Origin: Microbulbifer thermotolerans
GTDB lineage: Bacteria; Pseudomonadota; Gammaproteobacteria; Pseudomonadales; Cellvibrionaceae
DNA: 64,000 bases
Direction: 5' to 3'
NCBI RefSeq assembly: GCF_900112305.1
Contig: NZ_FOKT01000001.1
Coordinates: 496,001-560,000, forward strand
Below the pieces are notes generated by a model, which saw only the letters and a list, made by a program, of their open reading frames with translations, did no database searches and was not told the origin of the DNA. Of this stretch, positions 1 to 64,000 are shown in pieces; position 1 is the stretch's first letter, and each line of letters opens with the position of its first letter. The translations under genes were made by a program, and so were the position numbers.

Positions 1-149
1 TTGACTATATGGTCGTGGCAGCGCCTGTCCAGTTCCTCTGTGGAGACGCCGGGGACAACGTACTCGCCGATCATTTCCAGCACTTCCGCGGCCAGGCGGC
101 CGGCAATACGCATTTTGGCGATCTGTTCCGGAGTCTTGATAGCTGTCAT
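1..149 (-). CDS. map: Methionine aminopeptidase type I, N-terminal fragment cut by the window edge
   Basis: The first 49 codons of a gene running off the left edge. The product removes the initiator methionine from nascent proteins in the cytoplasm, using a dinuclear metal centre. The visible peptide starts MTAIKTPEQIAKMRIAGRLA and continues with VPGVSTEELDRRCHD, the usual start of bacterial MetAP. The metal ligands lie beyond the edge and cannot be checked. It is divergent from rpsB, the standard arrangement in gammaproteobacteria, which supports the call. The start is the ATG whose complement is at 147-149. Confidence 0.9.
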   Translation of the reverse strand, partial: MTAIKTPEQIAKMRIAGRLAAEVLEMIGEYVVPGVSTEELDRRCHDHIV

Positions 150-454
150 GGAAAATCCTTGCTGTTTGGCGTGGCGCCGTATTGTAGCGGATTGGCCGGG
201 GGAGGGCACTCCGGGACGGGCGGCTTTTGCGCTTGGGGCGGGTAAACTGCGCCCGGACCGCGGAGAGTCTTGGTGGGCTCTTCCGGTGCGGGGGCGAATA
301 TGGTATAAAGCGCGCCGCTCCGGGGCTGTCCCGGAGTGAGTTTAATGCCGCACACACATCGGCACATGCGTCTGGGTGCTCTGTCCAATTCGGCTGGATG
401 GGGTTGGTGCATGGGATGTGTGGAGGAGTAACCCGTACAATCGAGGTGTTTGTT
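150..454. promoter_or_regulatory. Divergent map/rpsB intergenic region and rpsB leader
   Basis: A 305-bp region between divergent map and rpsB that must hold promoters for both. A TATAAA sits at 304-309 on the plus strand, but the matching -35 region (about 281-286, TTCCGG) is poor, so this is only a candidate -10 for rpsB. That would leave a 5' leader of about 140 nt. S2 autoregulates through the rpsB leader in many bacteria; I could not fold the leader well enough to claim the conserved structure. No reading frame here has convincing coding character. Confidence 0.4.
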
Positions 455-1207
455 ATGCCGCAAGTCAGCATGCGCGATATGCTGCAGGCTGGTGTCCACT
501 TTGGTCACCAGACCCGCTACTGGAACCCGAAGATGGGTCAATATATCTTCGGTGCCCGCAACAAGATTCACATCATCAACCTTGAGCACACTGTTCCGGC
601 TTTTAATGAGGCCCTGCAGGTTATCAAGGGAATGGCCGCTCAGAAAAAGAAAATTCTGTTCGTAGGCACCAAGCGCGCCGCGCAGAAATCCGTCAAGGAG
701 CAGGCCGAGCGCTGTGGCATGCCCTATGTCAGCAACCGCTGGCTGGGTGGTATGCTCACTAACTACAAGACTATCCGTGCCTCTATCAAGCGTTACCGCG
801 ACCTGGAGACTCAATCCCAGGACGGTACTTTTGACAAGTTGACCAAGAAAGAAGCGCTGATGCGCACCCGTGCCATGGAGAAGTTGGAGCGCTCTATCGG
901 CGGTATCAAGGATATGGCTGGCCTGCCGGATGCGCTCTTTGTCATCGATGTTGAGCACGAGCGCATCGCTATTCAGGAAGCCAACAAACTGGGCATCCCT
1001 GTAATCGGTGTAGTGGATACCAATAGCAACCCGGATGGCGTTGACTATGTTATCCCTGGCAACGACGATGCCATCCGTGCCATCAAGCTGTACACCACCG
1101 CTGTAGCGGATGCTGTGGTTGCCGGTACTGCTGAGGCAGGCGGCAGTGCGGCCGCGGATGAATATGTCGAAGCAAGTGACGACGAGGCCGCTGCGGATTC
1201 CGAGTAA
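455..1207 (+). CDS. rpsB: 30S ribosomal protein S2
   Basis: 250 aa, the usual length for S2, a small-subunit protein that helps bind S1. The start [20 protein letters not shown] and the internal [14 protein letters not shown] and [15 protein letters not shown] segments are S2 signatures. The ATG at 455 was chosen over longer in-frame extensions because the family motif begins there. The C-terminus ends in an acidic tail rich in E, D and A (about residues 225-250), common in gammaproteobacterial S2. First gene of the translation/envelope block; tsf follows after 120 bp containing a hairpin that may attenuate transcription. Confidence 0.97.
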
Positions 1208-1261
1208 TCGAGAGCCGCAGGGCGCAGTGGTGTAACACAACGCCGTTACACTGCGAACGCG

Positions 1262-1292
1262 AAAAAGGGGGCCCTCGACCGGCCCCTTTTTT
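1262..1292 (+). terminator. rpsB-tsf intergenic hairpin with T-run
   Basis: An A5-G4 arm at 1262-1270 pairs with a C4-T5 arm at 1283-1291, with CC/GG pairing inside and a T-run to 1292. It has the form of an intrinsic terminator placed between two genes normally co-transcribed. The likely role is partial termination or attenuation, giving more S2 than EF-Ts mRNA. Read-through is expected because no strong separate tsf promoter is obvious. Confidence 0.7.
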
Positions 1293-1327
1293 CTAATTTT
1301 TCAGAGATAGACCCCGAGGATTGAATC

Positions 1328-2191
1328 ATGGCGATTACCGCGTCTATGGTAAAAGAACTGCGCGAGCGCACCGGCCTGCCGATGATGGAGTGCAAGAAGG
1401 CACTGACCGAGGCGGACGGTGATATTGAAAAAGCGATTGAAAATCTGCGCAAAGCCTCCGGCCTGAAGGCCGCTAAAAAAGCTGGCCGCACCGCTGCGGA
1501 TGGCATTGTTGCTGCCAAAGTGGCCGAAGACGGCAGTTACGGTGTGCTGGTGGAGGTGAATTCCGAGACCGACTTCGTCGCCCGCGATGACAATTTCCAG
1601 GCTTTTGTGGTCAAGGTTGTCGACAAAGCCTTTGCTGAGCGTCAGGAGGATGTAGCGGCCTTGATGGAAGGTGAGCTGGAAGCCGCGCGCGAAGCGCTGG
1701 TCCAAAAGATCGGCGAGAACATTGGCGTGCGCCGCGTGCAGCTGGTGGAAGCGCCGGTTGTCGGTGCCTATGTACACTCCAACAGCCGCATCGCCGCCCT
1801 GGTGGCGCTGAGTGGTGGCAGCGTTGAGCTGGCCAAGGATGTCGCCATGCATGTGGCAGCGGTCAATCCGCAGGTGAATAAGCCCGAAGATATGCCCGCC
1901 GATGTGCTGGACAAAGAAAAGGAAATTATCAAGGCCCAGCCGGATATGGAAGGCAAGCCGGCCGAGATCGTCGAGAAGATGATGGGCGGTCGTATCAAGA
2001 AGTTCCTCAAGGAGAACAGCCTTGTGGAGCAGCCCTTTGTCAAGAATCCGGATGTAAGTGTCGGCAAGCTGGTCAAGGATGGCGGCGCGGAAGTCGTGTC
2101 TTTTGTCCGCTTCGAGGTGGGCGAGGGTATAGAGAAGGAAGAGACGGATTTTGCGGCGGAAGTGGCCGCGCAGGTCAAGTCCTCCTCCTGA
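1328..2191 (+). CDS. tsf: Elongation factor Ts
   Basis: 287 aa; nucleotide exchange factor that recycles EF-Tu-GDP in the cytoplasm. The N-terminal UBA-like part (residues 1-50) contains the family pattern [16 protein letters not shown]. The EF-Tu contact motif TDFVAR is present ([12 protein letters not shown], about residues 79-90). Full length compared with about 283 aa in E. coli. It follows rpsB as in nearly all bacteria. Confidence 0.97.
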
Positions 2192-2344
2192 TCAGACTCA
2201 TTGGGCGTCCACAGGGCGCCCGTTTGCGGTGGGGTGCTCTGGCGGGCTCGGAAAGAGTTGCGCCGGGCACCCCTCTGTGTAAATGACCGAATTTGTTGTA
2301 ATGTTCGGCGGCGAACTCTGCCAGCGCTAGATGAGGACCGATGG

Positions 2345-3082
2345 ATGCCCGGTGTTAAAGACCGTAAGTACAAGCGAATACTGTTAAAACTCAGTGGCGA
2401 AGAGCTGATGGGCGATCAGGGCTTTGGGATCAGCCCCAAGGTGCTGGATAAGATGGCGCTGGAAATAGGCCAATTGGTGGGCATCGGAGTGCAGGTGGGG
2501 CTGGTGGTCGGCGGTGGCAACCTGTTTCGCGGAGCGGCGCTGAACGCCGCGGGCTTGGACCGGGTGACCGGAGACCACATGGGTATGCTCGCCACGGTGA
2601 TGAACGCGCTGGCCCTGCGCGATGCGCTCGAGCGTTCAAATATTTCCTCCCGAGTGATGTCCTCCATTCAGATGAGCGGTATCGTCGACCACTATGACCG
2701 CCGTGCGGCTATCCGCTTTTTGGAGCGTGGCGAGGTGCTGATATTTGCCGCGGGCACTGGCAATCCTTTCTTTACTACGGATTCCGCCGCCTGCTTGCGC
2801 GGCATCGAAATAGAAGCGGAGCTCGTGCTGAAGGCCACCAAAGTCGATGGCGTTTATTCCGCCGACCCTGTGTTGGACCCGACGGCTACCCGTTACGACC
2901 GCCTCACTTACGATGAGGTATTGGACAAGAAACTCGGGGTGATGGATTTAACCGCAATTTGCCTGTGCCGTGAACACAATATGCCTGTGCGGGTATTCCG
3001 CATGGACAAGGCCGGTGCGCTGCTCAATATTGTTGTGGGCGGCGAAGAGGGCACGCTAATCGAAGAGGAAGTGGAACAGTGA
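2345..3082 (+). CDS. pyrH: Uridylate kinase (UMP kinase)
   Basis: 245 aa; hexameric amino-acid-kinase-fold enzyme that phosphorylates UMP to UDP. Visible motifs are the N-terminal [20 protein letters not shown] (about residue 60) and [10 protein letters not shown] near residue 140 in the nucleotide-binding region. The ATG at 2345 has GAGGA 7 nt upstream and gives the usual start before the KLSGE motif; a longer frame reaching back to about 2201 has no family support. Its stop overlaps the frr GTG start by 4 bp (GTGA), implying translational coupling. Confidence 0.95.
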
Positions 3083-3636
3083 TCGAAGATATCAAAAAAG
3101 AAGCGAAAGCGCGTATGGGCAAGGCGCTCGATGCACTGGCCGGTAACTTCAATAAAATCCGTACCGGTCGCGCGCATCCGAGTATTCTCGACGGCATTCA
3201 TGTCTCCTATTACGGCAGTGATACCCCGCTGTCCCAGGTGGCGAATATCACGGTAGAGGATGCGCGCACCTTGTCTGTTACCCCCTGGGAAAAAAACCTG
3301 GTGCCGGAAATTGAGAAGGCCATCATGAAGTCCGACTTGGGGCTGAATCCGGCCACTGCGGGCGCGGTCATCCGTATACCCATGCCGGCCTTGACCGAGG
3401 AAACCCGCAAGAACTTCATTCGCCAGGCGAAGAGCGAGGCGGAAACCGCGCGCGTGTCCATTCGCAATATTCGCCGCGACGCACTTGCGGACGTCAAGGC
3501 ACTCGTCAAAGACAAGCAGATCTCCGAGGATGAGGAGCGCCGTGCAGGAGACGAGATTCAGAAAATTACCGATCAGTTTGTTGCTGAGGTCGATAAGGCG
3601 CTTGCAGCCAAAGAAAAGGATTTGATGGAAATCTGA
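3079..3636 (+). CDS. frr: Ribosome recycling factor
   Basis: 185 aa, exactly the usual length. With EF-G it splits post-termination ribosomes. The family pattern (N-terminal helix, [24 protein letters not shown], ending [10 protein letters not shown]) is complete. It starts with GTG overlapping the pyrH stop by 4 bp, and its own stop shares one base with the uppS start (TGATG), so the three genes are tightly coupled. Confidence 0.96.
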
Positions 3637-4388
3637 TGAGTGCCGGTGGTACCCATGCCGGCGCTCCCGGCCCGCGTCATATCGCCATTATCATGGATGG
3701 CAATGGGCGCTGGGCCGCCCGCCGTGGGCTTTCCCCCTCCGCCGGCCACAAGGCCGGTGTCGAGCGCATCCGCGATTTGTTGTCGGCTTGTCGGGACCGC
3801 GGAGTCGAGGTGCTTACCCTGTTCGCCTTTTCCAGTGAGAACTGGCAGCGTCCACCAAAAGAGGTGGAGTTGCTGATGGGTCTGTTTTATTCCTATTTGC
3901 GCAAAGAGGCCCGGCGCATGCGGGAAGAGGGCGTACGCCTGAGAGTTATCGGCCGGCGCGACCGTTTCTCTCCACGGCTGCAGCGCGCTATTGCGTCCGC
4001 GGAGGAAAGCACCCGCGGGGGGGCAGGGGGCGAGCTGGTGATTGCGGCCGACTACGGGGGGCGCTGGGATATTGCCCGGGCCGCGCGGGAGGTGGCCGAA
4101 GAGGTGGCCGCGGGCGAGCGTTCCCCGGAATCCATTACCGAGGCGCTATTGGACGGTTACATGCAGCTGGCGGATCTGCCGCCAGTGGATCTTCTGATCC
4201 GTTCCAGTGGTGAGCAGCGTATCAGCAATTTTATATTGTGGCAGGCAGCCTACAGTGAATTCTATTTCACGGATACACTGTGGCCAGACTTTGACGAGAG
4301 CGAACTCGATGCCGCGATCGCCGCTTACCGGCGGCGGGACCGCCGCTTCGGCGGTCGTGGGGAAGGCGGGGTGGTGGCCGGAGTATAA
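3636..4388 (+). CDS. uppS: Undecaprenyl diphosphate synthase (cis-prenyltransferase)
   Basis: 250 aa; condenses eight isopentenyl diphosphates onto farnesyl diphosphate to make the C55 lipid carrier precursor for peptidoglycan and O-antigen synthesis. The catalytic MDGNGRWA motif is at about residues 20-27, and LFAFSSENWQRP and RSSGEQRISNF, which bind diphosphate and Mg, are intact. The C-terminus is rich in R and G and longer than the conserved core. It overlaps frr by one base. Confidence 0.95.
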   Translation: MSAGGTHAGAPGPRHIAIIMDGNGRWAARRGLSPSAGHKAGVERIRDLLSACRDRGVEVLTLFAFSSENWQRPPKEVELLMGLFYSYLRKEARRMREEGVRLRVIGRRDRFSPRLQRAIASAEESTRGGAGGELVIAADYGGRWDIARAAREVAEEVAAGERSPESITEALLDGYMQLADLPPVDLLIRSSGEQRISNFILWQAAYSEFYFTDTLWPDFDESELDAAIAAYRRRDRRFGGRGEGGVVAGV

Positions 4389-4497
4389 AATCCGCAGCCT
4401 GAGCGCTCGGATATCCCGGGGCCAAAAAATCTTGTACTCTGCGTTCGCCCGGATGTGGCTGGGCGACCAGGGGAATTGGATAAAGAAGGGTTTTACG

Positions 4498-5343
4498 GTG
4501 CTAAAACAAAGAATAATTACTGCGCTGGTACTGGTCGCTCTGTTTCTCGGGGCTCTCTTCCTGTTGCCTATTCAGTGGTTCACTCTGGCCACAGTAGCGG
4601 TCATTCTCCTCGGCGGCTGGGAATGGGCCAATCTTTCCAATCTCAACCGCGCTTTGCGCTTCGTGTTTCTCGCTGTCCTGGGCGGAGTACTGATCGGCAC
4701 TGCTCAGTATGTCTTTTCAATGGATTTTGCCTCTCCCGATGCGGACCGCGCGCGCCAGGTGCTGGCGGTGGCCTGCGGGTGGTGGGCGCTGGCGTTCCTT
4801 TGGGTGCAGAGCTATCCGGCCAGCGCCATGTTGTGGGGCAATCGGTGGGCGCGGGGACTTATCGGTCTGGTGGTGCTGGTGCCCGCCTGGTTGTCGGTGG
4901 TGATTTTGCGCGGTCAGGAGCACGGCGCTTGGCTGGTGCTTTTTGTGGTCGCGGTCGTGGTGTTTGCGGACGTGGGCGCTTATTTTGTCGGGCGTCGTTT
5001 TGGTAAGCACAAGCTGGCTCGGGAAGTCAGCCCGGGCAAGTCGTGGGAGGGGTTTTTCGGCGGCCTGGGGGCCTGCCTGGTTCTCGCGCTTGCCGTGTCG
5101 CTGCTGCTCGGCCTGCCGCTTAAGAATACGGTTCTCTTCTCCTTCGGTATCCTGGTAACGGCACTGGCATCCGTGATCGGTGACTTAGTGGAGAGTATGT
5201 TTAAACGTCACCGGGGTATTAAGGACAGTAGCCGTATGTTGCCGGGCCACGGTGGTATTCTGGATCGCCTGGATAGTCTTTCGGCGGCGTTGCCGGTGTT
5301 TACCATGGCCGCGCTGGCCAGTGAGTTGCCCAAGTACCTGTAA
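4498..5343 (+). CDS. cdsA: Phosphatidate cytidylyltransferase (CDP-diglyceride synthase)
   Basis: 281 aa inner-membrane enzyme making CDP-diacylglycerol from phosphatidic acid and CTP, the branch point for phosphatidylethanolamine and phosphatidylglycerol. About eight hydrophobic segments are visible. The C-terminal family signature is present as [20 protein letters not shown] followed by ILDRLDS. The GTG at 4498 was chosen because AAGAAGG lies 7 nt upstream and the first membrane helix follows directly; a longer frame overlapping uppS lacks support. Confidence 0.93.
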
Positions 5344-5417
5344 AACGATCAGCAGTTATTCCTTACCCGTTTTCGGTGCGAGGGAGAGAAGAGGTCCTAG
5401 AGGTAGACAGTCAGCCC

Positions 5418-6605
5418 ATGCAATCCCAAGCCGCGCAATCCGTTTCCGTTCTCGGTTCCACCGGATCCATTGGTGTCAGTACGCTGGATGTGTTGGCACG
5501 CCACCCGCAGCGCTATGCCGTCCACGCGCTGACCGCACGCGGGCGCATTGCGGAATTGGCGCAGCAGTGTCGGCGCTTCAAGCCGCGTTTTGCGGTCGTC
5601 GCCACTGAGAAGGGGGCGGCGGAGTTGCGCCAACTGCTCGCGGACGAGTCGTCGTCTGTCGAGATTCTCTGGGGGAGCGAGGGCCTTTGCCAAGTGGCTT
5701 CAGATCCGCAGGTGGATGTGGTGATGGCCGCCATTGTCGGCGCCGCCGGACTACGCCCGACTCTGGCGGCGGTGGAGGCGGGAAAGAAAGTATTGCTCGC
5801 TAACAAAGAAGCCCTTGTAATGGCCGGGCCCGTATTTATGCGTGCCCTGGCGCGCAGCGGCGCCCGGTTGCTGCCGATCGACAGCGAGCACAACGCAATA
5901 TTCCAGTGCCTGCCACAGCCCTGTGCCAGTCTGGAGGAGGCGGGCGTGGAGAAGATTCTGCTCACCGGCTCTGGAGGGCCCTTCCGTACCCGCGCCGTAA
6001 GCGATCTGCACCGGGTCACGCCCGATGAGGCCTGTGCCCACCCCAATTGGTCTATGGGGCGCAAGATCTCTGTGGATTCCGCCACCATGATGAACAAGGG
6101 GCTGGAGTTTATCGAGGCCTGCCTGCTGTTTAATGCGCGTCCAGAGCAGATTGAGGTGGTGGTGCACCCGCAGAGCATAGTGCATTCCATGGTGCAGTAC
6201 CGTGACGGTTCCCTATTGGCGCAGATGGGAAATCCGGATATGCGCACGCCCATAGCGCATGCACTCGCCTTCCCTGAGCGTATCGACAGCGGTGTGGCGG
6301 CGCTAGATCTGATTGCGCAGGGCCGCCTGGATTTCGAAGCCCCGGATATACAGCGTTTTCCGTGTCTGCGACTGGCCCGGGAGGCAATGGATGCCGGTGG
6401 CAGTGCCCCGGCAGTCTTGAATGCCGCCAACGAGGTGGCGGTGGAAGCTTTTTTGGAGGGAAAGTTGGCGTTTACCAGCATTCCCGCAGTGATAGAGCAG
6501 GTCATGAAAAGTGCGCAAGTTGTTGAACTGACGGGCTTGGATGCAGTCGAAACAGCGGATTGCAATGCGCGGCTGCAAGCTCGGCAGGTGCTGGAAGCGC
6601 TCTAA
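5418..6605 (+). CDS. dxr: 1-deoxy-D-xylulose 5-phosphate reductoisomerase
   Basis: 395 aa; second step of the MEP isoprenoid pathway (DXP to MEP with NADPH), feeding uppS upstream. Motifs: NADPH-binding GSTGSIG (about residues 13-19), [12 protein letters not shown], the metal-site segment [24 protein letters not shown], and [21 protein letters not shown] chose the ATG at 5418 because it places GSTGSIG where the family has it; an in-frame GTG at 5376 would add 14 residues and cannot be excluded. Confidence 0.95.
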
Positions 6606-6726
6606 GCCGGGTGGACAAACCGAATGGTGTTGAGGCGCCGTTCGAGGCAAAGCGCTGGTAGTTTGCGTCTGCCGGTGTTTCTCAGGCTGAATGACGCGGC
6701 GGAAATCGAAGAATTTGCAAGTGAGT

Positions 6727-8082
6727 ATGGATTTTATTCAGACGGTAATCTGGGCCCTAGTAGCCCTCGGTGTACTGGTGTCCTTCCACGAATATGGCCA
6801 CTTTCTGGTGGCTCGTCTGTGTGGCGTCAAGGTGCTGCGATTTTCTGTGGGCTTTGGCCGGCGCCTAGTGTCCCGTTACGATCGTCACGGCACGGAATTC
6901 ACTCTGTCCGCCATTCCTCTGGGCGGTTATGTCAAGATGCTGGATGAGCGCGAAGGGCCCGTGCGGGAGGATGAGCTGCACATGGCATTCAACCGCAAGA
7001 GCGTTTGGGCGCGCATGGCTATCGTTGCCGCGGGCCCCTTTGCCAATTTCCTATTGGCGATCGTCTTCTTTTGGGTTGTGTTTATGGGGGGAACGGCGGG
7101 ACCTGTTCCCATCGTGCAGTCAGTGGAGGCGGGCAGTGTCGCAGCGCGGGCCGGGCTGGAGCCGGGGCAGGAGATTATCGCAGTCGATGGCGAGAGTACG
7201 CCCACCTGGCAGGCGCTTAACTGGCAGCTGGCGAACCGCCTGGGGGATAGCGGGACGATTGAATTCTCCGTGCGTTATCCGGATTCCGAGCTCGAATACC
7301 ATATGGAGGCGGATATCGATCGCTGGATGTCGGGTAAAGAGGTGCCGGACCCAGTGAAGGAGGTTGGGCTCGAGCTGTGGACGCCACCGATCACCATGGT
7401 GCTTTCGCAAGTGACTGCGGACAGTCCAGCGGAGAGCGCCGGTTTGCGTGCGGGGGATCGCATCGTGCTTACCGATGGCCGTACATTTGACGATTGGGGC
7501 AGTTGGTCTGCTTATGTGCGCGCCCGACCGGGTGAAGAAATACTCGTTGAAGTGGAGCGGGACGGCACGTCTCTGGAAATTCCGGTGGTGCCCAGGGAAG
7601 TGACGCTTGAGAGCGGGGAGAGCGTTGGCCAGATTGGCGTGCTGCCTGTGGCCGAATCCTGGCCGGAGGACAAGGTCAGGACTTATCACTACGGTGTTGG
7701 TGGCGCTTTCGCCAAAGGCTTGCAGGAGACTTGGGAAAAGACCTTGTTTACTCTAAACAGCCTGAAGAAACTGCTCCTCGGCCAGCTGTCCACCAAGAAC
7801 TTGAGCGGCCCTATCACCATTGCTAAAGTGGCCGGCTCTTCGGCCGAGGCGGGATGGCAGTCGTTCCTCTCTCTGTTGGCCTTGCTCAGTATCAGTCTCG
7901 GCGTGCTAAACCTGCTTCCTATCCCCGTGCTCGACGGCGGCCATCTACTTTATTACGGCATTGAGGCCATCAAGGGATCGCCTGTTTCTGAAAGGGTGCA
8001 GATGATCGGTCTGCAGGTGGGCATGGCTGTGGTGCTGGGCATTATGGGCCTGGCCCTCTACAACGACATACTGCGTCTCTGA
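6727..8082 (+). CDS. rseP: Site-2 zinc metalloprotease RseP
   Basis: About 451 aa inner-membrane protease. After a first cut in the periplasm it cleaves the anti-sigma factor RseA within the membrane, releasing sigma-E; it also clears signal-peptide remnants. The HEYGH zinc motif is in the first helix (about residues 22-26), two PDZ domains follow (about 115-200 and 210-300), and the C-terminal LLPIPVLDGGHLLYYG supplies the third metal ligand (LDG motif). Its substrate gene rseA is at 55.2 kb, so both halves of the pathway are in the window. A GTG at 6721 is an alternative start. Confidence 0.95.
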   Translation: MDFIQTVIWALVALGVLVSFHEYGHFLVARLCGVKVLRFSVGFGRRLVSRYDRHGTEFTLSAIPLGGYVKMLDEREGPVREDELHMAFNRKSVWARMAIVAAGPFANFLLAIVFFWVVFMGGTAGPVPIVQSVEAGSVAARAGLEPGQEIIAVDGESTPTWQALNWQLANRLGDSGTIEFSVRYPDSELEYHMEADIDRWMSGKEVPDPVKEVGLELWTPPITMVLSQVTADSPAESAGLRAGDRIVLTDGRTFDDWGSWSAYVRARPGEEILVEVERDGTSLEIPVVPREVTLESGESVGQIGVLPVAESWPEDKVRTYHYGVGGAFAKGLQETWEKTLFTLNSLKKLLLGQLSTKNLSGPITIAKVAGSSAEAGWQSFLSLLALLSISLGVLNLLPIPVLDGGHLLYYGIEAIKGSPVSERVQMIGLQVGMAVVLGIMGLALYNDILRL

Positions 8083-8094
8083 GCGCGGTACATG

Positions 8095-8115
8095 CCCTCC
8101 CCCGCAAGGGGAGGG
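8095..8115. repeat. rseP-bamA spacer hairpin
   Basis: An 8-bp perfect inverted repeat, CCCTCCCC and GGGGAGGG, with a 5-nt loop in the 107-bp gap between rseP and bamA. There is no T-run, so it is more likely an mRNA-processing or stability hairpin, or a weak terminator, than a full intrinsic terminator. Confidence 0.55.
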
Positions 8116-8189
8116 GTAGGCGAGGGGCGCCGCCGGCCTCCCTCCTGATCAGTTGGAATTGCGAATAAAGAACCGGGAACAGACACGAG

Positions 8190-10757
8190 ATGAACCATTT
8201 CCTGAAAGCGGCCTCCCTGGGCCTGGCTCTGCCATTGACCGCCATCGCCCAGTCTTTCGTGGTCAACGATATCCGCGTGGAGGGGCTGCAGCGGGTCTCC
8301 GCCGGTACCGTATTCGCGGCATTGCCGGTGCGCGTCGGCGACCAGATCGAGAGCCTGGACATTCAAAGTGCCACCCGTGCCCTGTTTCGTACGGGGTACT
8401 TTCAAGATATCCAGATAGGCCGTGAAAACGGTGTACTGGTGATCACTGTGCGCGAGCGGCCGGCGATTTCAAAAATTGAAATTACCGGCAACAAGGCCAT
8501 CAAGACCGAAGATCTGCTCAAAGGCATGGAGGAAAACGGCCTGGCCGAAGGGCAGATTTTCAAGCGCGCCACTCTCGAGGGGCTGGCGCAGGAACTGCAG
8601 CGCCAGTATGTGGCTCAGGGCCGTTACGGCGCCAGCGTCAAGACTGAGGTCAAGGAGCTGCCCCGCAATCAGGTAGAGCTCAAGGTGATCGTGGACGAGG
8701 GGGCTGTCGCCGCGATCAAGCATATCAATATCGTCGGCAACGCCGCATTTTCCGACGAGGAGTTGGCGGAGATTTTTGAGCTGCAAACCACCGGCTGGTT
8801 GTCCTGGCTCAGAAGCGACGACAAGTACTCCCGGGAAAAACTCACCGGCGACCTGGAGCGCCTGGAATCCTACTATCTGGATCGGGGTTATCTGGAATTC
8901 AAAATCGACTCCACCCAGGTCTCCCTGAGCCCGGACAAGCGCAGCGTATTTATTACCATCAATGTCACCGAAGGCGATATCTACAAGGTAAGCGAGGTGG
9001 AACTGGCGGGCGATCCCGTAGTGCCCGAGGAAGAGATCAGGCGGTTGCTGTTGGTGCGGGAGGGGCAGACTTTTTCCCAGGTGCTGATGACAACCACTTC
9101 CGACTACATCACCAAGCGCCTTGGCAATGAGGGCTACACCTTCGCGGAGGTCAACGGTATCCCTGAGCCCAACGAGGAAGACAAAACGGTAAAGGTCACT
9201 TTCTTTATCGATCCCGGCAAGCGCGCCTATGTGCGCCGCATCAACTTCCGCGGCAATACGCGCACTGCCGATGAGGTGTTGCGGCGGGAGATGCGGCAGA
9301 TGGAAGCTGCGTCCGCGTCGTCCGCCCGCATCGAGCAGTCCAAGGTGCGTCTGGAGCGCCTGGGCTTCTTCAAGGAAGTGGAGGTAGAGACCACAGAGGT
9401 GCCCGGCACTTCCGACCAGATCGACGTGGAGTATACGGTTGAGGAGCAGCCCTCCGGCACCATTGGCGGCACAGTGGGTTACGCTCAGAGCAGTGGTTTG
9501 GTGCTCGGCGCCAATGTGCAGGAGAACAACTGGCTGGGTACCGGAAAGTCTGTCGGCTTTGCGGTGAATACGTCCGTCTATCAGACGGTGCTCAATTTCT
9601 CCTACACCGATCCTTATTTTACGCCAGATGGTGTCAGCCGGGGGTTCAACGTTTATTACCAGGAGCGCGATTACTCAGAAATTGGGGTTTCCAGCTATAA
9701 CACCACCAGCTATGGCGCAGGCCTCAGTTTTGGTTATCCGATTTCGGAAATTTCACGGGTCGGCCTGAATCTGGGGGTCAGCCACCTGGAGTTGGGGGTG
9801 GGTGAAACCCCGGTTAAGGAAATTAAAGGCAGCCCGGTTCCAAATGATAGCTTGATCGGGATGATTTTATCGAGTGATGAAACTGAGATTTCCGAAGAGC
9901 TGGAAGAAGCATTTGATGCAGGAGAAGCCCTGGATTTGAGCAGCCCGCTCGATGAATCACTGCTCAATACCGATTTTGACGGTTTTGTGGATCTCAACGG
10001 CGAGAACTTTGACTCCTTTACTGTTACCGGCTCTTATGCGCGTTCTACATTGAACCGCGGCATTCTCGCTACCCGCGGCACCTCCCAGCGTTTTTCTCTG
10101 GAGGTTGCACTGCCGGGCGGTGACCTGGAGTACTACAAGGCTATCTATACTGGTCAGTATTTCCGCCCCTTGACTAAGAATCTGACCCTGCGCCTGCGCA
10201 CCCGCTTGGGTTATGCGGATAGCTACGGGGATACTACTGAGCTACCGTTCTTTGAAAATTTCTACGCGGGAGGCTTCGGTTCCGTGCGTGGCTTCGAGCG
10301 CAATTCCCTGGGCCCACGTTCCACACCTTATCAATTTTACAACTTCACCAGCTGTGCGGTGGATGAGGATGGGATCAGCTCTAGCTGTTATATAAAGAAT
10401 GCGGACACAGGCGAACTGGAAGTGCTCGCATATGATGATGAGCCAGATCCTTTCGGCGGAAATATTTTGATTGAGGGCAGTGCGGAAATTATCTTCCCGC
10501 TTCCTTTCGTCAAGGATCAGCGTTCCATGCAGTCCGCTTTCTTTATCGATGCGGGGAATGTGTTTGATTCCAGCTGTGGTATTTCACAGCTCAACTGTTA
10601 CGATGTGGATTTGGAGCATATCAATGTCTCGGCGGGAGTCGGCCTGACTTGGATTACCGGCTTCGGCCCGCTGACCTTCAGTCTGGCCAAGGCGCTGGAG
10701 AAAAGTGATGAAGACGAAGTGGAGGTTTTCCAGTTCTCACTGGGTAACAGCTTCTAA
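8190..10757 (+). CDS. bamA: Outer membrane protein assembly factor BamA
   Basis: 855 aa; core of the BAM complex that folds beta-barrel proteins into the outer membrane. Cleavable signal peptide (residues 1-20, ending TAIAQ), five POTRA domains (about 22-420), then a 16-strand barrel. The conserved loop-6 motif appears as GSVRGFERNSLGP, and the protein ends in aromatic Phe (LGNSF), the usual C-terminal signal. It is about 45 aa longer than the E. coli protein; the extra length is mostly an acidic Asp/Glu/Ser-rich stretch at about residues 547-603, in a position expected to be a surface loop. Confidence 0.96.
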   Translation: MNHFLKAASLGLALPLTAIAQSFVVNDIRVEGLQRVSAGTVFAALPVRVGDQIESLDIQSATRALFRTGYFQDIQIGRENGVLVITVRERPAISKIEITGNKAIKTEDLLKGMEENGLAEGQIFKRATLEGLAQELQRQYVAQGRYGASVKTEVKELPRNQVELKVIVDEGAVAAIKHINIVGNAAFSDEELAEIFELQTTGWLSWLRSDDKYSREKLTGDLERLESYYLDRGYLEFKIDSTQVSLSPDKRSVFITINVTEGDIYKVSEVELAGDPVVPEEEIRRLLLVREGQTFSQVLMTTTSDYITKRLGNEGYTFAEVNGIPEPNEEDKTVKVTFFIDPGKRAYVRRINFRGNTRTADEVLRREMRQMEAASASSARIEQSKVRLERLGFFKEVEVETTEVPGTSDQIDVEYTVEEQPSGTIGGTVGYAQSSGLVLGANVQENNWLGTGKSVGFAVNTSVYQTVLNFSYTDPYFTPDGVSRGFNVYYQERDYSEIGVSSYNTTSYGAGLSFGYPISEISRVGLNLGVSHLELGVGETPVKEIKGSPVPNDSLIGMILSSDETEISEELEEAFDAGEALDLSSPLDESLLNTDFDGFVDLNGENFDSFTVTGSYARSTLNRGILATRGTSQRFSLEVALPGGDLEYYKAIYTGQYFRPLTKNLTLRLRTRLGYADSYGDTTELPFFENFYAGGFGSVRGFERNSLGPRSTPYQFYNFTSCAVDEDGISSSCYIKNADTGELEVLAYDDEPDPFGGNILIEGSAEIIFPLPFVKDQRSMQSAFFIDAGNVFDSSCGISQLNCYDVDLEHINVSAGVGLTWITGFGPLTFSLAKALEKSDEDEVEVFQFSLGNSF

Positions 10758-10825
10758 ACACAAGGCCAAGATACTTGGGGTCTGATGGCCGCGAAGTAAA
10801 AATAAAGCAAAATGGAGAATCCAAC

Positions 10826-11341
10826 GTGCTTAAAAATGTAAAAATTATTGCAGTTCTGCTTACTGGGGTCTTCCTGTCCGGTGCCGCTGTGGCCGAGACC
10901 AAAGTCGCGGTTTTTAACCTGCAGGCTGCCATCATGAGCACTGAGGCTGCCAAATCCAAAGTGAATGCACTGAAGACCAGTTCGGAATATTCCAAATTGC
11001 AGAGCAGTGCAGAATCCATTCGCTCGGAGGTGCAAAAAATGGCTGAGGATGCGGAAAAAAATTCCGTCACTTGGTCTAATGAGCAAAAGGCCGAGCACCA
11101 GCGCAAGATGAATTTCAAGCGCTCCGATTTTGAAAGCACTTTGAAGAAGCTGCGGGCCATGGAGGTCCAGGTGGGCCAGGAAATTCAAAAAACTATGGCG
11201 CCCAAGGCTGAAACTGCACTGAAGGCGATTATCAAAGAGCAAAAGATTGACCTGGTGCTGGATGCCGGCTCCGCCTACTATGCGAGTCCGGAAAATGACC
11301 TGACCGCGGAAGTGGTCAAGCGTATGAATGCCGACAAGTAA
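10826..11341 (+). CDS. skp: Periplasmic chaperone Skp (OmpH family)
   Basis: 171 aa. Signal peptide (residues 1-24, cut after GAAVAE-like AVA), then a Lys/Glu/Gln-rich region of long helices that forms the tentacles of the Skp trimer, which carries unfolded outer-membrane proteins to BamA. The family start [14 protein letters not shown] and the C-terminal [13 protein letters not shown] are both visible. GTG at 10826 chosen for the GGAGAAT 6 nt upstream and the signal peptide that follows. Between bamA and lpxD as in most gammaproteobacteria. Confidence 0.92.
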
Positions 11342-11360
11342 CACACCCGCAGCCCGATTT

Positions 11361-12413
11361 ATGACAGAAGTGCCCACACTTGCCCAGCTGGCGCGACAGC
11401 TGGGTGCCGAGTTGCGCTTGGCTCCAGGCGCCGATGCCAGCGGCTTGGTCTCCGGCCTCAACACCCTGCAGGATGCAGATACCTCTCAGGTCAGCTTTCT
11501 CGCCAGCGCCGCCTACCGGCGCTTTCTCCCCGGGACCCGCGCCCTCGCGGTGCTGATCAGCAGTGATATGGCTAGTGAATGTCCGGTATCTGCGCTTGTC
11601 GTGGACAATCCTTACCATGCTTTCGCCCAAGCCACAGCGCTGTTTGACAGGGCGCCGAAGCCCAGCGCGGGCATCCACCCCGCGGCGAGCGTGCACCCCG
11701 ATGCGGAGGTGCATCCGCGCGCCAGTATCGCCGCCGGCGCGGTGATAGAGGCGTTTGCCCGAGTTGGCGCCGATGCGAGTATTGGCGCCAACTGTGTGGT
11801 GGGTGAGGGCAGTGAGATCGGTGAAGGCAGTCGTCTCTATCCCAATGTAGTGGTTTACCACGGCTGCTCAGTGGGTCGGAACTGTATTATTCACAGCCAC
11901 GCCGTGATTGGTGCGGACGGTTTTGGCTTTGCCCCGTACGAGCGCCAGTGGGTCAAGATTCACCAGCTTGGCGGGGTCGAGATTGGCGATGAGGTGGAGA
12001 TTGGAGCCGTAACCTGTATCGATCGCGGGGCCTTGGGCAATACCGTTATCGGCAATGGGGTCAAGATCGACAATCAGGTGCAAATCGCGCACAATGTGCG
12101 GATTGGTGACTACACAGCCATTGCGGCCTGTTCCGCAGTTGCGGGCAGCGCCGTTATCGGTAAGCACTGCACTCTCGCCGGCGGTGCCGGTGTGGTGGGA
12201 CACGTTACTGTGGCCGATGGCAGCCACATCACTGCCAGAACACTGGTAACGAAATCCATCGATCGCGCCGGCTCCTACTCCAGCGGCACCCCTTTCTCCG
12301 ACAGCAGGAGTTGGCGCCGCAACGCTGTGCGCTATGGACAGTTAGACCAGATGGCCCGCCGCTTGAAGGAGTTGGAGGTGCAATTGGAGCAGTTGGCGCA
12401 CCGGGGCGATTGA
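11361..12413 (+). CDS. lpxD: UDP-3-O-(3-hydroxyacyl)glucosamine N-acyltransferase
   Basis: 350 aa; third step of lipid A synthesis, adding the second 3-hydroxyacyl chain from acyl-ACP. An N-terminal uridine-binding domain (residues 1-100) precedes a left-handed beta helix of hexapeptide repeats (about 105-300), including [16 protein letters not shown] and [22 protein letters not shown]-terminal helix ([18 protein letters not shown]) closes the trimer. The ATG at 11361 fits family alignment; another ATG at 11328 overlaps the end of skp. Confidence 0.94.
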
Positions 12414-12448
12414 GCTTATCGGGCACAAATTTAGACTGGATTTGTTGT

Positions 12449-12491
12449 TTTCGGGGCCTAGCGTGCGGCAGTACACACCTAGGCCCCGAAA
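12449..12491. repeat. 13-bp perfect inverted repeat between lpxD and fabZ
   Basis: The arms TTTCGGGGCCTAG (12449-12461) and CTAGGCCCCGAAA (12479-12491) are perfect reverse complements separated by 17 nt. There is no T-run after it, and fabZ starts 21 bp downstream, so a classical terminator is unlikely. It could be an RNA processing or stability element inside the operon, or an operator for a dimeric DNA-binding protein. Confidence 0.75.
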
Positions 12492-12512
12492 TGGTTTCTG
12501 GGGATTTTTCAA

Positions 12513-12950
12513 ATGATGGACGTTCGCGAGATTCGTCAATACCTGCCGCATCGCTATCCTTTCCTGCTGGTGGACCGCATTGTTGAACTGGAAGAAGGAA
12601 AATACATCAAGGGCTATAAGAATATTTCCGTCAATGAGGAGGTGTTCAATGGCCACTTCCCGGAGATCCCTATTTTCCCCGGAGTTATGATCGTTGAGGC
12701 GCTGGCACAGGTTTCCGGCATACTGGGCTTTAAAACGCTGGGCCAGAAGCCGGAAGACGGCTACCTGTATCTTTTTGGTGGTATCGATAATGTGCGCTTT
12801 AAGCGGCAAGTGGTACCGGGGGATCGCCTGCAGCTGGAATCCGAGGTGATTTCAGATCGGCGCGGTATCTGGAAATTCTCTTGCAAGGCGAGTGTGGACG
12901 GTGAGCTGGCCACTTCTGCCGATATTCTTTGCGCGGTCAAAAAAGTTTGA
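12513..12950 (+). CDS. fabZ: 3-hydroxyacyl-ACP dehydratase FabZ
   Basis: 145 aa hot-dog-fold enzyme that dehydrates 3-hydroxyacyl-ACP in fatty acid elongation, competing with LpxA and LpxD for the same substrate. The [13 protein letters not shown] start, catalytic His in [12 protein letters not shown] (about residue 50) and Glu in MIVEALAQ (about residue 64) are present. Located between lpxD and lpxA as in E. coli. Confidence 0.96.
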
Positions 12951-13045
12951 AAGGGCGCTAAGAAGGCGCTGTGAAAGGGTCGCTTCCAATCAATTTGAAT
13001 CGCGATTAATGTGGTTTTTTCAGCTTCCGAGGAGCAGGGCGCAGA

Positions 13046-13825
13046 ATGCAGACGACTATCCACCCCACCGCCATTGTCGATGAATCGGCGATCATTGGTT
13101 CCGGGGTGAGCATTGGTCCCTATACGGTAGTGGGGCCGAAGGTGGAGATAGGAGACGGCTGTGAGATTGCCTCCCACGTAGTGCTGAACGGGCCCACCAC
13201 GCTTGGCAAGAACAACCGCATCTATCAGTTCGCCACCGTCGGCCAGGATACGCCGGACAAGAAATACAAGGGGGAAGACACCACACTGGTGATTGGCGAC
13301 AACAATGTCATTCGCGAAGGTGTCACCATCCACCGTGGAACGGTACAGGACCGAGGCGAAACCACGATCGGCAACGATAATTTGATCATGGCCTATGCCC
13401 ATGTGGGCCACGACAGCGTGATCCATAACAACACCATCCTGGTCAATAATGTGGCTCTCGCCGGCCATGTGGAAGTGCGGGACTGGGCCATTCTCAGCGG
13501 TTTCAGCCTGGTGCACCAGTACTGCACCATCGGTGAGCACGCTTTTACGGGCATGGGAGCGGCCATCGGCAAGGATGTACCCGCTTATGTGATGGTGGCT
13601 GGCAATCCCGCGGAAGCCAAGACAATCAATGCGGAAGGGCTGCGTCGCCGCGGTTTCAGTCGGGATGAAATTGCGTTGATCAACAAAGCGTACAAGATCG
13701 TCTACCGTCGCGGCCTCACCATGCATGAAGCTTTGGAGGCTCTTTTGGAGTTGCGCGAGCAGTCACCAGTAATTCAGCCCTGGATTGATTCCCTCAAGTC
13801 TTCTACCCGCGGTATAGTCCGCTGA
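13046..13825 (+). CDS. lpxA: UDP-N-acetylglucosamine acyltransferase
   Basis: 259 aa; first step of lipid A synthesis. Hexapeptide-repeat beta helix over residues 1-190, with the catalytic His in AYAHVGHDS (about residue 125) and the acyl-chain ruler region, then a helical C-terminal domain from about 195. Both the start (IHPTAIVDESAIIGSGVSIG) and the length match the family. Between fabZ and lpxB. Confidence 0.96.
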   Translation: MQTTIHPTAIVDESAIIGSGVSIGPYTVVGPKVEIGDGCEIASHVVLNGPTTLGKNNRIYQFATVGQDTPDKKYKGEDTTLVIGDNNVIREGVTIHRGTVQDRGETTIGNDNLIMAYAHVGHDSVIHNNTILVNNVALAGHVEVRDWAILSGFSLVHQYCTIGEHAFTGMGAAIGKDVPAYVMVAGNPAEAKTINAEGLRRRGFSRDEIALINKAYKIVYRRGLTMHEALEALLELREQSPVIQPWIDSLKSSTRGIVR

Positions 13826-13905
13826 CCTGAACAAAAAAGACTGCAATTATTCCGGTATGCCCTTTCCCTGTTTAAGGAAGTGGGCGCCGGAAAGAGGGGA
13901 GGCGA

Positions 13906-15060
13906 GTGAACATCGAGGAAAAAACGCTGCGCATTGGCATAGTCGCAGGTGAAGTGTCAGGAGATATTCTCGGTGCTGGCCTGATTGAGGCGCTGCAAAA
14001 GCGGGTGGGCCGCCTGGAGGTGGAGGGGATCGCCGGTCCGCGTATGCTTTCCCTTGGTGCCCGCTCTCTTTTTCCGATGGAGCGCTTGTCGGTAATGGGG
14101 TTGGTGGAACCTCTCAAGCGTTTGCCAGAGCTACTGAAAATCCGTCGCGCCCTGCGTCAGCACTTTATCGACAATCCCCCTGACCTGTTTGTCGGTATCG
14201 ACTCCCCTGACTTCAATCTCACTTTGGAAGAGTCCCTTAAAGCTGCGGGTATTCCCACACTGCACTACGTCAGTCCGTCCGTTTGGGCCTGGCGGCGCGG
14301 GCGAATAAAGAAAATCGCCCGGGCTGTGGATCACATGCTGACGCTGCTCCCTTTCGAAGCCAGTTTTTACGAGGAGCATGGTGTACCAGTTACTTTTGTC
14401 GGGCATCCGCTGGCGGATGAGATTCCGCTGCAGGTGGATATGGCGGCGGCGCGCCGCGAGCTGGGTTTCGGGCTGGAGGAGCGGGTGATTGCACTGTTGC
14501 CGGGTAGTCGCGGTGGCGAAGTACGCCTGCTTGGCCCCTTGTTTTTGCAGGCGGCACGCTGGTGCCACCAGCGCTGTCCGGAACTGAAGTTCATCTTGCC
14601 GGCAGCCAATGATCAGCGCTTGTCGGAACTGAAGTCCATGTTGGGGGAATACGCCGACCTGCCGGTGCGTCTGCAGAGTGGCAATTCCCACAAGGCACTG
14701 GCGGCTGCAGACGCCGTATTGATTGCTTCCGGAACCGCCACCCTGGAGACGATGCTGCTGAAGAGGCCCATGGTGGTGGCCTATAAGATGGCGTCCCTTT
14801 CCTACGCGATTTTCTCCCGTATGCTGCGCACGCCGTGGGTGGCTTTGCCGAATCTGTTAGCACAGCGGGAACTGGTGCCGGAAATCCTGCAGGAGGACGC
14901 AACGCCGGAAAATCTTGGGGCTGCACTGCTGCGTTATTTTGAGGATCCACTGCTGGTTGATCAGCTGCAGCGGGAGTTTGATGTTTTGCACCAGCAACTG
15001 CGGCGCAACGCCTCAGAGCGTGCCGCCGACGCGGTATGTAATTTGTTGGGGGTTGCATAA
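13906..15060 (+). CDS. lpxB: Lipid-A-disaccharide synthase
   Basis: 384 aa GT19 glycosyltransferase joining UDP-2,3-diacylglucosamine and lipid X on the inner face of the inner membrane. Family motifs visible are GEVSGDILGAGLI at the N-terminus, HYVSPSVWAWRRGR near residue 125, FVGHPLADE near 165, LLPGSRGGEV near 205 and IASGTATLETML near 285. GTG at 13906 is preceded by GGGAGGCGA. Follows lpxA by 80 bp. Confidence 0.96.
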   Translation: MNIEEKTLRIGIVAGEVSGDILGAGLIEALQKRVGRLEVEGIAGPRMLSLGARSLFPMERLSVMGLVEPLKRLPELLKIRRALRQHFIDNPPDLFVGIDSPDFNLTLEESLKAAGIPTLHYVSPSVWAWRRGRIKKIARAVDHMLTLLPFEASFYEEHGVPVTFVGHPLADEIPLQVDMAAARRELGFGLEERVIALLPGSRGGEVRLLGPLFLQAARWCHQRCPELKFILPAANDQRLSELKSMLGEYADLPVRLQSGNSHKALAAADAVLIASGTATLETMLLKRPMVVAYKMASLSYAIFSRMLRTPWVALPNLLAQRELVPEILQEDATPENLGAALLRYFEDPLLVDQLQREFDVLHQQLRRNASERAADAVCNLLGVA

Positions 15061-15140
15061 AACAGCAATAGCGGGTGGAGTAGTTGCTGAGACACCCGGT
15101 GGCCTGGCCTGCCGGGGCGGCCTTGTCGCAGAGAAGAAGC

Positions 15141-15758
15141 ATGAAAAAACAAGATTCCCTATCTCCATATATTTGTCCCTACACAGGCCCGTTGCTCGCT
15201 GGCGTCGATGAAGTCGGCCGCGGTCCGCTGGCTGGCGATGTGGTGGCGGCGGCGGTCATTCTCGATCCGAACAAGACGATTGAGGGGCTGGCGGATTCAA
15301 AAAAGTTGAGTGAAAAAAAGCGCGAGTTGCTGTTCGATGAGATACGCGAACGCGCTCTGTGCTTTGCGGTGGCTCGCGCGACTGTCGAGGAGATTGACCG
15401 GTTGAATATTTTGCATGCAAGCCTGCTGGCCATGCGCCGGGCGGTGGAAAATCTGCGGATTCAGCCGGAATTCGTTGTGGTGGACGGTAACAGAAAGCCC
15501 GACTGGAATTACCCCTGCGATACTGTGGTCAAGGGTGATGGGCGCGTGGCGGCCATCGCAGCCGCTTCTATTCTGGCGAAGGTCACGCGCGACCGGGAAA
15601 TGGTGGCGTTGGATGGAGAGTACCCGGGCTATGGCCTGTCAGCCCACAAGGGCTATCCCACCAAGGCGCACCTGGAGGCGCTGGAGCGGCTGGGGCCCAG
15701 CCCGATCCACCGGCAAAGTTTTGCCCCGGTCAAACAGCTGGTGATGGATTTCACCTGA
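15141..15758 (+). CDS. rnhB: Ribonuclease HII
   Basis: 205 aa; cuts the RNA strand of RNA-DNA hybrids and initiates removal of misincorporated ribonucleotides. The active-site motif reads [18 protein letters not shown] (about residues 22-39, Asp-Glu at the start), a further acidic residue lies in VVVDGN, and the C-terminal [13 protein letters not shown] is typical. ATG at 15141 has AGAAGAAG just upstream. Last gene of the rpsB block; convergent with the next gene only 18 bp away. Confidence 0.95.
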
Positions 15759-15776
15759 CGTCGGGGCGGCGGGTTG

Positions 15777-17045
15777 CTAGCGCACTTTCTTGGCCCGCGC
15801 CCGGGTTATCATCTTGTCTGATACTTCCACGATTTCCACCAGGTAATCCTGGAGGTAGAAGCTGATATTGCCGTCGGGAATGCTCTCCAGATATTCCATT
15901 GCCAGGCCGTTCAAAGTTTTGGGCCCGTCGGTGGGCAGATCCCACTGCAGGGTGCGATTGATGTCGCGGATGGAGGTGCCGCCCTCGATCAGGTACCAGT
16001 CGTCCCCGTCGGCCACTATCTCCTCATCCTCGCTGGGTACCGGGCTGGTGGTGAAGTCGCCGACGATTTCCTCCAGCAGGTCCTCGAGGGTGACGATGCC
16101 CATAACTTCGCCGTACTCATCCACAACCAATCCCATACGGCGTTTCTTCTTTTGGAAGTTCATCAGCAGGGTGGGAAGTGGGGTTGCTTCCGGCACGAAG
16201 TAAGGTTCGTCGGTGTAGGACTGAAGGCGCTCAGCGCTGAATGCCTCGGGGCCGTCGCGCAGTATCTGGGCGGCACGACGCAGATGCAGTATGCCCACCA
16301 CGCGGTTGATGTCACCTCTGTAGACCGGCAGGCGTGTATAGCTGCTCTCGGCCAGCTGTTGCAGTATCTCGTCGCCAGTGCTCTCCAGATCCACACCCGT
16401 CACTTCATTGCGGGGAATCATGATGTCTTCCACTGTGGCCTGGTCCAGGTCCAGCACGTTGAGCAACATGCCTTTGTGTTTTTTCGGCAGCAGTGCGCCC
16501 GACTCGAACACTACGGTGCGCAGTTCTTCCGGCGCCAAGTGTTCTGCCTCGTTACCGGCGCTGGCCTCAACCCCCACCAAGCGTGCCAGACCGTTGGAAA
16601 TACTGCTGACGAGCCATACCAGTGGAGCCAGGAGCCACAGTAGGGGGCGCAGTACCAGAGAGGCGGGAAAAGCGATCTTCTCGGGGCGCAGGGCGGCGAC
16701 CGTCTTAGGGGTTACTTCGGCGAAGATCAGTATGACGATGGTCAGGGCCGCGGTGGCATAGATAACCCCTGCGTCGCCGTACAGCTGGGTGAAAACCACC
16801 CCGGCAATTACCGAGGCCAGAATATTGACCAGGTTATTGCCGATCAGGATAACGCCAATCAGTTTGTCCGGGCGCGACAACAGTTCCATCGCCCGCTTGG
16901 CACCGCGGTGCCCGCTTTTCGCCTGATGGCGCAGGCGATAGCGGTTCAGCGCCATCATGCTGGTTTCGGAGCTGGAAAAGAAGGCGGAAATGACAATTAA
17001 CAGAGCCAGTAGTCCGAATAACAGGCCGAGGGGTATCTCGTTCAA
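15777..17045 (-). CDS. CorB/YfjD-type CNNM family membrane protein (HlyC/CorC)
   Basis: 422 aa. An N-terminal DUF21/CNNM membrane domain with about four hydrophobic segments (residues 5-150) contains SAFFSSSETSMMALN, the conserved helix of the family. Two CBS domains (about 195-330) include DIMIPRNEV and LEDLLEEIVGDF, and a CorC_HlyC domain follows (about 345-420). CNNM proteins are linked to Mg/Na transport or cobalt resistance; substrate cannot be told from sequence. Neighbouring ypjD and ffh match the E. coli yfjD-ypjD-ffh order. Confidence 0.88.
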   Translation of the reverse strand: MNEIPLGLLFGLLALLIVISAFFSSSETSMMALNRYRLRHQAKSGHRGAKRAMELLSRPDKLIGVILIGNNLVNILASVIAGVVFTQLYGDAGVIYATAALTIVILIFAEVTPKTVAALRPEKIAFPASLVLRPLLWLLAPLVWLVSSISNGLARLVGVEASAGNEAEHLAPEELRTVVFESGALLPKKHKGMLLNVLDLDQATVEDIMIPRNEVTGVDLESTGDEILQQLAESSYTRLPVYRGDINRVVGILHLRRAAQILRDGPEAFSAERLQSYTDEPYFVPEATPLPTLLMNFQKKKRRMGLVVDEYGEVMGIVTLEDLLEEIVGDFTTSPVPSEDEEIVADGDDWYLIEGGTSIRDINRTLQWDLPTDGPKTLNGLAMEYLESIPDGNISFYLQDYLVEIVEVSDKMITRARAKKVR

Positions 17046-17114
17046 GGGAGAGCTCTTTTTATTGCGAAGCGGGGATATTGAAACAGAATTCCGATGCCCG
17101 CAAGTGCCGCTGCG

Positions 17115-17915
17115 TTAACCGCGTTGCAATATTACTTCCAGCACAAGCTTGCTGCCGAAATAGGCCAGCATTAGTGTGGCAAAGGCAGTCAGTGTCCAGC
17201 GCACCGCAGTGTTTCCGCGCCAGCCGAGTTTCCAGTGTCCCCAGAGAAGAATGCTGTAGAGCACCCAGGCGACAATGGAGAGGGTTGTCTTGTGTACCAG
17301 ATGCTGGCCGAGGATATCGTCTACAAACAGAAATCCGGTCAGCAGCGATGCGGTGAGCAGCAGCTGGCCGAAAGCGATAAGGCCGAATAGTAGGGATTCC
17401 ATGCTCTGCAATGGCGGCAGCAGGCGGCTGATGCCGCCGGGCCTGTGGTTGTGCAGCTGCTGGTTCAAATAATAGAGGTATAAGGCCTGTAGGGTAGCCA
17501 GTGCCAGCAGGGAGTAAGCGGCGATAGAGAGCAGGGCGTGCACGGCGATACCCGTGGAAAGCTGCTCGCGCGGGGCGACGCCGCCCCAAGAGTGCACCGC
17601 CCCAAGCTCCGTCAGGGCACCCATGGGGGCCAGAATCAATATCAGTAGGGTCAGTGAGCGGTTGGCGGCCAGGATCCAGAGCAACAGGTTCACCGTCCAG
17701 GCCACCAGTGACAGTATCGCTAATAGGTCGAAGCGGTAGCCGGCCGGGGACAGTAGCGTGTAATAGAGCGAGATGCCGTGGGCAGCAAGGGCTGCAGCCA
17801 GCAGGCCGAGAAGCAGTTTGTTGTCGGGTTGGCGTCCGCGGGCCAGGGCGCGGGCGGCCACGGCAGTGGTGGCCAAGTAAAAAGCGATTGCCATCCAGTG
17901 GGCGAGTGTCGCCAT
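17115..17915 (-). CDS. ypjD: YpjD-like cytochrome c assembly (CcsA/HemX) family membrane protein
   Basis: 266 aa with about eight predicted membrane helices covering almost the whole chain, and the CcsA-type heme-handling core. Conserved His are in AVHALLSIAAYS and GQHLVHKTTLS, and a conserved Trp in VHSWGG. E. coli YpjD is an inner-membrane protein of this family with unclear function. The ATG at 17915 gives a short N-terminus entering the first helix directly; the upstream extension has no family support. Divergent from ffh, 217 bp apart. Confidence 0.8.
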   Translation of the reverse strand: MATLAHWMAIAFYLATTAVAARALARGRQPDNKLLLGLLAAALAAHGISLYYTLLSPAGYRFDLLAILSLVAWTVNLLLWILAANRSLTLLILILAPMGALTELGAVHSWGGVAPREQLSTGIAVHALLSIAAYSLLALATLQALYLYYLNQQLHNHRPGGISRLLPPLQSMESLLFGLIAFGQLLLTASLLTGFLFVDDILGQHLVHKTTLSIVAWVLYSILLWGHWKLGWRGNTAVRWTLTAFATLMLAYFGSKLVLEVILQRG

Positions 17916-18132
17916 CGGTAAGTCCGTGTCGCTGTTGATATTCAGTGTCGTGACAGGGCGGCAGTGTGTCACAGTGCGACTTTGCAGAAAAGAGCGACCG
18001 GAACTGGAATGGGTGCCTGGGCTGAAAAGTCCGCCTGCGCTATACTGCCGTGTTTTCCGGGTTCCCGGTTGGGCGCTCCGCCGCGCCAGGGAATTACCAG
18101 TCTGTAGATGATGAAGAGGTCCAGACGTACCC

Positions 18133-19542
18133 ATGTTCGATAACCTGAGCGACCGCCTGTCGTCGGCACTGAAAAAGGTCACCGGCAAAGCGCGCCTAAC
18201 GGATGACAATATCCGCGATACGCTCCGCGAAGTGCGTAAGGCGCTGCTGGAAGCGGACGTCGCCCTGCCAGTGGTAAAGGCCTTTGTGCAGCAAGTGCGC
18301 ACTGCGGCGGTGGGGCAAAAGGTCAGCAAGGCCCTGAACCCGGGGCAGCAGTTCGTAAAAATAGTCCAGGACGAGCTGGTCAAAGTGATGGGGGAGGCGG
18401 CCCAGCCGTTGAACCTTGCGGTGCAGCCGCCGGCGGTGATTTTGATGGCGGGCCTGCAGGGCGCCGGTAAGACCACCAGCGTGGCCAAACTGGCCAAGTA
18501 CCTGCAAACACGGGAAAAGAAAAAGGTGATGGTTGTGAGCGCGGATGTCTACCGTCCCGCGGCCATCAAGCAGCTGGAGACTCTTGCGGGAGAGGTGGGC
18601 GCTCTTTTCCATCCTTCCAATCCAGAACAGAAGCCGCTGGATATTGCCAAAGGGGCGGTGGATGCAGCGCGCAAGCAGTTTGCCGACGTGTTGATCGTTG
18701 ACACCGCAGGCCGTCTGCATATCGACGAGGAGTTGATGGAAGAGATCCGCGCGTTGCACGGCACGCTCGATCCAGCGGAAACCCTGTTTGTGATTGACGC
18801 CATGATCGGCCAGGATGCGGTCAATACGGCCAAGGCATTCGATGAGGCGCTGCCGCTGACTGGGGTGATTCTGACCAAGGCGGACGGTGACGCCCGCGGC
18901 GGTGCAGCGCTGTCAGTGCGGCATGTGACCGGCAAGCCCATCAAATTTATCGGTGTCGGTGAGAAGACCGATGCCCTGGAGACTTTCCACCCGGACCGCA
19001 TTGCTTCGCGTATCCTCGGCATGGGCGATATCCTGTCGCTGATTGAAGAAGCCGAGCAGAAAATCGACAAAGCCAAAGCCGAAAAGCTGGTCAAGAAAGT
19101 GCGCAAGGGCAAGGGTTTTGACCTGGAAGACCTGCGCGATCAGCTGCAACAGATGCAGAATATGGGTGGTTTTGGTGCGCTGTTGGACAAAATGCCGGGT
19201 ATGGGTGGTTTGGCTCAGGCGGCGGCTCAGGTGGATATGGGCAAGGAATTCAAGCGCATGGATGCCATTATCAGCTCCATGACGCCGGCCGAACGCCGGA
19301 ATCCCGATATCCTCAACGGTTCCCGCAAGCGTCGTATCACTGCTGGTTCCGGCACCCAGATTCAGGATCTCAACCGCCTGCTCAAGCAGCACAAGCAAAT
19401 GGGCAAGATGATGAAAAAGCTCAAGGGCAACGGCATGAGTAAGTTGATGCGGGGCCTGGGCGGTATGCCGGGGCTCGGCGGCGGTGCGGGTGGATTGGGC
19501 GGTATGCCCGGCGGGCTGCCGCCCGGTTTCCGCAAAAAATAG
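18133..19542 (+). CDS. ffh: Signal recognition particle protein Ffh
   Basis: 469 aa GTPase that with 4.5S RNA targets inner-membrane proteins co-translationally. N domain (1-85), G domain (about 90-295) with GLQGAGKTTS, DTAGRLH and TKADGDARGG, and a Met-rich M domain (about 325-430) with PGMGG and RRITAGSGTQIQDLNRLLKQ binding signal peptides and RNA. The tail is a Gly/Met/Leu-rich low-complexity run. The 4.5S RNA gene was not found in this window. Confidence 0.97.
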   Translation: MFDNLSDRLSSALKKVTGKARLTDDNIRDTLREVRKALLEADVALPVVKAFVQQVRTAAVGQKVSKALNPGQQFVKIVQDELVKVMGEAAQPLNLAVQPPAVILMAGLQGAGKTTSVAKLAKYLQTREKKKVMVVSADVYRPAAIKQLETLAGEVGALFHPSNPEQKPLDIAKGAVDAARKQFADVLIVDTAGRLHIDEELMEEIRALHGTLDPAETLFVIDAMIGQDAVNTAKAFDEALPLTGVILTKADGDARGGAALSVRHVTGKPIKFIGVGEKTDALETFHPDRIASRILGMGDILSLIEEAEQKIDKAKAEKLVKKVRKGKGFDLEDLRDQLQQMQNMGGFGALLDKMPGMGGLAQAAAQVDMGKEFKRMDAIISSMTPAERRNPDILNGSRKRRITAGSGTQIQDLNRLLKQHKQMGKMMKKLKGNGMSKLMRGLGGMPGLGGGAGGLGGMPGGLPPGFRKK

Positions 19543-19562
19543 CCGGGGCACCACGCCCCGGC
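19542..19562 (+). terminator. Hairpin just after ffh
   Basis: GCCGGGGC (19542-19549) and GCCCCGGC (19555-19562) pair perfectly around a 5-nt loop, starting on the last base of the ffh stop codon. What follows is A/T-rich (AAATTATT) rather than a clean T-run, so termination may be only partial. Confidence 0.6.
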
Positions 19563-19644
19563 AAATTATTCGGGCGTCCCTCTCCCTGGTGCTATACAAA
19601 CCCCGAGACGTACATTAGAATACGCCGCCTTTCAGCCAGGCCCG

Positions 19645-19675
19645 TCTGGCGGCATCAGTTTGTTCGACCGCCAGA
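19645..19675. promoter_or_regulatory. Inverted repeat in the rpsP leader
   Basis: TCTGGCGG (19645-19652) and CCGCCAGA (19668-19675) are perfect 8-bp arms around a 15-nt loop, ending 36 bp before the rpsP start. It may be a leader-RNA hairpin involved in control of the rpsP operon. No known ribosomal leader family could be assigned by eye. Confidence 0.5.
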
Positions 19676-19711
19676 GGCGGTCGAAGTGTATTGAAACTAC
19701 AGGAAAGCTAC

Positions 19712-19951
19712 ATGGTAACCATTCGTTTGGCTCGTGGCGGTGCTAAAAAGCGCCCGTTCTATCACCTGACAGTAACCGACAGCCGCAATTCCCGCGACGG
19801 TCGTTTTATCGAGCGTGTGGGCTTCTTCAACCCGATCGCGCGCGGCCAGGAAGAGCGTCTGCGCGTTGACCGCGAGCGTGTGGACTACTGGTTGAGCCAG
19901 GGTGCGCAGGTTTCCGACCGCGTCAGCAAACTGCTGAAAGAATCTGCATAA
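19712..19951 (+). CDS. rpsP: 30S ribosomal protein S16
   Basis: 79 aa, the usual length for S16, a small-subunit assembly protein. Starts [20 protein letters not shown], the standard signature. ATG at 19712 has AGGAAAG 5 nt upstream; an in-frame TTG at 19691 is not needed. First gene of the conserved rpsP-rimM-trmD-rplS operon. Confidence 0.97.
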
Positions 19952-19964
19952 GCCAAACTCTGCG

Positions 19965-20513
19965 GTGAGTGTTTCAGTGGCGGATAGTGGATCCCATTCC
20001 GAAGACTTGGTCACTGTTGGGCGCATCACCGCGGTTTACGGAGTCCGCGGCTGGGTGAAGGTACACTCCTACACGGAGCCGATGGACAATATCCTGCAGT
20101 TCGAACAGTGGTGGTTGCGCAAGCCCCACGGCTGGGAGAAGGTCGAGGTTGACAGAGGCAAGCGCCACGGCAAAGGCCTGATCGTCCACATCAAGGGCGT
20201 TGACGACCGCGATTTGGCTGGCCAGTTCTGTCAGCGGGATATCGCTGTAGGCCGGAATCTGATGCCCCCGCTCGAAGAGGGGGAGTACTACTGGCACCAG
20301 CTCGAAGGTTTGCGTGTTGTCAGCCGGTTTAACGGTGGCGATTATGACCTCGGAACAGTTGTCCGGCTGATGGAAACCGGCGCCAATGATGTATTGGTGG
20401 TGCGGGGTCAGGATAAACGTGAACGCCTGATTCCCTATTTGCCCGGTGACTATATCAGCGATATCGATCTGGCCTCTGGCGTTATCACCGTCGACTGGGA
20501 TCCGGAGTTTTAA
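19965..20513 (+). CDS. rimM: Ribosome maturation factor RimM
   Basis: 182 aa; binds S19 during 30S maturation. The N-terminal beta-barrel begins with [22 protein letters not shown], and the C-terminal PRC-barrel domain includes [12 protein letters not shown] and [13 protein letters not shown] start 13 bp after rpsP; trmD begins 2 bp after its stop. Confidence 0.95.
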
Positions 20514-20515
20514 CC

Positions 20516-21283
20516 GTGGTCGCCAAGCGCATCGCGCTGGTCAGCATCTTTCCGGAGATGTTTGCTGCGTTGACCGACTACGGTATCACTGGGCGAGCGG
20601 TCAAGGACGGGCTGCTGGAAGTGCGCTGTTGGAATCCGCGGGATTTTACGAGCGACCGGCACCGCACTGTTGATGATCGTCCCTACGGTGGCGGGCCCGG
20701 TATGGTCATGCTGGCCGAGCCCCTGTACCAGGCGCTTTCCGCGGCGCGGGAATGGGCTGAAGAGGGCGGTGCGAGAGCGCGGAGCATCTATCTGTCGCCC
20801 CAGGGGCGCCCACTGGATCAGAAGGGTGTGGAATCCCTGTCTGATGCGGGCAACCTGGTACTGTTGGCAGGGCGCTACGAGGGTGTCGACGAGCGCATTG
20901 TGGAATTGCTGATCGATGAAGAGTGGTCGATTGGCGACTATGTATTGAGCGGTGGCGAGCTCGCGGCCATGGTGATGGTGGATGCCATTACTCGGCTGAT
21001 TCCCGGTGCACTGGGGCATGAGCAGTCCGCACAGGAAGACTCTTTTGCCCAGGGGCTGTTGGACTGCCCTCACTACACGCGCCCGGAAGCGTACAGGGGC
21101 AGGGTGGTTCCAGAAGTGCTGCTGTCGGGCAATCACGAAAAAATCCGCCGCTGGCGGTTGAAGCAGGCACTGGCGCGAACACTGCAGCGGCGCCCGGATC
21201 TGCTGGAAAAATTAGTGCTGGATACGGAGAAAACCGCACTGCTGGAGGAAATCCGGCAGGAGTGGCAGCGGAAAGAATCTTAG
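20516..21283 (+). CDS. trmD: tRNA (guanine-37-N1)-methyltransferase
   Basis: 255 aa SPOUT-class methyltransferase that makes m1G37 next to the anticodon, preventing +1 frameshifting. [12 protein letters not shown] (about residues 50-61), [13 protein letters not shown] and the SAM-binding trefoil-knot segment [15 protein letters not shown] are all present. GTG start immediately after rimM, so translation is probably coupled. Confidence 0.97.
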
Positions 21284-21392
21284 GGGCATACTCCGCTTTG
21301 TGGAGATGCCTGTAATGCCGGACTCGCCGGGAGGCGTGAGTAGTTTGGTGAACTAGCTGAGAAGCTACACAACTTATTTGGGAGCAATCCAA

Positions 21393-21743
21393 ATGACTAA
21401 CAAAATCATTCAGCAGCTGGAACAGGAACAGCTGAAAAGTGACGTGCCGGAATTTGCCCCGGGCGATACCGTTGTTGTTCAGGTAAAAGTGAAAGAAGGT
21501 AACCGCGAGCGTCTGCAGGCGTTTGAAGGTGTGGTCATCGGTAAGCGCAACCGCGGTCTGAACTCTTCTTTCACCGTGCGCAAGATTTCTCACGGTGTTG
21601 GCGTGGAGCGCACTTTCCAGACCCACAGCCCGCTGGTGGACAGCATAACCGTGAAGCGTCGCGGCGATGTGCGCCAGGCCAAGCTGTACTATCTGCGCGA
21701 TCTGACTGGTAAAGCAGCGCGCATCAAAGAAAAACTCAACTAA
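21393..21743 (+). CDS. rplS: 50S ribosomal protein L19
   Basis: 116 aa, the usual size of L19, located at the 30S-50S interface. Motifs include [20 protein letters not shown] and [16 protein letters not shown]. The ATG at 21393 has GGGAGC upstream; the longer in-frame reading from 21378 is less likely. Last gene of its operon, followed by a strong terminator. Confidence 0.97.
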
Positions 21744-21765
21744 GTTTTTCTTAGATTGCGAACCG

Positions 21766-21798
21766 AAAGCCGGGGCAGAAATGCCCCGGCTTTTTTTT
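21766..21798 (+). terminator. Intrinsic terminator of the rpsP-rplS operon
   Basis: AAAGCCGGGGC (21766-21776) pairs with GCCCCGGCTTT around a short loop, followed by a run of eight T to 21798. A textbook Rho-independent terminator, 23 bp after the rplS stop. Confidence 0.92.
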
Positions 21799-21878
21799 GT
21801 TGTGTAGCACCTGCTTCATCCACTCGCTGCGGCAGTTGCTCCGGTCACGCTTTCTATCATCTGTGGTTAAATGTGCCC

Positions 21879-22781
21879 ATGGATAATTCAAGCGAACAAC
21901 GTGCACTGATCACCCGATGGCTGGATATGCTCTGGGCTGAACGTGGTGCCAGCGAACACACTCGGGAAGGTTACGGTCGGGATCTGTGCGCATTTGCTGA
22001 TTTTTGCTCTGGGCTGGGCCTTGGTCTGATCGCTGCGGGACGCGAGGAGGTGCAGGCATTTCTCGCCGATAAACATCAACGGAATCATTCGGCCCGCTCC
22101 AGTGCCCGCACTCTGGCATCCTTGCGCAGCTTCTACCGCTATTGCCTGCGCGAGGGGTTGATTAGGGAAGATCCGGTGGCCTTGGTTGAAAACCCCAAGT
22201 TATCCAAGCCGCTGCCAAAGTCTCTGTCGGAGGCGGACGTGGATGCGTTACTGGATGCGCCGGATACGGATACCCCTATCGGAATGCGCGATCGCACCAT
22301 GTTGGAGCTACTCTACGCCTGCGGTTTGCGGGTCAGCGAGCTGGTGGAGTTGAGCGTATCCCAGGTCAATCTGCGCCAGGGCGTGGTGCGGGTGTTTGGC
22401 AAGGGTGGGAAGGAGCGGCTGGTCCCCATGGGAGAGACGGCCCAGGACTGGATGCAGCGCTATTTGAAACAAATCAGACCGCACATGTTGCCACCGGGGG
22501 ACAGTGATACCTGCTTTCCCGGCCGTGGTGGGCGACCGATGACCCGCCAGACCTTCTGGTACCGTATCAAGCATTGGGCAATGGTGGCCGGAATCGACAA
22601 GCCGCTGTCGCCCCATACATTGCGGCACGCTTTCGCGACGCATCTGTTGAATCACGGCGCTGACCTGCGCGTGGTTCAACTGCTGTTGGGACACACGGAT
22701 CTTTCTACCACACAGATATATACTCAGGTAGCCAAGGCGCGTCTCAGCGAGCTGCACAGGGAGCACCACCCGCGGGGGTAG
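21879..22781 (+). CDS. xerD: Site-specific tyrosine recombinase XerD
   Basis: 300 aa; with XerC resolves chromosome dimers at dif under FtsK control. The N-terminal SAM-like core-binding domain spans about 5-95. The catalytic domain has Arg in CGLRVSELVEL, Lys in GKGGKERLVP, His-x-x-Arg in SPHTLRHAFATH, His in LLGHTDLSTTQIY and the Tyr nucleophile at its end. XerD rather than XerC is inferred from its position next to dsbC, typical for xerD in gammaproteobacteria. ATG at 21879 chosen; the upstream extension would run through the rplS terminator. Confidence 0.9.
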   Translation: MDNSSEQRALITRWLDMLWAERGASEHTREGYGRDLCAFADFCSGLGLGLIAAGREEVQAFLADKHQRNHSARSSARTLASLRSFYRYCLREGLIREDPVALVENPKLSKPLPKSLSEADVDALLDAPDTDTPIGMRDRTMLELLYACGLRVSELVELSVSQVNLRQGVVRVFGKGGKERLVPMGETAQDWMQRYLKQIRPHMLPPGDSDTCFPGRGGRPMTRQTFWYRIKHWAMVAGIDKPLSPHTLRHAFATHLLNHGADLRVVQLLLGHTDLSTTQIYTQVAKARLSELHREHHPRG

Positions 22782-22919
22782 GACTGCTTCATGGTTCCGC
22801 TGGCGCGGATATGGTAAAACGCGACGCACTGGCGGTTCGTCGCTAATGAATTGCCATACTGGGAATCGGAATTCATCGTACCAGTCGAAGTCAACAACGC
22901 ATCGAAGGAGCTATCGGGA

Positions 22920-23672
22920 ATGACTTTATTTAAGAAGCCGTTGGTGCTGGCGGGAGCTCTCGCTGCACTTCTGGGGTCAATGGCCCAGGCGGAGGTCGAC
23001 GCCAGTATCGCGAAAACCATCAAGGCGCGCCTCGAAGCGGGCAATCCCAAGGCCAGCTACGGCGAAGTACGTGAGAGCCCGATTAGCGGCCTGTATGAAG
23101 TGGATGTTGATGGCGGCGCCAGTACGCTGTTTGTTTCTAAAGACGGCAGCCATTTCATCTTCGGTGATCTTTACCAGGTGAAGAGTGGGGGCGGCCTGGC
23201 AAACCTTTCCGAGGAGCGTCGTACCAGTCGGCGGGCGAAGGTCATGGAAGCACAGGATATTGACGATATGATCGTTTTCTCTCCCAAGGGGGAAAAGAAA
23301 GCACATATCTATGTGTTTACCGATGTGGACTGCGGTTACTGCCGTAAATTGCACAACGATGTGCCGGAACTGAATCGGCGTGGTATTGAGGTGCGTTATT
23401 TGGCTTTTCCGCGTGCTGGTCTGAAATCGCCCAGCTATCGCAAGATTGCCACTGCCTGGTGTGCCGAGGACCGCAACAGTACCTTGACTGCATTGAAAAA
23501 CCGCCAAAAGGTGCCACTTAACGTGTGTGCCAACAACCCGGTGGCGAAACAGTATAAGCTGGGCAATGAAGTAATCGATGTGCGCGGTACACCTACCATC
23601 GTGCTGGAGGATGGGAGTGTGGTCCCGGGCTATGTGCCACCGGATAGGATGGCTAGCGCTCTGGGTATCTGA
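22920..23672 (+). CDS. dsbC: Thiol:disulfide interchange protein DsbC
   Basis: 250 aa periplasmic disulfide isomerase. Signal peptide (about residues 1-22, ending SMAQA), N-terminal dimerisation domain (25-80), and a thioredoxin fold with the active site CGYC (in TDVDCGYCRKLH) and the cis-Pro loop RGTPTIV. A second structural Cys pair (AWCAED and NVCANN) also matches DsbC. AAGGAG lies 9 nt before the ATG at 22920. Follows xerD. Confidence 0.94.
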   Translation: MTLFKKPLVLAGALAALLGSMAQAEVDASIAKTIKARLEAGNPKASYGEVRESPISGLYEVDVDGGASTLFVSKDGSHFIFGDLYQVKSGGGLANLSEERRTSRRAKVMEAQDIDDMIVFSPKGEKKAHIYVFTDVDCGYCRKLHNDVPELNRRGIEVRYLAFPRAGLKSPSYRKIATAWCAEDRNSTLTALKNRQKVPLNVCANNPVAKQYKLGNEVIDVRGTPTIVLEDGSVVPGYVPPDRMASALGI

Positions 23673-23682
23673 AGAGAGTTCG

Positions 23683-23706
23683 AAAAAGGCCTGTAAAGGC
23701 CTTTTT
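23683..23706. terminator. Bidirectional terminator between dsbC and aspA
   Basis: AAAAAGGCC (23683-23691) and GGCCTTTTT (23698-23706) with a 6-nt loop. The T-run on one strand mirrors the A-run on the other, so it can serve both convergent genes, dsbC and aspA. Confidence 0.85.
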
Positions 23707-23737
23707 CATTTCCTGGAGCATGCTATTCAGGGCTTTT

Positions 23738-25204
23738 TCAAGCTTTCCCCTTCAGCGCCACTTTACGCGGCCGGGTCATATTCTCTGGCTGTAAAATATC
23801 GTTCAACTCTTCTTCGTTCAGAAGTCCCTCCTCGAGAACCAGCTCCTTGACACTGCGTCCGCTGTTCAGCGCTTCTTTGGCAATGCGGGTGGCATTTTCG
23901 TAGCCGATAAAGGGGGTGACGGCAGTAATCAGTCCGATACTGTTTTCCACCAGCTCCCGACAGCGATGCTCGTTGGCGGTAATACCGCTGACGCAGCGGT
24001 GTGCCAGAGTATTCATGGCCTGGGTCATCAGGCGCATCGACTGCAGCAGGTTAAACGCAATCACCGGTTCCATAACGTTCAGCTGCAGCTGCCCGCTCTC
24101 TGCAGCCAGAGTGATGGTGAGGTCGTTGCCGATAACCTGGTAGGCTACCTGATTCACTACTTCGGGAATTACCGGGTTGACCTTGCCGGGCATGATGGAC
24201 GAGCCGGGCTGCATCGGCGGCAGGTTGATTTCGTTGAGGCCGGCGCGCGGGCCACTGGAAAGCAGGCGCAGGTCATTGCAGATCTTAGAGATTTTCACCG
24301 CAATGCGTTTCATTACGCCGGAGAAGATCACGAATGCGCCCGTGTCCGAAGTGGCTTCCACTAAGTTTTCCGCGCAGACGAAATCGATACCGGAAATATC
24401 CGACAGAGCGGCGACCACCAATTGGCCGTAGTCGGGGTCGGTGTTGATGCCCGTGCCGATGGCAGTGCCGCCCATATTGATTTCCTTGAATAGCTCTACC
24501 AGCTCTTTGACGCGGTCCACATCCTCGCGCACCGTGGCCGCAAAAGCCGCGAATTCCTGCCCCAGGGTCATGGGCACGGCGTCCTGCAGCTGTGTGCGGC
24601 CCATTTTGATGACACTGGAAAATTCGGCGGCTTTTTTGTCGAACTCCTGGCACAGTTGCTCCATGGCGTCTACCAGATCGCTGTAGCTGAGCAGTATGGC
24701 CAGATTGATGGCCGTCGGATAGACGTCGTTGGTGGACTGGGAAAGGTTTACGTGATTGTTGGGGTGAACCTTTTTGTAGTCTCCTTTTTCGTGGCCCAGC
24801 AGTTCCAGCGCGCGGTTGGCAATCACTTCATTGGTGTTCATATTGGTTGAAGTGCCGGCGCCGCCCTGGATCATGTCCACCAGAAAGTGGTCGTGCAGTT
24901 TGCCGGCGATAATTTCGTCGCAGGCTATGCCGATAAATTCGGCCAGGTCCTTGTGCAGGTAGCCGAGCTCACAGTTGGCGCGGGCGGCGGCTTTCTTGAC
25001 CATGGCCAGCGCTTTCACCAGATTGGGAAAGTGGTTCAGAGTGATACCGGTAATCTGGAAATTTTCCAGAGCGCGCAGTGTCTGTATCCCGAAATAGGCG
25101 TCGGCGGGCACTTGGCGCTCGCCGAGCAGGTCCCGCTCCGGGCGGCTGGCGGAGCCAGCGGTGAACAGTGGGGTGGGTTTCAGTGTGTGAAAGTTACTGG
25201 TCAT
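23738..25204 (-). CDS. aspA: Aspartate ammonia-lyase (aspartase)
   Basis: 488 aa fumarase/aspartase superfamily enzyme converting L-aspartate to fumarate and ammonia. Conserved regions: GGAGTSTNMNTNEVIANRAL (about 105-124), GRTQLQDAVPMTLGQEF near 200, and the mobile catalytic loop GSSIMPGKVNPVIPE near 330 with its catalytic Ser. FumC shares these motifs; aspartase is favoured by the TSTNMN form and by the asparaginase gene in the same operon. ATG at 25204 with AAAGGAAA upstream. Third gene of the minus-strand ansA-xre-aspA operon, 21 bp behind the regulator. Confidence 0.9.
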   Translation of the reverse strand: MTSNFHTLKPTPLFTAGSASRPERDLLGERQVPADAYFGIQTLRALENFQITGITLNHFPNLVKALAMVKKAAARANCELGYLHKDLAEFIGIACDEIIAGKLHDHFLVDMIQGGAGTSTNMNTNEVIANRALELLGHEKGDYKKVHPNNHVNLSQSTNDVYPTAINLAILLSYSDLVDAMEQLCQEFDKKAAEFSSVIKMGRTQLQDAVPMTLGQEFAAFAATVREDVDRVKELVELFKEINMGGTAIGTGINTDPDYGQLVVAALSDISGIDFVCAENLVEATSDTGAFVIFSGVMKRIAVKISKICNDLRLLSSGPRAGLNEINLPPMQPGSSIMPGKVNPVIPEVVNQVAYQVIGNDLTITLAAESGQLQLNVMEPVIAFNLLQSMRLMTQAMNTLAHRCVSGITANEHRCRELVENSIGLITAVTPFIGYENATRIAKEALNSGRSVKELVLEEGLLNEEELNDILQPENMTRPRKVALKGKA

Positions 25205-25225
25205 ACGGTTTCCTTTGGGCAATAT

Positions 25226-26041
25226 CTATAGCGGCGTGGCGAAAAAGCTCTGTGGCCCGTCGGTTGTGTTTGCGCGGATGCTTTTGCGGATATTGGGATT
25301 AATTTCCTCCGATTCCGGGCCAAAAACGCCGCACAGTTTGAGAGCGCTTCTGACACTGATGCTGCGTCCCAGGGATTCCAGTACTACCTTGGTGCAAACT
25401 GGATCGCGCCTGTCGCTGGCGGAGACCCCTAATTTGAGGCCGGACAGATAACTGACACGGCTTTTGTAGGTGGGGTAGAGAATCGTCTGCGCGATTTCAT
25501 TGCGGGTCAGCGCCTCGTAGCCGATCAGAAAAATGCGCTCGGAGAGAAAAAACAGCATGCCCCGGTAGCGGGATTTGTACCACTCATCCCTGTCCGGGTA
25601 GCGCATGCGCTCGAAGCGTTGAAAGTAGTAACCGTCGCCATCGGACTCTATATGTAGAAGACTGCGGATGATGTGATCTTGGAAAGTCATCGAGTAGTGG
25701 TACTCGAAATAGAATCCCAGATATTTGTCTGCGTGACCTTTGGAGTCCTGTGTCAGTTTTTCGATATCGGCTGCGTAGGGGGAGCGGGGCGCTTGGCGGT
25801 TGCCGGAGGTGCTGCGCACACGCACTATCTGGGCGAACTGCTCGCTCGGCATCACGATTTCGTGAGGTTCAACGCCAAAGAAATCGCAGATCTTCGCCAG
25901 GGTGTAGCGAGAGGGCTGGGTGTGGCCGCTCAGATATTTATTGAACTGCGCCCGGTTGATACCTATGCGCCGACATACTTCCGCGATGGAGCGGTAGTAG
26001 CTGCACAGCAGGCGCAGGTTCTGTGCAAGATCACTGCTCAT
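25226..26041 (-). CDS. XRE-family transcriptional regulator with a large C-terminal domain
   Basis: 271 aa. The N-terminus is a helix-turn-helix of the Cro/CI type (about residues 8-60; VCRRIGINRAQFNKYLSGH is the recognition region, followed by PSRYTLAKICDFFGVEPHEI). The remaining 200 residues are rich in Tyr and Arg (YLGFYFEYHYSMTFQDHIIR, YYFQRFERMRY) and I do not recognise them as a named domain; a ligand-sensing role is an inference. It lies between ansA (24 bp upstream) and aspA (21 bp downstream) on the same strand, so it probably controls this operon in response to Asn or Asp, by analogy with the XRE-type repressor AnsR of Bacillus ansAB. Confidence 0.8.
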   Translation of the reverse strand: MSSDLAQNLRLLCSYYRSIAEVCRRIGINRAQFNKYLSGHTQPSRYTLAKICDFFGVEPHEIVMPSEQFAQIVRVRSTSGNRQAPRSPYAADIEKLTQDSKGHADKYLGFYFEYHYSMTFQDHIIRSLLHIESDGDGYYFQRFERMRYPDRDEWYKSRYRGMLFFLSERIFLIGYEALTRNEIAQTILYPTYKSRVSYLSGLKLGVSASDRRDPVCTKVVLESLGRSISVRSALKLCGVFGPESEEINPNIRKSIRANTTDGPQSFFATPL

Positions 26042-26065
26042 TGCATCGATATCCAGTGATTAATC

Positions 26066-27073
26066 TTATGGTGTGCACTCTCCGCAGAGTGCAACCGGCA
26101 TGATTTCCCGCACGCGTTCGGCGCTCATCCCCATGGCCAGCAGGTGGTTGAGTTTTGTGAATGCGGCTTCGGTGGTCATATCCAGGCCGCCGATGACGCC
26201 AGCATCCAGCAGTGCCGAGCCGGCGGCGTATTTGCCCAGGTCCACGCGATTTTCCATGCACTGGGATACGGCCACACAGACGGTGCCGCGGTCAGTGGCT
26301 TTTTTCAGCAGTTCGGTGAAGGCCGCATTCTCTGTTGGCGCGTTGCCGGTGCCGTAGGTTTCCAGCACCAGGCCCCGGGGCTGGAATTCCAGCACCTTGC
26401 CCAGAAAAAGAGGTGACAAGCCGGGAAAGAGCTTTAGCACCACTACGCCGCCGTCCGCGTTTGCGGGGATTTGAAAGTCCTTCTCAGCCACAGCCGGCAG
26501 CAGGCTGCTGTGGTCAATATTCACTTGAATGCCGATTTCTCCCAGCAGTGGATAGTTGGGAGAGGCAAAGGCATCCAGAGAGCCGGCGCTGATTTTGATG
26601 GCCCTGTTACCGCGCAGTAGTTTGCCGTTGAAGTAGAGGCAGACTTCGTTCAGAGCTTCATCGGCACTTAACAGCAGGGCGGCGATCAGGTTGTTGTGGG
26701 CGTCGCTGCGCATTTCCCGTAGCGGAATCTGTGAACCGGTGACCAGCACCGGTTTGTTGAGTCCCCGCAGCGCAAAGGAGAGGGCGGAGGTGGTGTAGGC
26801 CATAGTGTCTGTACCGTGCAGAACCACGAAGCCATCATAGTGCTCGGCCTGGTCGCGGATGCAGGCGGCAATGCGGTACCAGTCCGCCGGCTGCATATTG
26901 GCGCTGTCGAGAAGGCGTTCAAAGGCGTGGAAATCGTATTCCGGCAGCTGATCGGCCGAACCGGCGAGCAGTTGCTGCAGTTGGATCTCTAGGTCTGCAT
27001 CCGGCACATAGCCGGATGCGCTGCGACGCATACCCAAAGTACCGCCTGTATAGAGAATCAGAGTTTTTTTCAT
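26066..27073 (-). CDS. ansA: Type I (cytoplasmic) L-asparaginase
   Basis: 335 aa; hydrolyses L-asparagine to aspartate and ammonia. The two catalytic Thr motifs are present, TGGTLGM (about residues 9-15) and VLHGTDTMAYTTSAL (about 85-99), as is TGSQIPLREMRSDAHNN. No signal peptide, so cytoplasmic, unlike the periplasmic AnsB type. ATG at 27073 puts MKKTLILYTGGT at the start as in the family; GGCGGA lies upstream. First gene of the operon that ends in aspA, so Asn is taken to fumarate plus two ammonia. Confidence 0.93.
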   Translation of the reverse strand: MKKTLILYTGGTLGMRRSASGYVPDADLEIQLQQLLAGSADQLPEYDFHAFERLLDSANMQPADWYRIAACIRDQAEHYDGFVVLHGTDTMAYTTSALSFALRGLNKPVLVTGSQIPLREMRSDAHNNLIAALLLSADEALNEVCLYFNGKLLRGNRAIKISAGSLDAFASPNYPLLGEIGIQVNIDHSSLLPAVAEKDFQIPANADGGVVVLKLFPGLSPLFLGKVLEFQPRGLVLETYGTGNAPTENAAFTELLKKATDRGTVCVAVSQCMENRVDLGKYAAGSALLDAGVIGGLDMTTEAAFTKLNHLLAMGMSAERVREIMPVALCGECTP

Positions 27074-27406
27074 AGGTCCGCCTTCGGCCCGCTCTTTCAT
27101 GGCCGCCTATTTTGCGTAAAGCCGCGCTGGGCGCAATTTCGCGCCTTGGTGGTATCTGATGCTAGTAGATGCTTTTTTTGTGTCAATTAGCGTCAGTCTC
27201 TATTGGCGGATTGGATGAGGGTGGGAAGCGAGCAATCGGTGTAAAGCGCAAAAAGGAGCGGCGACGGTGCGCAATTTTATTGACATTTTCCCCTTCATCT
27301 CAGTAAGGTTGCCGTCCTTTTATCGTTTTTTGTTGCCACTTATTGCGCTGTTGCCCAGCTCTGGTTCGACCAGCGGAGAACAGAGCTGCCTGCGCGGAGG
27401 GAAGTT
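27074..27406. promoter_or_regulatory. Divergent ansA/hom intergenic region
   Basis: 333 bp between the divergent ansA operon and hom, A/T-richer than its surroundings. On the plus strand TTGACA (27280-27285) followed after 18 bp by TAAGGT (27304-27309) is a good sigma-70 candidate for hom, giving a leader of about 90 nt. No leader peptide with Thr or Ile runs is visible. A clear promoter or operator for the ansA operon could not be picked out. Confidence 0.5.
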
Positions 27407-28771
27407 GTGAGCGCACCCGTCGAAGAAACCACCGAACTGGCAAAACGCCTTCAGACAGAGCAACCGCGGCGCGCCGCGCGTATTGGTATCTGCGGTCTGG
27501 GCACGGTCGGAAGCGGCACAGTCAATGTAATGCTGCGCAACAGTGCGGAGATCGCTGCCCGTTGCGGGCGCCCGGTGGATATCGTCCAGATAGGCGCGCG
27601 CCGCGACAATCCGGCGTGTGATACCAGCGGGTTGAATGTCACCCGCGAGATCTTCGATGTAGCCAATAATCCAGATGTGGATATTCTGGTGGAGCTGATC
27701 GGCGGTACCACTGTAGCACGGGAGTTGGTGCTGGCTGCCATTGACAGCGGCAAGCATGTGGTCACCGCCAACAAGGCACTGATCGCCGAACACGGCAATG
27801 AACTCTTTGCCGCCGCGGCGGAAAAGGGCGTGACCATCGCCTACGAGGCCGCCGTGGCGGGTGGCATCCCTATTATCAAGTCCCTGCGTGAGGGGCTGGC
27901 GGGTAACCGCATCCAGTGGCTGGCGGGGATTATCAACGGCACTGGCAACTATATCCTCACCGAAATGCGCGACAAAGGCCGCAGTTTTGAAGAGGCTTTG
28001 GCCCAGGCGCAGGCCCTGGGCTACGCCGAGGCCGACCCCACCTTTGATGTCGAGGGTATAGACGCGGCGCACAAGCTGGTGATCATGGCTTCTCTGGCCT
28101 TTGCCATCCCCCTGGCGTTCGACAAAGTTTATACCGAGGGCATCAGCCGCATTTCCATAGAGGATATCCGCTATGCGGACGAACTCGGCTACTGCATCAA
28201 GCATATCGGGTTGGCGCGGCGCACCGAGGCTGGTGTCGAGTTGCGGGTGCACCCGACTTTGATCCCTCAGCGGCGCCTTATCGCCAACGTGGATGGTGTC
28301 ATGAACGCGGTGTTGGTCAATGGCGATGCCGTGGGGCCCACGCTCTACTATGGTGCCGGCGCCGGTGCAGAGGCCACCGCCTCGGCGGTGATCGCAGATA
28401 TTGTCGATGTGGCGCGCACACTAGAGGCCGACCCCTGCCAGCGAGTACCCGCTGCCGGTGTGGCAGAGGGCAATCAGGATGGCCCCCGGGTGCTGCCGAT
28501 GGAAGAAGTGCTCACCAGCTACTATCTCCGCATTTCCGCACAGGACAAGCCCGGTGTCATGTCCCAGGTAGCGAAGATCTGCAGTGACCAGGGTATCAGT
28601 ATCGAGGCACTGATCCAGCACGAGCCCGCCGAGGGGGAGACCCTGGTGCCGGTGGTAATACTCACCAGTCGCGCCAAGGAGGCCAGCTTGCGCGAGGCAG
28701 TGGCGCAAATTGAGGCGCTGGACACTGTCGAAGGTGAGGTGGTGCGGATTCGTGTAGAGCCGCTCGGTTGA
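27407..28771 (+). CDS. hom: Homoserine dehydrogenase (monofunctional, with ACT domain)
   Basis: 454 aa; reduces aspartate semialdehyde to homoserine, branch point to Thr and Met. N-terminal NAD(P)-binding GLGTVGSGT (about residues 28-36), central catalytic domain with VTANKAL, INGTGNYILTEM and EADPTFDVEGIDAAHKL (substrate Lys/Asp region), and a C-terminal ACT domain (from about 375; YYLRISAQDKPGVMSQVAKI) for threonine feedback. No aspartokinase is fused, unlike E. coli ThrA. GTG start. thrC follows after 104 bp. Confidence 0.95.
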   Translation: MSAPVEETTELAKRLQTEQPRRAARIGICGLGTVGSGTVNVMLRNSAEIAARCGRPVDIVQIGARRDNPACDTSGLNVTREIFDVANNPDVDILVELIGGTTVARELVLAAIDSGKHVVTANKALIAEHGNELFAAAAEKGVTIAYEAAVAGGIPIIKSLREGLAGNRIQWLAGIINGTGNYILTEMRDKGRSFEEALAQAQALGYAEADPTFDVEGIDAAHKLVIMASLAFAIPLAFDKVYTEGISRISIEDIRYADELGYCIKHIGLARRTEAGVELRVHPTLIPQRRLIANVDGVMNAVLVNGDAVGPTLYYGAGAGAEATASAVIADIVDVARTLEADPCQRVPAAGVAEGNQDGPRVLPMEEVLTSYYLRISAQDKPGVMSQVAKICSDQGISIEALIQHEPAEGETLVPVVILTSRAKEASLREAVAQIEALDTVEGEVVRIRVEPLG

Positions 28772-28808
28772 TCCGCAAATCTTGGGCAGGCCCCCGTCTG
28801 GGCCGGAC

Positions 28809-28839
28809 CCGGCAGCAGCGGTAAACCGGCCGCTGCCGG
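28809..28839 (+). promoter_or_regulatory. Nested hairpin between hom and thrC
   Basis: CCGGCAGC (28809-28816) and GCTGCCGG (28832-28839) form a perfect outer stem, and CGG/CCG around TAAA can form a small inner one. No T-run follows, and thrC begins 36 bp later. It may tune thrC expression relative to hom. Confidence 0.5.
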
Positions 28840-28875
28840 AAAGAATTCTGTATTTGATTGGTACCAATAAGCATC

Positions 28876-30270
28876 GTGAAATTTATCAGCACCCGCGGCC
28901 GCGCGCCGTCACTCTCCTTTGCCGATACAGTACTCACCGGCCTCGCCAGTGATGGCGGTCTCTATGTGCCGGAATCCCTGCCGGCGTTTTCCCGTGAGGA
29001 AATCGCGTCCATGGCGGGCCTGGACTACCGCGAACTGGCTTTCCGCATCATGCAACCCTTTGTCGGCAGTGACGTCAGCGAAGAGGAATTGCGCGGCATT
29101 ATCGATCGTTCGTACAGCACATTCCGCCACAGTGCCATAGCGCCGCTGGTGCAGACGGATACCAATGAATGGATATTGGAGTTGTTCCACGGCCCGACAC
29201 TGGCCTTCAAGGATTTTGCTCTGCAGTTTCTCGGCCAGCTGTTCGATCTCCTGCTGAAGAAGCGCGGTGAGCGCGTTGTGGTGATGGGCGCTACTTCTGG
29301 CGATACCGGTTCAGCCGCGATCGAAGGCTGCAGGCACTGTGAAAATATCGATATTTTTATCCTGCACCCGCACAACCGCGTGTCGGAAGTGCAGCGTCGG
29401 CAGATGACCACGGTGCTGTCGGACAATGTGTTCAATATTGCCTTGGAGGGCAACTTCGACGACTGTCAGAATATGGTCAAGGCCAGTTTCGCCGAGCAGT
29501 CGTTCCTGCCCGATGGCCGTCGCCTAGTGGCGGTCAATTCCATCAACTGGGCGCGCATCATGGCGCAGATCGTCTACTACTTTTACGCCGCCCTGCGCCT
29601 GGGGGCACCACAGCGGACAGTCAATTTTTCGGTCCCCACCGGCAACTTCGGCGATATTTTTGCCGGTTACCTGGCACGGCAGATGGGGCTCCCCATCGGC
29701 CAGCTGGTGATCGCCACCAATGCAAACGATATCCTGCACCGTTGTATCAGTGACAACGACCACTCCCCCAGGCCGCTAGTGCACAGCTTGTCGCCCAGTA
29801 TGGACATCATGGTGTCCAGCAATTTCGAGCGTTTGCTTTTTGACCTCTACGGCCGTGACGGCGCTGCGGTAGCGGCCCTGTTGGCGGATCGCAGTGCCCC
29901 CATGCACCTGAGTAAGGAAGCCCTGGACAGGGCGCGGGAGTTATTCTCCTCTTATCGAGTGGACGATACGCGCACCGTGGAAGTGATACGGGCGGTGTAC
30001 GAATCGAGCGGCTATCTGCTCGATCCGCATACGGCGATCGGTGTAGAGGCGGCGCGCCAGGTGCGCAGAGCGGAGGACCAGCCCATGGTTTGCCTCTCCA
30101 CCGCGCATCCGGCAAAATTCCCTCAGGCGGTGGCCCGTGCGCTGCCAACACAGGAAATTCCCCTGCCGACCCATATGCAGGATTTGTTTCGGCGCGAGGA
30201 GCGTATGAAGGTTCTGCCCAACGACCTCAAGCGGGTCCACGAATTTATGGCAATGGCGCTCGGCGGGTGA
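28876..30270 (+). CDS. thrC: Threonine synthase
   Basis: 464 aa PLP enzyme converting O-phosphohomoserine to threonine. Start FISTRGRAPSLSFADTVLTG is the family N-terminus; the PLP-lysine is in GPTLAFKDFALQF (about residues 104-116); the phosphate-binding ATSGDTGSAA is near 140. The long class with the N-terminal domain, as in E. coli-type ThrC. GTG at 28876 chosen because VKFISTRG aligns with the family; an in-frame TTG at 28858 is an alternative. Confidence 0.94.
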   Translation: MKFISTRGRAPSLSFADTVLTGLASDGGLYVPESLPAFSREEIASMAGLDYRELAFRIMQPFVGSDVSEEELRGIIDRSYSTFRHSAIAPLVQTDTNEWILELFHGPTLAFKDFALQFLGQLFDLLLKKRGERVVVMGATSGDTGSAAIEGCRHCENIDIFILHPHNRVSEVQRRQMTTVLSDNVFNIALEGNFDDCQNMVKASFAEQSFLPDGRRLVAVNSINWARIMAQIVYYFYAALRLGAPQRTVNFSVPTGNFGDIFAGYLARQMGLPIGQLVIATNANDILHRCISDNDHSPRPLVHSLSPSMDIMVSSNFERLLFDLYGRDGAAVAALLADRSAPMHLSKEALDRARELFSSYRVDDTRTVEVIRAVYESSGYLLDPHTAIGVEAARQVRRAEDQPMVCLSTAHPAKFPQAVARALPTQEIPLPTHMQDLFRREERMKVLPNDLKRVHEFMAMALGG

Positions 30271-30335
30271 CAGCCAACCTGTAGTAGGGGCGGGCCGAAT
30301 ACCCTTGCCCTCACTGCGAAATTTGCTGAGCAAGA

Positions 30336-32063
30336 ATGAATACAAGAATTCAGCGGCGGCCAGTGGATTTGTCCACTGGCCGTTTTGCTTCTGATACCCC
30401 CAAAATTCTGCAGCGGGTGCTGCTCGGTCGCGGAGTCACTTCCGAGGCGGAACTGGACCACCGTTTAGCCAGGCTGCATCCACCCCAGACCATGCGCGGT
30501 GTGGACACCGCCGTGCGCCTGATTGCCGAAGCGATTCGGGCGCAGGAAAAAATACTGATTGTCGGTGACTTCGATGCCGACGGCGCCACTAGCAGTACCC
30601 TGGCGGTGTTAGCTCTCGGTGCCATGGGTGCGGCGAGTGTCGATTTCCTGGTTCCCAATCGTTTTGATTACGGCTACGGCCTGACACCGGAAATCGTGAT
30701 GGTGGCAAAGGAATATGAGCCCGCTCTGCTGATTACCGTCGATAACGGTATCAGCTCCATAGACGGCGTGGCCGCGGCCAAGGCCTCCGGTATGAAGGTG
30801 GTTGTCACCGATCACCATTTGCCGGGAGAACAATTGCCCGATGCCGATGCGATCGTCAATCCCAACCAGCCGGGTTGCCAGTTCCCAAGTAAAAATCTGG
30901 CCGGTGTGGGGGTCATTTTTTATTTGCTCAGCCGCCTGCGCACCGCCCTGGTGGAGAGCGGCTGGTTCGCGGATCAAGGTATCAGCCCGCCCAATATGGC
31001 CGACTACCTGGATCTGGTGGCGCTGGGCACAGTCGCTGACTTGGTACCGCTGGATCACAATAACCGTATTTTGGTGCACCAGGGTATTGCCCGCATCCGC
31101 GCGGGCCGCTGCCGGCCCGGGATCGCCGCCCTGCTGGAAGTGGCCGGGCGGGATCAGCGCAGACTGTCCACGACAGATATCGGTTTTATCCTCGGTCCGC
31201 GTATCAATGCCGCCGGGCGCCTGGATGACATAGGTACCGGTATCCGCTGCCTGCTGACCCGCGATCCATCCGAGGCCCGTGAACTGGCCGCGGAACTGGA
31301 CGCCCTCAATCGCGACCGCAAGGCGATAGAGCAGGGCATGCAGCGCGAAGCCATGGCGGCGCTGGAAAAGCTGCAGCTGGAGGGCGAGATCCCTTGGAGC
31401 CTGTGCCTGTATGATGAAAACTGGCACCAGGGTGTGGTTGGCATTCTCGCCAGTCGCATCAAGGAAAAATTTCACCGTCCAGTGATCGCCTTTGCGGACG
31501 GGGACAACGGTCTGATCAAGGGGTCCGCCCGTTCGATTCCGGGATTGCATATCCGCGATACCCTGAGCGACGTGGACGCAGCCCACCCCAAGCTGATTAC
31601 CAAGTTCGGCGGCCACGCCATGGCCGCTGGACTCAGCCTGCCGGCGGAGAAGTTTCCCGCGTTTGTAGATGCCTTTGAAGCGGCGGTGCGCAATCGACTG
31701 ACAGAAAAGCAGCTGCAGGCGGTGATTGACTCCGATGGCGAATTGGAGCCGCACGAATTTACACTGCAGACGGCTGCGACCCTGCGCGCCTGTGCGCCCT
31801 GGGGACAGGCGTTCCCCGAGCCGTTGTTCGATGGTGAATTCCTGTTGCTGCAGCAGCGTATTGTCGGCGAGCGCCACCTGAAAATGGTCCTTGCCCCGTT
31901 GCAAAGTCCGCAGCAGGCACTGGATGCCATCGCCTTCAATGTGGATACGGAGCAGTGGCCGCGGCCAGTGGATAGGGTCCGGGTGGCTTACAAGCTCGAT
32001 ATCAACGAATTCCGCGGCCGTGAATCCCTGCAATTGTTGGTAACTTATCTCGAAGCGATGTGA
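30336..32063 (+). CDS. recJ: Single-stranded-DNA 5'-3' exonuclease RecJ
   Basis: 575 aa; degrades 5' single-stranded ends in RecF-pathway recombination and mismatch repair. The DHH-domain motifs are FDADGATSST (about residues 75-84), TVDNGISS, and the diagnostic Asp-His-His in VVTDHHLPGEQ (about 155-165). The DHHA1 domain has FGGHAMAAGLSL near 425, and an OB-like C-terminal region ends the protein. Full length compared with about 577 aa in E. coli. In many relatives recJ is near hom/thrC, as here. Confidence 0.95.
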   Translation: MNTRIQRRPVDLSTGRFASDTPKILQRVLLGRGVTSEAELDHRLARLHPPQTMRGVDTAVRLIAEAIRAQEKILIVGDFDADGATSSTLAVLALGAMGAASVDFLVPNRFDYGYGLTPEIVMVAKEYEPALLITVDNGISSIDGVAAAKASGMKVVVTDHHLPGEQLPDADAIVNPNQPGCQFPSKNLAGVGVIFYLLSRLRTALVESGWFADQGISPPNMADYLDLVALGTVADLVPLDHNNRILVHQGIARIRAGRCRPGIAALLEVAGRDQRRLSTTDIGFILGPRINAAGRLDDIGTGIRCLLTRDPSEARELAAELDALNRDRKAIEQGMQREAMAALEKLQLEGEIPWSLCLYDENWHQGVVGILASRIKEKFHRPVIAFADGDNGLIKGSARSIPGLHIRDTLSDVDAAHPKLITKFGGHAMAAGLSLPAEKFPAFVDAFEAAVRNRLTEKQLQAVIDSDGELEPHEFTLQTAATLRACAPWGQAFPEPLFDGEFLLLQQRIVGERHLKMVLAPLQSPQQALDAIAFNVDTEQWPRPVDRVRVAYKLDINEFRGRESLQLLVTYLEAM

Positions 32064-32125
32064 TGCGACCTGTGGGGTAAACACGGGCGCTGTGCTCAAA
32101 ACTCTATTTTTTTCCAAGTGATAGT

Positions 32126-33034
32126 ATGAAAGGACAACAGGCGAAAGCCGAATTACTGCTGCTGTTTGCCGCTTTTTTCTGGGGGCTGGCTTTTGTCCCA
32201 CAAAAGGTGGCGATGGAATATATGCCACCGCTGGCGTTCAACGCCTGGCGCTTTCTGCTCGGTGGCTTGATTCTGATTCCCCTGGTTTACTGGCTTTCGT
32301 CCCGCCGCGAGGTGGCGACACCGGAGGCGGGCACCCAGATAAAAAGCCGCTGGCGCGACAGTTTTGCCGGCGGAGCGATACTGGGATTTTGGCTGTTCCT
32401 CGGCGCGGCGCTGCAACAGTGGGGACTGGTATATACCAGTGCCGGGCGCGCCGGTTTTATTTCCGGTATGGAAATGCTGCTGGTGTCGTTAATTGGGCTC
32501 TCCCTGGGAATTGCCACCAACCGCTGGACCTGGGCAGGTATCGGGGTGGCACTGGCGGGCCTCTATGTGCTGGGAGACTTTTCCCAGGAATCACAGATGA
32601 TCGGTGATCTGCTGGTCTTCGCCGGCGCCTTCGCCTTTGCGATACAGGTACTGACTGCGGACCGGTTGGTAAAACGCCGCCACGCACTGCGCCTGGCCGC
32701 GGTGCAGTTTATCTTCTGCGGCCTCTTTTCCACGCTGGCGTCACTGTTGGTGGAAGATGCCAGTCTGCAGGGCGCGGTGGACGCCGCCTGGCCCATCGCC
32801 TATATGATGATCTTCTCCACCGCGGTGGCATTCACCTTCCAGCTGCTGGGACTGCGTCACGCGGCCACCTCTCACGCCACGGTGATAATGAGTTTGGAGT
32901 CGGTATTCGCCCTGCTAGCGGGTTGGATGATCCTTGGGGAGGTATTCAGCGGGCATGAGCTGCTCGGCTGCGGTTTGATGCTCGCCGGAATGCTATTGAG
33001 CCGCTATGGGACTCACGCGGGAAGTCATCACTGA
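32126..33034 (+). CDS. EamA/DMT-superfamily transporter
   Basis: 302 aa integral membrane protein with about ten hydrophobic segments arranged as two EamA repeats (about 8-150 and 160-295). LLFAAFFWGLAFVPQK at the start, YTSAGRAGFISGMEMLLVSLIG at the end of the first repeat and ATSHATVIMSLESVFALLAGW at the end of the second are typical drug/metabolite transporter features. The substrate is unknown. Its TGA overlaps the ATG of the next exporter gene by one base, suggesting coupled translation of two exporters. Confidence 0.85.
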   Translation: MKGQQAKAELLLLFAAFFWGLAFVPQKVAMEYMPPLAFNAWRFLLGGLILIPLVYWLSSRREVATPEAGTQIKSRWRDSFAGGAILGFWLFLGAALQQWGLVYTSAGRAGFISGMEMLLVSLIGLSLGIATNRWTWAGIGVALAGLYVLGDFSQESQMIGDLLVFAGAFAFAIQVLTADRLVKRRHALRLAAVQFIFCGLFSTLASLLVEDASLQGAVDAAWPIAYMMIFSTAVAFTFQLLGLRHAATSHATVIMSLESVFALLAGWMILGEVFSGHELLGCGLMLAGMLLSRYGTHAGSHH

Positions 33035-33666
33035 TGGACGTGATCGACTTTTCGCTGCTAGTGCTGTTTGTGCCGACATTTTTCTTCGTATCGGTGACTC
33101 CGGGGCTTTGCATGACCCTGGCGCTGACCATGGGAATGACGCTGGGGGTGCGCCGCACCCTGTGGATGATGGCCGGGGAGTTGACCGGAGTGGCATTGGT
33201 GGCGGTGACCGCGGTACTGGGAATCGCAGCCCTGATGCTCAAGTACCCCGGCGCCTTTCAGATATTCAAATACTGTGGTGGTGCTTATCTGGCCTGGCTC
33301 GGTCTGCAGATGTGGCGCGCCCGGGGGCACATGGCCATTGCGACATCGAAGGAGGGGGCCGCGGCGCCGCCCACCCGCGGGGCGCTGGCGGCCCAGGGAT
33401 TTATCACCGCAGTGGCCAATCCCAAGGGGTGGGCCTTCTTTATCGCGTTGTTACCCCCCTTTATCAGCGACAGTCGGCCCCTGGCGCCGCAGCTGGCAGT
33501 CCTGGTTGCTATCATTTTGCTGTTGGAATCCCTGTGCCTGTTGATTTACGCTGGTGGTGGCCGCACCCTGAGCCGCCTGTTGGCCAGAGGCGACAACCTG
33601 CGATTGATCAACCGCATTGCCGGCAGCTTGATGATGGGCGTCGGTATCTGGCTCGCATTTGGTTGA
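33034..33666 (+). CDS. LysE/RhtB-family amino-acid exporter
   Basis: 210 aa with six hydrophobic segments, the usual LysE layout. FVSVTPGLCMTLALTMGMTLGVRRT near the N-terminus replaces the common PGP pattern, and GFITAVANPKGWAFFIALLPPFI (about 128-150) is the conserved NPK region. Likely exports an amino acid or derivative (homoserine/threonine-type exporters belong here); proximity to hom-thrC is suggestive but not proof. Starts within the stop codon of the DMT gene. Confidence 0.85.
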   Translation: MDVIDFSLLVLFVPTFFFVSVTPGLCMTLALTMGMTLGVRRTLWMMAGELTGVALVAVTAVLGIAALMLKYPGAFQIFKYCGGAYLAWLGLQMWRARGHMAIATSKEGAAAPPTRGALAAQGFITAVANPKGWAFFIALLPPFISDSRPLAPQLAVLVAIILLLESLCLLIYAGGGRTLSRLLARGDNLRLINRIAGSLMMGVGIWLAFG

Positions 33667-33701
33667 TTGCAGAACTCACCAGCTTTATGGAGGAAGCACA
33701 A

Positions 33702-34148
33702 TTGAACAGAAAAATTCCCTTGCTGTTGTTGATCCCCGTTCTCACCCTGTCCCTGGGTGCCTGCGAGCGGCGGGCGGAAAAGGAATCCCAATCCGAGGCG
33801 ATGTCAGAGATGAAGCAAAACAGCGCGGAGGCGGAGCAGCCGCCGGCACAGGCGGAGGAGCTGGTCTGGGTCTTTGAGGGGCGCGGCAACCGTCAGTGCG
33901 AGGGCGGCGGTCTTTCTCTGGAGGAAAGTCGCGCCAAATTGGCCGATAGCGGTGTGGAAGTTGAGGAGTCCCGTTGTGCCACCCGCACCGATCGTATGTA
34001 CCCGGCGGTGTGCGGAGCGCCCACCGGTGACATATTGATGCACCTGATCCCCATGGACGCGCTGGACGCGGCTCTGGAGTTGGGGTTTGACCCCGCTGAC
34101 CAGATTCAGTACCAGCAGCGCGGCAGTTGTCCCGACAACGATTCCTAA
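33702..34148 (+). CDS. Small predicted lipoprotein of unknown function
   Basis: 148 aa if started at the TTG at 33702, which has GGAGG 8 nt upstream; an ATG at 33687 overlaps that Shine-Dalgarno sequence and is less likely. The signal peptide has a lipobox (LSLGAC, Cys at about residue 19), so the product should be lipidated. An acidic Gln/Glu/Ser-rich linker (20-55) precedes a folded part with four Cys (NRQCEGG, SRCATR, AVCGAP, GSCPDND) that could form two disulfides. I recognise no domain. Directly follows the LysE gene. Confidence 0.7.
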   Translation: MNRKIPLLLLIPVLTLSLGACERRAEKESQSEAMSEMKQNSAEAEQPPAQAEELVWVFEGRGNRQCEGGGLSLEESRAKLADSGVEVEESRCATRTDRMYPAVCGAPTGDILMHLIPMDALDAALELGFDPADQIQYQQRGSCPDNDS

Positions 34149-34560
34149 GATTTTCCCGCTACAGCGCGTTACCCGGCGACCTATCACTATTCCTACAAAA
34201 TCCTCGCCCTCCGCGGAGGGCGTGCCGTATCCGAGAGCTAGATCCCAAATTATGCCGCAGTTGGCGCGGCAAACATCAGTTGGTTTGACAGCGTTGTCAG
34301 TGTGTCCGTAGTGTGAAGTGGCTTTCTGCGCAGGTACCAGGACAGCATCGAGCGCGGCAGCCAATTAAAGCGCATGTATTTCCCTGAAAGTTGAATGTCC
34401 GGGCGGGTGTTTTCCTGTCAGGCCTTTTATCAGTCTGGCGCTTCAGGGCGTGGTGCGCCCGGTCTGCTGTTGCGGTTCTGGGGTTTTGGAATGTCAGGCG
34501 GAAAGAGCATCGTCAATAGCGGCTGCGGTGGGCGGTCGTATCAGTTTACGGAGAGTCGTC
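34149..34560. other. 412-bp intergenic region before the chitinase gene
   Basis: No convincing reading frame. A palindrome CCCTCCGCGGAGGG lies at about 34207-34220, soon after the lipoprotein stop. TTGACA at 34285-34290 is a possible -35, but the best downstream -10 (TAGTGT, 34309-34314) is weak. The chitinase Shine-Dalgarno (GGAGAG) is just before 34561. Chitinase genes in marine bacteria are usually inducible, so an operator is expected here but I cannot point to one. Confidence 0.4.
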
Positions 34561-36180
34561 ATGAACAGAGTTTGCAATGCCGTTGTTTTCCGCATGCACC
34601 GGCTTTTGTTTGCCCTGTTATTACCTCTGGGTGCCAGCGGCGTTTTTGCGTTCGATTGCAGTGGTTTGCCAGAGTGGGATAGCACCGCCGCCTACACCGG
34701 TGGTGCTCAGGTGAGATACAACAACTTTGCCTATAGGGCCAATTGGTGGAGCCAGGGCGCCAACCCTGAAAGTCATTCTGGCCAGTGGCAGGAATGGACC
34801 AACTTGGGCCAATGCAATGGCGCGGGGAGCAGTTCTTCGTCCAGTTCTTCATCTAGCTCTTCATCTAGCTCTTCATCTAGCTCTTCATCCAGTTCCGGCA
34901 GCTCATCCGGCTCTGGAGGTTCTTCCGGCGGCGCCTGTAGCTCGCCGCAATACCGCGCGGGGACCAGTTATAGTGCCGGTGAAACAGTGCAGAACTTGGG
35001 ATTCGAATACCGCTGTGATATTGCCGGCTGGTGTTCTTCCTCCGCGGCCTGGGCCTATGCGCCCGGCGAAGGGATGCACTGGCAGGATGCCTGGACCCAG
35101 GTGCGCAGCTGTGGCGGTGCGTCCAGTAGTTCGGGCTCTTCTTCCAGCGGCAGTGGCAGCGGCGGGCCCGGTAATGGAGGCAGCAAGCGGATTATTTCCG
35201 GCTATTGGCATAATTTTGATAACGGTTCCGGTGTTATCCCGATAGCCGATGTGTCGGATGCTTTTGATGTGATCAATGTGTCTTTCGCCGAACCCACGGG
35301 CGCGGCTCCGGGGGAAATCGGTTTTAAGCTGGATCCGCTGTTCAACGAACAGTCATTTATCGCCGGTATTCAGGCCAAGCAGGCCGATGGAAAAAAAGTG
35401 ATCATCAGTATCGGCGGCGCCAATGGTCAGGTGCGTCTTGAGACAACCCAGGCCCGCGACAATTTTGTCGACTCGATGATTCGCATTATCGACCGATATG
35501 GTTTCGACGGTTTAGATGTGGATTTTGAAGGTCACTCGCTGGAGTTGAATGCCGGGGATGTGGATTTCCGCAATCCCACCACGCCGGTTATTGTGCACCT
35601 GATCGAAGCGCTCAAGGCGCTAAAGGCACACTATGGCCCTGACTTTATGCTGACCATGGCCCCGGAGACATTCTTTGTACAGCTGGGGTACAGCTTTTAC
35701 GGTGGCAGTTGTTCCGGTTGTGACCGCCGTGCCGGCGCCTACCTCCCGGTTATCCATGCACTGCGCGATGATCTCAATTGGCTGCAAGTGCAACACTACA
35801 ATTCGGGGCCCATTATCGGGCTGGATAATCAGTATCACAGCATGGGGGTGGCTGATTTTCATATCGCCATGGCCGATATGGTACTGACGGGCTTCAACGT
35901 GGGCGGAAATCCCGACCATTACTTCCCACCCCTACGCCAGGAACAGGTTTTGATCGGTTTGCCCGCGAGCGTCAATGCCGGTGGCGGATTCACCTCTGTG
36001 CAGGAAGTGCACGCGGCGCTCAATTGTCTGGTCAAGCTGCAGGGTTGTGCTACTTACACTCCGCATACCAGCACTGGTTGGACGGGCATCGGTGGCTTGA
36101 TGACCTGGTCGATCAACTGGGACAAATTCAACAATTATGAATTTTCCACCGAGCACCGGACATTCCTCGACAACCTTTAA
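34561..36180 (+). CDS. Secreted GH18 chitinase with two carbohydrate-binding modules
   Basis: 539 aa. Signal peptide about residues 1-30 (hydrophobic LLFALLLPLGASGVFA); a second Met at residue 12 is an alternative start. First CBM5/12-type module (31-83: YTGGAQVRYNNFAYRANWWSQ), a poly-Ser/Gly linker encoded partly by a 12-bp tandem repeat, a second Cys- and Trp-rich module (126-184), another Ser/Gly linker, then a GH18 domain (210-539). The catalytic DxxDxDxE is intact as D316, D319, D321, E323 (GFDGLDVDFEG), with SIGG upstream. Expected to hydrolyse chitin outside the cell. The GH5 gene downstream shares the same module type. Confidence 0.92.
   Translation: MNRVCNAVVFRMHRLLFALLLPLGASGVFAFDCSGLPEWDSTAAYTGGAQVRYNNFAYRANWWSQGANPESHSGQWQEWTNLGQCNGAGSSSSSSSSSSSSSSSSSSSSSSSGSSSGSGGSSGGACSSPQYRAGTSYSAGETVQNLGFEYRCDIAGWCSSSAAWAYAPGEGMHWQDAWTQVRSCGGASSSSGSSSSGSGSGGPGNGGSKRIISGYWHNFDNGSGVIPIADVSDAFDVINVSFAEPTGAAPGEIGFKLDPLFNEQSFIAGIQAKQADGKKVIISIGGANGQVRLETTQARDNFVDSMIRIIDRYGFDGLDVDFEGHSLELNAGDVDFRNPTTPVIVHLIEALKALKAHYGPDFMLTMAPETFFVQLGYSFYGGSCSGCDRRAGAYLPVIHALRDDLNWLQVQHYNSGPIIGLDNQYHSMGVADFHIAMADMVLTGFNVGGNPDHYFPPLRQEQVLIGLPASVNAGGGFTSVQEVHAALNCLVKLQGCATYTPHTSTGWTGIGGLMTWSINWDKFNNYEFSTEHRTFLDNL
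34831..34890 (+). repeat. 12-bp tandem repeat coding the poly-Ser linker
   Basis: Five units close to AGCTCTTCATCT lie head to tail, with the middle three nearly identical and the outer ones diverged at third positions. Each unit encodes four Ser, so copy-number change keeps the reading frame and only alters linker length. Confidence 0.85.
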
Positions 36181-36182
36181 CT

Positions 36183-36218
36183 CCCTTTGCGAGCCGGTGC
36201 CACCGACAAGGCAAAGGG
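36183..36218. terminator. Hairpin between the chitinase and GH5 genes
   Basis: CCCTTTGC (36183-36190) and GCAAAGGG (36211-36218) are perfect 8-bp arms with a smaller CGGTG/CACCG hairpin nested in the loop. No T-run follows. It probably ends or stabilises the chitinase mRNA, which would give the GH5 gene its own transcript, though read-through is possible. Confidence 0.5.
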
Positions 36219-36272
36219 AATGGATAAGTTGCGAATGAAATTTTGACCTTGGCCGTCAAGAGAGAAAAGCCA

Positions 36273-37757
36273 ATGAACAAAACGATTCTCAAATTAGGGG
36301 CCAGCCTGATTTTCCTGATGGTATTTCCCCTCGCCCATTCATACGACTGCAGCGCACTCCCGGCTTATGTCGGGGGAAGCGGCTATCAAAGCGGTGATAA
36401 TGTAGTCAATGCCGGTGAAGCCTTCCGTTGCAAAGTCGGTGGCTGGTGCAGTCAGGGCGGGCCCTACGAGCCCGGTGTCGGGTGGGCTTGGAGTTATGCC
36501 TGGGATGGTCTGGGAAGCTGCGACAGCGGTGGCGGTTCCGGCGGCAGTTCTTCCGGGAGCTCGGGTTCTTCCGGCTCCGGCTCATCTTCGGGCAATACTT
36601 CCTCTGGTGGCGACGCCGATTGCGGTGGGCTGCCGCACTGGGATATCGGTGCTGTCTACACCGGTGGCAGCGCGGTGCAGTATCAGGGGGTGAAGTATGT
36701 GGCAAACTGGTGGACTCAGGGCGAAAATCCCGCGCAAAACTCCGGCCCCTACCAAGTGTGGAGTAACAGCGGTGCATGCGGTACCGGCTCCTCCTCCGGC
36801 AGCTCTTCCAGCGGTTCCTCGTCTGGTGGTGACACTGCCGTCGGCCGCAACGGGCAGCTGCATGTCTGCGGTACCAGGCTTTGCAACAAGGACAGCGAGC
36901 CGGTGCAACTGCGCGGTATGAGCACCCACGGGTTGCAGTGGTATGGCTGGGGTGACTGTGTGACAGACGCCTCGCTGGATGCGCTGGCCGATGACTGGCG
37001 GGCAGATATTTTGCGCGTATCCCTCTATGTGCAAGAGGGCGGTTATGAAACCGATCCCGCCGGCTACACGGCACAGGTCAGCCATATCATCGACGAGGTC
37101 ACCGAGCGGGGCATGTATGTGCTGGTAGACTGGCACCAGTTGGACCCCGGGGATCCCAATTACAACCTGGAAAATGCCCGCCGCTTCTTCACTGATATCG
37201 CCCGCGAACACGCGGATCAAAACAATATTATTTACGATGTGGCGAATGAGCCGAACAATGTCAGCTGGAATGACATTCGCAGCTATGCCATGCAGATAAT
37301 TCCGGTTATCCGCCAGTACGACCCGGACGCGGTAGTGGTGGTGGGAACGCACGGTTGGGCTTCCCTGGGCGTTTCGGATGGTCGCAGCGCACAGGATATT
37401 ATCGACAACCCGGTGACCATCGATAACATCATGTACGGCTTTCATTTTTACGCCGCTTCCCACGGCCAGTATTACCGCGATGCGCTGAAGTCGGCACTGG
37501 ACCGCGGTCTGCCTATCTTCGTCACCGAATGGGGTTCTCAGACCTACACGGGTGACGGCGGCAACGATTTCGCCAGTGCCCAGGCCTACCTGGATCTTCT
37601 GGACCAGTATCAGGTGAGCTGGACCAACTGGAATTACTCCGACGACCACCGCTCCGGGGCGGTTTGGCAGACAGGTACCTGCAGTAGCGGCCCCTGGACC
37701 GCAGAACGCTTGAAGGAGGCCGGCCGCTGGGTGCGGGATAAAATCCGCAACCGCTGA
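36273..37757 (+). CDS. Secreted GH5 endoglucanase-like enzyme with two CBM5/12-type modules
   Basis: 494 aa. Signal peptide about 1-24 (LIFLMVFPLAHS). Module 1 (25-85, Cys/Trp-rich), Gly/Ser linker, module 2 (about 112-170, YTGGSAVQYQGVKYVANWWTQG), second linker, then a GH5 domain from about 190. The acid/base Glu is E326 (DVANEPN) and the nucleophile E419 (FVTEWGSQ), both in place, with WTNWNYSDDH near 455 as in subfamily 2 cellulases. Cellulase or a related beta-glucanase is most likely; the chitin-type modules and the chitinase neighbour leave open activity on chitosan or mixed polymers. ATG at 36273 chosen over an upstream GTG-type extension because it begins the signal peptide. Confidence 0.88.
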   Translation: MNKTILKLGASLIFLMVFPLAHSYDCSALPAYVGGSGYQSGDNVVNAGEAFRCKVGGWCSQGGPYEPGVGWAWSYAWDGLGSCDSGGGSGGSSSGSSGSSGSGSSSGNTSSGGDADCGGLPHWDIGAVYTGGSAVQYQGVKYVANWWTQGENPAQNSGPYQVWSNSGACGTGSSSGSSSSGSSSGGDTAVGRNGQLHVCGTRLCNKDSEPVQLRGMSTHGLQWYGWGDCVTDASLDALADDWRADILRVSLYVQEGGYETDPAGYTAQVSHIIDEVTERGMYVLVDWHQLDPGDPNYNLENARRFFTDIAREHADQNNIIYDVANEPNNVSWNDIRSYAMQIIPVIRQYDPDAVVVVGTHGWASLGVSDGRSAQDIIDNPVTIDNIMYGFHFYAASHGQYYRDALKSALDRGLPIFVTEWGSQTYTGDGGNDFASAQAYLDLLDQYQVSWTNWNYSDDHRSGAVWQTGTCSSGPWTAERLKEAGRWVRDKIRNR

Positions 37758-37817
37758 TATCCACAGCAATTGCCCGCCCGGCAGCATCCGGGCGGGACAG
37801 CCTGTCCCCTCCGTCTC

Positions 37818-37848
37818 TTGACCTTCCCCTTGCGGTAATCTTTAACCT
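37818..37848 (+). promoter_or_regulatory. MerR/CueR-type promoter with 19-bp spacer
   Basis: TTGACC (37818-37823), a 19-bp spacer, and TAACCT (37843-37848). The over-long spacer is the hallmark of promoters activated by DNA distortion by MerR-family proteins, and the 5' half (TTGACCTTCCCCTTGC) closely resembles the E. coli copA promoter as I remember it. It precedes the cueR-like gene by 37 bp, so regulator and permease are probably metal-induced together. Confidence 0.82.
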
Positions 37849-37884
37849 CCTGCATCGTATTCACTGTTTAACAGGTACGGTCGT

Positions 37885-38283
37885 ATGAATATTTCCCAGG
37901 CGGCGCAGCGCTCGGGCCTGACGGCCAAGGCACTGCGCTATTATGAATCCATTCATTTGCTCTCCCCCAAGCGTGCGGGCAACGGTTACCGCGATTACAG
38001 TGAGCGGGACCTGGAGACACTGCACTTTATTCGTCGTGCCCGCGCGGTGGGCTTTACCGTGGACGAAGTGCGCAGCCTCCTGGTGCTGCACCACAACCCT
38101 TCCCGCCGCAGCCACGACGCCAAGGCGTTGGTGGAGGAGAAGCTGACGCACATAGAAGCGCAACTGCGGGATTTGCGGGAGATGCGCGGCGCATTGCGCC
38201 GCCTGGCGGACAGCTGTGCCGGTGACGAGTCTCCCGAGTGTGCGATTTTGGATAGTCTTTGCGGAGGTGTGTGTGACGGATAA
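37885..38283 (+). CDS. CueR-like MerR-family metal-responsive regulator
   Basis: 132 aa. Winged HTH (MNISQAAQRSGLTAKALRYYE at residues 1-21), long dimerisation helix (about 75-110) and a metal loop with C111 and C119 eight residues apart (SCAGDESPECA), matching CueR C112/C120. A Ser at position 76, equivalent to the Ser that marks the monovalent-metal (Cu+/Ag+) class, is present. Two further Cys (126, 130) at the C-terminus may add ligands. Overlaps the permease gene by 11 bp. Cu(I) is the likely inducer; other soft metals are possible. Confidence 0.88.
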   Translation: MNISQAAQRSGLTAKALRYYESIHLLSPKRAGNGYRDYSERDLETLHFIRRARAVGFTVDEVRSLLVLHHNPSRRSHDAKALVEEKLTHIEAQLRDLREMRGALRRLADSCAGDESPECAILDSLCGGVCDG

Positions 38284-39373
38284 GTGCTGTGGTCCCCGCC
38301 CCCCTGATGGCGGGCAGGTGGTGGAAGCGCACACCTCCGCCTGCTGTGCCGACGAGCCTCGCGGCCACCTCGACTGGTTGCTGTGGATTAGTCTGTCCGT
38401 GGTTGCCATTCTCTACTGCATATACTGGGTCGTGGATTTGGACGCTATGCCGGAGTGGCTGCACCATATGTCCGCTGGTGTGGTGGAACTGGTGCACACC
38501 ATGTGGTGGGGCGTGGTGGCGGGTGCGCTTTTCGTGGGGCTGTTGGGGCGTATTCCCCAGGAGCTGGTAATTAAGGCACTGGGGCGGGGGGGCAGCAAAC
38601 GCGGTCTGTTTCGCGCCACCTTGGCGGGACTATTCTTTGATCTCTGCTCCCACGGCATCCTCATGGTGGGGATGCAGCTGTATAAGCGCGGCGCCAGCAT
38701 CGGCCAGGTGATGGCCTTCTTGATCGCCAGCCCATGGAATTCCCTGTCGCTGACAGTGATCCTGATCGCACTGATCGGTTTCTGGTGGACGCTGTTGTTT
38801 ATTCTGTGCTCTGCGGCCATCGCGCTGATCAGCGGCTATCTCGCCGACCGGCTGGTGGAGCAGGGTAAATTACCGCCCAATCCCAACAAGGTGGAGTTGC
38901 CGGAGGACTACGACTGGCGCACTGAGGTGGTGGGCCTCTGGCAGCGGGCGGAATTGACGCCCACCAGTATCGGCAGTCTGTTGTGGGAGGGTATTCGCGG
39001 TTCCCAGATGGTGGTGCGTTGGCTGCTGGTGGGTATAGTCCTCGCGGTACTGGTGCGGGCCTTTGTGGACCCGGCAGTGTTTCAGCAGTGGTTTGGCCCG
39101 TCTGCGCTAGGACTCGCGGCGACCCTGGTGGCGGCGACGATTCTTGAGGTCTGCTCGGAAGGAGCCACGCCTTTGGCGGCCGATATATTCAGCCGCGCCA
39201 CGGCACCGGGCAATGCCTTTGCGTTTCTGATGGCCGGGGTGTCCACAGACTATACCGAGTTGATGTCTATCAAAGACACCACTGGCTCCTGGAAAATCGG
39301 TTTTGCACTACCGCTTTTGACCCTGCCGCAGATCATCCTTGTCGGATTGTTGATGAACGGATTTGGAGCTTGA
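38273..39373 (+). CDS. Predicted metal-efflux permease (DUF318 / SO_0444-type)
   Basis: 366 aa. The N-terminus has two Cys-Cys pairs (KCCGP and SACCAD, residues 5-27), probably metal-binding, followed by about eight to ten membrane helices. Conserved segments such as GLFFDLCSHGILMVGMQLY, FLIASPWNSLSL and ILEVCSEGATPLAADI with buried Cys and His fit the permease family annotated for Cu/Zn efflux. GTG at 38273 has GGAGG 5 nt upstream; GTG at 38267 is also in frame. It sits in an overlapping operon with the CueR-like gene, supporting a role in copper export. Usual partners (P-type ATPase, multicopper oxidase) are absent here. Confidence 0.75.
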   Translation: MTDKCCGPRPPDGGQVVEAHTSACCADEPRGHLDWLLWISLSVVAILYCIYWVVDLDAMPEWLHHMSAGVVELVHTMWWGVVAGALFVGLLGRIPQELVIKALGRGGSKRGLFRATLAGLFFDLCSHGILMVGMQLYKRGASIGQVMAFLIASPWNSLSLTVILIALIGFWWTLLFILCSAAIALISGYLADRLVEQGKLPPNPNKVELPEDYDWRTEVVGLWQRAELTPTSIGSLLWEGIRGSQMVVRWLLVGIVLAVLVRAFVDPAVFQQWFGPSALGLAATLVAATILEVCSEGATPLAADIFSRATAPGNAFAFLMAGVSTDYTELMSIKDTTGSWKIGFALPLLTLPQIILVGLLMNGFGA

Positions 39374-39508
39374 GGCACAGTGACTTCCGGGTAGGTGGGC
39401 CGCGGCAATTGCCGCGGCCCGGTACCGCTTCCCGCCCCACTGGAACCGCCCACCCGCGCTACGGTAGAATGCGCGCCGCTTTATAGACAGTCCGGAATCC
39501 GAGAGTTC

Positions 39509-40604
39509 ATGGAAATCAATCCCCTTCTCAACCAATTGAAAGACCTCGAAGAACGCACCGACGTTCTTAGGGGGTATCTTTGACTACGCCAACAAGAAAG
39601 AGCGCCTGACCGAGGTAGAACTGGAACTCGCCGAACCCAGCGTCTGGGACGAGCCGGAGCGGGCCCAGGAACTGGGCCGCGAGCGCGCCTCCCTGGAAGC
39701 CGTGGTTAAAACCATCGAAACCCTGGATAGCGGCATTTCCGATTGTCGCGAACTGCTGGAAATGGCCGTGGAAGAGGGGGACGAGGACTCGGTCGCGGAT
39801 GTGTCCGCGGAAATCGAAAACCTGCAGCAACAGCTGGGCGGGCTGGAGTTCCGCCGCATGTTCTCCGGTGAAAACGACCCCAACAATGCCTACCTGGATA
39901 TCCAGGCGGGCTCCGGTGGCACCGAGGCCCAGGATTGGGCCGAGATGCTGCTGCGCATGTACCTGCGCTGGGGAGAGGCCCACGGTTTCAAAACCACCCT
40001 GGAGGAAGTCTCTGCCGGGGAGGTGGCGGGCATCAAGAGTGCCACTATCCACTTTGCGGGCGAATACGCTTTCGGTTGGCTGCGTACCGAAACCGGGGTG
40101 CACCGGCTGGTGCGCAAATCGCCATTCGACTCCGGCAACCGCCGTCACACCTCGTTCAGTTCGGTATTTGTCTCACCGGAAATCGACGACAATATCGAGA
40201 TCGCGGTAGACAAGTCCCAGGTGCGCGAGGATACCTACCGCGCTTCAGGCGCTGGCGGTCAGCACGTGAACAAAACCGACTCGGCTGTGCGCCTGACCCA
40301 CATTCCCTCCGGTATCGTGGTGGCCTGTCAGAGTGAGCGTTCTCAGCACCAGAACCGGGACAAGGCCTGGAAAATGCTGCGCGCCAAACTGTATGAGCAG
40401 GAGATGATCAAGCGCAACGCCGAGAAGCAGGCGATGGAGGACAGTAAGGCGGATATCGGCTGGGGTAGCCAGATCCGGTCCTACGTGCTCGATGACCAGC
40501 GCATCAAAGACCTGCGCACCGGTGTGCAGACCAGTAACTGTCAGGCGGTGCTGGACGGCGACCTGGATCAATTTATCGAGGCCAGCCTGAAAGCCGGGCT
40601 TTAA
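39509..40604 (+). CDS. prfB: Peptide chain release factor 2, with programmed +1 frameshift
   Basis: 364 aa after frameshifting; reads UAA and UGA stops. The ATG at 39509 begins a short frame that stops at an in-frame TGA (39581-39583); the rest continues one base later. The anticodon-like tripeptide SPF (RKSPFDSGN) that recognises UGA and the catalytic GGQ (GAGGQHVNK) are both present. The frameshift makes synthesis depend on RF2 shortage. lysS follows 70 bp downstream, the common prfB-lysS pair. Confidence 0.97.
39569..39584 (+). promoter_or_regulatory. prfB programmed +1 frameshift site
   Basis: AGGGGG (39569-39574) acts as an internal Shine-Dalgarno, then TAT CTT TGA C. The ribosome slips from CTT onto TTT so the next codon read is GAC. 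The arrangement is identical to the classical E. coli site. Confidence 0.95.
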
Positions 40605-40674
40605 GTTTGGGCAAGCCGGCAACAGCGCCGGTTTGGCCGCATTCCCTATCCATTTTTCCGCATTGGAAGAACCC

Positions 40675-42162
40675 ATGACCGACATCCAGCATGACGAAAA
40701 CAAACTGATCGCCGAGCGCCGCGCCAAGCTGAGTGCGCTGCGCGAAAAGGGCAATGCCTTCCCCAACAGCTTCCGCCGCGAAAATCTCGCCGCCGACCTG
40801 CAGAGCGAGTACGGCGAAAAAACCAAGGAGGAGCTGGAACAGCTGGGGGTGAGCGCTTGTGTGGCCGGGCGTGTTCTCGCTAAGCGCGGCCCCTTTATGG
40901 TGATTCAGGACGTGTCCGGGCGAATCCAATTGTACGCGGACAAAGCGGCGCAGAAGGACATCAAGGCGCGCTTCGGTGGCTGGGATATCGGCGACATTGT
41001 CGGTGTCAAAGGTGTGCTGCACAAATCCGGCAAAGGTGATCTCTACGTGACCTGCGACGAGTACACCCTGTTGACCAAAGCCCTGCGCCCGCTGCCGGAA
41101 AAATTTCACGGCATTGCAGACCAGGAACTGCGCTATCGCCAGCGCTACGTGGATCTGATTGCCACACCGGAATCCCGCGAGGTATTCCGCATCCGCTCGA
41201 AAGTGATCGACTATATCCGCCGCTTCCTGAACGGCCACGATTTTATGGAAGTGGAAACACCGATGCTGCAGGTGATTCCCGGCGGGGCCACCGCGCGGCC
41301 GTTTATCACCCACCACAATGCGCTGGATATTGATATGTATCTGCGCATCGCGCCGGAGTTGTACCTCAAACGCCTGGTGGTCGGCGGCTTTGAGCGCGTG
41401 TATGAGATCAATCGCAACTTCCGCAACGAGGGCCTCTCCACCCGCCACAACCCCGAGTTCACCATGCTGGAGTTCTACCAGGCCTATGCGGACTACAAGG
41501 ACCTGATGGATCTGACCGAGGAAATGTTGCGCGGCATCTGCTCGGAAGTGCTGGGCAAAACCACGATCGAATACCAGGGCAGCAGCTACGATTTTGCCAA
41601 GCCGTTTGCGCGCCTGTCGGTATTCGATGCCATCCTGCGCTACAACCCGGGGCTGTCGCACTCCGATATCGACAACCTGGAGAGTGCGCGCAAAGTGGCG
41701 GAAAACCTGGATATTCCGCTCAAAGACAGCTGGGGCCTGGGCAAGGTACAGATTGAAATCTTCGAGAAGACCGTTGAGCACCGCCTGGACCAGCCGACCT
41801 TTATCACCGAATACCCGACTGAGGTATCGCCGCTGGCGCGCCGCAATGACGATAACCCCTTCGTCACCGACCGCTTTGAGTTTTTTGTGGGCGGCCGCGA
41901 AATCGCCAATGGCTTTTCCGAGCTGAACGACGCGGAAGACCAGGCCGAGCGCTTCAAGGCGCAGGTGGCGGAGAAAGAGGCCGGGGACGATGAGGCCATG
42001 CACTACGACGCTGACTATATCCGCGCCCTCGAATATGGCCTGCCGCCGACCGCCGGCGAAGGTATCGGTATAGATCGGTTGGTAATGCTGTTGACTGACT
42101 CTCCCTCAATTCGCGACGTACTGCTGTTCCCGCATATGCGTCCGGAAACCTCGGGGGAATAA
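40675..42162 (+). CDS. lysS: Lysyl-tRNA synthetase (class II)
   Basis: 495 aa. An N-terminal OB-fold anticodon-binding domain (about 55-160) precedes the class II catalytic core. Motif 2 is in [20 protein letters not shown] (about 245-264) and motif 3 in [14 protein letters not shown] (about 462-475). ATG at 40675 has GGAAG upstream and matches family length; an earlier in-frame start would add 14 residues. Downstream of prfB, as in E. coli. Confidence 0.97.
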
Positions 42163-42176
42163 TCGACCCACGCTAT

Positions 42177-42204
42177 GGCCTTTCCCCCGCCCGGGGGACA
42201 GGCC
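42177..42204. terminator. Hairpin between convergent lysS and PDZ-protein genes
   Basis: GGCCT and AGGCC close an outer stem, and CCCCC and GGGGG an inner stem, separated by a small internal loop. It sits 14 bp after lysS and just touches the next gene's stop region. Without a T-run it is likely a weak, two-way terminator. Confidence 0.55.
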
Positions 42205-42205
42205 T

Positions 42206-43060
42206 TTAGCCTTGCACGCCCAGCGGCCCGCTGGGCACATAGATCACTTCCCGGCTGCCGCTTCCCGCGCGCTGTACTTCCACCGCCACAGTCTGCCCCG
42301 GGGCTACCCGGTAGATTTGCGCGCGCAAGTCCCCCATGTGAAAAATCCGCTCGCCGTTGTAGGAGATGATCTTGTCTCCGGGCCTAAGCCCCGCGTTTGC
42401 GGCTGGCGTGTCACTGATCACCCGGTTTACCCGCATTTCCTGTTGTCCGTTGGCTTGCAGATAGAGTTCAAATTCCTCCTCGCTGAGCTCGTGCTCCAGC
42501 ATTTTGCGTGGATGACTGTAGATACTGAGCTGTTCGCGGAGTGCCGCCGCTTCCGCGGAGGATTTGTCCTGTAGGTGGCGGTACGCGTAGGCGAGCTTCA
42601 TATGGTCGTACTGAAAGCGCTCCTGTTTTTCCAGAATCAGTTCGGCCCGGTCGGGGTTAATACCGGCATTGATCAGGCGCTGTAGTTGCATCTGCCGGTG
42701 CCGCGCATAGGGATTCCGCCTCAGGTGTTCTTCTCTTTCTGCCAAGCTGTTGTCCACTGAACCGGTGCGCGCAGCGTCGTTTACCTCCTCCGGTATTGGC
42801 GGCATTAAATGTTCCAGGCGCCGGTGTAGATCCTCTACCAGTTCCAGTAGCTCGGACTGCAGTCGGTTGGTGTTTTCTACGGCTTCTTCCAGCTGTTGCA
42901 CCCGTTGCGCCAAGTGATTGTCGGCAGAGAAAAGTGATGACAATCGAGGTTTGCCGTCGTTTTCAGCGCCGCCTTGGCCCAGTGCGCTGTAGACGGAGTA
43001 GGTGGCCAGTATCAGCAGCAGGGTGGTTCCGGCAATCAATGGGGATTTTCCTATCTGCAT
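42206..43060 (-). CDS. Membrane-anchored coiled-coil protein with C-terminal PDZ domain
   Basis: 284 aa. One N-terminal hydrophobic segment (residues 8-28) likely anchors it in the inner membrane. A Leu/Glu-rich coiled coil follows (about 50-90), then a charged helical region, then a PDZ domain (about 205-280: MRVNRVISDTPAANAGLRPGDKI, FHMGDLRAQIY). No protease domain is present, so it probably binds or scaffolds another protein. It is last in a minus-strand cluster with two TPM genes and lemA. I know no characterised homologue of the whole protein. Confidence 0.75.
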   Translation of the reverse strand: MQIGKSPLIAGTTLLLILATYSVYSALGQGGAENDGKPRLSSLFSADNHLAQRVQQLEEAVENTNRLQSELLELVEDLHRRLEHLMPPIPEEVNDAARTGSVDNSLAEREEHLRRNPYARHRQMQLQRLINAGINPDRAELILEKQERFQYDHMKLAYAYRHLQDKSSAEAAALREQLSIYSHPRKMLEHELSEEEFELYLQANGQQEMRVNRVISDTPAANAGLRPGDKIISYNGERIFHMGDLRAQIYRVAPGQTVAVEVQRAGSGSREVIYVPSGPLGVQG

Positions 43061-43065
43061 GCTAC

Positions 43066-43689
43066 TTAATCCAAAATAATCAGATGATTGGGCAATTCAT
43101 TTTTTATCGCTGTGGCGGGAGCAGCCTCCTGCAGCAGCTCGCCGCACTGTTCGATGCAGTGTATAAAGGCTTCTCCAGTTTTTCCGCGCTTGATTTCGCG
43201 GATAAAGTTTTCGATGGTTTCCCGCCAGGCTTCGTTGTTAATCAGCTCCGCCAGTCCCCGGTCCGCCAGTATTTCGACATAGTGCTCTGCCTCGGCGACA
43301 AAGATTAAAAGCCCCAGGCGCCCCTCGGTGCTGTGCAGTTCTTGCTCGAGAAATTGGCGTCGGGCCAGGTTGGCGGCGCGCCAGTATTTCACTTTTTGGG
43401 GGACCAGCCGCATGGTCAGCGGGCGCCAGCGGAACAGCACTGCCAGCGTGATAAACAGAATCCACTGCAGGGTAAAAATTTGCTGGTGGCTCAGCCATTG
43501 GGGCAGCAGGTGTAGCAGGGGAGTCAGCAACAGGGCCAGAAAAGCAGCCCAGAGAGTGGAAATATACAAGTAGTTGTCCGCCTCCCGCGCCAGCACCGTG
43601 ACCAGTTCCGCGTCGGTGCGCGATTCCACTTCCTTAATGGTTTCGGCGACTTTGCGCCGGTAGTCGCTGTTGAGTATCTGCCTGGCCAT
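43066..43689 (-). CDS. Membrane protein with TPM domain (DUF477), short form
   Basis: 207 aa. The N-terminal part (KVAETIKEVESRTDAELVTVLA) and the C-terminal part (GRLGLLIFVAEAEHYVEILADRGLAELI) form a TPM-like fold interrupted by two hydrophobic segments (about 45-85). No signal peptide. ATG at 43689 chosen because GGAGG is 6 nt upstream and its A is the last base of the preceding gene's stop (TGATG). Function unknown; such proteins recur beside lemA and ygcG-type genes. Confidence 0.75.
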   Translation of the reverse strand: MARQILNSDYRRKVAETIKEVESRTDAELVTVLAREADNYLYISTLWAAFLALLLTPLLHLLPQWLSHQQIFTLQWILFITLAVLFRWRPLTMRLVPQKVKYWRAANLARRQFLEQELHSTEGRLGLLIFVAEAEHYVEILADRGLAELINNEAWRETIENFIREIKRGKTGEAFIHCIEQCGELLQEAAPATAIKNELPNHLIILD

Positions 43690-44426
43690 CACCATCCTCC
43701 GGATGCGCCGCCCCCGCCAAAGCCGCCGCCACCACCGCCAAAACCACCCCCGCCAGCGCCGCCGCCGAATCCACCTCCGCCGTAATAGCCTCCGTAGCGG
43801 CCGCGTTTGAAGCCGCGGCTGCCCGCGGGGGCGCCCAGTACCGAGGCGCCGAACAGTTGCAGCATCACCAGCAACAGGAACAGGCCGACCAAAATTGCCA
43901 GGCGGCGTTCGCCCCCGGTTTTCGTCGGTTCGGCTACATATTCGTTTCCGATCGCAGCGATCATCGACTCGATACCCGCAGTGACGCCACTATCAAAATC
44001 GCCGGCTCTAAATTTAGGCAGGATTTTGGTATGGATTATGTTGGCCGCCAGCGCATCGGTGAGTGCGCCCTCCAGGCCATAGCCCACTTCAATCCTTACC
44101 TTGCGCTCATCGGCCGCCACCAGCAGCAGTGCGCCGTTGTTTTTATCCTTCTGGCCCAATTGCCAGTGGCGTCCAAGTTGGTAGCCGTATTCTTCGATCG
44201 TCAGGCCCTGCAGGTCGTTCAAGGTGGCCACTACCAATTGATTGCCGGTCTCCTTTTCATGCTTCTGCATGATTTCCGTCAGTCTGTACTCTGCTTCGGG
44301 GCTGAGTAATCCGGCCCTGTCCACCACGCGTCCGGACAGTGGCGGGAACTGTACCTGGGCCAATGCGCTTGCGGCGCAGATCAGAGCGGCGAGGGCTGAT
44401 GTGACCGTTGTGGTGCGACGACTCAT
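43689..44426 (-). CDS. YgcG-type TPM-domain protein with Gly-rich tail
   Basis: 245 aa. Signal peptide (about 1-23, ending SALAQ), TPM domain (about 28-160: VVDRAGLLSPEAEYRLTEI, GNQLVVATLNDLQG, VRIEVGYGLEGALTDA), one membrane helix (about 172-195) and a C-terminal tail made of Gly-rich Phe/Gly repeats. The TPM fold faces the periplasm. TPM proteins have been linked to photosystem repair in plants and to membrane homeostasis in bacteria, but their bacterial reaction is unsettled. 18 bp downstream of lemA. Confidence 0.85.
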   Translation of the reverse strand: MSRRTTTVTSALAALICAASALAQVQFPPLSGRVVDRAGLLSPEAEYRLTEIMQKHEKETGNQLVVATLNDLQGLTIEEYGYQLGRHWQLGQKDKNNGALLLVAADERKVRIEVGYGLEGALTDALAANIIHTKILPKFRAGDFDSGVTAGIESMIAAIGNEYVAEPTKTGGERRLAILVGLFLLLVMLQLFGASVLGAPAGSRGFKRGRYGGYYGGGGFGGGAGGGGFGGGGGGFGGGGASGGW

Positions 44427-44444
44427 GGCAAATTCGCGACGCGG

Positions 44445-45059
44445 TTACTGAAAATCGACCTGCGGCGCTTTTTCCACGTCCTCTCCGGTGGCTTTGAAGG
44501 TTTCTCGCAGCGGCATATCGCTATAGAGAATCGTATGCCAGATTCGCCCCGGAAAGGTACGGATTTCCCGGTTGTAGCGTTCCACAGCCTGGATATAATC
44601 CCGCCGCGCCACACTGATGCGGTTTTCGGTGCCCTCCAGCTGGGATTGCAAGGCGAGGAAATTTTGATCCGCCTTCAAGTTGGGGTAGCGTTCCACCACC
44701 ACCATCAGGCGCGCCAAGGCGCTGGACAGCTGGGCTTGAGCAGCCTCGAACTGCTGTAACTTGGCGGGGTCGTCAATCAGATTTTGGTCCACTTGTATTG
44801 CGCCCACTTTGGCGCGAGCCTCGGTCACCGCCTCTAGAGTTTCGCGCTCGTGGGCGGCGTAGGCCTTCACGGTTTTCACCAGGTTGGGAATCAGATCGGC
44901 GCGGCGCTGGTACTGGTTCTCCACCTGGGCCCAGGCGGCTTTTACCTGTTCGTCATTGGTGGGAATATTGTTGATGCCGCAGCCGCCGAGTCCGAGCAAC
45001 AGCAAACAGAGCAGGGTACCTGTGCAGAGCCGACGGTTGCCGGCGATGGCGAAATTCAT
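44445..45059 (-). CDS. lemA: LemA family lipoprotein
   Basis: 204 aa. Signal peptide with lipobox LGGC (Cys at about residue 28) and then a long helical LemA domain: AAWAQVENQYQRRADLIPNL (about 42-61), YPNLKADQNFLALQSQLEGTENRI, RRDYIQAVERYN. The hydrophobic-helix N-terminus of many LemA proteins is here a lipoprotein signal. The start at 45059 puts the signal peptide first; a longer in-frame extension adds 26 residues without family support. First gene of the LemA-TPM-TPM-PDZ cluster. Confidence 0.9.
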   Translation of the reverse strand: MNFAIAGNRRLCTGTLLCLLLLGLGGCGINNIPTNDEQVKAAWAQVENQYQRRADLIPNLVKTVKAYAAHERETLEAVTEARAKVGAIQVDQNLIDDPAKLQQFEAAQAQLSSALARLMVVVERYPNLKADQNFLALQSQLEGTENRISVARRDYIQAVERYNREIRTFPGRIWHTILYSDMPLRETFKATGEDVEKAPQVDFQ

Positions 45060-45080
45060 ACGGAGTGCCCCTGTGTCTAG

Positions 45081-45170
45081 GGAACTGCCGAATAATTCGC
45101 TTCCGGGCGGAAATGATATTGCACGCTTTGCAGGCAATAACAGGGCGCGAGCGAATTACTCAGAGGTTCC
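45081..45170. repeat. Dispersed structured repeat, copy A (short)
   Basis: Ends GGAACTGCCGAATAATTCGC (45081-45100) and GCGAATTACTCAGAGGTTCC (45151-45170) are inverted repeats matching at 16 of 20 bases. Between them a GATATTGC/GCAATAAC pair can form a small stem. It lies between the divergent lemA and yaeQ-like genes. The left flank is CTAG; the right is TTAC, so a duplication is not clear. It shares its ends with copies B-D but has a much shorter core. Confidence 0.7.
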
Positions 45171-45246
45171 TTACTTTTTTAGGAAACCACCCAAGAATAG
45201 CCCGCCGTTCCTCCATTGCTGGAGCTGGCGCATACACGGAGCCGAA

Positions 45247-45783
45247 ATGGCGTTAAAAGCGACTATCTTCAAAGCCCAATTACAGGTCGCCGATATGGAT
45301 CGGGACCACTATGGCGACTATCAGCTCACGCTGGCACGCCATCCGTCGGAAACCGATGAACGCATGATGGTGCGCCTCTTGGCCTTTGCCCACAATGCGG
45401 CACGAGAACTCGAGTTTACCCGCGGGCTTAGCTCCGATGATGAGGCCGACTTGTGGCAGCGGGATCTCGCCGGTGAACTGGAGCTCTGGGTTGAAGTGGG
45501 GCTGCCGGCGGAGGAGCGTCTACGCAAGGCGTGTAACAGGGCGCGTCGGGTTTTGGTGTACAGTTACGGGCGCCGCACCGCGCCTGTGTGGTGGCAGAAG
45601 CAGGGCGGCGCCCTGGCGCGCTTTGAAAATCTGCGCGTCTATCAGTTGTGCGCGGATGCGACGGAATCCTTAGCGGCGATGGCCGAGCGCAGCATGGATT
45701 TAAATGTGACCATTCAGGATGGCCATATCTGGCTCAGTGACGCCAGACATACGGTGGAGATTACTCCACAGGTACTGCAATAA
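45247..45783 (+). CDS. yaeQ: YaeQ family protein
   Basis: 178 aa. MALKATIFKAQLQVADMDRDHYGDY at the start is the YaeQ signature, and RHPSETDERMMVRLLAFA and WVEVGLPAEERLRKA are conserved. The family has a PD-(D/E)XK nuclease-like fold; activity is not established, although E. coli yaeQ can compensate for loss of the antiterminator RfaH. Single gene upstream of yajQ. Confidence 0.9.
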   Translation: MALKATIFKAQLQVADMDRDHYGDYQLTLARHPSETDERMMVRLLAFAHNAARELEFTRGLSSDDEADLWQRDLAGELELWVEVGLPAEERLRKACNRARRVLVYSYGRRTAPVWWQKQGGALARFENLRVYQLCADATESLAAMAERSMDLNVTIQDGHIWLSDARHTVEITPQVLQ

Positions 45784-45815
45784 GAAACGGGAAAGAAAAA
45801 CGGAGCAAGCGATAG

Positions 45816-46298
45816 ATGCCCTCATTTGACATAGTGTCCGAAGTGGACAAACACCAGCTGACCAATGCCGTTGACCAAGTAAACCGGACTGTAGCCAATC
45901 GCTTCGACTTCAAGGGCGTGGATGCACAGGTGGAGATGAACGGCTTTGATCTGACTGTACGTGCCGAGGCGGACATTCAGGTCACACAAATGGTAGACAT
46001 GCTGCGCGCGGCGTTGATCAAGTGCAGTATCGATCCGCTGGCGATGACCGTTGGCGAGCCGGAACAATCCGGCAAGCAGATAAAAGTGGCCGTCACCTTG
46101 AAAAATGGTCTGGAAAAAGAATTGTCAAAAAAGATCGTTAAACTCATCAAGGAAGAAAAACTGAAGGTGCAAGCATCTATCCAGGGCGAGCAGGTTCGGG
46201 TTACCGGCAAGAAGCGCGACGACTTGCAGCAGGTGATCGCAATGCTTAAAGGCAAGGAACTGGATCAGCCCTTGCAGTTCACCAATTTCCGCGATTGA
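45816..46298 (+). CDS. yajQ: YajQ family nucleotide-binding protein
   Basis: 160 aa, the normal YajQ length. Begins MPSFDIVSEVDKHQLTNAVDQ and contains RFDFKG, and KVQASIQGEQVRVTGKKRDDLQ near the end. The family binds nucleotides, and some members bind cyclic di-GMP and act with a transcription factor. Cytoplasmic. Its TGA overlaps the next ATG by one base. Confidence 0.94.
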   Translation: MPSFDIVSEVDKHQLTNAVDQVNRTVANRFDFKGVDAQVEMNGFDLTVRAEADIQVTQMVDMLRAALIKCSIDPLAMTVGEPEQSGKQIKVAVTLKNGLEKELSKKIVKLIKEEKLKVQASIQGEQVRVTGKKRDDLQQVIAMLKGKELDQPLQFTNFRD

Positions 46299-47236
46299 TG
46301 ACTGGAAATCCTTTGTTGAGATATCTGATTCTTTCCATTCTTTGGCTGTCGCCGTTCGCGGCGGCCAATTCCGTTACTCCGGCACAGCTGCTTTCCGCTT
46401 ACTGGGTGGACAACAGCCCGGGCCTGGATATTTCCGGGCTGACATTTTGCCATGGCACCCTGCTGGCGGTATCTGATAAGAACTCGTCGGAAATTTACGC
46501 ATTGGAACTGTCGCCGTCCGGTGCGGCGCTGAAAGCCTATCAGCAGGTCGCCGGGCTGGCGATCCCAGAGGAGGCACCGGGAGGGTTTTTGGCGGCGCTG
46601 TCGCAGGCAATCCGACCGGACACGGCAATGGATTTTGAGGGCATCAGCTGCGATAGTGACGGCGTCTACCTTGTCAGCGAGCGCTACAGCCGCATTGCCC
46701 AACTCACTGTTGATGGTGCCGCCTGGCTGGCGGGCGATTGGGCTTTTCAGGTGCGGCGGCAGGGATATTTACAGAAAGTCAACGCCGGTACCGAAGGCCT
46801 GGTTCGAATCGGCAGTGACTTTTGGGTCGCCATGGAGCGCGAACCGCGGGGGTTGCTGCACTTGCCTGCCGGGGGCGAAGCACAAGTATTCCCCATTCCC
46901 GCGGTGGCTGGCCTCGACTTCCGCGGCCGCGCCGAGGATATCACCGGTCTCGCCCACTATGACGGCGCTCTCTTTACCCTGGAGCGCAATGCCTTCGCCG
47001 TGTGCCGGCGCGCCCTGCGCGATCTGCGGGCCGAGTGGTGCATCGACTACAGAGCGATTGAGGAATCCCCCGAATTTGTCTACACGGAGACCCGCTACGG
47101 CAAGGGCGAGGGGCTGGCGGTGGATGCCAGTGGCATCTACGTGGTCCTGGACAACAACAACGTCGGCCGCGCTGCGGATACTGCGGACAAGCGGGCATTG
47201 CTGTTACACTTGGCCTTTCCCGCCGAAGTCCGGTAG
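46298..47236 (+). CDS. Exported phytase-like esterase-domain protein (beta-propeller)
   Basis: 312 aa. A signal peptide (about 1-24, ILSILWLSPFAAAN) suggests export. The body has repeated short strands typical of a beta-propeller: SGLTFCHGTLLAVSDKNSSEIYAL, DFEGISCDSDGVYLVSERYS, GTEGLVRIGSDFWVAMERE, GKGEGLAVDASGIYVVLDNN. The spaced EG(I/L) motifs match the family annotated as esterase-like activity of phytase. Substrate not known. Overlaps yajQ by one base. Confidence 0.65.
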   Translation: MTGNPLLRYLILSILWLSPFAAANSVTPAQLLSAYWVDNSPGLDISGLTFCHGTLLAVSDKNSSEIYALELSPSGAALKAYQQVAGLAIPEEAPGGFLAALSQAIRPDTAMDFEGISCDSDGVYLVSERYSRIAQLTVDGAAWLAGDWAFQVRRQGYLQKVNAGTEGLVRIGSDFWVAMEREPRGLLHLPAGGEAQVFPIPAVAGLDFRGRAEDITGLAHYDGALFTLERNAFAVCRRALRDLRAEWCIDYRAIEESPEFVYTETRYGKGEGLAVDASGIYVVLDNNNVGRAADTADKRALLLHLAFPAEVR

Positions 47237-47238
47237 GG

Positions 47239-47260
47239 CACGCGGCAAAACAACCGCGTG
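47239..47260. repeat. Small hairpin after the phytase-like gene
   Basis: CACGCGG (47239-47245) and CCGCGTG (47254-47260) form a perfect 7-bp stem with an 8-nt loop, 24 bp before the next start codon. No T-run; possibly a translational or mRNA-stability element. Confidence 0.5.
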
Positions 47261-47283
47261 GTTGCAACCCCTAGAGGAAAACA

Positions 47284-47871
47284 TTGGCTGCCCGTCAACT
47301 CCTTAATCTACTCGAAGAAGTCCGTTCCTGCCGCCTCTGTGAACAACACCTGCCCCTGGGGGCTAATCCAGTTTTGCGCGCCGCCGAGTCCGCGCAGCTG
47401 CTGATTGTCGGCCAGGCTCCCGGTACCAAAGTGCACGCGAGCAGTATTCCCTGGAATGACCCCTCCGGTGACCGCCTGCGGGACTGGCTGCAGATGGATG
47501 GTGAAACCTTCTACGATGAATCCCGTATCGCCATTATCCCCATGGGATTTTGCTACCCCGGCCGCGGTAAAGGTGGCGATCTGCCGCCGCGACCCGAATG
47601 TGCGGATACCTGGCACAGACGGCTGCTGGAATTGTTGCCGAATCTACAGTTGACGTTGTTGGTGGGGCAGTATGCCCAAAGGTATTATTTGCCGCATTGG
47701 TACGGCAGCATCAGCGAAAATGTACGCCATTACCGGGATGCGCTACCGGCAGGCTACTTTCCGCTGCCGCACCCAAGTCCGCGCAATACTCTGTGGCTGA
47801 AACAGAGGCCCTGGTTTGAGCAGGAAGTCGTACCGGCACTGCGCCGGCAGATACAAAAAATCTTTCCCTAA
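47284..47871 (+). CDS. Family 4-like iron-sulfur uracil-DNA glycosylase
   Basis: 195 aa. Four Cys at positions 16, 19, 90 and 106 reproduce the CxxC...C(16)C spacing of 4Fe-4S uracil-DNA glycosylases (RSCRLCE, GFCYPG, PECADTW). Motif A reads GQAPGTK instead of the usual GEAPG, and motif B is HPSPRN. It should remove uracil from deaminated DNA. The TTG start at 47284 follows GAGGAAA by 3-4 nt. The unrelated family 1 enzyme Ung is encoded 29 bp downstream on the same strand. Confidence 0.8.
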   Translation: MAARQLLNLLEEVRSCRLCEQHLPLGANPVLRAAESAQLLIVGQAPGTKVHASSIPWNDPSGDRLRDWLQMDGETFYDESRIAIIPMGFCYPGRGKGGDLPPRPECADTWHRRLLELLPNLQLTLLVGQYAQRYYLPHWYGSISENVRHYRDALPAGYFPLPHPSPRNTLWLKQRPWFEQEVVPALRRQIQKIFP

Positions 47872-47900
47872 AATTGGATGATGGCTTTTAAAGGAATAGC

Positions 47901-48623
47901 ATGCAGGTTCCGGAAAATATAAAAATACATCCCTCATGGTACGCGGTACTGCGCGATGAATTTCAGCAGCCCTATATGGCGGAGCTGCGCGAGTTCCTGC
48001 GCGCGGAAAAAGCCGCAGGCAAGGTGATCTATCCCCCTGGTCCGCAGATTTTCAATGCTTTTAACTCTACCCCCTTTGAGCAGGTCAAAGTTGTCATCCT
48101 CGGCCAGGACCCGTACCACGGCCCCGGTCAGGCCCACGGCCTGTGTTTTTCCGTGATGCCCGGTGTACCGCTGCCGCCATCATTGCAAAATATTTTCAAG
48201 GAATTGCAGTCCGACCTGGGTATAGCCCCCTCTGACCACGGCTGCCTGCAGCCTTGGGCAGAACAAGGTGTTCTGCTGCTGAATGCGACTCTCACCGTAG
48301 AGCGCAGCAGAGCAGGAGCCCACCAGGGCCGCGGCTGGGAGCGCTTTACCGATGCCGCCATCCACAAGCTGGCGGAACAGCGCCAGGGTTTGGTGTTTAT
48401 CCTTTGGGGCAGCTACGCACAAAAGAAGGGTGCCTTTATCGATCGCAACAAACATCTGGTTCTGCGCGCTCCGCATCCTTCTCCCTTATCCGCACACCGC
48501 GGCTTTTTCGGAACCAAACCATTTTCACAGACCAACCAGTGGCTGCAGCAGCACGATCAGCAGCCGATTAACTGGGCTTTGCCGCCGGTTTCGGCATTGC
48601 AGCGGGTGGCTGTGGAAATGTAA
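47901..48623 (+). CDS. ung: Uracil-DNA glycosylase, family 1
   Basis: 240 aa. The water-activating motif [13 protein letters not shown] (about residues 73-85), the uracil-binding LLLNATLTV near 130, and the DNA-intercalation loop [11 protein letters not shown] near 198 are all intact. It excises uracil from DNA to start base-excision repair. Last gene before a gene-free kilobase. Confidence 0.96.
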
Positions 48624-48927
48624 ATTTCCGTCTACAAAGATAATGGAAGTTATGAGTATTCGTGCGCAGTCTTTGATAAGAGCGTGAGCACTGTTGCTTT
48701 GGTAGGAATGTTCTGGGTGTGGGGTGGGCCATTTATCTGTAGTCGTTATCACTAATGGATAAACACTGGTTTTATCGCTGAAACTCGTGAATTTTGGTTT
48801 CAAGTAATAAGTGCAATTTTTTATGCATCGAAGGTTGTAATTTAGATTGTGTAACTGCCCATGCCCTCGCGCCCTAACCGGAGAATAGCACAAGCGGAAC
48901 CATGAGCAATTGGGGTCTCGAACAACA
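48624..48927. other. Gene-free stretch after ung
   Basis: About 300 bp, more A/T-rich than its surroundings, with no supported gene, terminator or RNA. It grades into the decayed transposase that follows and may be the residue of the same insertion. Confidence 0.4.
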
Positions 48928-49502
48928 TTCAAAGAACATCTCACCAAGCGTGCCAAAGGCGTTAAGACCGGGGCTGGCTTGAACACTTTTACTCAGAAGC
49001 TTGTCGAGATGACGGTATAGGTTGCTTTCGGGCCGAGCTAAAGAACCACTCCCTAAGGAACCTCTGATTAAATCACTTTCTGGTGGCAGAGGCTCTTCGC
49101 GGGTGGATGTGAAGCTCAGGTGATAGGACGGATATTTCGAAACAGTCGGATACAGGGATGTATCCGTCGAAGCTACAGGGAAGTACTCGTGCGTTTTCGA
49201 AATATCCGTCCTATTACCTGAGCGCCCCAGAAGCTATCATAGTGTTCTCGCGAATTAATCAGAGGTTCCCTAACAGGCTTTCCGGATGCCATTGCGGCGG
49301 AGTAACTCCAATACCAAGATACAGCTTGCATCTACACGCGGTTTGTAACGCATTGAAAAGAGTTTTCTGGGAGGATTACAAGTCCGTTGGACGGAGAGGT
49401 TGTGACGATACAGACAGCGGCGAAAAGCTGGATTATTTCGACGCGTAACTGGGACCTGCACTAAACCGTTTTATGATTGAGTTTGCTGATCAATCCTACT
49501 GA
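48928..49502 (+). pseudogene. Decayed IS256-family transposase interrupted by a miniature element
   Basis: Fragments in more than one frame. 48928-49020 reads FKEHLTKRAKGVKTG onward to a stop (possibly the N-terminal part, unsure). 49033-49056 gives AELKNHS; after the inserted repeat (49057-49273) it continues in frame as LTGFPDAIAAE, then HAVCNALKRVFWEDYKSV, then TIQTAAKSWIISTRNW and ALNRFMIEF up to a stop at 49500-49502. These match the conserved IS256 transposase blocks LTGFPDAI, VRNSLK-WKDYKAV, IQxAxKxW...RNW and ALNRFMIEF. Stops, frameshifts and internal deletions show it is dead. No IS256 terminal repeats were identified. Confidence 0.68.
49057..49269. mobile_element. Dispersed structured repeat, copy B: intact MITE-like element
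   Basis: A 213-bp element with perfect 15-bp terminal inverted repeats, GGAACCTCTGATTAA (49057-49071) and TTAATCAGAGGTTCC (49255-49269). It is flanked by CTAA on both sides (49053-49056 and 49270-49273), a 4-bp target duplication. Inside, GATAGGACGGATATTTCGAA pairs with a matching 3' arm, enclosing a GGATACA/TGTATCC hairpin. It encodes no protein. A GG-starting terminus and YTAR duplication fit mobilisation by an IS5-group transposase (inference). It splits the IS256 remnant. Confidence 0.85.
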
Positions 49503-49681
49503 TTGCCAATAAACTGCCTTTGGGAATCATCTCAGATTTTTCATAGATTCCATTCTCGAGGCGAGTTCACCTCCGATAAGTCCGGAATGATTTACACCAT
49601 ATCCTGAACGTTAGCCTTCTGCTCATAGCGACTCTTTATGTATGTTAATCTGCGGATTCAGTGATTACTGGAGTACTGCCG

Positions 49682-50344
49682 ATGAAGTTTCTGCTTTTTC
49701 TAGGCACCGTTCGTGAAAGTGCACCACCGAGGCCTGCGCGTCTTGGCGTGCGGGTGGCCAAGGCTTGCCTTGAGTGTTTGGGCAGCCGCTATAGTGAGCA
49801 TGAAGTGGAGCTGGTCGATTCCCTGGACTATCCGTTGGAGAAAGTGTTCAAACCGCACTTTGCTTACGCGAAAGGCCAAGCGCCGGTCGCGTTAGAGGCG
49901 CTGGCCGCGAAGATTGCGTCTGCCGACGGGTATATCATGGTCAGTCCGGAGTACAACCATTCCATGAGCCCGGCATTGGCCAACCTGCTAAATCACTTCG
50001 GGAGCTCCCTGTTTTCCTACAAGCCCAGTGTGATTGTGACCTATTCAGCCGGACAGTGGGGAGGTATGCGTGCCGCGGTTGGTATGCGTACATTTCTCTC
50101 GGAGCTGGGTTGCCTGCCGGTTTCTGCAATGATCCATGTGCCCAAGGCTCAGGAGGTCTTTGCCGAAGATGGGGCGCCCCAGGCGGGAGAAGATAAGGAA
50201 TCTTGGTTTGATTATTTCAGCCGCGCTTTCAACCAGATGGTTTGGTGGGGGCAGGCCGCGAGAGCGCATAGGGCAGAGGTGGATCCGCACGAGATGGTCG
50301 GAGATTTCAGGAGGGACCCTTCCCAGCGCAATGCGCCTGGCTGA
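49682..50344 (+). CDS. NADPH-dependent FMN reductase family protein
   Basis: 220 aa flavodoxin-like fold. KFLLFLGTVRESAPPRP at the N-terminus binds the FMN phosphate, and MVSPEYNHSMSPALANLLNH (about 89-108) and TYSAGQWGGMRAAVGMR (about 121-137) are the other flavin-contact segments. Likely an NAD(P)H-dependent flavin or quinone reductase; the physiological acceptor is unknown. ATG at 49682 has GGAG 8 nt upstream. Stands alone, after the transposon remnant. Confidence 0.85.
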   Translation: MKFLLFLGTVRESAPPRPARLGVRVAKACLECLGSRYSEHEVELVDSLDYPLEKVFKPHFAYAKGQAPVALEALAAKIASADGYIMVSPEYNHSMSPALANLLNHFGSSLFSYKPSVIVTYSAGQWGGMRAAVGMRTFLSELGCLPVSAMIHVPKAQEVFAEDGAPQAGEDKESWFDYFSRAFNQMVWWGQAARAHRAEVDPHEMVGDFRRDPSQRNAPG

Positions 50345-50486
50345 TCTATCTCATGGTTGGAATCTGGCTGCATCGGTTGCTCCATGCTGCTTGAAAACAG
50401 CCGGTTGCGGTTATGCCGTTAATCGGCGCGGGCGGTGGTTTCCGCCCGAAAATACCTCGACCACCAAAGGCTGGATGGATGCTTGC

Positions 50487-51515
50487 TCAAGCGAGTGGGT
50501 CCGCGTCCGCGTCGTAGGGTAGTTCCTGCAGTTCCAGTGACCTTCCATCCTCAAGCCGCATCTGTTCCCCGGCAGCCACTTTGGCGATAGTGAGTACGGC
50601 CAGCAATTCGATACCTTTTTCGCTGCGGCAGGATTCCACCAAATTACCGATACTCTGCTCGCCTTCCCCAAAGACCGGTTGTCCTGGTGTAGGTATTTCT
50701 CCGGAGGGGCAGATGGCGCGGTAGAGGCGGCGTTTGGCGGCGCCGCGGAATTGCATTCGCGCCACAACTTCCTGGCCGGTGTAACAGCCTTTCTTGAAAC
50801 TGACACCCCCGAGTAGGTGCAGGTTGGTCATCTGCGGGATAAACAGTTCACTGGTGGCGGCGTACAGTTGGGGAACACCATTTTCAATTTGCAGTTGTTG
50901 CCAGCGGTCGTAGCCAGCGGGATCGGCTTTGTCACTCAGTTGCTGCCAGAGGCCTGGAGCCGACACACTGGGTGCGAGCAGTGCCACTTGACGGTCGTTC
51001 AGTGCCTGCACCAGGATGCGTTCGCCCTTGAAGTCAAACGTGCGTACTTCACCGGCCGTCAGATCGTTCAGGCCCAATAGCTTTGTGGTAGCTTGGGGGG
51101 CGTTTTTACCCTGCAGTCCCAGCCAACGGAAATGTTCACTAATGTCTGCCAGCTCGGTTTTGAAGAAAACTGCGTACTTGGCCAGGGCATCACGCGCGAT
51201 GTTGGTCAGATCCCTAGGCATGCGGAAAACGAATTCCTGTTGGGACACCTTGAGGGCGTTAAAGGCGCTGATCATGCGGCCTTTGGGGTTGCAGTGGGCG
51301 CCCAGGGTGCTGCGGCCGTCCGGCAGAGTGATCAGGTCGCAGGTGAGCTGCCCCTGGAGGAATTTTTGGCTGTCGGGGCCTTTGATGGAGATGGCGCCAA
51401 GCGGGGTCAGGTCAACCAGATGCAGGTCCGCCTCTGTTTCCGGAAAGTGCGCTTTAGGTCCTTCCCAAATGGCGCCTTCGCCTGTGAGAAAGTCCTGCCA
51501 TTGCTGTTGATCCAT
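50487..51515 (-). CDS. ygfZ: Folate-binding protein YgfZ
   Basis: 342 aa. Similar to the T-protein of glycine cleavage; needed with tetrahydrofolate for some Fe-S enzymes such as MiaB. The diagnostic KGCYTGQEVVARMQFRG (about 245-261, Cys in K-G-C-Y-x-G-Q-E) is intact. The start at 51515 puts MDQQQWQDFL first; a 20-residue upstream extension has no family support. Divergent from sdhE, as common in gammaproteobacteria. Confidence 0.93.
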   Translation of the reverse strand: MDQQQWQDFLTGEGAIWEGPKAHFPETEADLHLVDLTPLGAISIKGPDSQKFLQGQLTCDLITLPDGRSTLGAHCNPKGRMISAFNALKVSQQEFVFRMPRDLTNIARDALAKYAVFFKTELADISEHFRWLGLQGKNAPQATTKLLGLNDLTAGEVRTFDFKGERILVQALNDRQVALLAPSVSAPGLWQQLSDKADPAGYDRWQQLQIENGVPQLYAATSELFIPQMTNLHLLGGVSFKKGCYTGQEVVARMQFRGAAKRRLYRAICPSGEIPTPGQPVFGEGEQSIGNLVESCRSEKGIELLAVLTIAKVAAGEQMRLEDGRSLELQELPYDADADPLA

Positions 51516-51650
51516 ATATTCCACGCCTCTGGGTTGATGAGGAGGATAATTTGGGGATCGGTGAGGGCTTTTCAAGCTTCATGCGACTTTTCAACTTTGC
51601 GGGGGAGGGGAGTATACTGCGCGCATATTTAACGGGGTGGAATTTAACCT

Positions 51651-51896
51651 ATGGATCGCAATCGCCTGTTTTGGGCCAGTCGCCGCGGCATGTTGGAACT
51701 GGACCTGGTACTGCTGCCGTTTCTGGAGAATGTCTACGATACCCTGGACGAGGCTGACCAGCAGCGCTATATCAAATTGCTGGACGAGCAGGACCAGGAT
51801 TTGTTTGCCTGGTTTTTGCGCCGCGAGGACCCGGCGGATCCGGATTTGTTGCGAATAGTGCAGATTATCCGTGACAACACCGGTCTGCAGGAGTAA
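51651..51896 (+). CDS. sdhE: FAD assembly factor SdhE
   Basis: 81 aa; promotes covalent flavinylation of succinate dehydrogenase and fumarate reductase. The conserved RGMLELDLVL (residues 12-21) that contacts the flavoprotein is exact, and the size is typical. Overlaps the following ygfX-like gene by 26 bp. Confidence 0.94.
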   Translation: MDRNRLFWASRRGMLELDLVLLPFLENVYDTLDEADQQRYIKLLDEQDQDLFAWFLRREDPADPDLLRIVQIIRDNTGLQE

Positions 51897-52323
51897 TGCG
51901 CATTCCCTGTCTTCCGAGCGCAGTGCCCGGCTGTCCTGTGCCGTGGCACCTTCCCGCCTTCTTTTCAGCCTTCTTCTTCTGACACTTCTGCAAGCGCTGG
52001 CACTGCTCTGGTGGTGCCGTTTACCGCTTTATCTCTTCTTGCCCGCGGTGGCCCTGGTGCTGATCTATATGGGCTTTGAATACCGCCGGCTGCGCTCGAT
52101 GTCCGGCGTGTTGAGCACCCGTGAGCGGCGCTGGTTTTGGCGCGAGGGCGACGGGGTGGAGAGCGAGTTTACGTTGCGCGGCGAGCTGGTGCTGTGGCGC
52201 TGGTTGATAGTGATTAATGGCCGGGATCTGCGGGGGCGCCGCCTGCGGCTGGTGTTAGCGCGGGATTCCATGCATGGGGATGACTGGCGGCGGTTGCAGG
52301 TGGCGCTGCGGTTTTCGCGCTAG
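51871..52323 (+). CDS. ygfX: YgfX-like small membrane protein
   Basis: 150 aa from the GTG at 51871, overlapping sdhE. Two hydrophobic segments (about 28-48 and 52-70: SLLLLTLLQALALLWW, LYLFLPAVALVLIYMGF) precede an Arg- and Trp-rich soluble tail (WFWREGDGVESEF, LRGRRLRLVLARDSM). Position after sdhE and this shape match YgfX/CptA, reported in E. coli as a toxin-like inner-membrane protein acting on cell division. Sequence similarity in this family is low, so the start and name are less certain. Its TAG stop abuts repeat copy C. Confidence 0.7.
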   Translation: MTTPVCRSNAHSLSSERSARLSCAVAPSRLLFSLLLLTLLQALALLWWCRLPLYLFLPAVALVLIYMGFEYRRLRSMSGVLSTRERRWFWREGDGVESEFTLRGELVLWRWLIVINGRDLRGRRLRLVLARDSMHGDDWRRLQVALRFSR

Positions 52324-52533
52324 GGAACTGATTAATTCGCTTGGGTGCTGTAGCTGGCTTCGAGGCGCTCAGGCAATGGGATGGGCATTTCGCAAACGCA
52401 CGAGTGCGTTCCTGTCGCTTCGGCGGATACATCCGTGTATCCGACGATTTCGAAATGTCCATCCCATCACCTGGGCTTCTCATCCAACACCGAAGAGCCT
52501 TTACCGTCAGGAGGCGAATTATTAAGGGGGAAG
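52324..52533. mobile_element. Dispersed structured repeat, copy C
   Basis: About 210 bp in the opposite orientation to copy B. The left end GGAACTGATTAATTCGC (52324-52340) is clear; the right end, GCGAATTATTAAGG..., is diverged. Inside, ATGGGATGGGCATTTCG pairs with CGAAATGTCCATCCCAT, enclosing a CGGATAC/GTATCCG hairpin and an ACGCA/TGCGT hairpin. Read in reverse it aligns with copy B along its whole length, with arms changed together. The CTAG before it includes the TAG stop of ygfX. Confidence 0.78.
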
Positions 52534-52640
52534 CCGCAAAAGAATTTGCGGGAGCGCGGTTGTTGGTTCTGGGGAGGCAGGAAGAAGGTTGTCCTGCAAT
52601 ACCTCGGGCCGGAAAGGGCGGGCAGCTCCGCCCTCTGTGG
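52534..52640. terminator. Two hairpins between repeat copy C and the end of nadB
   Basis: CCGCAAA (52534-52540) and TTTGCGG (52545-52551) form one hairpin. AGGGCGG (52615-52621) and CCGCCCT (52628-52634) form a second, 7 bp beyond the nadB stop on its strand. The second is placed to terminate nadB; neither has a long T-run. Confidence 0.5.
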
Positions 52641-54272
52641 TCAGACGAATTGCCGCTGTCCGGCGAAGTTTTCCGGCACCAGAATGGTGTCCATCGCCAG
52701 TTCGCGCAGGTCCGGGTAGTCCAGGGAGTAGTGTAGGCCGCGGCTTTCGCGGCGGTCCAGGGCCGAGCGGATGATGAGATCGGACACTAGTGCCAAGTTG
52801 CGTAGCTCAATCAGGTCGCTGTTGACCTTATAGTTGGCGTAAAACTCACGAATTTCCTGTTGCAGAAGCTTTACCCGGTGCTGAGCTCGAAGTAGGCGTT
52901 TGCGTGTGCGCACAATGCCCACATAGTCCCACATAAAGCGGCGCAGCTCCTCCCAGTTGTGAGAGATCACCACGTCTTCATCTGAATCGGTTACCCGCGA
53001 GGCGTCCCAGGCCGGGGCGCAGCGCGGCGGTTGTACCGAGTCCAGTGTCTCCTCCAGGTGCAGTGCGGCGGACCGGCCGTAGACTAGGCATTCCAGCAGG
53101 GAGTTGCTGGCCAGGCGGTTGGCGCCGTGCAGGCCGGTGAAAGTGGTTTCGCCAATGGCGTAGAGTTGGTCGAGGTCTGTGCGGCCAAACTGGTCGACGA
53201 TGACGCCGCCGCAAGTGTAGTGCGCCGCGGGTACCACCGGGATAGGTTCTTTGGTGATATCGATACCGTACTGCAGGCAGTTTTTGTAAACGGTGGGGAA
53301 GTGTTCGCGCACGAACTGCGGGTCCTTGTGGGAAATATCCAGGTAAACGCAGTCGGCACCGATACGCTTCATCTCATGGTCTATGGCGCGCGCCACTATG
53401 TCCCGCGGCGCCAGTTCGCCGCGTTTATCGAAGCGATGCATAAATCGGTTGCCGTTGGGCAGCTTTAGTTGCGCCCCCTCGCCGCGCAGGGCCTCGGTGA
53501 CGAGCGAAGCCTTGGCTTTGGGGTGGTAGAGGCAGGTGGGGTGGAATTGGTTGAATTCCATATTGGCGACCCGGCAGCCAGCGCGCCAGGCCATGGCGAT
53601 GCCGTCGCCGCTGGCACCGTCCGGGTTGCTGGTATAGAGATAGGCCTTGCTGGCGCCCCCTGTGGCGAGAACCACTGCCTTGGCCTGGAACAGTTCCACA
53701 TCTTCTGTGGCCTTGTTGTATACATAGGCGCCCGCACAGCGGAAACGGCCTTTGACCGGGTCTGGCTGACGGATCAGGTCCAGTGCCACATGGTGTTCGA
53801 AGCAGTGGATATTTTTGACTTCCCGCACTCGCTCGATCAGGGTGCTGTGCACGGCGCGGCCGGTAGCGTCGGCGCTGTGGATTATGCGGCGGTGGCTGTG
53901 GCCTCCCTCTTTGGTCAGATGATAGCCGCTCTCCTCGCGCGTAAAGTCCACGCCCTGTTCGATCAGCCAGCGGATGGCGGCGGCACTGTTCTCCACGGTG
54001 AATCGCACGGCATCCGGGTGGCAGAGACCGGCACCAGCGTCTAGGGTGTCGGCGATGTGGGAGTCCGCCGAGTCCATTTCGTCGAGTACCGCGGCAATGC
54101 CTCCCTGGGCAAACCAGGTGGAACCGTCCTGCAGTCGTTGTTTGGACAGCAGGGCCACACTGTGGCGTCTCGCCAGGTGCAGGGCCAGTGTCAGGCCCGC
54201 GGCACCACTGCCGATGACCAGTACATCGAAGTCTTTGGGATTGGGTGGGACCTGTGCTTTCATAGATTTCAT
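52641..54272 (-). CDS. nadB: L-aspartate oxidase
   Basis: 543 aa FAD enzyme oxidising L-aspartate to iminoaspartate, first step of NAD synthesis. FAD-binding [19 protein letters not shown] (about 16-34), [12 protein letters not shown] near 51, [17 protein letters not shown] near 121 and [13 protein letters not shown] near 350 are conserved. The C-terminal helical domain ends the family match. nadB beside rpoE on the opposite strand is conserved in gammaproteobacteria. A second Met 3 codons in is an alternative start. Confidence 0.95.
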
Positions 54273-54327
54273 TTATGTTTAGGGGTCGCGTAGTATAGCG
54301 CTTCCTTTGAATTCGTCGATTTGGCTC

Positions 54328-54356
54328 GGAACTTATGCCCTATTGCCATTGTCATC
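54328..54356 (+). promoter_or_regulatory. Sigma-E (AlgU)-type promoter upstream of rpoE
   Basis: GGAACTT (54328-54334) and TCATC (54352-54356) separated by 17 bp closely resemble the sigma-E consensus (GGAACTT, 16-17, TCTGA). It is about 98 bp upstream of the rpoE start. It implies positive autoregulation, known for rpoE and algU. Confidence 0.75.
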
Positions 54357-54453
54357 AACACGATACAAGAAGCGCCTGCGTCGGCATCCCCGCGATTTTC
54401 AGTCGCGGAGCTTGCGGTGCGACTGTTGTTTTTGGGCGTAAAGGGAGTAGGGG

Positions 54454-55068
54454 ATGACAGCGCAATCGGCGCCACAGAGTGACCGCCAGCTGGTGGAGCG
54501 GGTTCAGAAGGGGGATAAGCGCGCCTTCGACCTGTTGGTGCTGAAATATCAGCACAAGATCGTCGCGGTAATCAGCCGCTTTATCAAAGACCACAGCGAG
54601 GTGCAGGACGTAACACAGGAGGCCTTTGTCAAGGCCTACCGGGCGCTGGCCAATTTTCGTGGCGAAAGCGCTTTCTATACGTGGATGTATCGAATCGCCA
54701 TCAATACCGCCAAAAATCACTTGGTTTCCCGCAGTCGCCGCCCGCCATCCTCGGACGTGGACTTGGACGATGCCGAGTTTTATTCCGGTGCCGATCTGTT
54801 GCGGGACAATGAGACGCCGGAGAACCAGTTGTTTCGCGACCAGCTTGAGGCCGCGGTTCACGAAGCTATTCGCGCCCTGCCGGAGGATCTGCGCTCGGCG
54901 GTGACATTGCGCGAAATGGAGGGGCTCAGTTACGAGGAGATCGCAGAGGTAATGGGGTGCCCTGTGGGCACGGTGCGCTCGCGTATCTTCCGCGCTCGCG
55001 AGGCCATAGACCGCACGGTTCAGGCGGTCATGGCCGGTGAGCCCGAGACGCTGGGAGACCGCGGTTGA
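54454..55068 (+). CDS. rpoE: RNA polymerase sigma factor RpoE (AlgU)
   Basis: 204 aa ECF sigma factor controlling envelope stress. Region 2 is in VAVISRFIKDHSEVQDVTQEAFVKAYRAL and YTWMYRIAINTAKNHL (about 35-85), and region 4 HTH in LSYEEIAEVMGCPVGTVRSRIFRARE (about 150-175). Held inactive by RseA, encoded next, and set free by protease cuts that end with RseP at 6.7 kb. An autoregulatory promoter is present upstream. Confidence 0.96.
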   Translation: MTAQSAPQSDRQLVERVQKGDKRAFDLLVLKYQHKIVAVISRFIKDHSEVQDVTQEAFVKAYRALANFRGESAFYTWMYRIAINTAKNHLVSRSRRPPSSDVDLDDAEFYSGADLLRDNETPENQLFRDQLEAAVHEAIRALPEDLRSAVTLREMEGLSYEEIAEVMGCPVGTVRSRIFRAREAIDRTVQAVMAGEPETLGDRG

Positions 55069-55182
55069 ATTTTTTCGCTGGTGGCGAAACAAAGCTCCGC
55101 ATCCCTGGTCAAAAGTAACAACCAAAAGGGTGCCTGTCCGGGCACTAAAAAATATCGCACAGAGCAGAGAGGGTTACCCCCT

Positions 55183-55878
55183 ATGTCCCACGGAAAGCAT
55201 CAGGAACGTCTGTACGAGTCGCTGTCAGCGCTGATGGATGGTGAGGTCGGCGAGCTGGAGCTGCAGCGGTTGCTTAAGGCAAGTGCGGCTTCCTCCGAGG
55301 TGGGGGCGCGCTGGTCACGCTATCAGTTGGCGGCCAGTGTGCTGCGCCGGGAACAGATTGCTCCAGTGGACGGTGACTTGGCGGCGCGCATTTCCGCTGC
55401 TATAGAAAGGGAGGAACCGCCCATGCAATCCGGTGGCGGTGGTGGCGGAGCACCTGGCGGATGGCGTGACAGCCGTTGGTGGCGTCCCATGAGCCGGGGT
55501 GCGGTGGCGGCGACAGTGGCTTTCGCGGCGATTCTCGGGGTGCAGCAAATCTCTTCGGTGCAGCGGGACTCCGGTACCGAGCTGGTGGCGGAAGTGGAGC
55601 GCCCGGCCCAGCAGCCGGTGCAGTCCGCATCACAGCCTTCCGGCTTTTATGTCCCCGCGCCCAGTGCCCGCTCTGTCAGTACCGCGTCTCCGCGCTTGGT
55701 GCCCGACTACCAGCCGGGAGGCAGTGGTCAGGCCGTGATTCAACAGGTCCCCACCCCCGAGCTGATGCGCCACCTGAACCGGGTGATGATTCAACACTCG
55801 GAGCAGGCCGCCCATGTGGGTAGCCAGGGAATGGTGCCTTTTGCACGCGCCACTTATGGTGAACAGCTTGATATGTAG
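55183..55878 (+). CDS. rseA: Anti-sigma-E factor RseA (MucA)
   Basis: 231 aa. Cytoplasmic RseA_N domain (about 5-85: RLYESLSALMDGEVGELELQRLL) binds sigma-E; a single membrane helix (about 105-125, GAVAATVAFAAILGVQ) follows, then a Pro/Ser/Gln-rich periplasmic tail. The ATG at 55183 starts MSHGKHQERLYES, in line with the family; a longer in-frame reading begins just after rpoE. The C-terminal VPFARATYGEQLDM is typical of MucA-type proteins. Confidence 0.9.
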   Translation: MSHGKHQERLYESLSALMDGEVGELELQRLLKASAASSEVGARWSRYQLAASVLRREQIAPVDGDLAARISAAIEREEPPMQSGGGGGGAPGGWRDSRWWRPMSRGAVAATVAFAAILGVQQISSVQRDSGTELVAEVERPAQQPVQSASQPSGFYVPAPSARSVSTASPRLVPDYQPGGSGQAVIQQVPTPELMRHLNRVMIQHSEQAAHVGSQGMVPFARATYGEQLDM

Positions 55879-55891
55879 CCCTGGAGTGCCT

Positions 55892-56836
55892 GTGAACGAT
55901 CGCTGGTCTTTTTCTGCAATCGTTATAAAAGCCAACAGCCTGCTGTTGGCTTTGTTTCTGTTGGCTCCGGCCTCCCGAGCCCAGGACGGCGAAGTGCCGG
56001 TGGAGCATTGGCTGGGCAAGTTGGCCCGTGCGGTTTCCGAGCTTGAATACCACGGCCTGGTGACTTTCGAGCACGCGGGTATGCTGGAGACCATACAAGT
56101 TGTGCACGCTGTGCGCGATGGCGATTCGGTAGAGCGGGTGCGTTATTTGAGCGGTGAGCCGCGCGAGCTGATCAGCCATGGTAGCGCACGGGGTTGCGAA
56201 GAGCCCACCAGCCCCGTAGCGCGCACAGCGCTATGGACTCAAGCCGGTCAGCAAAAGGTGCAGCGCAACTATCAGTTTATTCTGCGCGGTGAAGAGCGTA
56301 TCGCCGATCGCGAGGCCGTGGTGATCGAGGCGCGCCCGCGGGATCATCACCGCCTGGGGCTGGTGATCAGTCTCGACCGGGAGACGGGCTTGCCGTTGAA
56401 ATCTATGCTCGTGAGTGCCAAGGGGCGGGTACTGGAGCGTTATCAGTTTGTGCAGCTGGATCTTTCACCGGTGCAGGACGCCGATTTGCAGCCGCACTCC
56501 AAAGATGCGCGCCGTATTGATAACCGCAATCCCTGTGCAAATGCGCAAAGCCGCTGGCAATTGCGTTGGTTGCCGGACGGTTTCCAGGCCGTGCTGGTCA
56601 AACCTCTGTCCGATGGTGACATGCTGGTGTTTAGCGACGGAATCAGTGTTTTCACTGTGTTCGTGCAGCGCCTGTCTCCAAAGCTGGAGTTCAAAGGGCG
56701 GGCTATTCGCGGCGCTACAGTCGCCTATATGGACCGTCTGGTAGTGGATGGTGTCAACTACACAGTTACGGTTGTGGGCGAAATTCCCGACACAACTGCC
56801 CGGCGTGTTGCGGGCGCGGTAGCTGTGGGTGGCTGA
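55892..56836 (+). CDS. rseB: Sigma-E regulatory protein RseB (MucB)
   Basis: 314 aa periplasmic protein that shields RseA from the first protease. Signal peptide about 1-32 (LLLALFLLAPASRAQ), then the lipoprotein-like RseB domain: VEHWLGKLARAVSELEYHGLVTFEH, ERVRYLSGEPREL, RETGLPLKSMLV. C-terminal domain from about 205 has WQLRWLPDGFQAV. GTG at 55892 has GGAG 5 nt upstream, 13 bp after rseA; a longer frame inside rseA is unlikely. Confidence 0.92.
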   Translation: MNDRWSFSAIVIKANSLLLALFLLAPASRAQDGEVPVEHWLGKLARAVSELEYHGLVTFEHAGMLETIQVVHAVRDGDSVERVRYLSGEPRELISHGSARGCEEPTSPVARTALWTQAGQQKVQRNYQFILRGEERIADREAVVIEARPRDHHRLGLVISLDRETGLPLKSMLVSAKGRVLERYQFVQLDLSPVQDADLQPHSKDARRIDNRNPCANAQSRWQLRWLPDGFQAVLVKPLSDGDMLVFSDGISVFTVFVQRLSPKLEFKGRAIRGATVAYMDRLVVDGVNYTVTVVGEIPDTTARRVAGAVAVGG

Positions 56837-56851
56837 ACGGAGAGTGCCGGT

Positions 56852-57295
56852 TTGTTGGAAGAACGAGGAAGGGTGGTAGCGATAGAGCCGGACGCCATTT
56901 GGGTGGAGACCACCCAGCGCGGAGGCTGTAGCGGTTGCAGCTCGCAGGGCAGCTGCGGTACAGGGCTGCTGAGCGGCTATTTCTCATCGGCTTCACGCAT
57001 TCGTGTGGCACTGAACAGCTGGGACCCAGACGATATCGCTTTGCACGATACCGTTGTGATTGGTATCGGTGAAAACGCTTTGGCCAGTGGGGCCTTGCTG
57101 GTGTACCTGTTGCCGCTGATTTCCCTGGTGCTGGCGGCCCTGGGAGGCCAGGCCCTGGCCGGTGAGTTCGGGGCCATGGCTGGCGCACTCATAGGATTGC
57201 TCGGCGGAGCCGCTTTGGTACGGTTGCACAGTCGTCGCCACGCCGCTGATCCCACCTATGCACCAGTACTTCTGCATCTGGAAACGTCCCGCTGA
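56852..57295 (+). CDS. rseC: RseC/MucC family membrane protein
   Basis: 147 aa. MLEERGRVVAIEPDAIWVET at the start, a Cys cluster (GGCSGCSSQGSCGTG, about 24-38) that may bind an Fe-S centre, and two membrane helices (about 72-120). It modulates sigma-E activity and, in some bacteria, supports the reduction of SoxR. The TTG at 56852 follows GGAG and gives the expected MLEE start. Last gene in the rpoE-rseA-rseB-rseC operon. Confidence 0.9.
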   Translation: MLEERGRVVAIEPDAIWVETTQRGGCSGCSSQGSCGTGLLSGYFSSASRIRVALNSWDPDDIALHDTVVIGIGENALASGALLVYLLPLISLVLAALGGQALAGEFGAMAGALIGLLGGAALVRLHSRRHAADPTYAPVLLHLETSR

Positions 57296-57315
57296 CAGGG
57301 GCTCATCTTTTCTTT

Positions 57316-57480
57316 CCTTCAACATTCGGGTGCCTTTGCGGGCGTGCTTTGGTGCACTCAAGGTGTTCCGGTAATGAAATGAGTGCTACAAACGGCGGAG
57401 CTGCCGATTTCATCACCTGAACTTCTCATCTGCTCTCGACATAACCTTGTCGTTGTAAGGGCGAATTAATGAAAGACTCT
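57316..57480. repeat. Dispersed structured repeat, copy D (shortened core)
   Basis: In the same orientation as copy C. The right end GCGAATTAATGAAAGACTC (57461-57479) matches the family end at 15 of 19 bases, and CACCTGAACTTCTCATC corresponds to CACCTGGGCTTCTCATC in copy C. The core stem is GGTAATGAAAT with ATTTCATCACC, around a CGGC/GCCG hairpin. The left end is too diverged to fix, so the start is approximate. TTAG follows the right end. Confidence 0.65.
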
Positions 57481-57539
57481 TTAGTTATATCGCAGGCCTG
57501 CGGGGCGGCCCACCGTTCGGTTCACCGGCCGAGGTGGGG

Positions 57540-58244
57540 TTACTGCTCGTAAGTCAGCAACTGAATCAGCGCTTGTAGATAGGTTTCACTGGCCGCATCC
57601 GCGGAGACGGGGGGAAGCTCCACTGTGATGCACGGTAAGCTGCGCTCGGCGCACCAGGTGCCGAAGGAGCCGGGAGTCTGGTATCCAATATCATTGACCA
57701 GTGGCAGTTGCAGTTGCCCTGCCAGCCATTGGCCGAGGGTGCTGTCATCGGGGTCTTCGACACAGGCAAGGGGCTCGTGGATGGATACTGCCCAGGCGGG
57801 CTGTAATTCGGCAATCAACCGGCAGAGGGCTCGGGTTTCTTTCTCTGAGCCCGGTTTGCTGCCGGTGCTCAGACGCACGTCGCGCGCTTCCGCCTCGCTG
57901 TTCCAGCGGTAGGTGGTGCCGCTGCCGTCCCAGTTGGCGGTGGCGAAGTTGCGGTTCAAGTCTACGCCACGGGCGTTGGCTCTAAGCCCCAGCTGGCAGC
58001 CGTCGGGGTTTACGGCGAGTATCACATGGTGGCGCAGTGCTGACGGCGGCAGTGCGCGCAGGGCGCAGGAAAGTGCCACCACTGCCGCAACTTCGTCGCC
58101 GTGGGTGCCGGCCATCACAATACCGTGTTTGTCACCACTTTGCGCGGGAAAGTAAAAGAGGGGGGCTCCCAGCTCGGTGGCGCCGTACTGAGTGTGGGGG
58201 TGGCAAAAGTGGCCGCGGTCGGAGCGCGGGCGCAGTGCGGACAT
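57540..58244 (-). CDS. mpaA: Murein peptide amidase A (M14 metallopeptidase)
   Basis: 234 aa. The zinc ligands sit in GTHGDE (H and E, about 47-52) and SIHEPLACVEDPDD (His near 160). Also present are VILAVNPDGCQLGLRANARGVDLNRNF, YRWNSEAEARDVRLSTGSKPGSEKET, and the catalytic Glu in PCITVELPP. This matches E. coli MpaA, which removes meso-DAP from the murein tripeptide in the cytoplasm. No signal peptide. Encoded on the minus strand between rseC and mucD, which are usually adjacent. Confidence 0.9.
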   Translation of the reverse strand: MSALRPRSDRGHFCHPHTQYGATELGAPLFYFPAQSGDKHGIVMAGTHGDEVAAVVALSCALRALPPSALRHHVILAVNPDGCQLGLRANARGVDLNRNFATANWDGSGTTYRWNSEAEARDVRLSTGSKPGSEKETRALCRLIAELQPAWAVSIHEPLACVEDPDDSTLGQWLAGQLQLPLVNDIGYQTPGSFGTWCAERSLPCITVELPPVSADAASETYLQALIQLLTYEQ

Positions 58245-58417
58245 GGCGGGGCCTTAACGCTGCTTTACACTGGATAGAGAACTTTTATGGCCAGATTGCT
58301 ACTAATAAGTAGCTTGATTGTCCCTCGCTGCGCCCCAATTTTTGAAGCCAGCCCCGAAGGGGGACACCGAAATCCATAGATTGCATATTACTAGGGATCA
58401 CTAGGGGTAACAAACGT

Positions 58418-59803
58418 ATGGTTACACGCTGCACGCAGTATTTGCTGGCCCTGTGCCTTCTGGTATCGGTACCCGCCTGTGCCAGGGGGTTGCCCGACCT
58501 CACCGGGCTGATCGACGACAATTTTCCGGCGGTGGTGAAGATCAACACTGTTGAGCGAAACCGCACAACCGGTGGTCTGCCGCCTCAGTACCAGGAAATC
58601 CCGGACATTTTCCGTCATTTGCTGGAACCGCGCCGCCAGCAACGTCCCGTCGCCAGTATGGGGTCCGGTTTTATCGTCTCTTCGGACGGCTATGTGGTCA
58701 CCAATAATCACGTGGTGGATGGGGCCGATGAAGTGGTGGTGACCTTAACTGACCGCCGCGAATACGAGGCCAAAATCATCGGCACCGATACCCGCTCCGA
58801 CCTTGCGTTGTTGAAAATTGACGCCGATGACCTGCAGACAATCCGCTGGGGGGATTCCGAGAAGCTCAAGGTTGGCGAGTGGGTAGTGGCCATCGGCTCC
58901 CCATTCGGCCTCGACTACTCCGCCAGCGCGGGGATTGTCAGTGCCATGGGGCGCAGTATTCCCAACGAGAATCGCGAAAACTACGTTCCTTTTATTCAGA
59001 CTGACGTGGCCATCAACCCGGGCAACTCCGGCGGCCCGCTGTTCAACCTGAAGGGGGAAGTGGTCGGCATTAACTCGCAAATCTACACTCGCAGCGGCGG
59101 CTCCATCGGCCTGTCTTTTGCCATTCCCTCCAGTGTCGCCCGCGATGTGGTGGAACAGTTGAAAGAAAAAGGTCGCGTGGACCGCGGTTGGCTGGGGGTG
59201 GCCATCCAGGACGTGGATCGCAACCTGGCCAAGGCCATGGGGCTTGGTAAGCCCAATGGCGCCTTGGTTGCTCAGGTGGAGGCGGGTGCGCCGGCGGATC
59301 AGGCGGGCATCAAGGTCGGGGATATCATCACCCGTTTCGACGGCCGCAAAATTATGGTGTCCGGGGATCTGCCACACGTGGTGGGGCAAACCCGCCCGGG
59401 CAGTGAAGTTGCGGTGGACTTGATGCGCGAGGGGCGGCAGAAAACCGTGCGCCTGACAGTGGGTGCGCTGCCGGGTGACGAGGGTGAGCATCAGGCCGGA
59501 ACCAGCGTGCCCAGCGGTGTCGGTGGCCGACTGGGCCTGATCGTTGACGAGATTCCCGAAACGCTGAAACAGCGCTGGGGTGTGGAGTCCGGGGTTCTGG
59601 TGAAACGGGTCGTACCCGGCAAGCCCGGAGCCAAGGCCGGGTTGCGCAGTGGCGATATCATCGCCCAGTTGGGCTTTGAGGAGGTGGAAGATCTCAAGGA
59701 CTACAACAAAGTGGTCGAGGACCTTCCGGCCGATGAGCTCTTGCCTATCCGCTTCTTCCGCGCCGGACAGCCCACCTTCCGAACTATTCAAATCGACGAC
59801 TAG
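58418..59803 (+). CDS. mucD: DegP/MucD-type periplasmic serine protease
   Basis: 461 aa HtrA-family protease and chaperone. Signal peptide about 1-23. Catalytic His in TNNHVVDGA, Asp in RSDLALLKID and Ser in NPGNSGGPLFN (about 185-215 region for Ser). Two PDZ domains follow (about 255-345 and 365-455). Removes misfolded envelope proteins and dampens sigma-E activation. Separated from algU-mucABC by mpaA and repeat D, though the order otherwise matches Pseudomonas algU-mucABCD. Confidence 0.94.
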   Translation: MVTRCTQYLLALCLLVSVPACARGLPDLTGLIDDNFPAVVKINTVERNRTTGGLPPQYQEIPDIFRHLLEPRRQQRPVASMGSGFIVSSDGYVVTNNHVVDGADEVVVTLTDRREYEAKIIGTDTRSDLALLKIDADDLQTIRWGDSEKLKVGEWVVAIGSPFGLDYSASAGIVSAMGRSIPNENRENYVPFIQTDVAINPGNSGGPLFNLKGEVVGINSQIYTRSGGSIGLSFAIPSSVARDVVEQLKEKGRVDRGWLGVAIQDVDRNLAKAMGLGKPNGALVAQVEAGAPADQAGIKVGDIITRFDGRKIMVSGDLPHVVGQTRPGSEVAVDLMREGRQKTVRLTVGALPGDEGEHQAGTSVPSGVGGRLGLIVDEIPETLKQRWGVESGVLVKRVVPGKPGAKAGLRSGDIIAQLGFEEVEDLKDYNKVVEDLPADELLPIRFFRAGQPTFRTIQIDD

Positions 59804-59819
59804 CCCTTTTCAGGGACTT

Positions 59820-59838
59820 CCGGGAGCGCCGCTCCCGG
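59820..59838 (+). terminator. Strong hairpin after mucD
   Basis: CCGGGAGCG and CGCTCCCGG are perfect 9-bp arms (8 bp plus a 3-nt loop in practice), starting 17 bp after the mucD stop. A/C and A/G edges extend it slightly. No T-run, so termination efficiency is uncertain. Confidence 0.6.
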
Positions 59839-60024
59839 AGTGTCATAAGTTCCAAAAGTGGCGATATCGACTTCGGAAATGAGAACAATGCGGAGTTCCG
59901 GACATTCCGTGTCCCCGGTGTGGGGATGCCGATGGTCGCGGCTCGCGACTCCTGATAGACTTGCGCCACACAGCCGGCACATCCGCCGGCTAACGTTCTG
60001 ATTTTTAAGGATTTCTACTCCGCA

Positions 60025-61830
60025 GTGGCCACAGATCTCTCCCATATCCGCAATTTTTCCATTATTGCCCATATCGACCACGGGAAATCCACCCTGGCGG
60101 ACCGCTTTATCCAGGTATGCGGCGGCCTGTCCGATCGCGAAATGGCTGAGCAGGTGCTGGACAGCATGGACCTGGAGCGGGAACGCGGCATCACCATCAA
60201 AGCCCAGAGCGTGACCCTCAACTACACGGCGCGCGACGGCAAAACTTACCAGCTGAACTTTATCGACACCCCCGGGCACGTGGACTTTTCCTATGAAGTC
60301 TCCCGGTCCCTGGCCGCTTGCGAGGGCGCACTGCTGGTTGTCGACGCGGCTCAGGGCGTGGAAGCCCAGTCGGTCGCCAACTGCTATACCGCCATTGAGC
60401 AGGGACTGGAAGTGATTCCGGTACTGAACAAAATGGACCTGCCCCAGGCGGATCCGGATAGAGTGGCCGAGGAGATCGAGGACATCATCGGTATCGATGC
60501 CAGCGAGGCCACCCGCTGCAGTGCCAAGTCCGGTCTCGGGGTGGAGGACGTTCTCGAGGACTTGGTGCGCCTGGTACCGCCCCCTGAAGGCGACGCGGAC
60601 GCGCCGCTGCAGGCACTGATTATCGACTCCTGGTTTGACAGTTATCTGGGCGTGGTATCCCTGGTGCGGGTAGTACAGGGCACTCTGAAAACCAAGGACA
60701 AAATTGCGACCAAGTCTATCGGCCGTGCCCACGTGGTGGACGAAGTGGGGATTTTTACCCCGAAGCGCAAGGTCACCAATGTACTGCGCGCCGGCGAGGT
60801 GGGCTTTGTAGTGGCCGGTATCAAGGATATCCACGGCGCACCTGTCGGCGATACCCTTACTCACGCCAAGGGCGCAGAGGAGGTTCCGGCACTGCCGGGC
60901 TTCCAGAAAGTGAAGCCGCAGGTGTATGCGGGGCTTTTCCCGGTCAGTTCCGATGATTACGAGGCGTTCCGCGATGCCCTGGACAAACTGTCGCTGAACG
61001 ATGCCTCGCTCTTTTATGAACCGGAGACTTCCGATGCCCTCGGTTTCGGCTTCCGCTGTGGTTTCCTCGGTATGCTGCATATGGAGATTATCCAGGAGCG
61101 GCTCGAGCGGGAGTATGACCTGGATCTGATCACCACTGCACCCACCGTGGTTTACGAAGTGGCGTTGAACGATGGTTCCGTGGTGTATGTGGACAACCCC
61201 TCGCGCCTGCCGGATCCCGGTAGCATTGACGAAATGCGCGAGCCCATTGCCGAGGCCAATATCCTGGTGCCGCAGGAATATCTGGGTAATGTGATTACTC
61301 TGTGTGTGGAAAAGCGCGGCATCCAGAAGGATATGCACTATGTGGGCGGGCAGGTGTCGCTGCGCTATGAGTTGCCGATGAGCGAAGTTGTGATGGACTT
61401 CTTCGACCGTCTCAAGTCCGTCAGCCGCGGGTTTGCTTCCCTGGATTACAATTTTGCGCGATTTGAAGCGGCCAAACTGGTGCGCCTGGATATTCTGATC
61501 AACGGCGATCGGGTGGACGCACTGGCTCTGATCGTGCACCGCGACAACGCCCAGCAGAAAGGGCGCGCCATGGCGGAAAAAATGAAGGAGCTGATTCCGC
61601 GTCAGATGTTTGATGTCGCCATTCAGGCAGCCATCGGCGGTCAGGTGATCGCGCGGACCACAGTCAAGGCGCTGCGCAAGAACGTCACGGCCAAGTGTTA
61701 TGGCGGTGACGTGACGCGTAAGAAAAAGCTGCTGGAAAAACAGAAAGAAGGCAAGCGCCGCATGAAGCAACTGGGGCGGGTTGAGGTCCCCCAGGAGGCT
61801 TTCCTGGCGGTATTGAAAGTGGACCAGTAA
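60025..61830 (+). CDS. lepA: Elongation factor 4 (LepA)
   Basis: 601 aa translational GTPase acting on stalled ribosomes and in 30S biogenesis. G motifs: AHIDHGKST (about 12-20), [12 protein letters not shown] near 80, NKMDLPQ near 135, and SAKSG. The LepA-specific C-terminal domain (from about 485, [26 protein letters not shown]) is complete. GTG start 221 bp after mucD. Confidence 0.96.
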
Positions 61831-61870
61831 TCGGCCGCGCTTTGTGCCGAGGGACAACAGAGAATAGCGA

Positions 61871-62638
61871 ATGGATATTAACTTCCCCCTGATTCTGCTC
61901 TGGCTGGTGATCATCACCGGCGGCATTTGGCTGATCGACAGCCTATTTTTCGCACGCCGGCGCCGAAAAGAGGCCGGAGGGGAGCAGGCCGAGCCGGTAA
62001 TGGTGGAATACGCCAAGTCCTTTTTTCCGGTGTTGGCAATTGTGTTCGTATTGCGCTCCTTTGTGATTGAGCCATTCCAGATCCCGTCCGCGTCCATGGT
62101 GCCAACACTGCAGGTTGGGGATTTCATCCTCGTGAACAAGTACGCTTACGGCCTGCGCCTGCCGGTGTCGCGCACCAAGGTATTGGATATCGGTGAACCC
62201 AAGCGCGGCGATGTGATGGTGTTCTTCCCCCCGCATATGAACGATACCTACTTTATCAAGCGGGTGATCGGGTTGCCGGGTGATAAGATCGAGCTGAAAA
62301 ACAATATGCTCTACATCAATGGCGAATTGGCACCCCAGGAATTGATCCAGGCGCTGCCGCCAGCCAATCCGCAGGTGGAAGTACTTTGGGAGGAGGTCGG
62401 CGGACACCGCCACCTGATGGCCAAAGAGATAGCGCCGAGCCGTTTCAGCAACTTCAGTGCGACTGTCCCCGAGGGACACTACTTTATGATGGGCGACAAC
62501 CGCGACAACAGTCTCGACAGCCGCTCCTGGGGCTTTGTGCCGGAGCGGGATGTGGTCGGCAAGGCCTTCGCCATATGGATGCACTGGGACAAATTATTGA
62601 GTCTGCCCAGCTTTGACCGGGCGGGTAAGATTGAGTAA
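61871..62638 (+). CDS. lepB: Signal peptidase I
   Basis: 255 aa inner-membrane enzyme removing signal peptides. Two N-terminal helices (about 5-25 and 50-70) precede the catalytic domain. Nucleophile Ser is in PSASMVPTLQVGDFI (about residue 76), general-base Lys in YFIKRVIGLPGD (about 135), and GDNRDNSLDSRSWGFV is the conserved box E. Directly after lepA. Confidence 0.96.
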   Translation: MDINFPLILLWLVIITGGIWLIDSLFFARRRRKEAGGEQAEPVMVEYAKSFFPVLAIVFVLRSFVIEPFQIPSASMVPTLQVGDFILVNKYAYGLRLPVSRTKVLDIGEPKRGDVMVFFPPHMNDTYFIKRVIGLPGDKIELKNNMLYINGELAPQELIQALPPANPQVEVLWEEVGGHRHLMAKEIAPSRFSNFSATVPEGHYFMMGDNRDNSLDSRSWGFVPERDVVGKAFAIWMHWDKLLSLPSFDRAGKIE

Positions 62639-62682
62639 TCACAAGAGAACCTACTACAGCAATAATAATCGAGGGAACAATC

Positions 62683-63126
62683 ATGAGCGTGCGACTCCGT
62701 ACTTCTCTTTTCCGTCAGCGCGGCATGAGTTACTGGGGCTGGTTGCTGGTTGTTGCGATGTTCGGTTTTATTTTGACCTGCGTCTCCAAAATGGCACCGG
62801 CCTATATCGATGCCCGCTACGTGGAGGAAGGGCTGAAAAAGCTCGCCGAAAACCCCAACTTGCGCGAACTTTCCCGGGCCGATATCAAAAAGGAACTGGA
62901 TCGTTTCTTTCTGATTAACAATGTGCGCGGCGAGCCCACCAAGTCAGTCAAGGTCATCCGCGGCGCCGACAGTATGTTGGTGAGTATCGACTACGAATTG
63001 CGCCAGCCGTTGATCTATAACGTCGATGTAGTAATGAAGTTCGACAAGCAGCTCAATACCGCAAAACCGGAGCTTTGCTGCGAGCCTCTGGTAGACCTGG
63101 AGCAATTCCGCAAACGTGACAACTGA
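62683..63126 (+). CDS. DUF4845 family membrane protein
   Basis: 147 aa with one N-terminal hydrophobic segment (residues 16-36, [16 protein letters not shown]) and a soluble part facing outside ([40 protein letters not shown]). This small protein is a regular resident of the lepB-rnc interval in Pseudomonas-like genomes; its role is unknown. Its last 11 bp overlap the rnc start. Confidence 0.8.
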
Positions 63127-63829
63127 TCTTCTGCTCGAGCGCCTTTGTCTGCGCCTTGGCCACCAGTTTGGGCGCCGGGACCTGTTGGAACTGGCGCTGA
63201 CACATCGCTCCCACGGCAGCCGCAACAACGAGCGCCTGGAATTCCTTGGGGATTCCATCCTCGGATTCACCATCGGCGCCGCCCTGTACGACAAATTTCC
63301 CGAAGGGCGGGAAGGGCAGCTGAGCCGCCTGCGCGCCCGGCTGGTCAGTGGGGAGACGCTGGCCGAGCTGGCCAGGGAAATGGAACTGGGGGACTGCCTG
63401 CGCCTTGGAGAGGGTGAGATGAAAAGCGGTGGTCATCGCCGCGCATCTATTCTCGCCGATGCCGTGGAGGCGTTGATTGGCGCTATCTATCTGGATGCCG
63501 GCCTGGAAACTGCGCGCCAGCGGATACTGGCCTGGTACGCGCCGCGGATGGCGCAGCTGTCCCTGGAAATCGACAAGGACCCCAAAAGCCGCCTTCAGGA
63601 GTGGTTGCAGGCCCGAGGGCGACCGCTGCCGGAGTACCGGGTGGTGGATATCGTTGGCGCCGAGCACGCTCAGGAGTTTGTCATCGAATGCCAGGTCAGT
63701 GGTCTGGTAGACCCGGTGCGCGCGCGCGCGGGAAGCCGTCGGGCGGCGGAAAAGCGCGCGGCGAGTGAAGCCTACCACCGGCTGACTGATGCCCCGGGGA
63801 CAGATTCCGTGAAGGGCCGTCCGGGGTGA
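63116..63829 (+). CDS. rnc: Ribonuclease III
   Basis: 237 aa; cleaves double-stranded RNA in rRNA processing and mRNA decay. The signature [14 protein letters not shown] (about 37-50) and [16 protein letters not shown] (about 112-127) hold the metal-binding acidic residues. A C-terminal double-stranded-RNA-binding domain begins near 155 ([14 protein letters not shown]). GTG start overlapping the DUF4845 gene by 11 bp, and era follows, as in E. coli. Confidence 0.96.
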
Positions 63830-63923
63830 ATCGAGCAACCCAAATTCTCCCTGTCGGCACTTGTCGGGCTGCCGGGGTAACATGTGCCGGTGTAATCCGC
63901 GCTTTCCCACCAGAGGTATTTTC

Positions 63924-64000
63924 GTGAACCAACAACCCACCCGCTGCGGTTATATCGCCATCGTCGGCCGCCCCAATGTGGGAAAGTCCACTTTGCTCAA
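63924..64000 (+). CDS. era: GTPase Era, N-terminal fragment cut by the window edge
   Basis: Only the first 25 codons. [20 protein letters not shown] runs into KSTLL, giving the P-loop GRPNVGKST in the position found in Era, a GTPase for 16S rRNA maturation. The GTG at 63924 is the start. The rnc-era order supports the call. Confidence 0.92.

Follow-up and report, generated by a model that had tools for sequence, protein, structure and literature searches.

A MITE with IS5-type ends in Microbulbifer thermotolerans and the older two-hairpin module, with CsrA-type loops, that it carries

A short transposable element occupies more than 100 places in the genome of the marine bacterium Microbulbifer thermotolerans. 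The best reading of this element, to which we give a little better than an even chance, is that of a MITE spreading putative CsrA-binding sites, in which IS5-type ends surround an older two-hairpin module. Its identity as a MITE is largely established and the structure of the module firmly so; the function, including the binding of CsrA, is what we infer from sequence.

The element was noticed in a window of 64,000 nucleotides (the whole stretch of DNA that was analysed, bases 496001-560000 of contig 21; the genome comprises 3.92 Mb in 30 contigs). The nadB protein encoded there is 84-89% identical, over the best segment, to its counterparts in six named Microbulbifer genomes, in agreement with the genus. 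Four copies, A to D, had been described there in an initial annotation as a repeat family and not chance palindromes (Table 1), a view borne out by the matches in the genome and the genus and by the intergenic placement given below. Against the consensus of 70 other copies of the genome, B, C, D and A score 362, 241, 41 and 36, and the best of 500 dinucleotide shuffles of each reached 43, 33, 31 and 31; all four stand above every shuffle. The ends said to be common to the four copies are present at both extremities of B and at the right end of A, where the match of A to the family consensus is confined to 20 bp; those of C are decayed, and in D, whose match extends over some 66 bp, a good terminal repeat is lacking. 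Of the three copies to which an internal block had been attributed, B and C are picked up by the covariance model; D lacks the central hairpins and, like A, is not picked up. The alignment of B with C over about 200 bp is real, with 162 of 209 aligned positions identical between copies on opposite strands, the P3 loop of C being one letter short (CAGGAACG). No gene call covers B, C or D, in line with what had been claimed for all copies, but A runs into one call (44445-45137) at its extended TTG start; the true start of this call is likely MNFAIAG..., further in. Scans with the terminal repeat and with the covariance model agree that there is no copy in the first 45 kb of this window. The cluster of copies within 12 kb does exist, but it means little because 115 to 147 copies in 3.92 Mb correspond to about two per 64 kb. 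The mobile-element ends, the independent older core and the loop signature were absent from the initial annotation.

Table 1. Copies of the element in the 64-kb window and features of copies B and C (positions in the window)
Feature	Positions	Strand	Basis
Copy A, 90 bp, coreless, a single terminal repeat of the family being clear	45081..45170	.	
Left target-site duplication of copy B, CTAA	49053..49056	.	sequence
Copy B, complete 213-bp MITE	49057..49269	+	both ends and CTAA duplication
Left terminal inverted repeat of copy B	49057..49076	+	2 mismatches vs consensus
Older structured module in copy B	49098..49239	+	covariance model R1, 120.7 bits
P2 hairpin loop of copy B, C[AGGGAT]G, ANGGAN type	49154..49159	+	sequence
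P3 hairpin loop of copy B, C[AGGGAA]G, ANGGAN type	49177..49182	+	sequence
Right terminal inverted repeat of copy B	49250..49269	-	0 mismatches vs consensus
Right target-site duplication of copy B, CTAA	49270..49273	.	sequence
Copy C, older MITE copy with decayed ends and recognisable core	52324..52533	-	
Structured module in copy C	52351..52492	-	covariance model, 117.8 bits
P2 hairpin loop of copy C, C[ACGGAT]G	52431..52436	-	sequence
Copy D, partial and degenerate relative without core hairpins, alignable over about 66 bp	57316..57480	-	

In the whole genome, copy B used as a query has at least 40 near-full-length matches with 89-100% identity (40 of 265 candidates scored), and the terminal repeat is found within 3 mismatches at 379 sites (186 + 193), compared with 0 for the reversed control. 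A covariance-model search, as the initial annotation had proposed, was run on this genome and on the genus. The model used for the former was built solely from other genomes of the genus, the genome of M. thermotolerans being excluded, and gave 147 matches among the 150 candidates scored, out of more than 150. Among these matches, 115 are listed as distinct places, and the others may include second-strand matches. From 80 loci, chosen by their ends or by their likeness to copy B, and from the window, 91 end-to-end elements were extracted, including 55 of 213 bp and 13 of 212 bp. A sample of 20 hits of the model in other places included 17 with both terminal repeats and 3 with one.

The copies terminate in GGAACCTCTGATTAATTCGC. 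Identical 4-bp flanks surround 51 of the 74 elements of 211-214 bp, and 45 of these are of the YTAR type, versus a mean of 12.3 and a maximum of 22 identical flanks when the flanks are re-paired at random. Over all lengths, the flanks are identical for 53 of the 91 elements, and in the sample picked by the model for 10 of 17. YTAR-type targets are those duplicated by IS5. Two copies (L099 and L124) are nested insertions inside diverged older copies of the family: once the flanks are joined, they can be aligned with the family, with gaps, through the point of junction. No comparable empty site was found for copy D among the relatives shown, in which the gene adjacent to rseC differs. Five matches to DDE_Tnp_1 were found in the genome, four of them at contig ends; the internal one, on contig 15, is an IS5-family transposase according to NCBIfam (246 bits for a cut-off of 140). 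An element related to this IS5-family element is found at two contig ends and terminates in GGAACCTCTGATCAACTCACCG, its first 34 bp matching the end of the MITE at 85%. No full-length autonomous IS with the ends of the MITE was found in this genome, where four of the five transposase matches are at contig ends. The terminal repeats, the 4-bp YTAR duplications and the nested insertions, together with an IS5-family element whose relative has a similar end, make it very likely that these repeats are a non-autonomous IS5-type MITE. An IS5-family DDE transposase would recognise the 20-bp ends, move the MITE in trans and duplicate YTAR targets. A copy of the MITE lies directly upstream of the start codon of the transposase gene of contig 15. 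Carriage by plasmids or phages was considered and rejected, since searches of both at E 1e-5 gave no match to the element; one stretch in viral contigs shows an exact pattern match.

The inside of the element has a much wider distribution. Among the matches listed, those of congeners to copy B cover its inside and not its ends, and copy B is matched at E up to 1e-5 in 8 of the 48 genomes of the genus, that of M. thermotolerans included. A covariance model of the module, made from 21 congener copies (a locus with a duplicate core, L069, was left out of their alignment), matches 45 of the 48 Microbulbifer genomes, again with that of M. thermotolerans, up to 67 candidates being scored per genome. 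Within the order, with 8 candidates scored per genome, it also matches 133 of the 390 genomes sampled, which belong to 60 of the 143 genera (own genus included in both counts). IS5-type ends are absent near all 35 copies of one congener (G010) and all 26 copies from other congeners, and the congener copies have no evident ends or duplications; the copies examined in M. thermotolerans are nearly all in the IS5-ended form. The module is very likely an independent, conserved and structured entity with an order-wide distribution. As the ends are missing in congeners and present in M. thermotolerans, this older module was clothed in IS5 ends in the lineage of M. thermotolerans.

The module folds as a long stem with two arms, the hairpins P2 and P3, of which P3 is short and drawn differently by two folding analyses. 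On the MAFFT alignment, 97.4% of cells are paired, a share that is biased because this alignment also served to derive the structure; counts of both-sided changes are less affected. Such changes are seen at 24 of the 44 pairs (19/28 in the long stem, which varies most, 5/11 in P2 and 0/5 in P3) and concern 143 cells; shuffles gave 39.8, and sliding the partners never gave more than 26. For single-strand folding of four copies, z-scores range from -6.5 to -12.8.

Both hairpins have the same invariant letters throughout the 21 congener copies, C-A-(N)-G-G-A-(N)-G, where N is variable and partly missing in P2. The pattern CANGGANG fits P3 in all 21 copies and P2 in 14, because seven copies lack one N and have a pentaloop. 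A further set comes from 18 other genera (26 loci, 32 rows); CANGGANG is matched by both loops in 27 rows, antisense matches, which were retained, account for some of the five exceptions, and about 20 different P2 stem halves are seen. Among the copies of M. thermotolerans (89 rows, 87 distinct, two copies being repeated), P2 fits in 69 rows, P3 in 77 and both in 63, leaving 26 rows in which at least one loop departs from the strict motif. The corresponding figures in G010 are 35, 51 and 34 of 83 rows, antisense matches again included. In copy B, P2 reads AUACAGGGAUGU. The genome encodes one canonical CsrA, MLILTRRIGETLMVGD....

According to a review (PMC7652899), the SELEX consensus of CsrA is RUACARGGAUGU, mostly in six-base loops with AC pairing with GU, targets of RsmE have an ANGGAN loop, and CsrA may be disfavoured by structures of very high stability. 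The loops of the module, C-ANGGAN-G, are this published CsrA/RsmE signature, and they are borne by stems that change with compensation. CsrA binding thus appears as the best single explanation of the conservation of the loops, although it is weakened by the random strand of the copies (see below), and the chances that it is the main biological role of the module seem about even. A copy included in a transcript in the right orientation would provide the RNA with two CsrA/RsmA sites. These sites could tie the neighbouring mRNA to CsrA, and the many copies, summed, could titrate this protein.

The gene context was established with our codon-usage gene caller, by which some genes are missed. In M. 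thermotolerans, 80 of 81 copies are outside gene calls, which indicates an absence of coding capacity and answers the intergenic bias that the initial annotation had proposed to verify. This is also the case for 33/35 copies in G010, 22/26 best copies of other congeners and 15/15 further congener copies, i.e., 150 of 157 in total. Six duplicate congener copies were removed from these sums, and 10 of the 91 elements of M. thermotolerans (core score <54 or length >230) and two loci, L173 (too short) and L174, were left out. No overall sense-strand bias relative to tandem neighbours was detected (47/89 sense, p = 0.67; set by set, 19/43, 14/25, 12/16 and 2/5), and a general bias of this kind was rejected. 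The upstream gene is in sense for 17 of 22 best copies per congener (p = 0.017), several of which are the same place in different species. As the strand is random with respect to tandem neighbours, a general role as sense RNA is disfavoured. Some positions are nevertheless fixed across species. With gene names given by NCBIfam, six genomes share a module at one position between hslV and hslU, and three genomes share one between hisH and hisA, in sense in both cases. In these copies the loops are largely kept (one of six P2 being a pentaloop), and the stems are re-paired. Another copy lies between two PilT/PilU-type genes.

The random strand is what would be expected from purely selfish DNA, whose cruciform and loops would be kept for some mobilising enzyme, perhaps of a kind that acts on hairpins in single-stranded form, the likeness to CsrA sites being incidental. 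The multicopy and intergenic character of the module, the congener copies devoid of IS5-type ends or evident duplication, and the inverted pairs seen at 14 of 35 loci of G010 (12 of them head to head, like REP pairs) are all compatible with this explanation. We nevertheless regard it as unlikely, since the loops are conserved and degenerate at just the positions where the CsrA signature is, and the structure is maintained at the fixed operon positions just described. Furthermore, although Y1_Tnp of Pfam is found in 45 of the 48 genomes of the genus, the element is near just one of the 49 Y1-transposase loci examined, and a RAYT/REP origin was rejected on this count. At one locus of M. thermotolerans (L039), a broken gene beside an IS5-like end is one that we take to be RAYT-like.

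Roles at mRNA ends or in relation to RNase III have been proposed for REP, ERIC and Correia elements. The module could likewise be a 3'-end element, whose hairpin would protect mRNA ends, slow read-through or be cut by RNase III. Both orientations would then work, a random strand being expected from such a long palindrome, and copies are indeed much more frequent in convergent than in divergent gaps (38 vs 8, p = 9e-6, over four sets without double counting). This role is improbable, however, as the conservation of the loops is asymmetric and concerns one strand, and several copies are located between genes of operons. Equally improbable is an origin of the stem changes in template-switch correction of quasi-palindromes, to which long near-perfect palindromes are prone, or in gene conversion among the many similar copies of each genome, rather than in selection on structure, as neither would explain loops that resist change while stems vary, across genera.

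The number of csrA genes was compared with that of modules in the 48 genomes of the genus, up to 67 module candidates being scored per genome. In eleven genomes, csrA is matched 5-27 times and the module 0-20 times, whereas the 30 genomes with at least 28 module matches have 0-2 csrA; the other seven have 0-19 modules and 0-1 csrA. The 11 csrA-rich genomes form one clade of the nadB tree (support 1.0), so that this contrast counts once and not eleven times, and an anti-correlation made of many independent cases was rejected. No csrA match was found in six of the 48 genomes (G017, G023, G032, G033, G037 and G047), five of which have at least 38 module matches. Unless csrA was missed in them, these module-rich genomes without csrA are not explained by CsrA binding. 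Another paper (PMC7366521) reports that plasmids and phages can carry csrA genes and that more than one csrA is found in Pseudomonas and Legionella.

The element has features of several known systems. Like IS5-family MITEs, it is short and non-coding, appears to share its terminal inverted repeats with an IS5-family element present in its own genome and is flanked by a 4-bp YTAR duplication; unlike them, it carries a conserved and independently distributed structured module instead of IS leftovers. REP, BIME and REPIN are palindromic, intergenic and present in many copies, REP being short. The element shares these three characters, and the inverted pairs of G010 add to the likeness, but its module is of about 110-140 nt, and in M. 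thermotolerans the copies are bounded by ends and duplications of IS5 type. Correia elements (CREE) and ERIC are likewise intergenic and MITE-like and form long hairpins in transcripts; the present element has other ends, and to our knowledge neither of the two has been described as having twin ANGGAN loops. CsrB/CsrC and RsmX/Y/Z, the sponges of CsrA, are sRNA genes found at single loci. As in these RNAs, which have more than one hairpin with GGA in the loop per molecule (PMC7652899), the loops of the element bear GGA; it differs from them by two sites per unit, more than 100 dispersed places and a transcript that is putative. Known CsrA antagonists are mostly dedicated sRNAs (PMC7652899).

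Identity with an Rfam family was rejected, no repeat reaching the threshold. In the 64-kb window, the repeats have no match at the gathering threshold, the sole match, t44, being elsewhere in the window. In 20 congener loci searched with E up to 1, all 13 hits are below the gathering score (for example Ysr224, with 23-34.5 bits vs 70 required), and one further hit is at chance level. No prior description of the element was found in the open-access full text searched, subscription papers being outside this scope.

CsrA is a global regulator in many bacteria. As a possible, though rather doubtful, wider scenario, a repeat module of marine gammaproteobacteria with twin CsrA sites would have become an IS5-type MITE in one Microbulbifer lineage and seeded more than 200 sites, the Csr network being rewired by transposition. 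If this were true, each sense insertion would put a transcript under CsrA and the copies together would buffer CsrA; many csrA with few modules, as in one clade, and the reverse may then be two states between which a single balance can settle. Even if CsrA plays no part, a structured repeat that occurs in 60 of the 143 genera sampled and that, in the loci searched, matches nothing in Rfam at threshold represents a gap in annotation. If the CsrA-type loops do bind, transposition would spread the regulatory sites of a global RNA-binding protein, and this family could serve as a test bed for the growth of regulatory networks.

Matches to csrA, the gene of the RNA-binding regulator CsrA, are concentrated in a single clade of Microbulbifer (G009, G021, G029, G030, G031, G035, G039, G041, G043, G044 and G045), with 5-27 matches per genome, several of them lying in open frames of at most 142 codons. 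Matches to the module, the structured core with a long stem and two hairpins, are scarce in this same csrA-rich clade. The csrA search gave no match in G017, G023, G032, G033, G037 and G047, unlike other genomes of the genus, in which a canonical copy is present; five of these six assemblies consist of a single contig.

In the congener G010, modules are often arranged as inverted pairs: 14 of 35 loci carry such pairs, whose partners are separated by 9-57 bp, head to head in 12 cases. In the M. thermotolerans genome, one MITE-like array holds three copies of the module, head to tail and spaced by ~171 bp.

Sub-threshold matches (23-34.5 bits against a threshold of 70) to the Yersinia sRNA Ysr224 were obtained at L050, L051, L052, L053, L056, L069, L071 and L072. 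They fall on both strands, most at modules, and probably reflect a generic hairpin resemblance. Within the window, t44 RNA (RF00127), an rpsB leader, was matched with 69.5 bits.

Elsewhere in the M. thermotolerans genome, an exact 34-bp copy of the IS5-type end adjoins a broken Y1 gene, which we take to be RAYT-like. At another locus, a gene for an IS5-family transposase has a MITE (the ~213-bp IS5-type repeat) immediately before its start codon, an insertion that could change the expression of the gene.

Location of the individual features
Feature	Locus	Position
t44 RNA	window	331-432
Head-to-tail modules	L125	1065-1548
Inverted module pairs (G010 examples)	L342, L343, L352, L356	
IS5-type end, broken Y1 gene	L039	1503-2000
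MITE before transposase gene	L031	G000:C15:376700-378200
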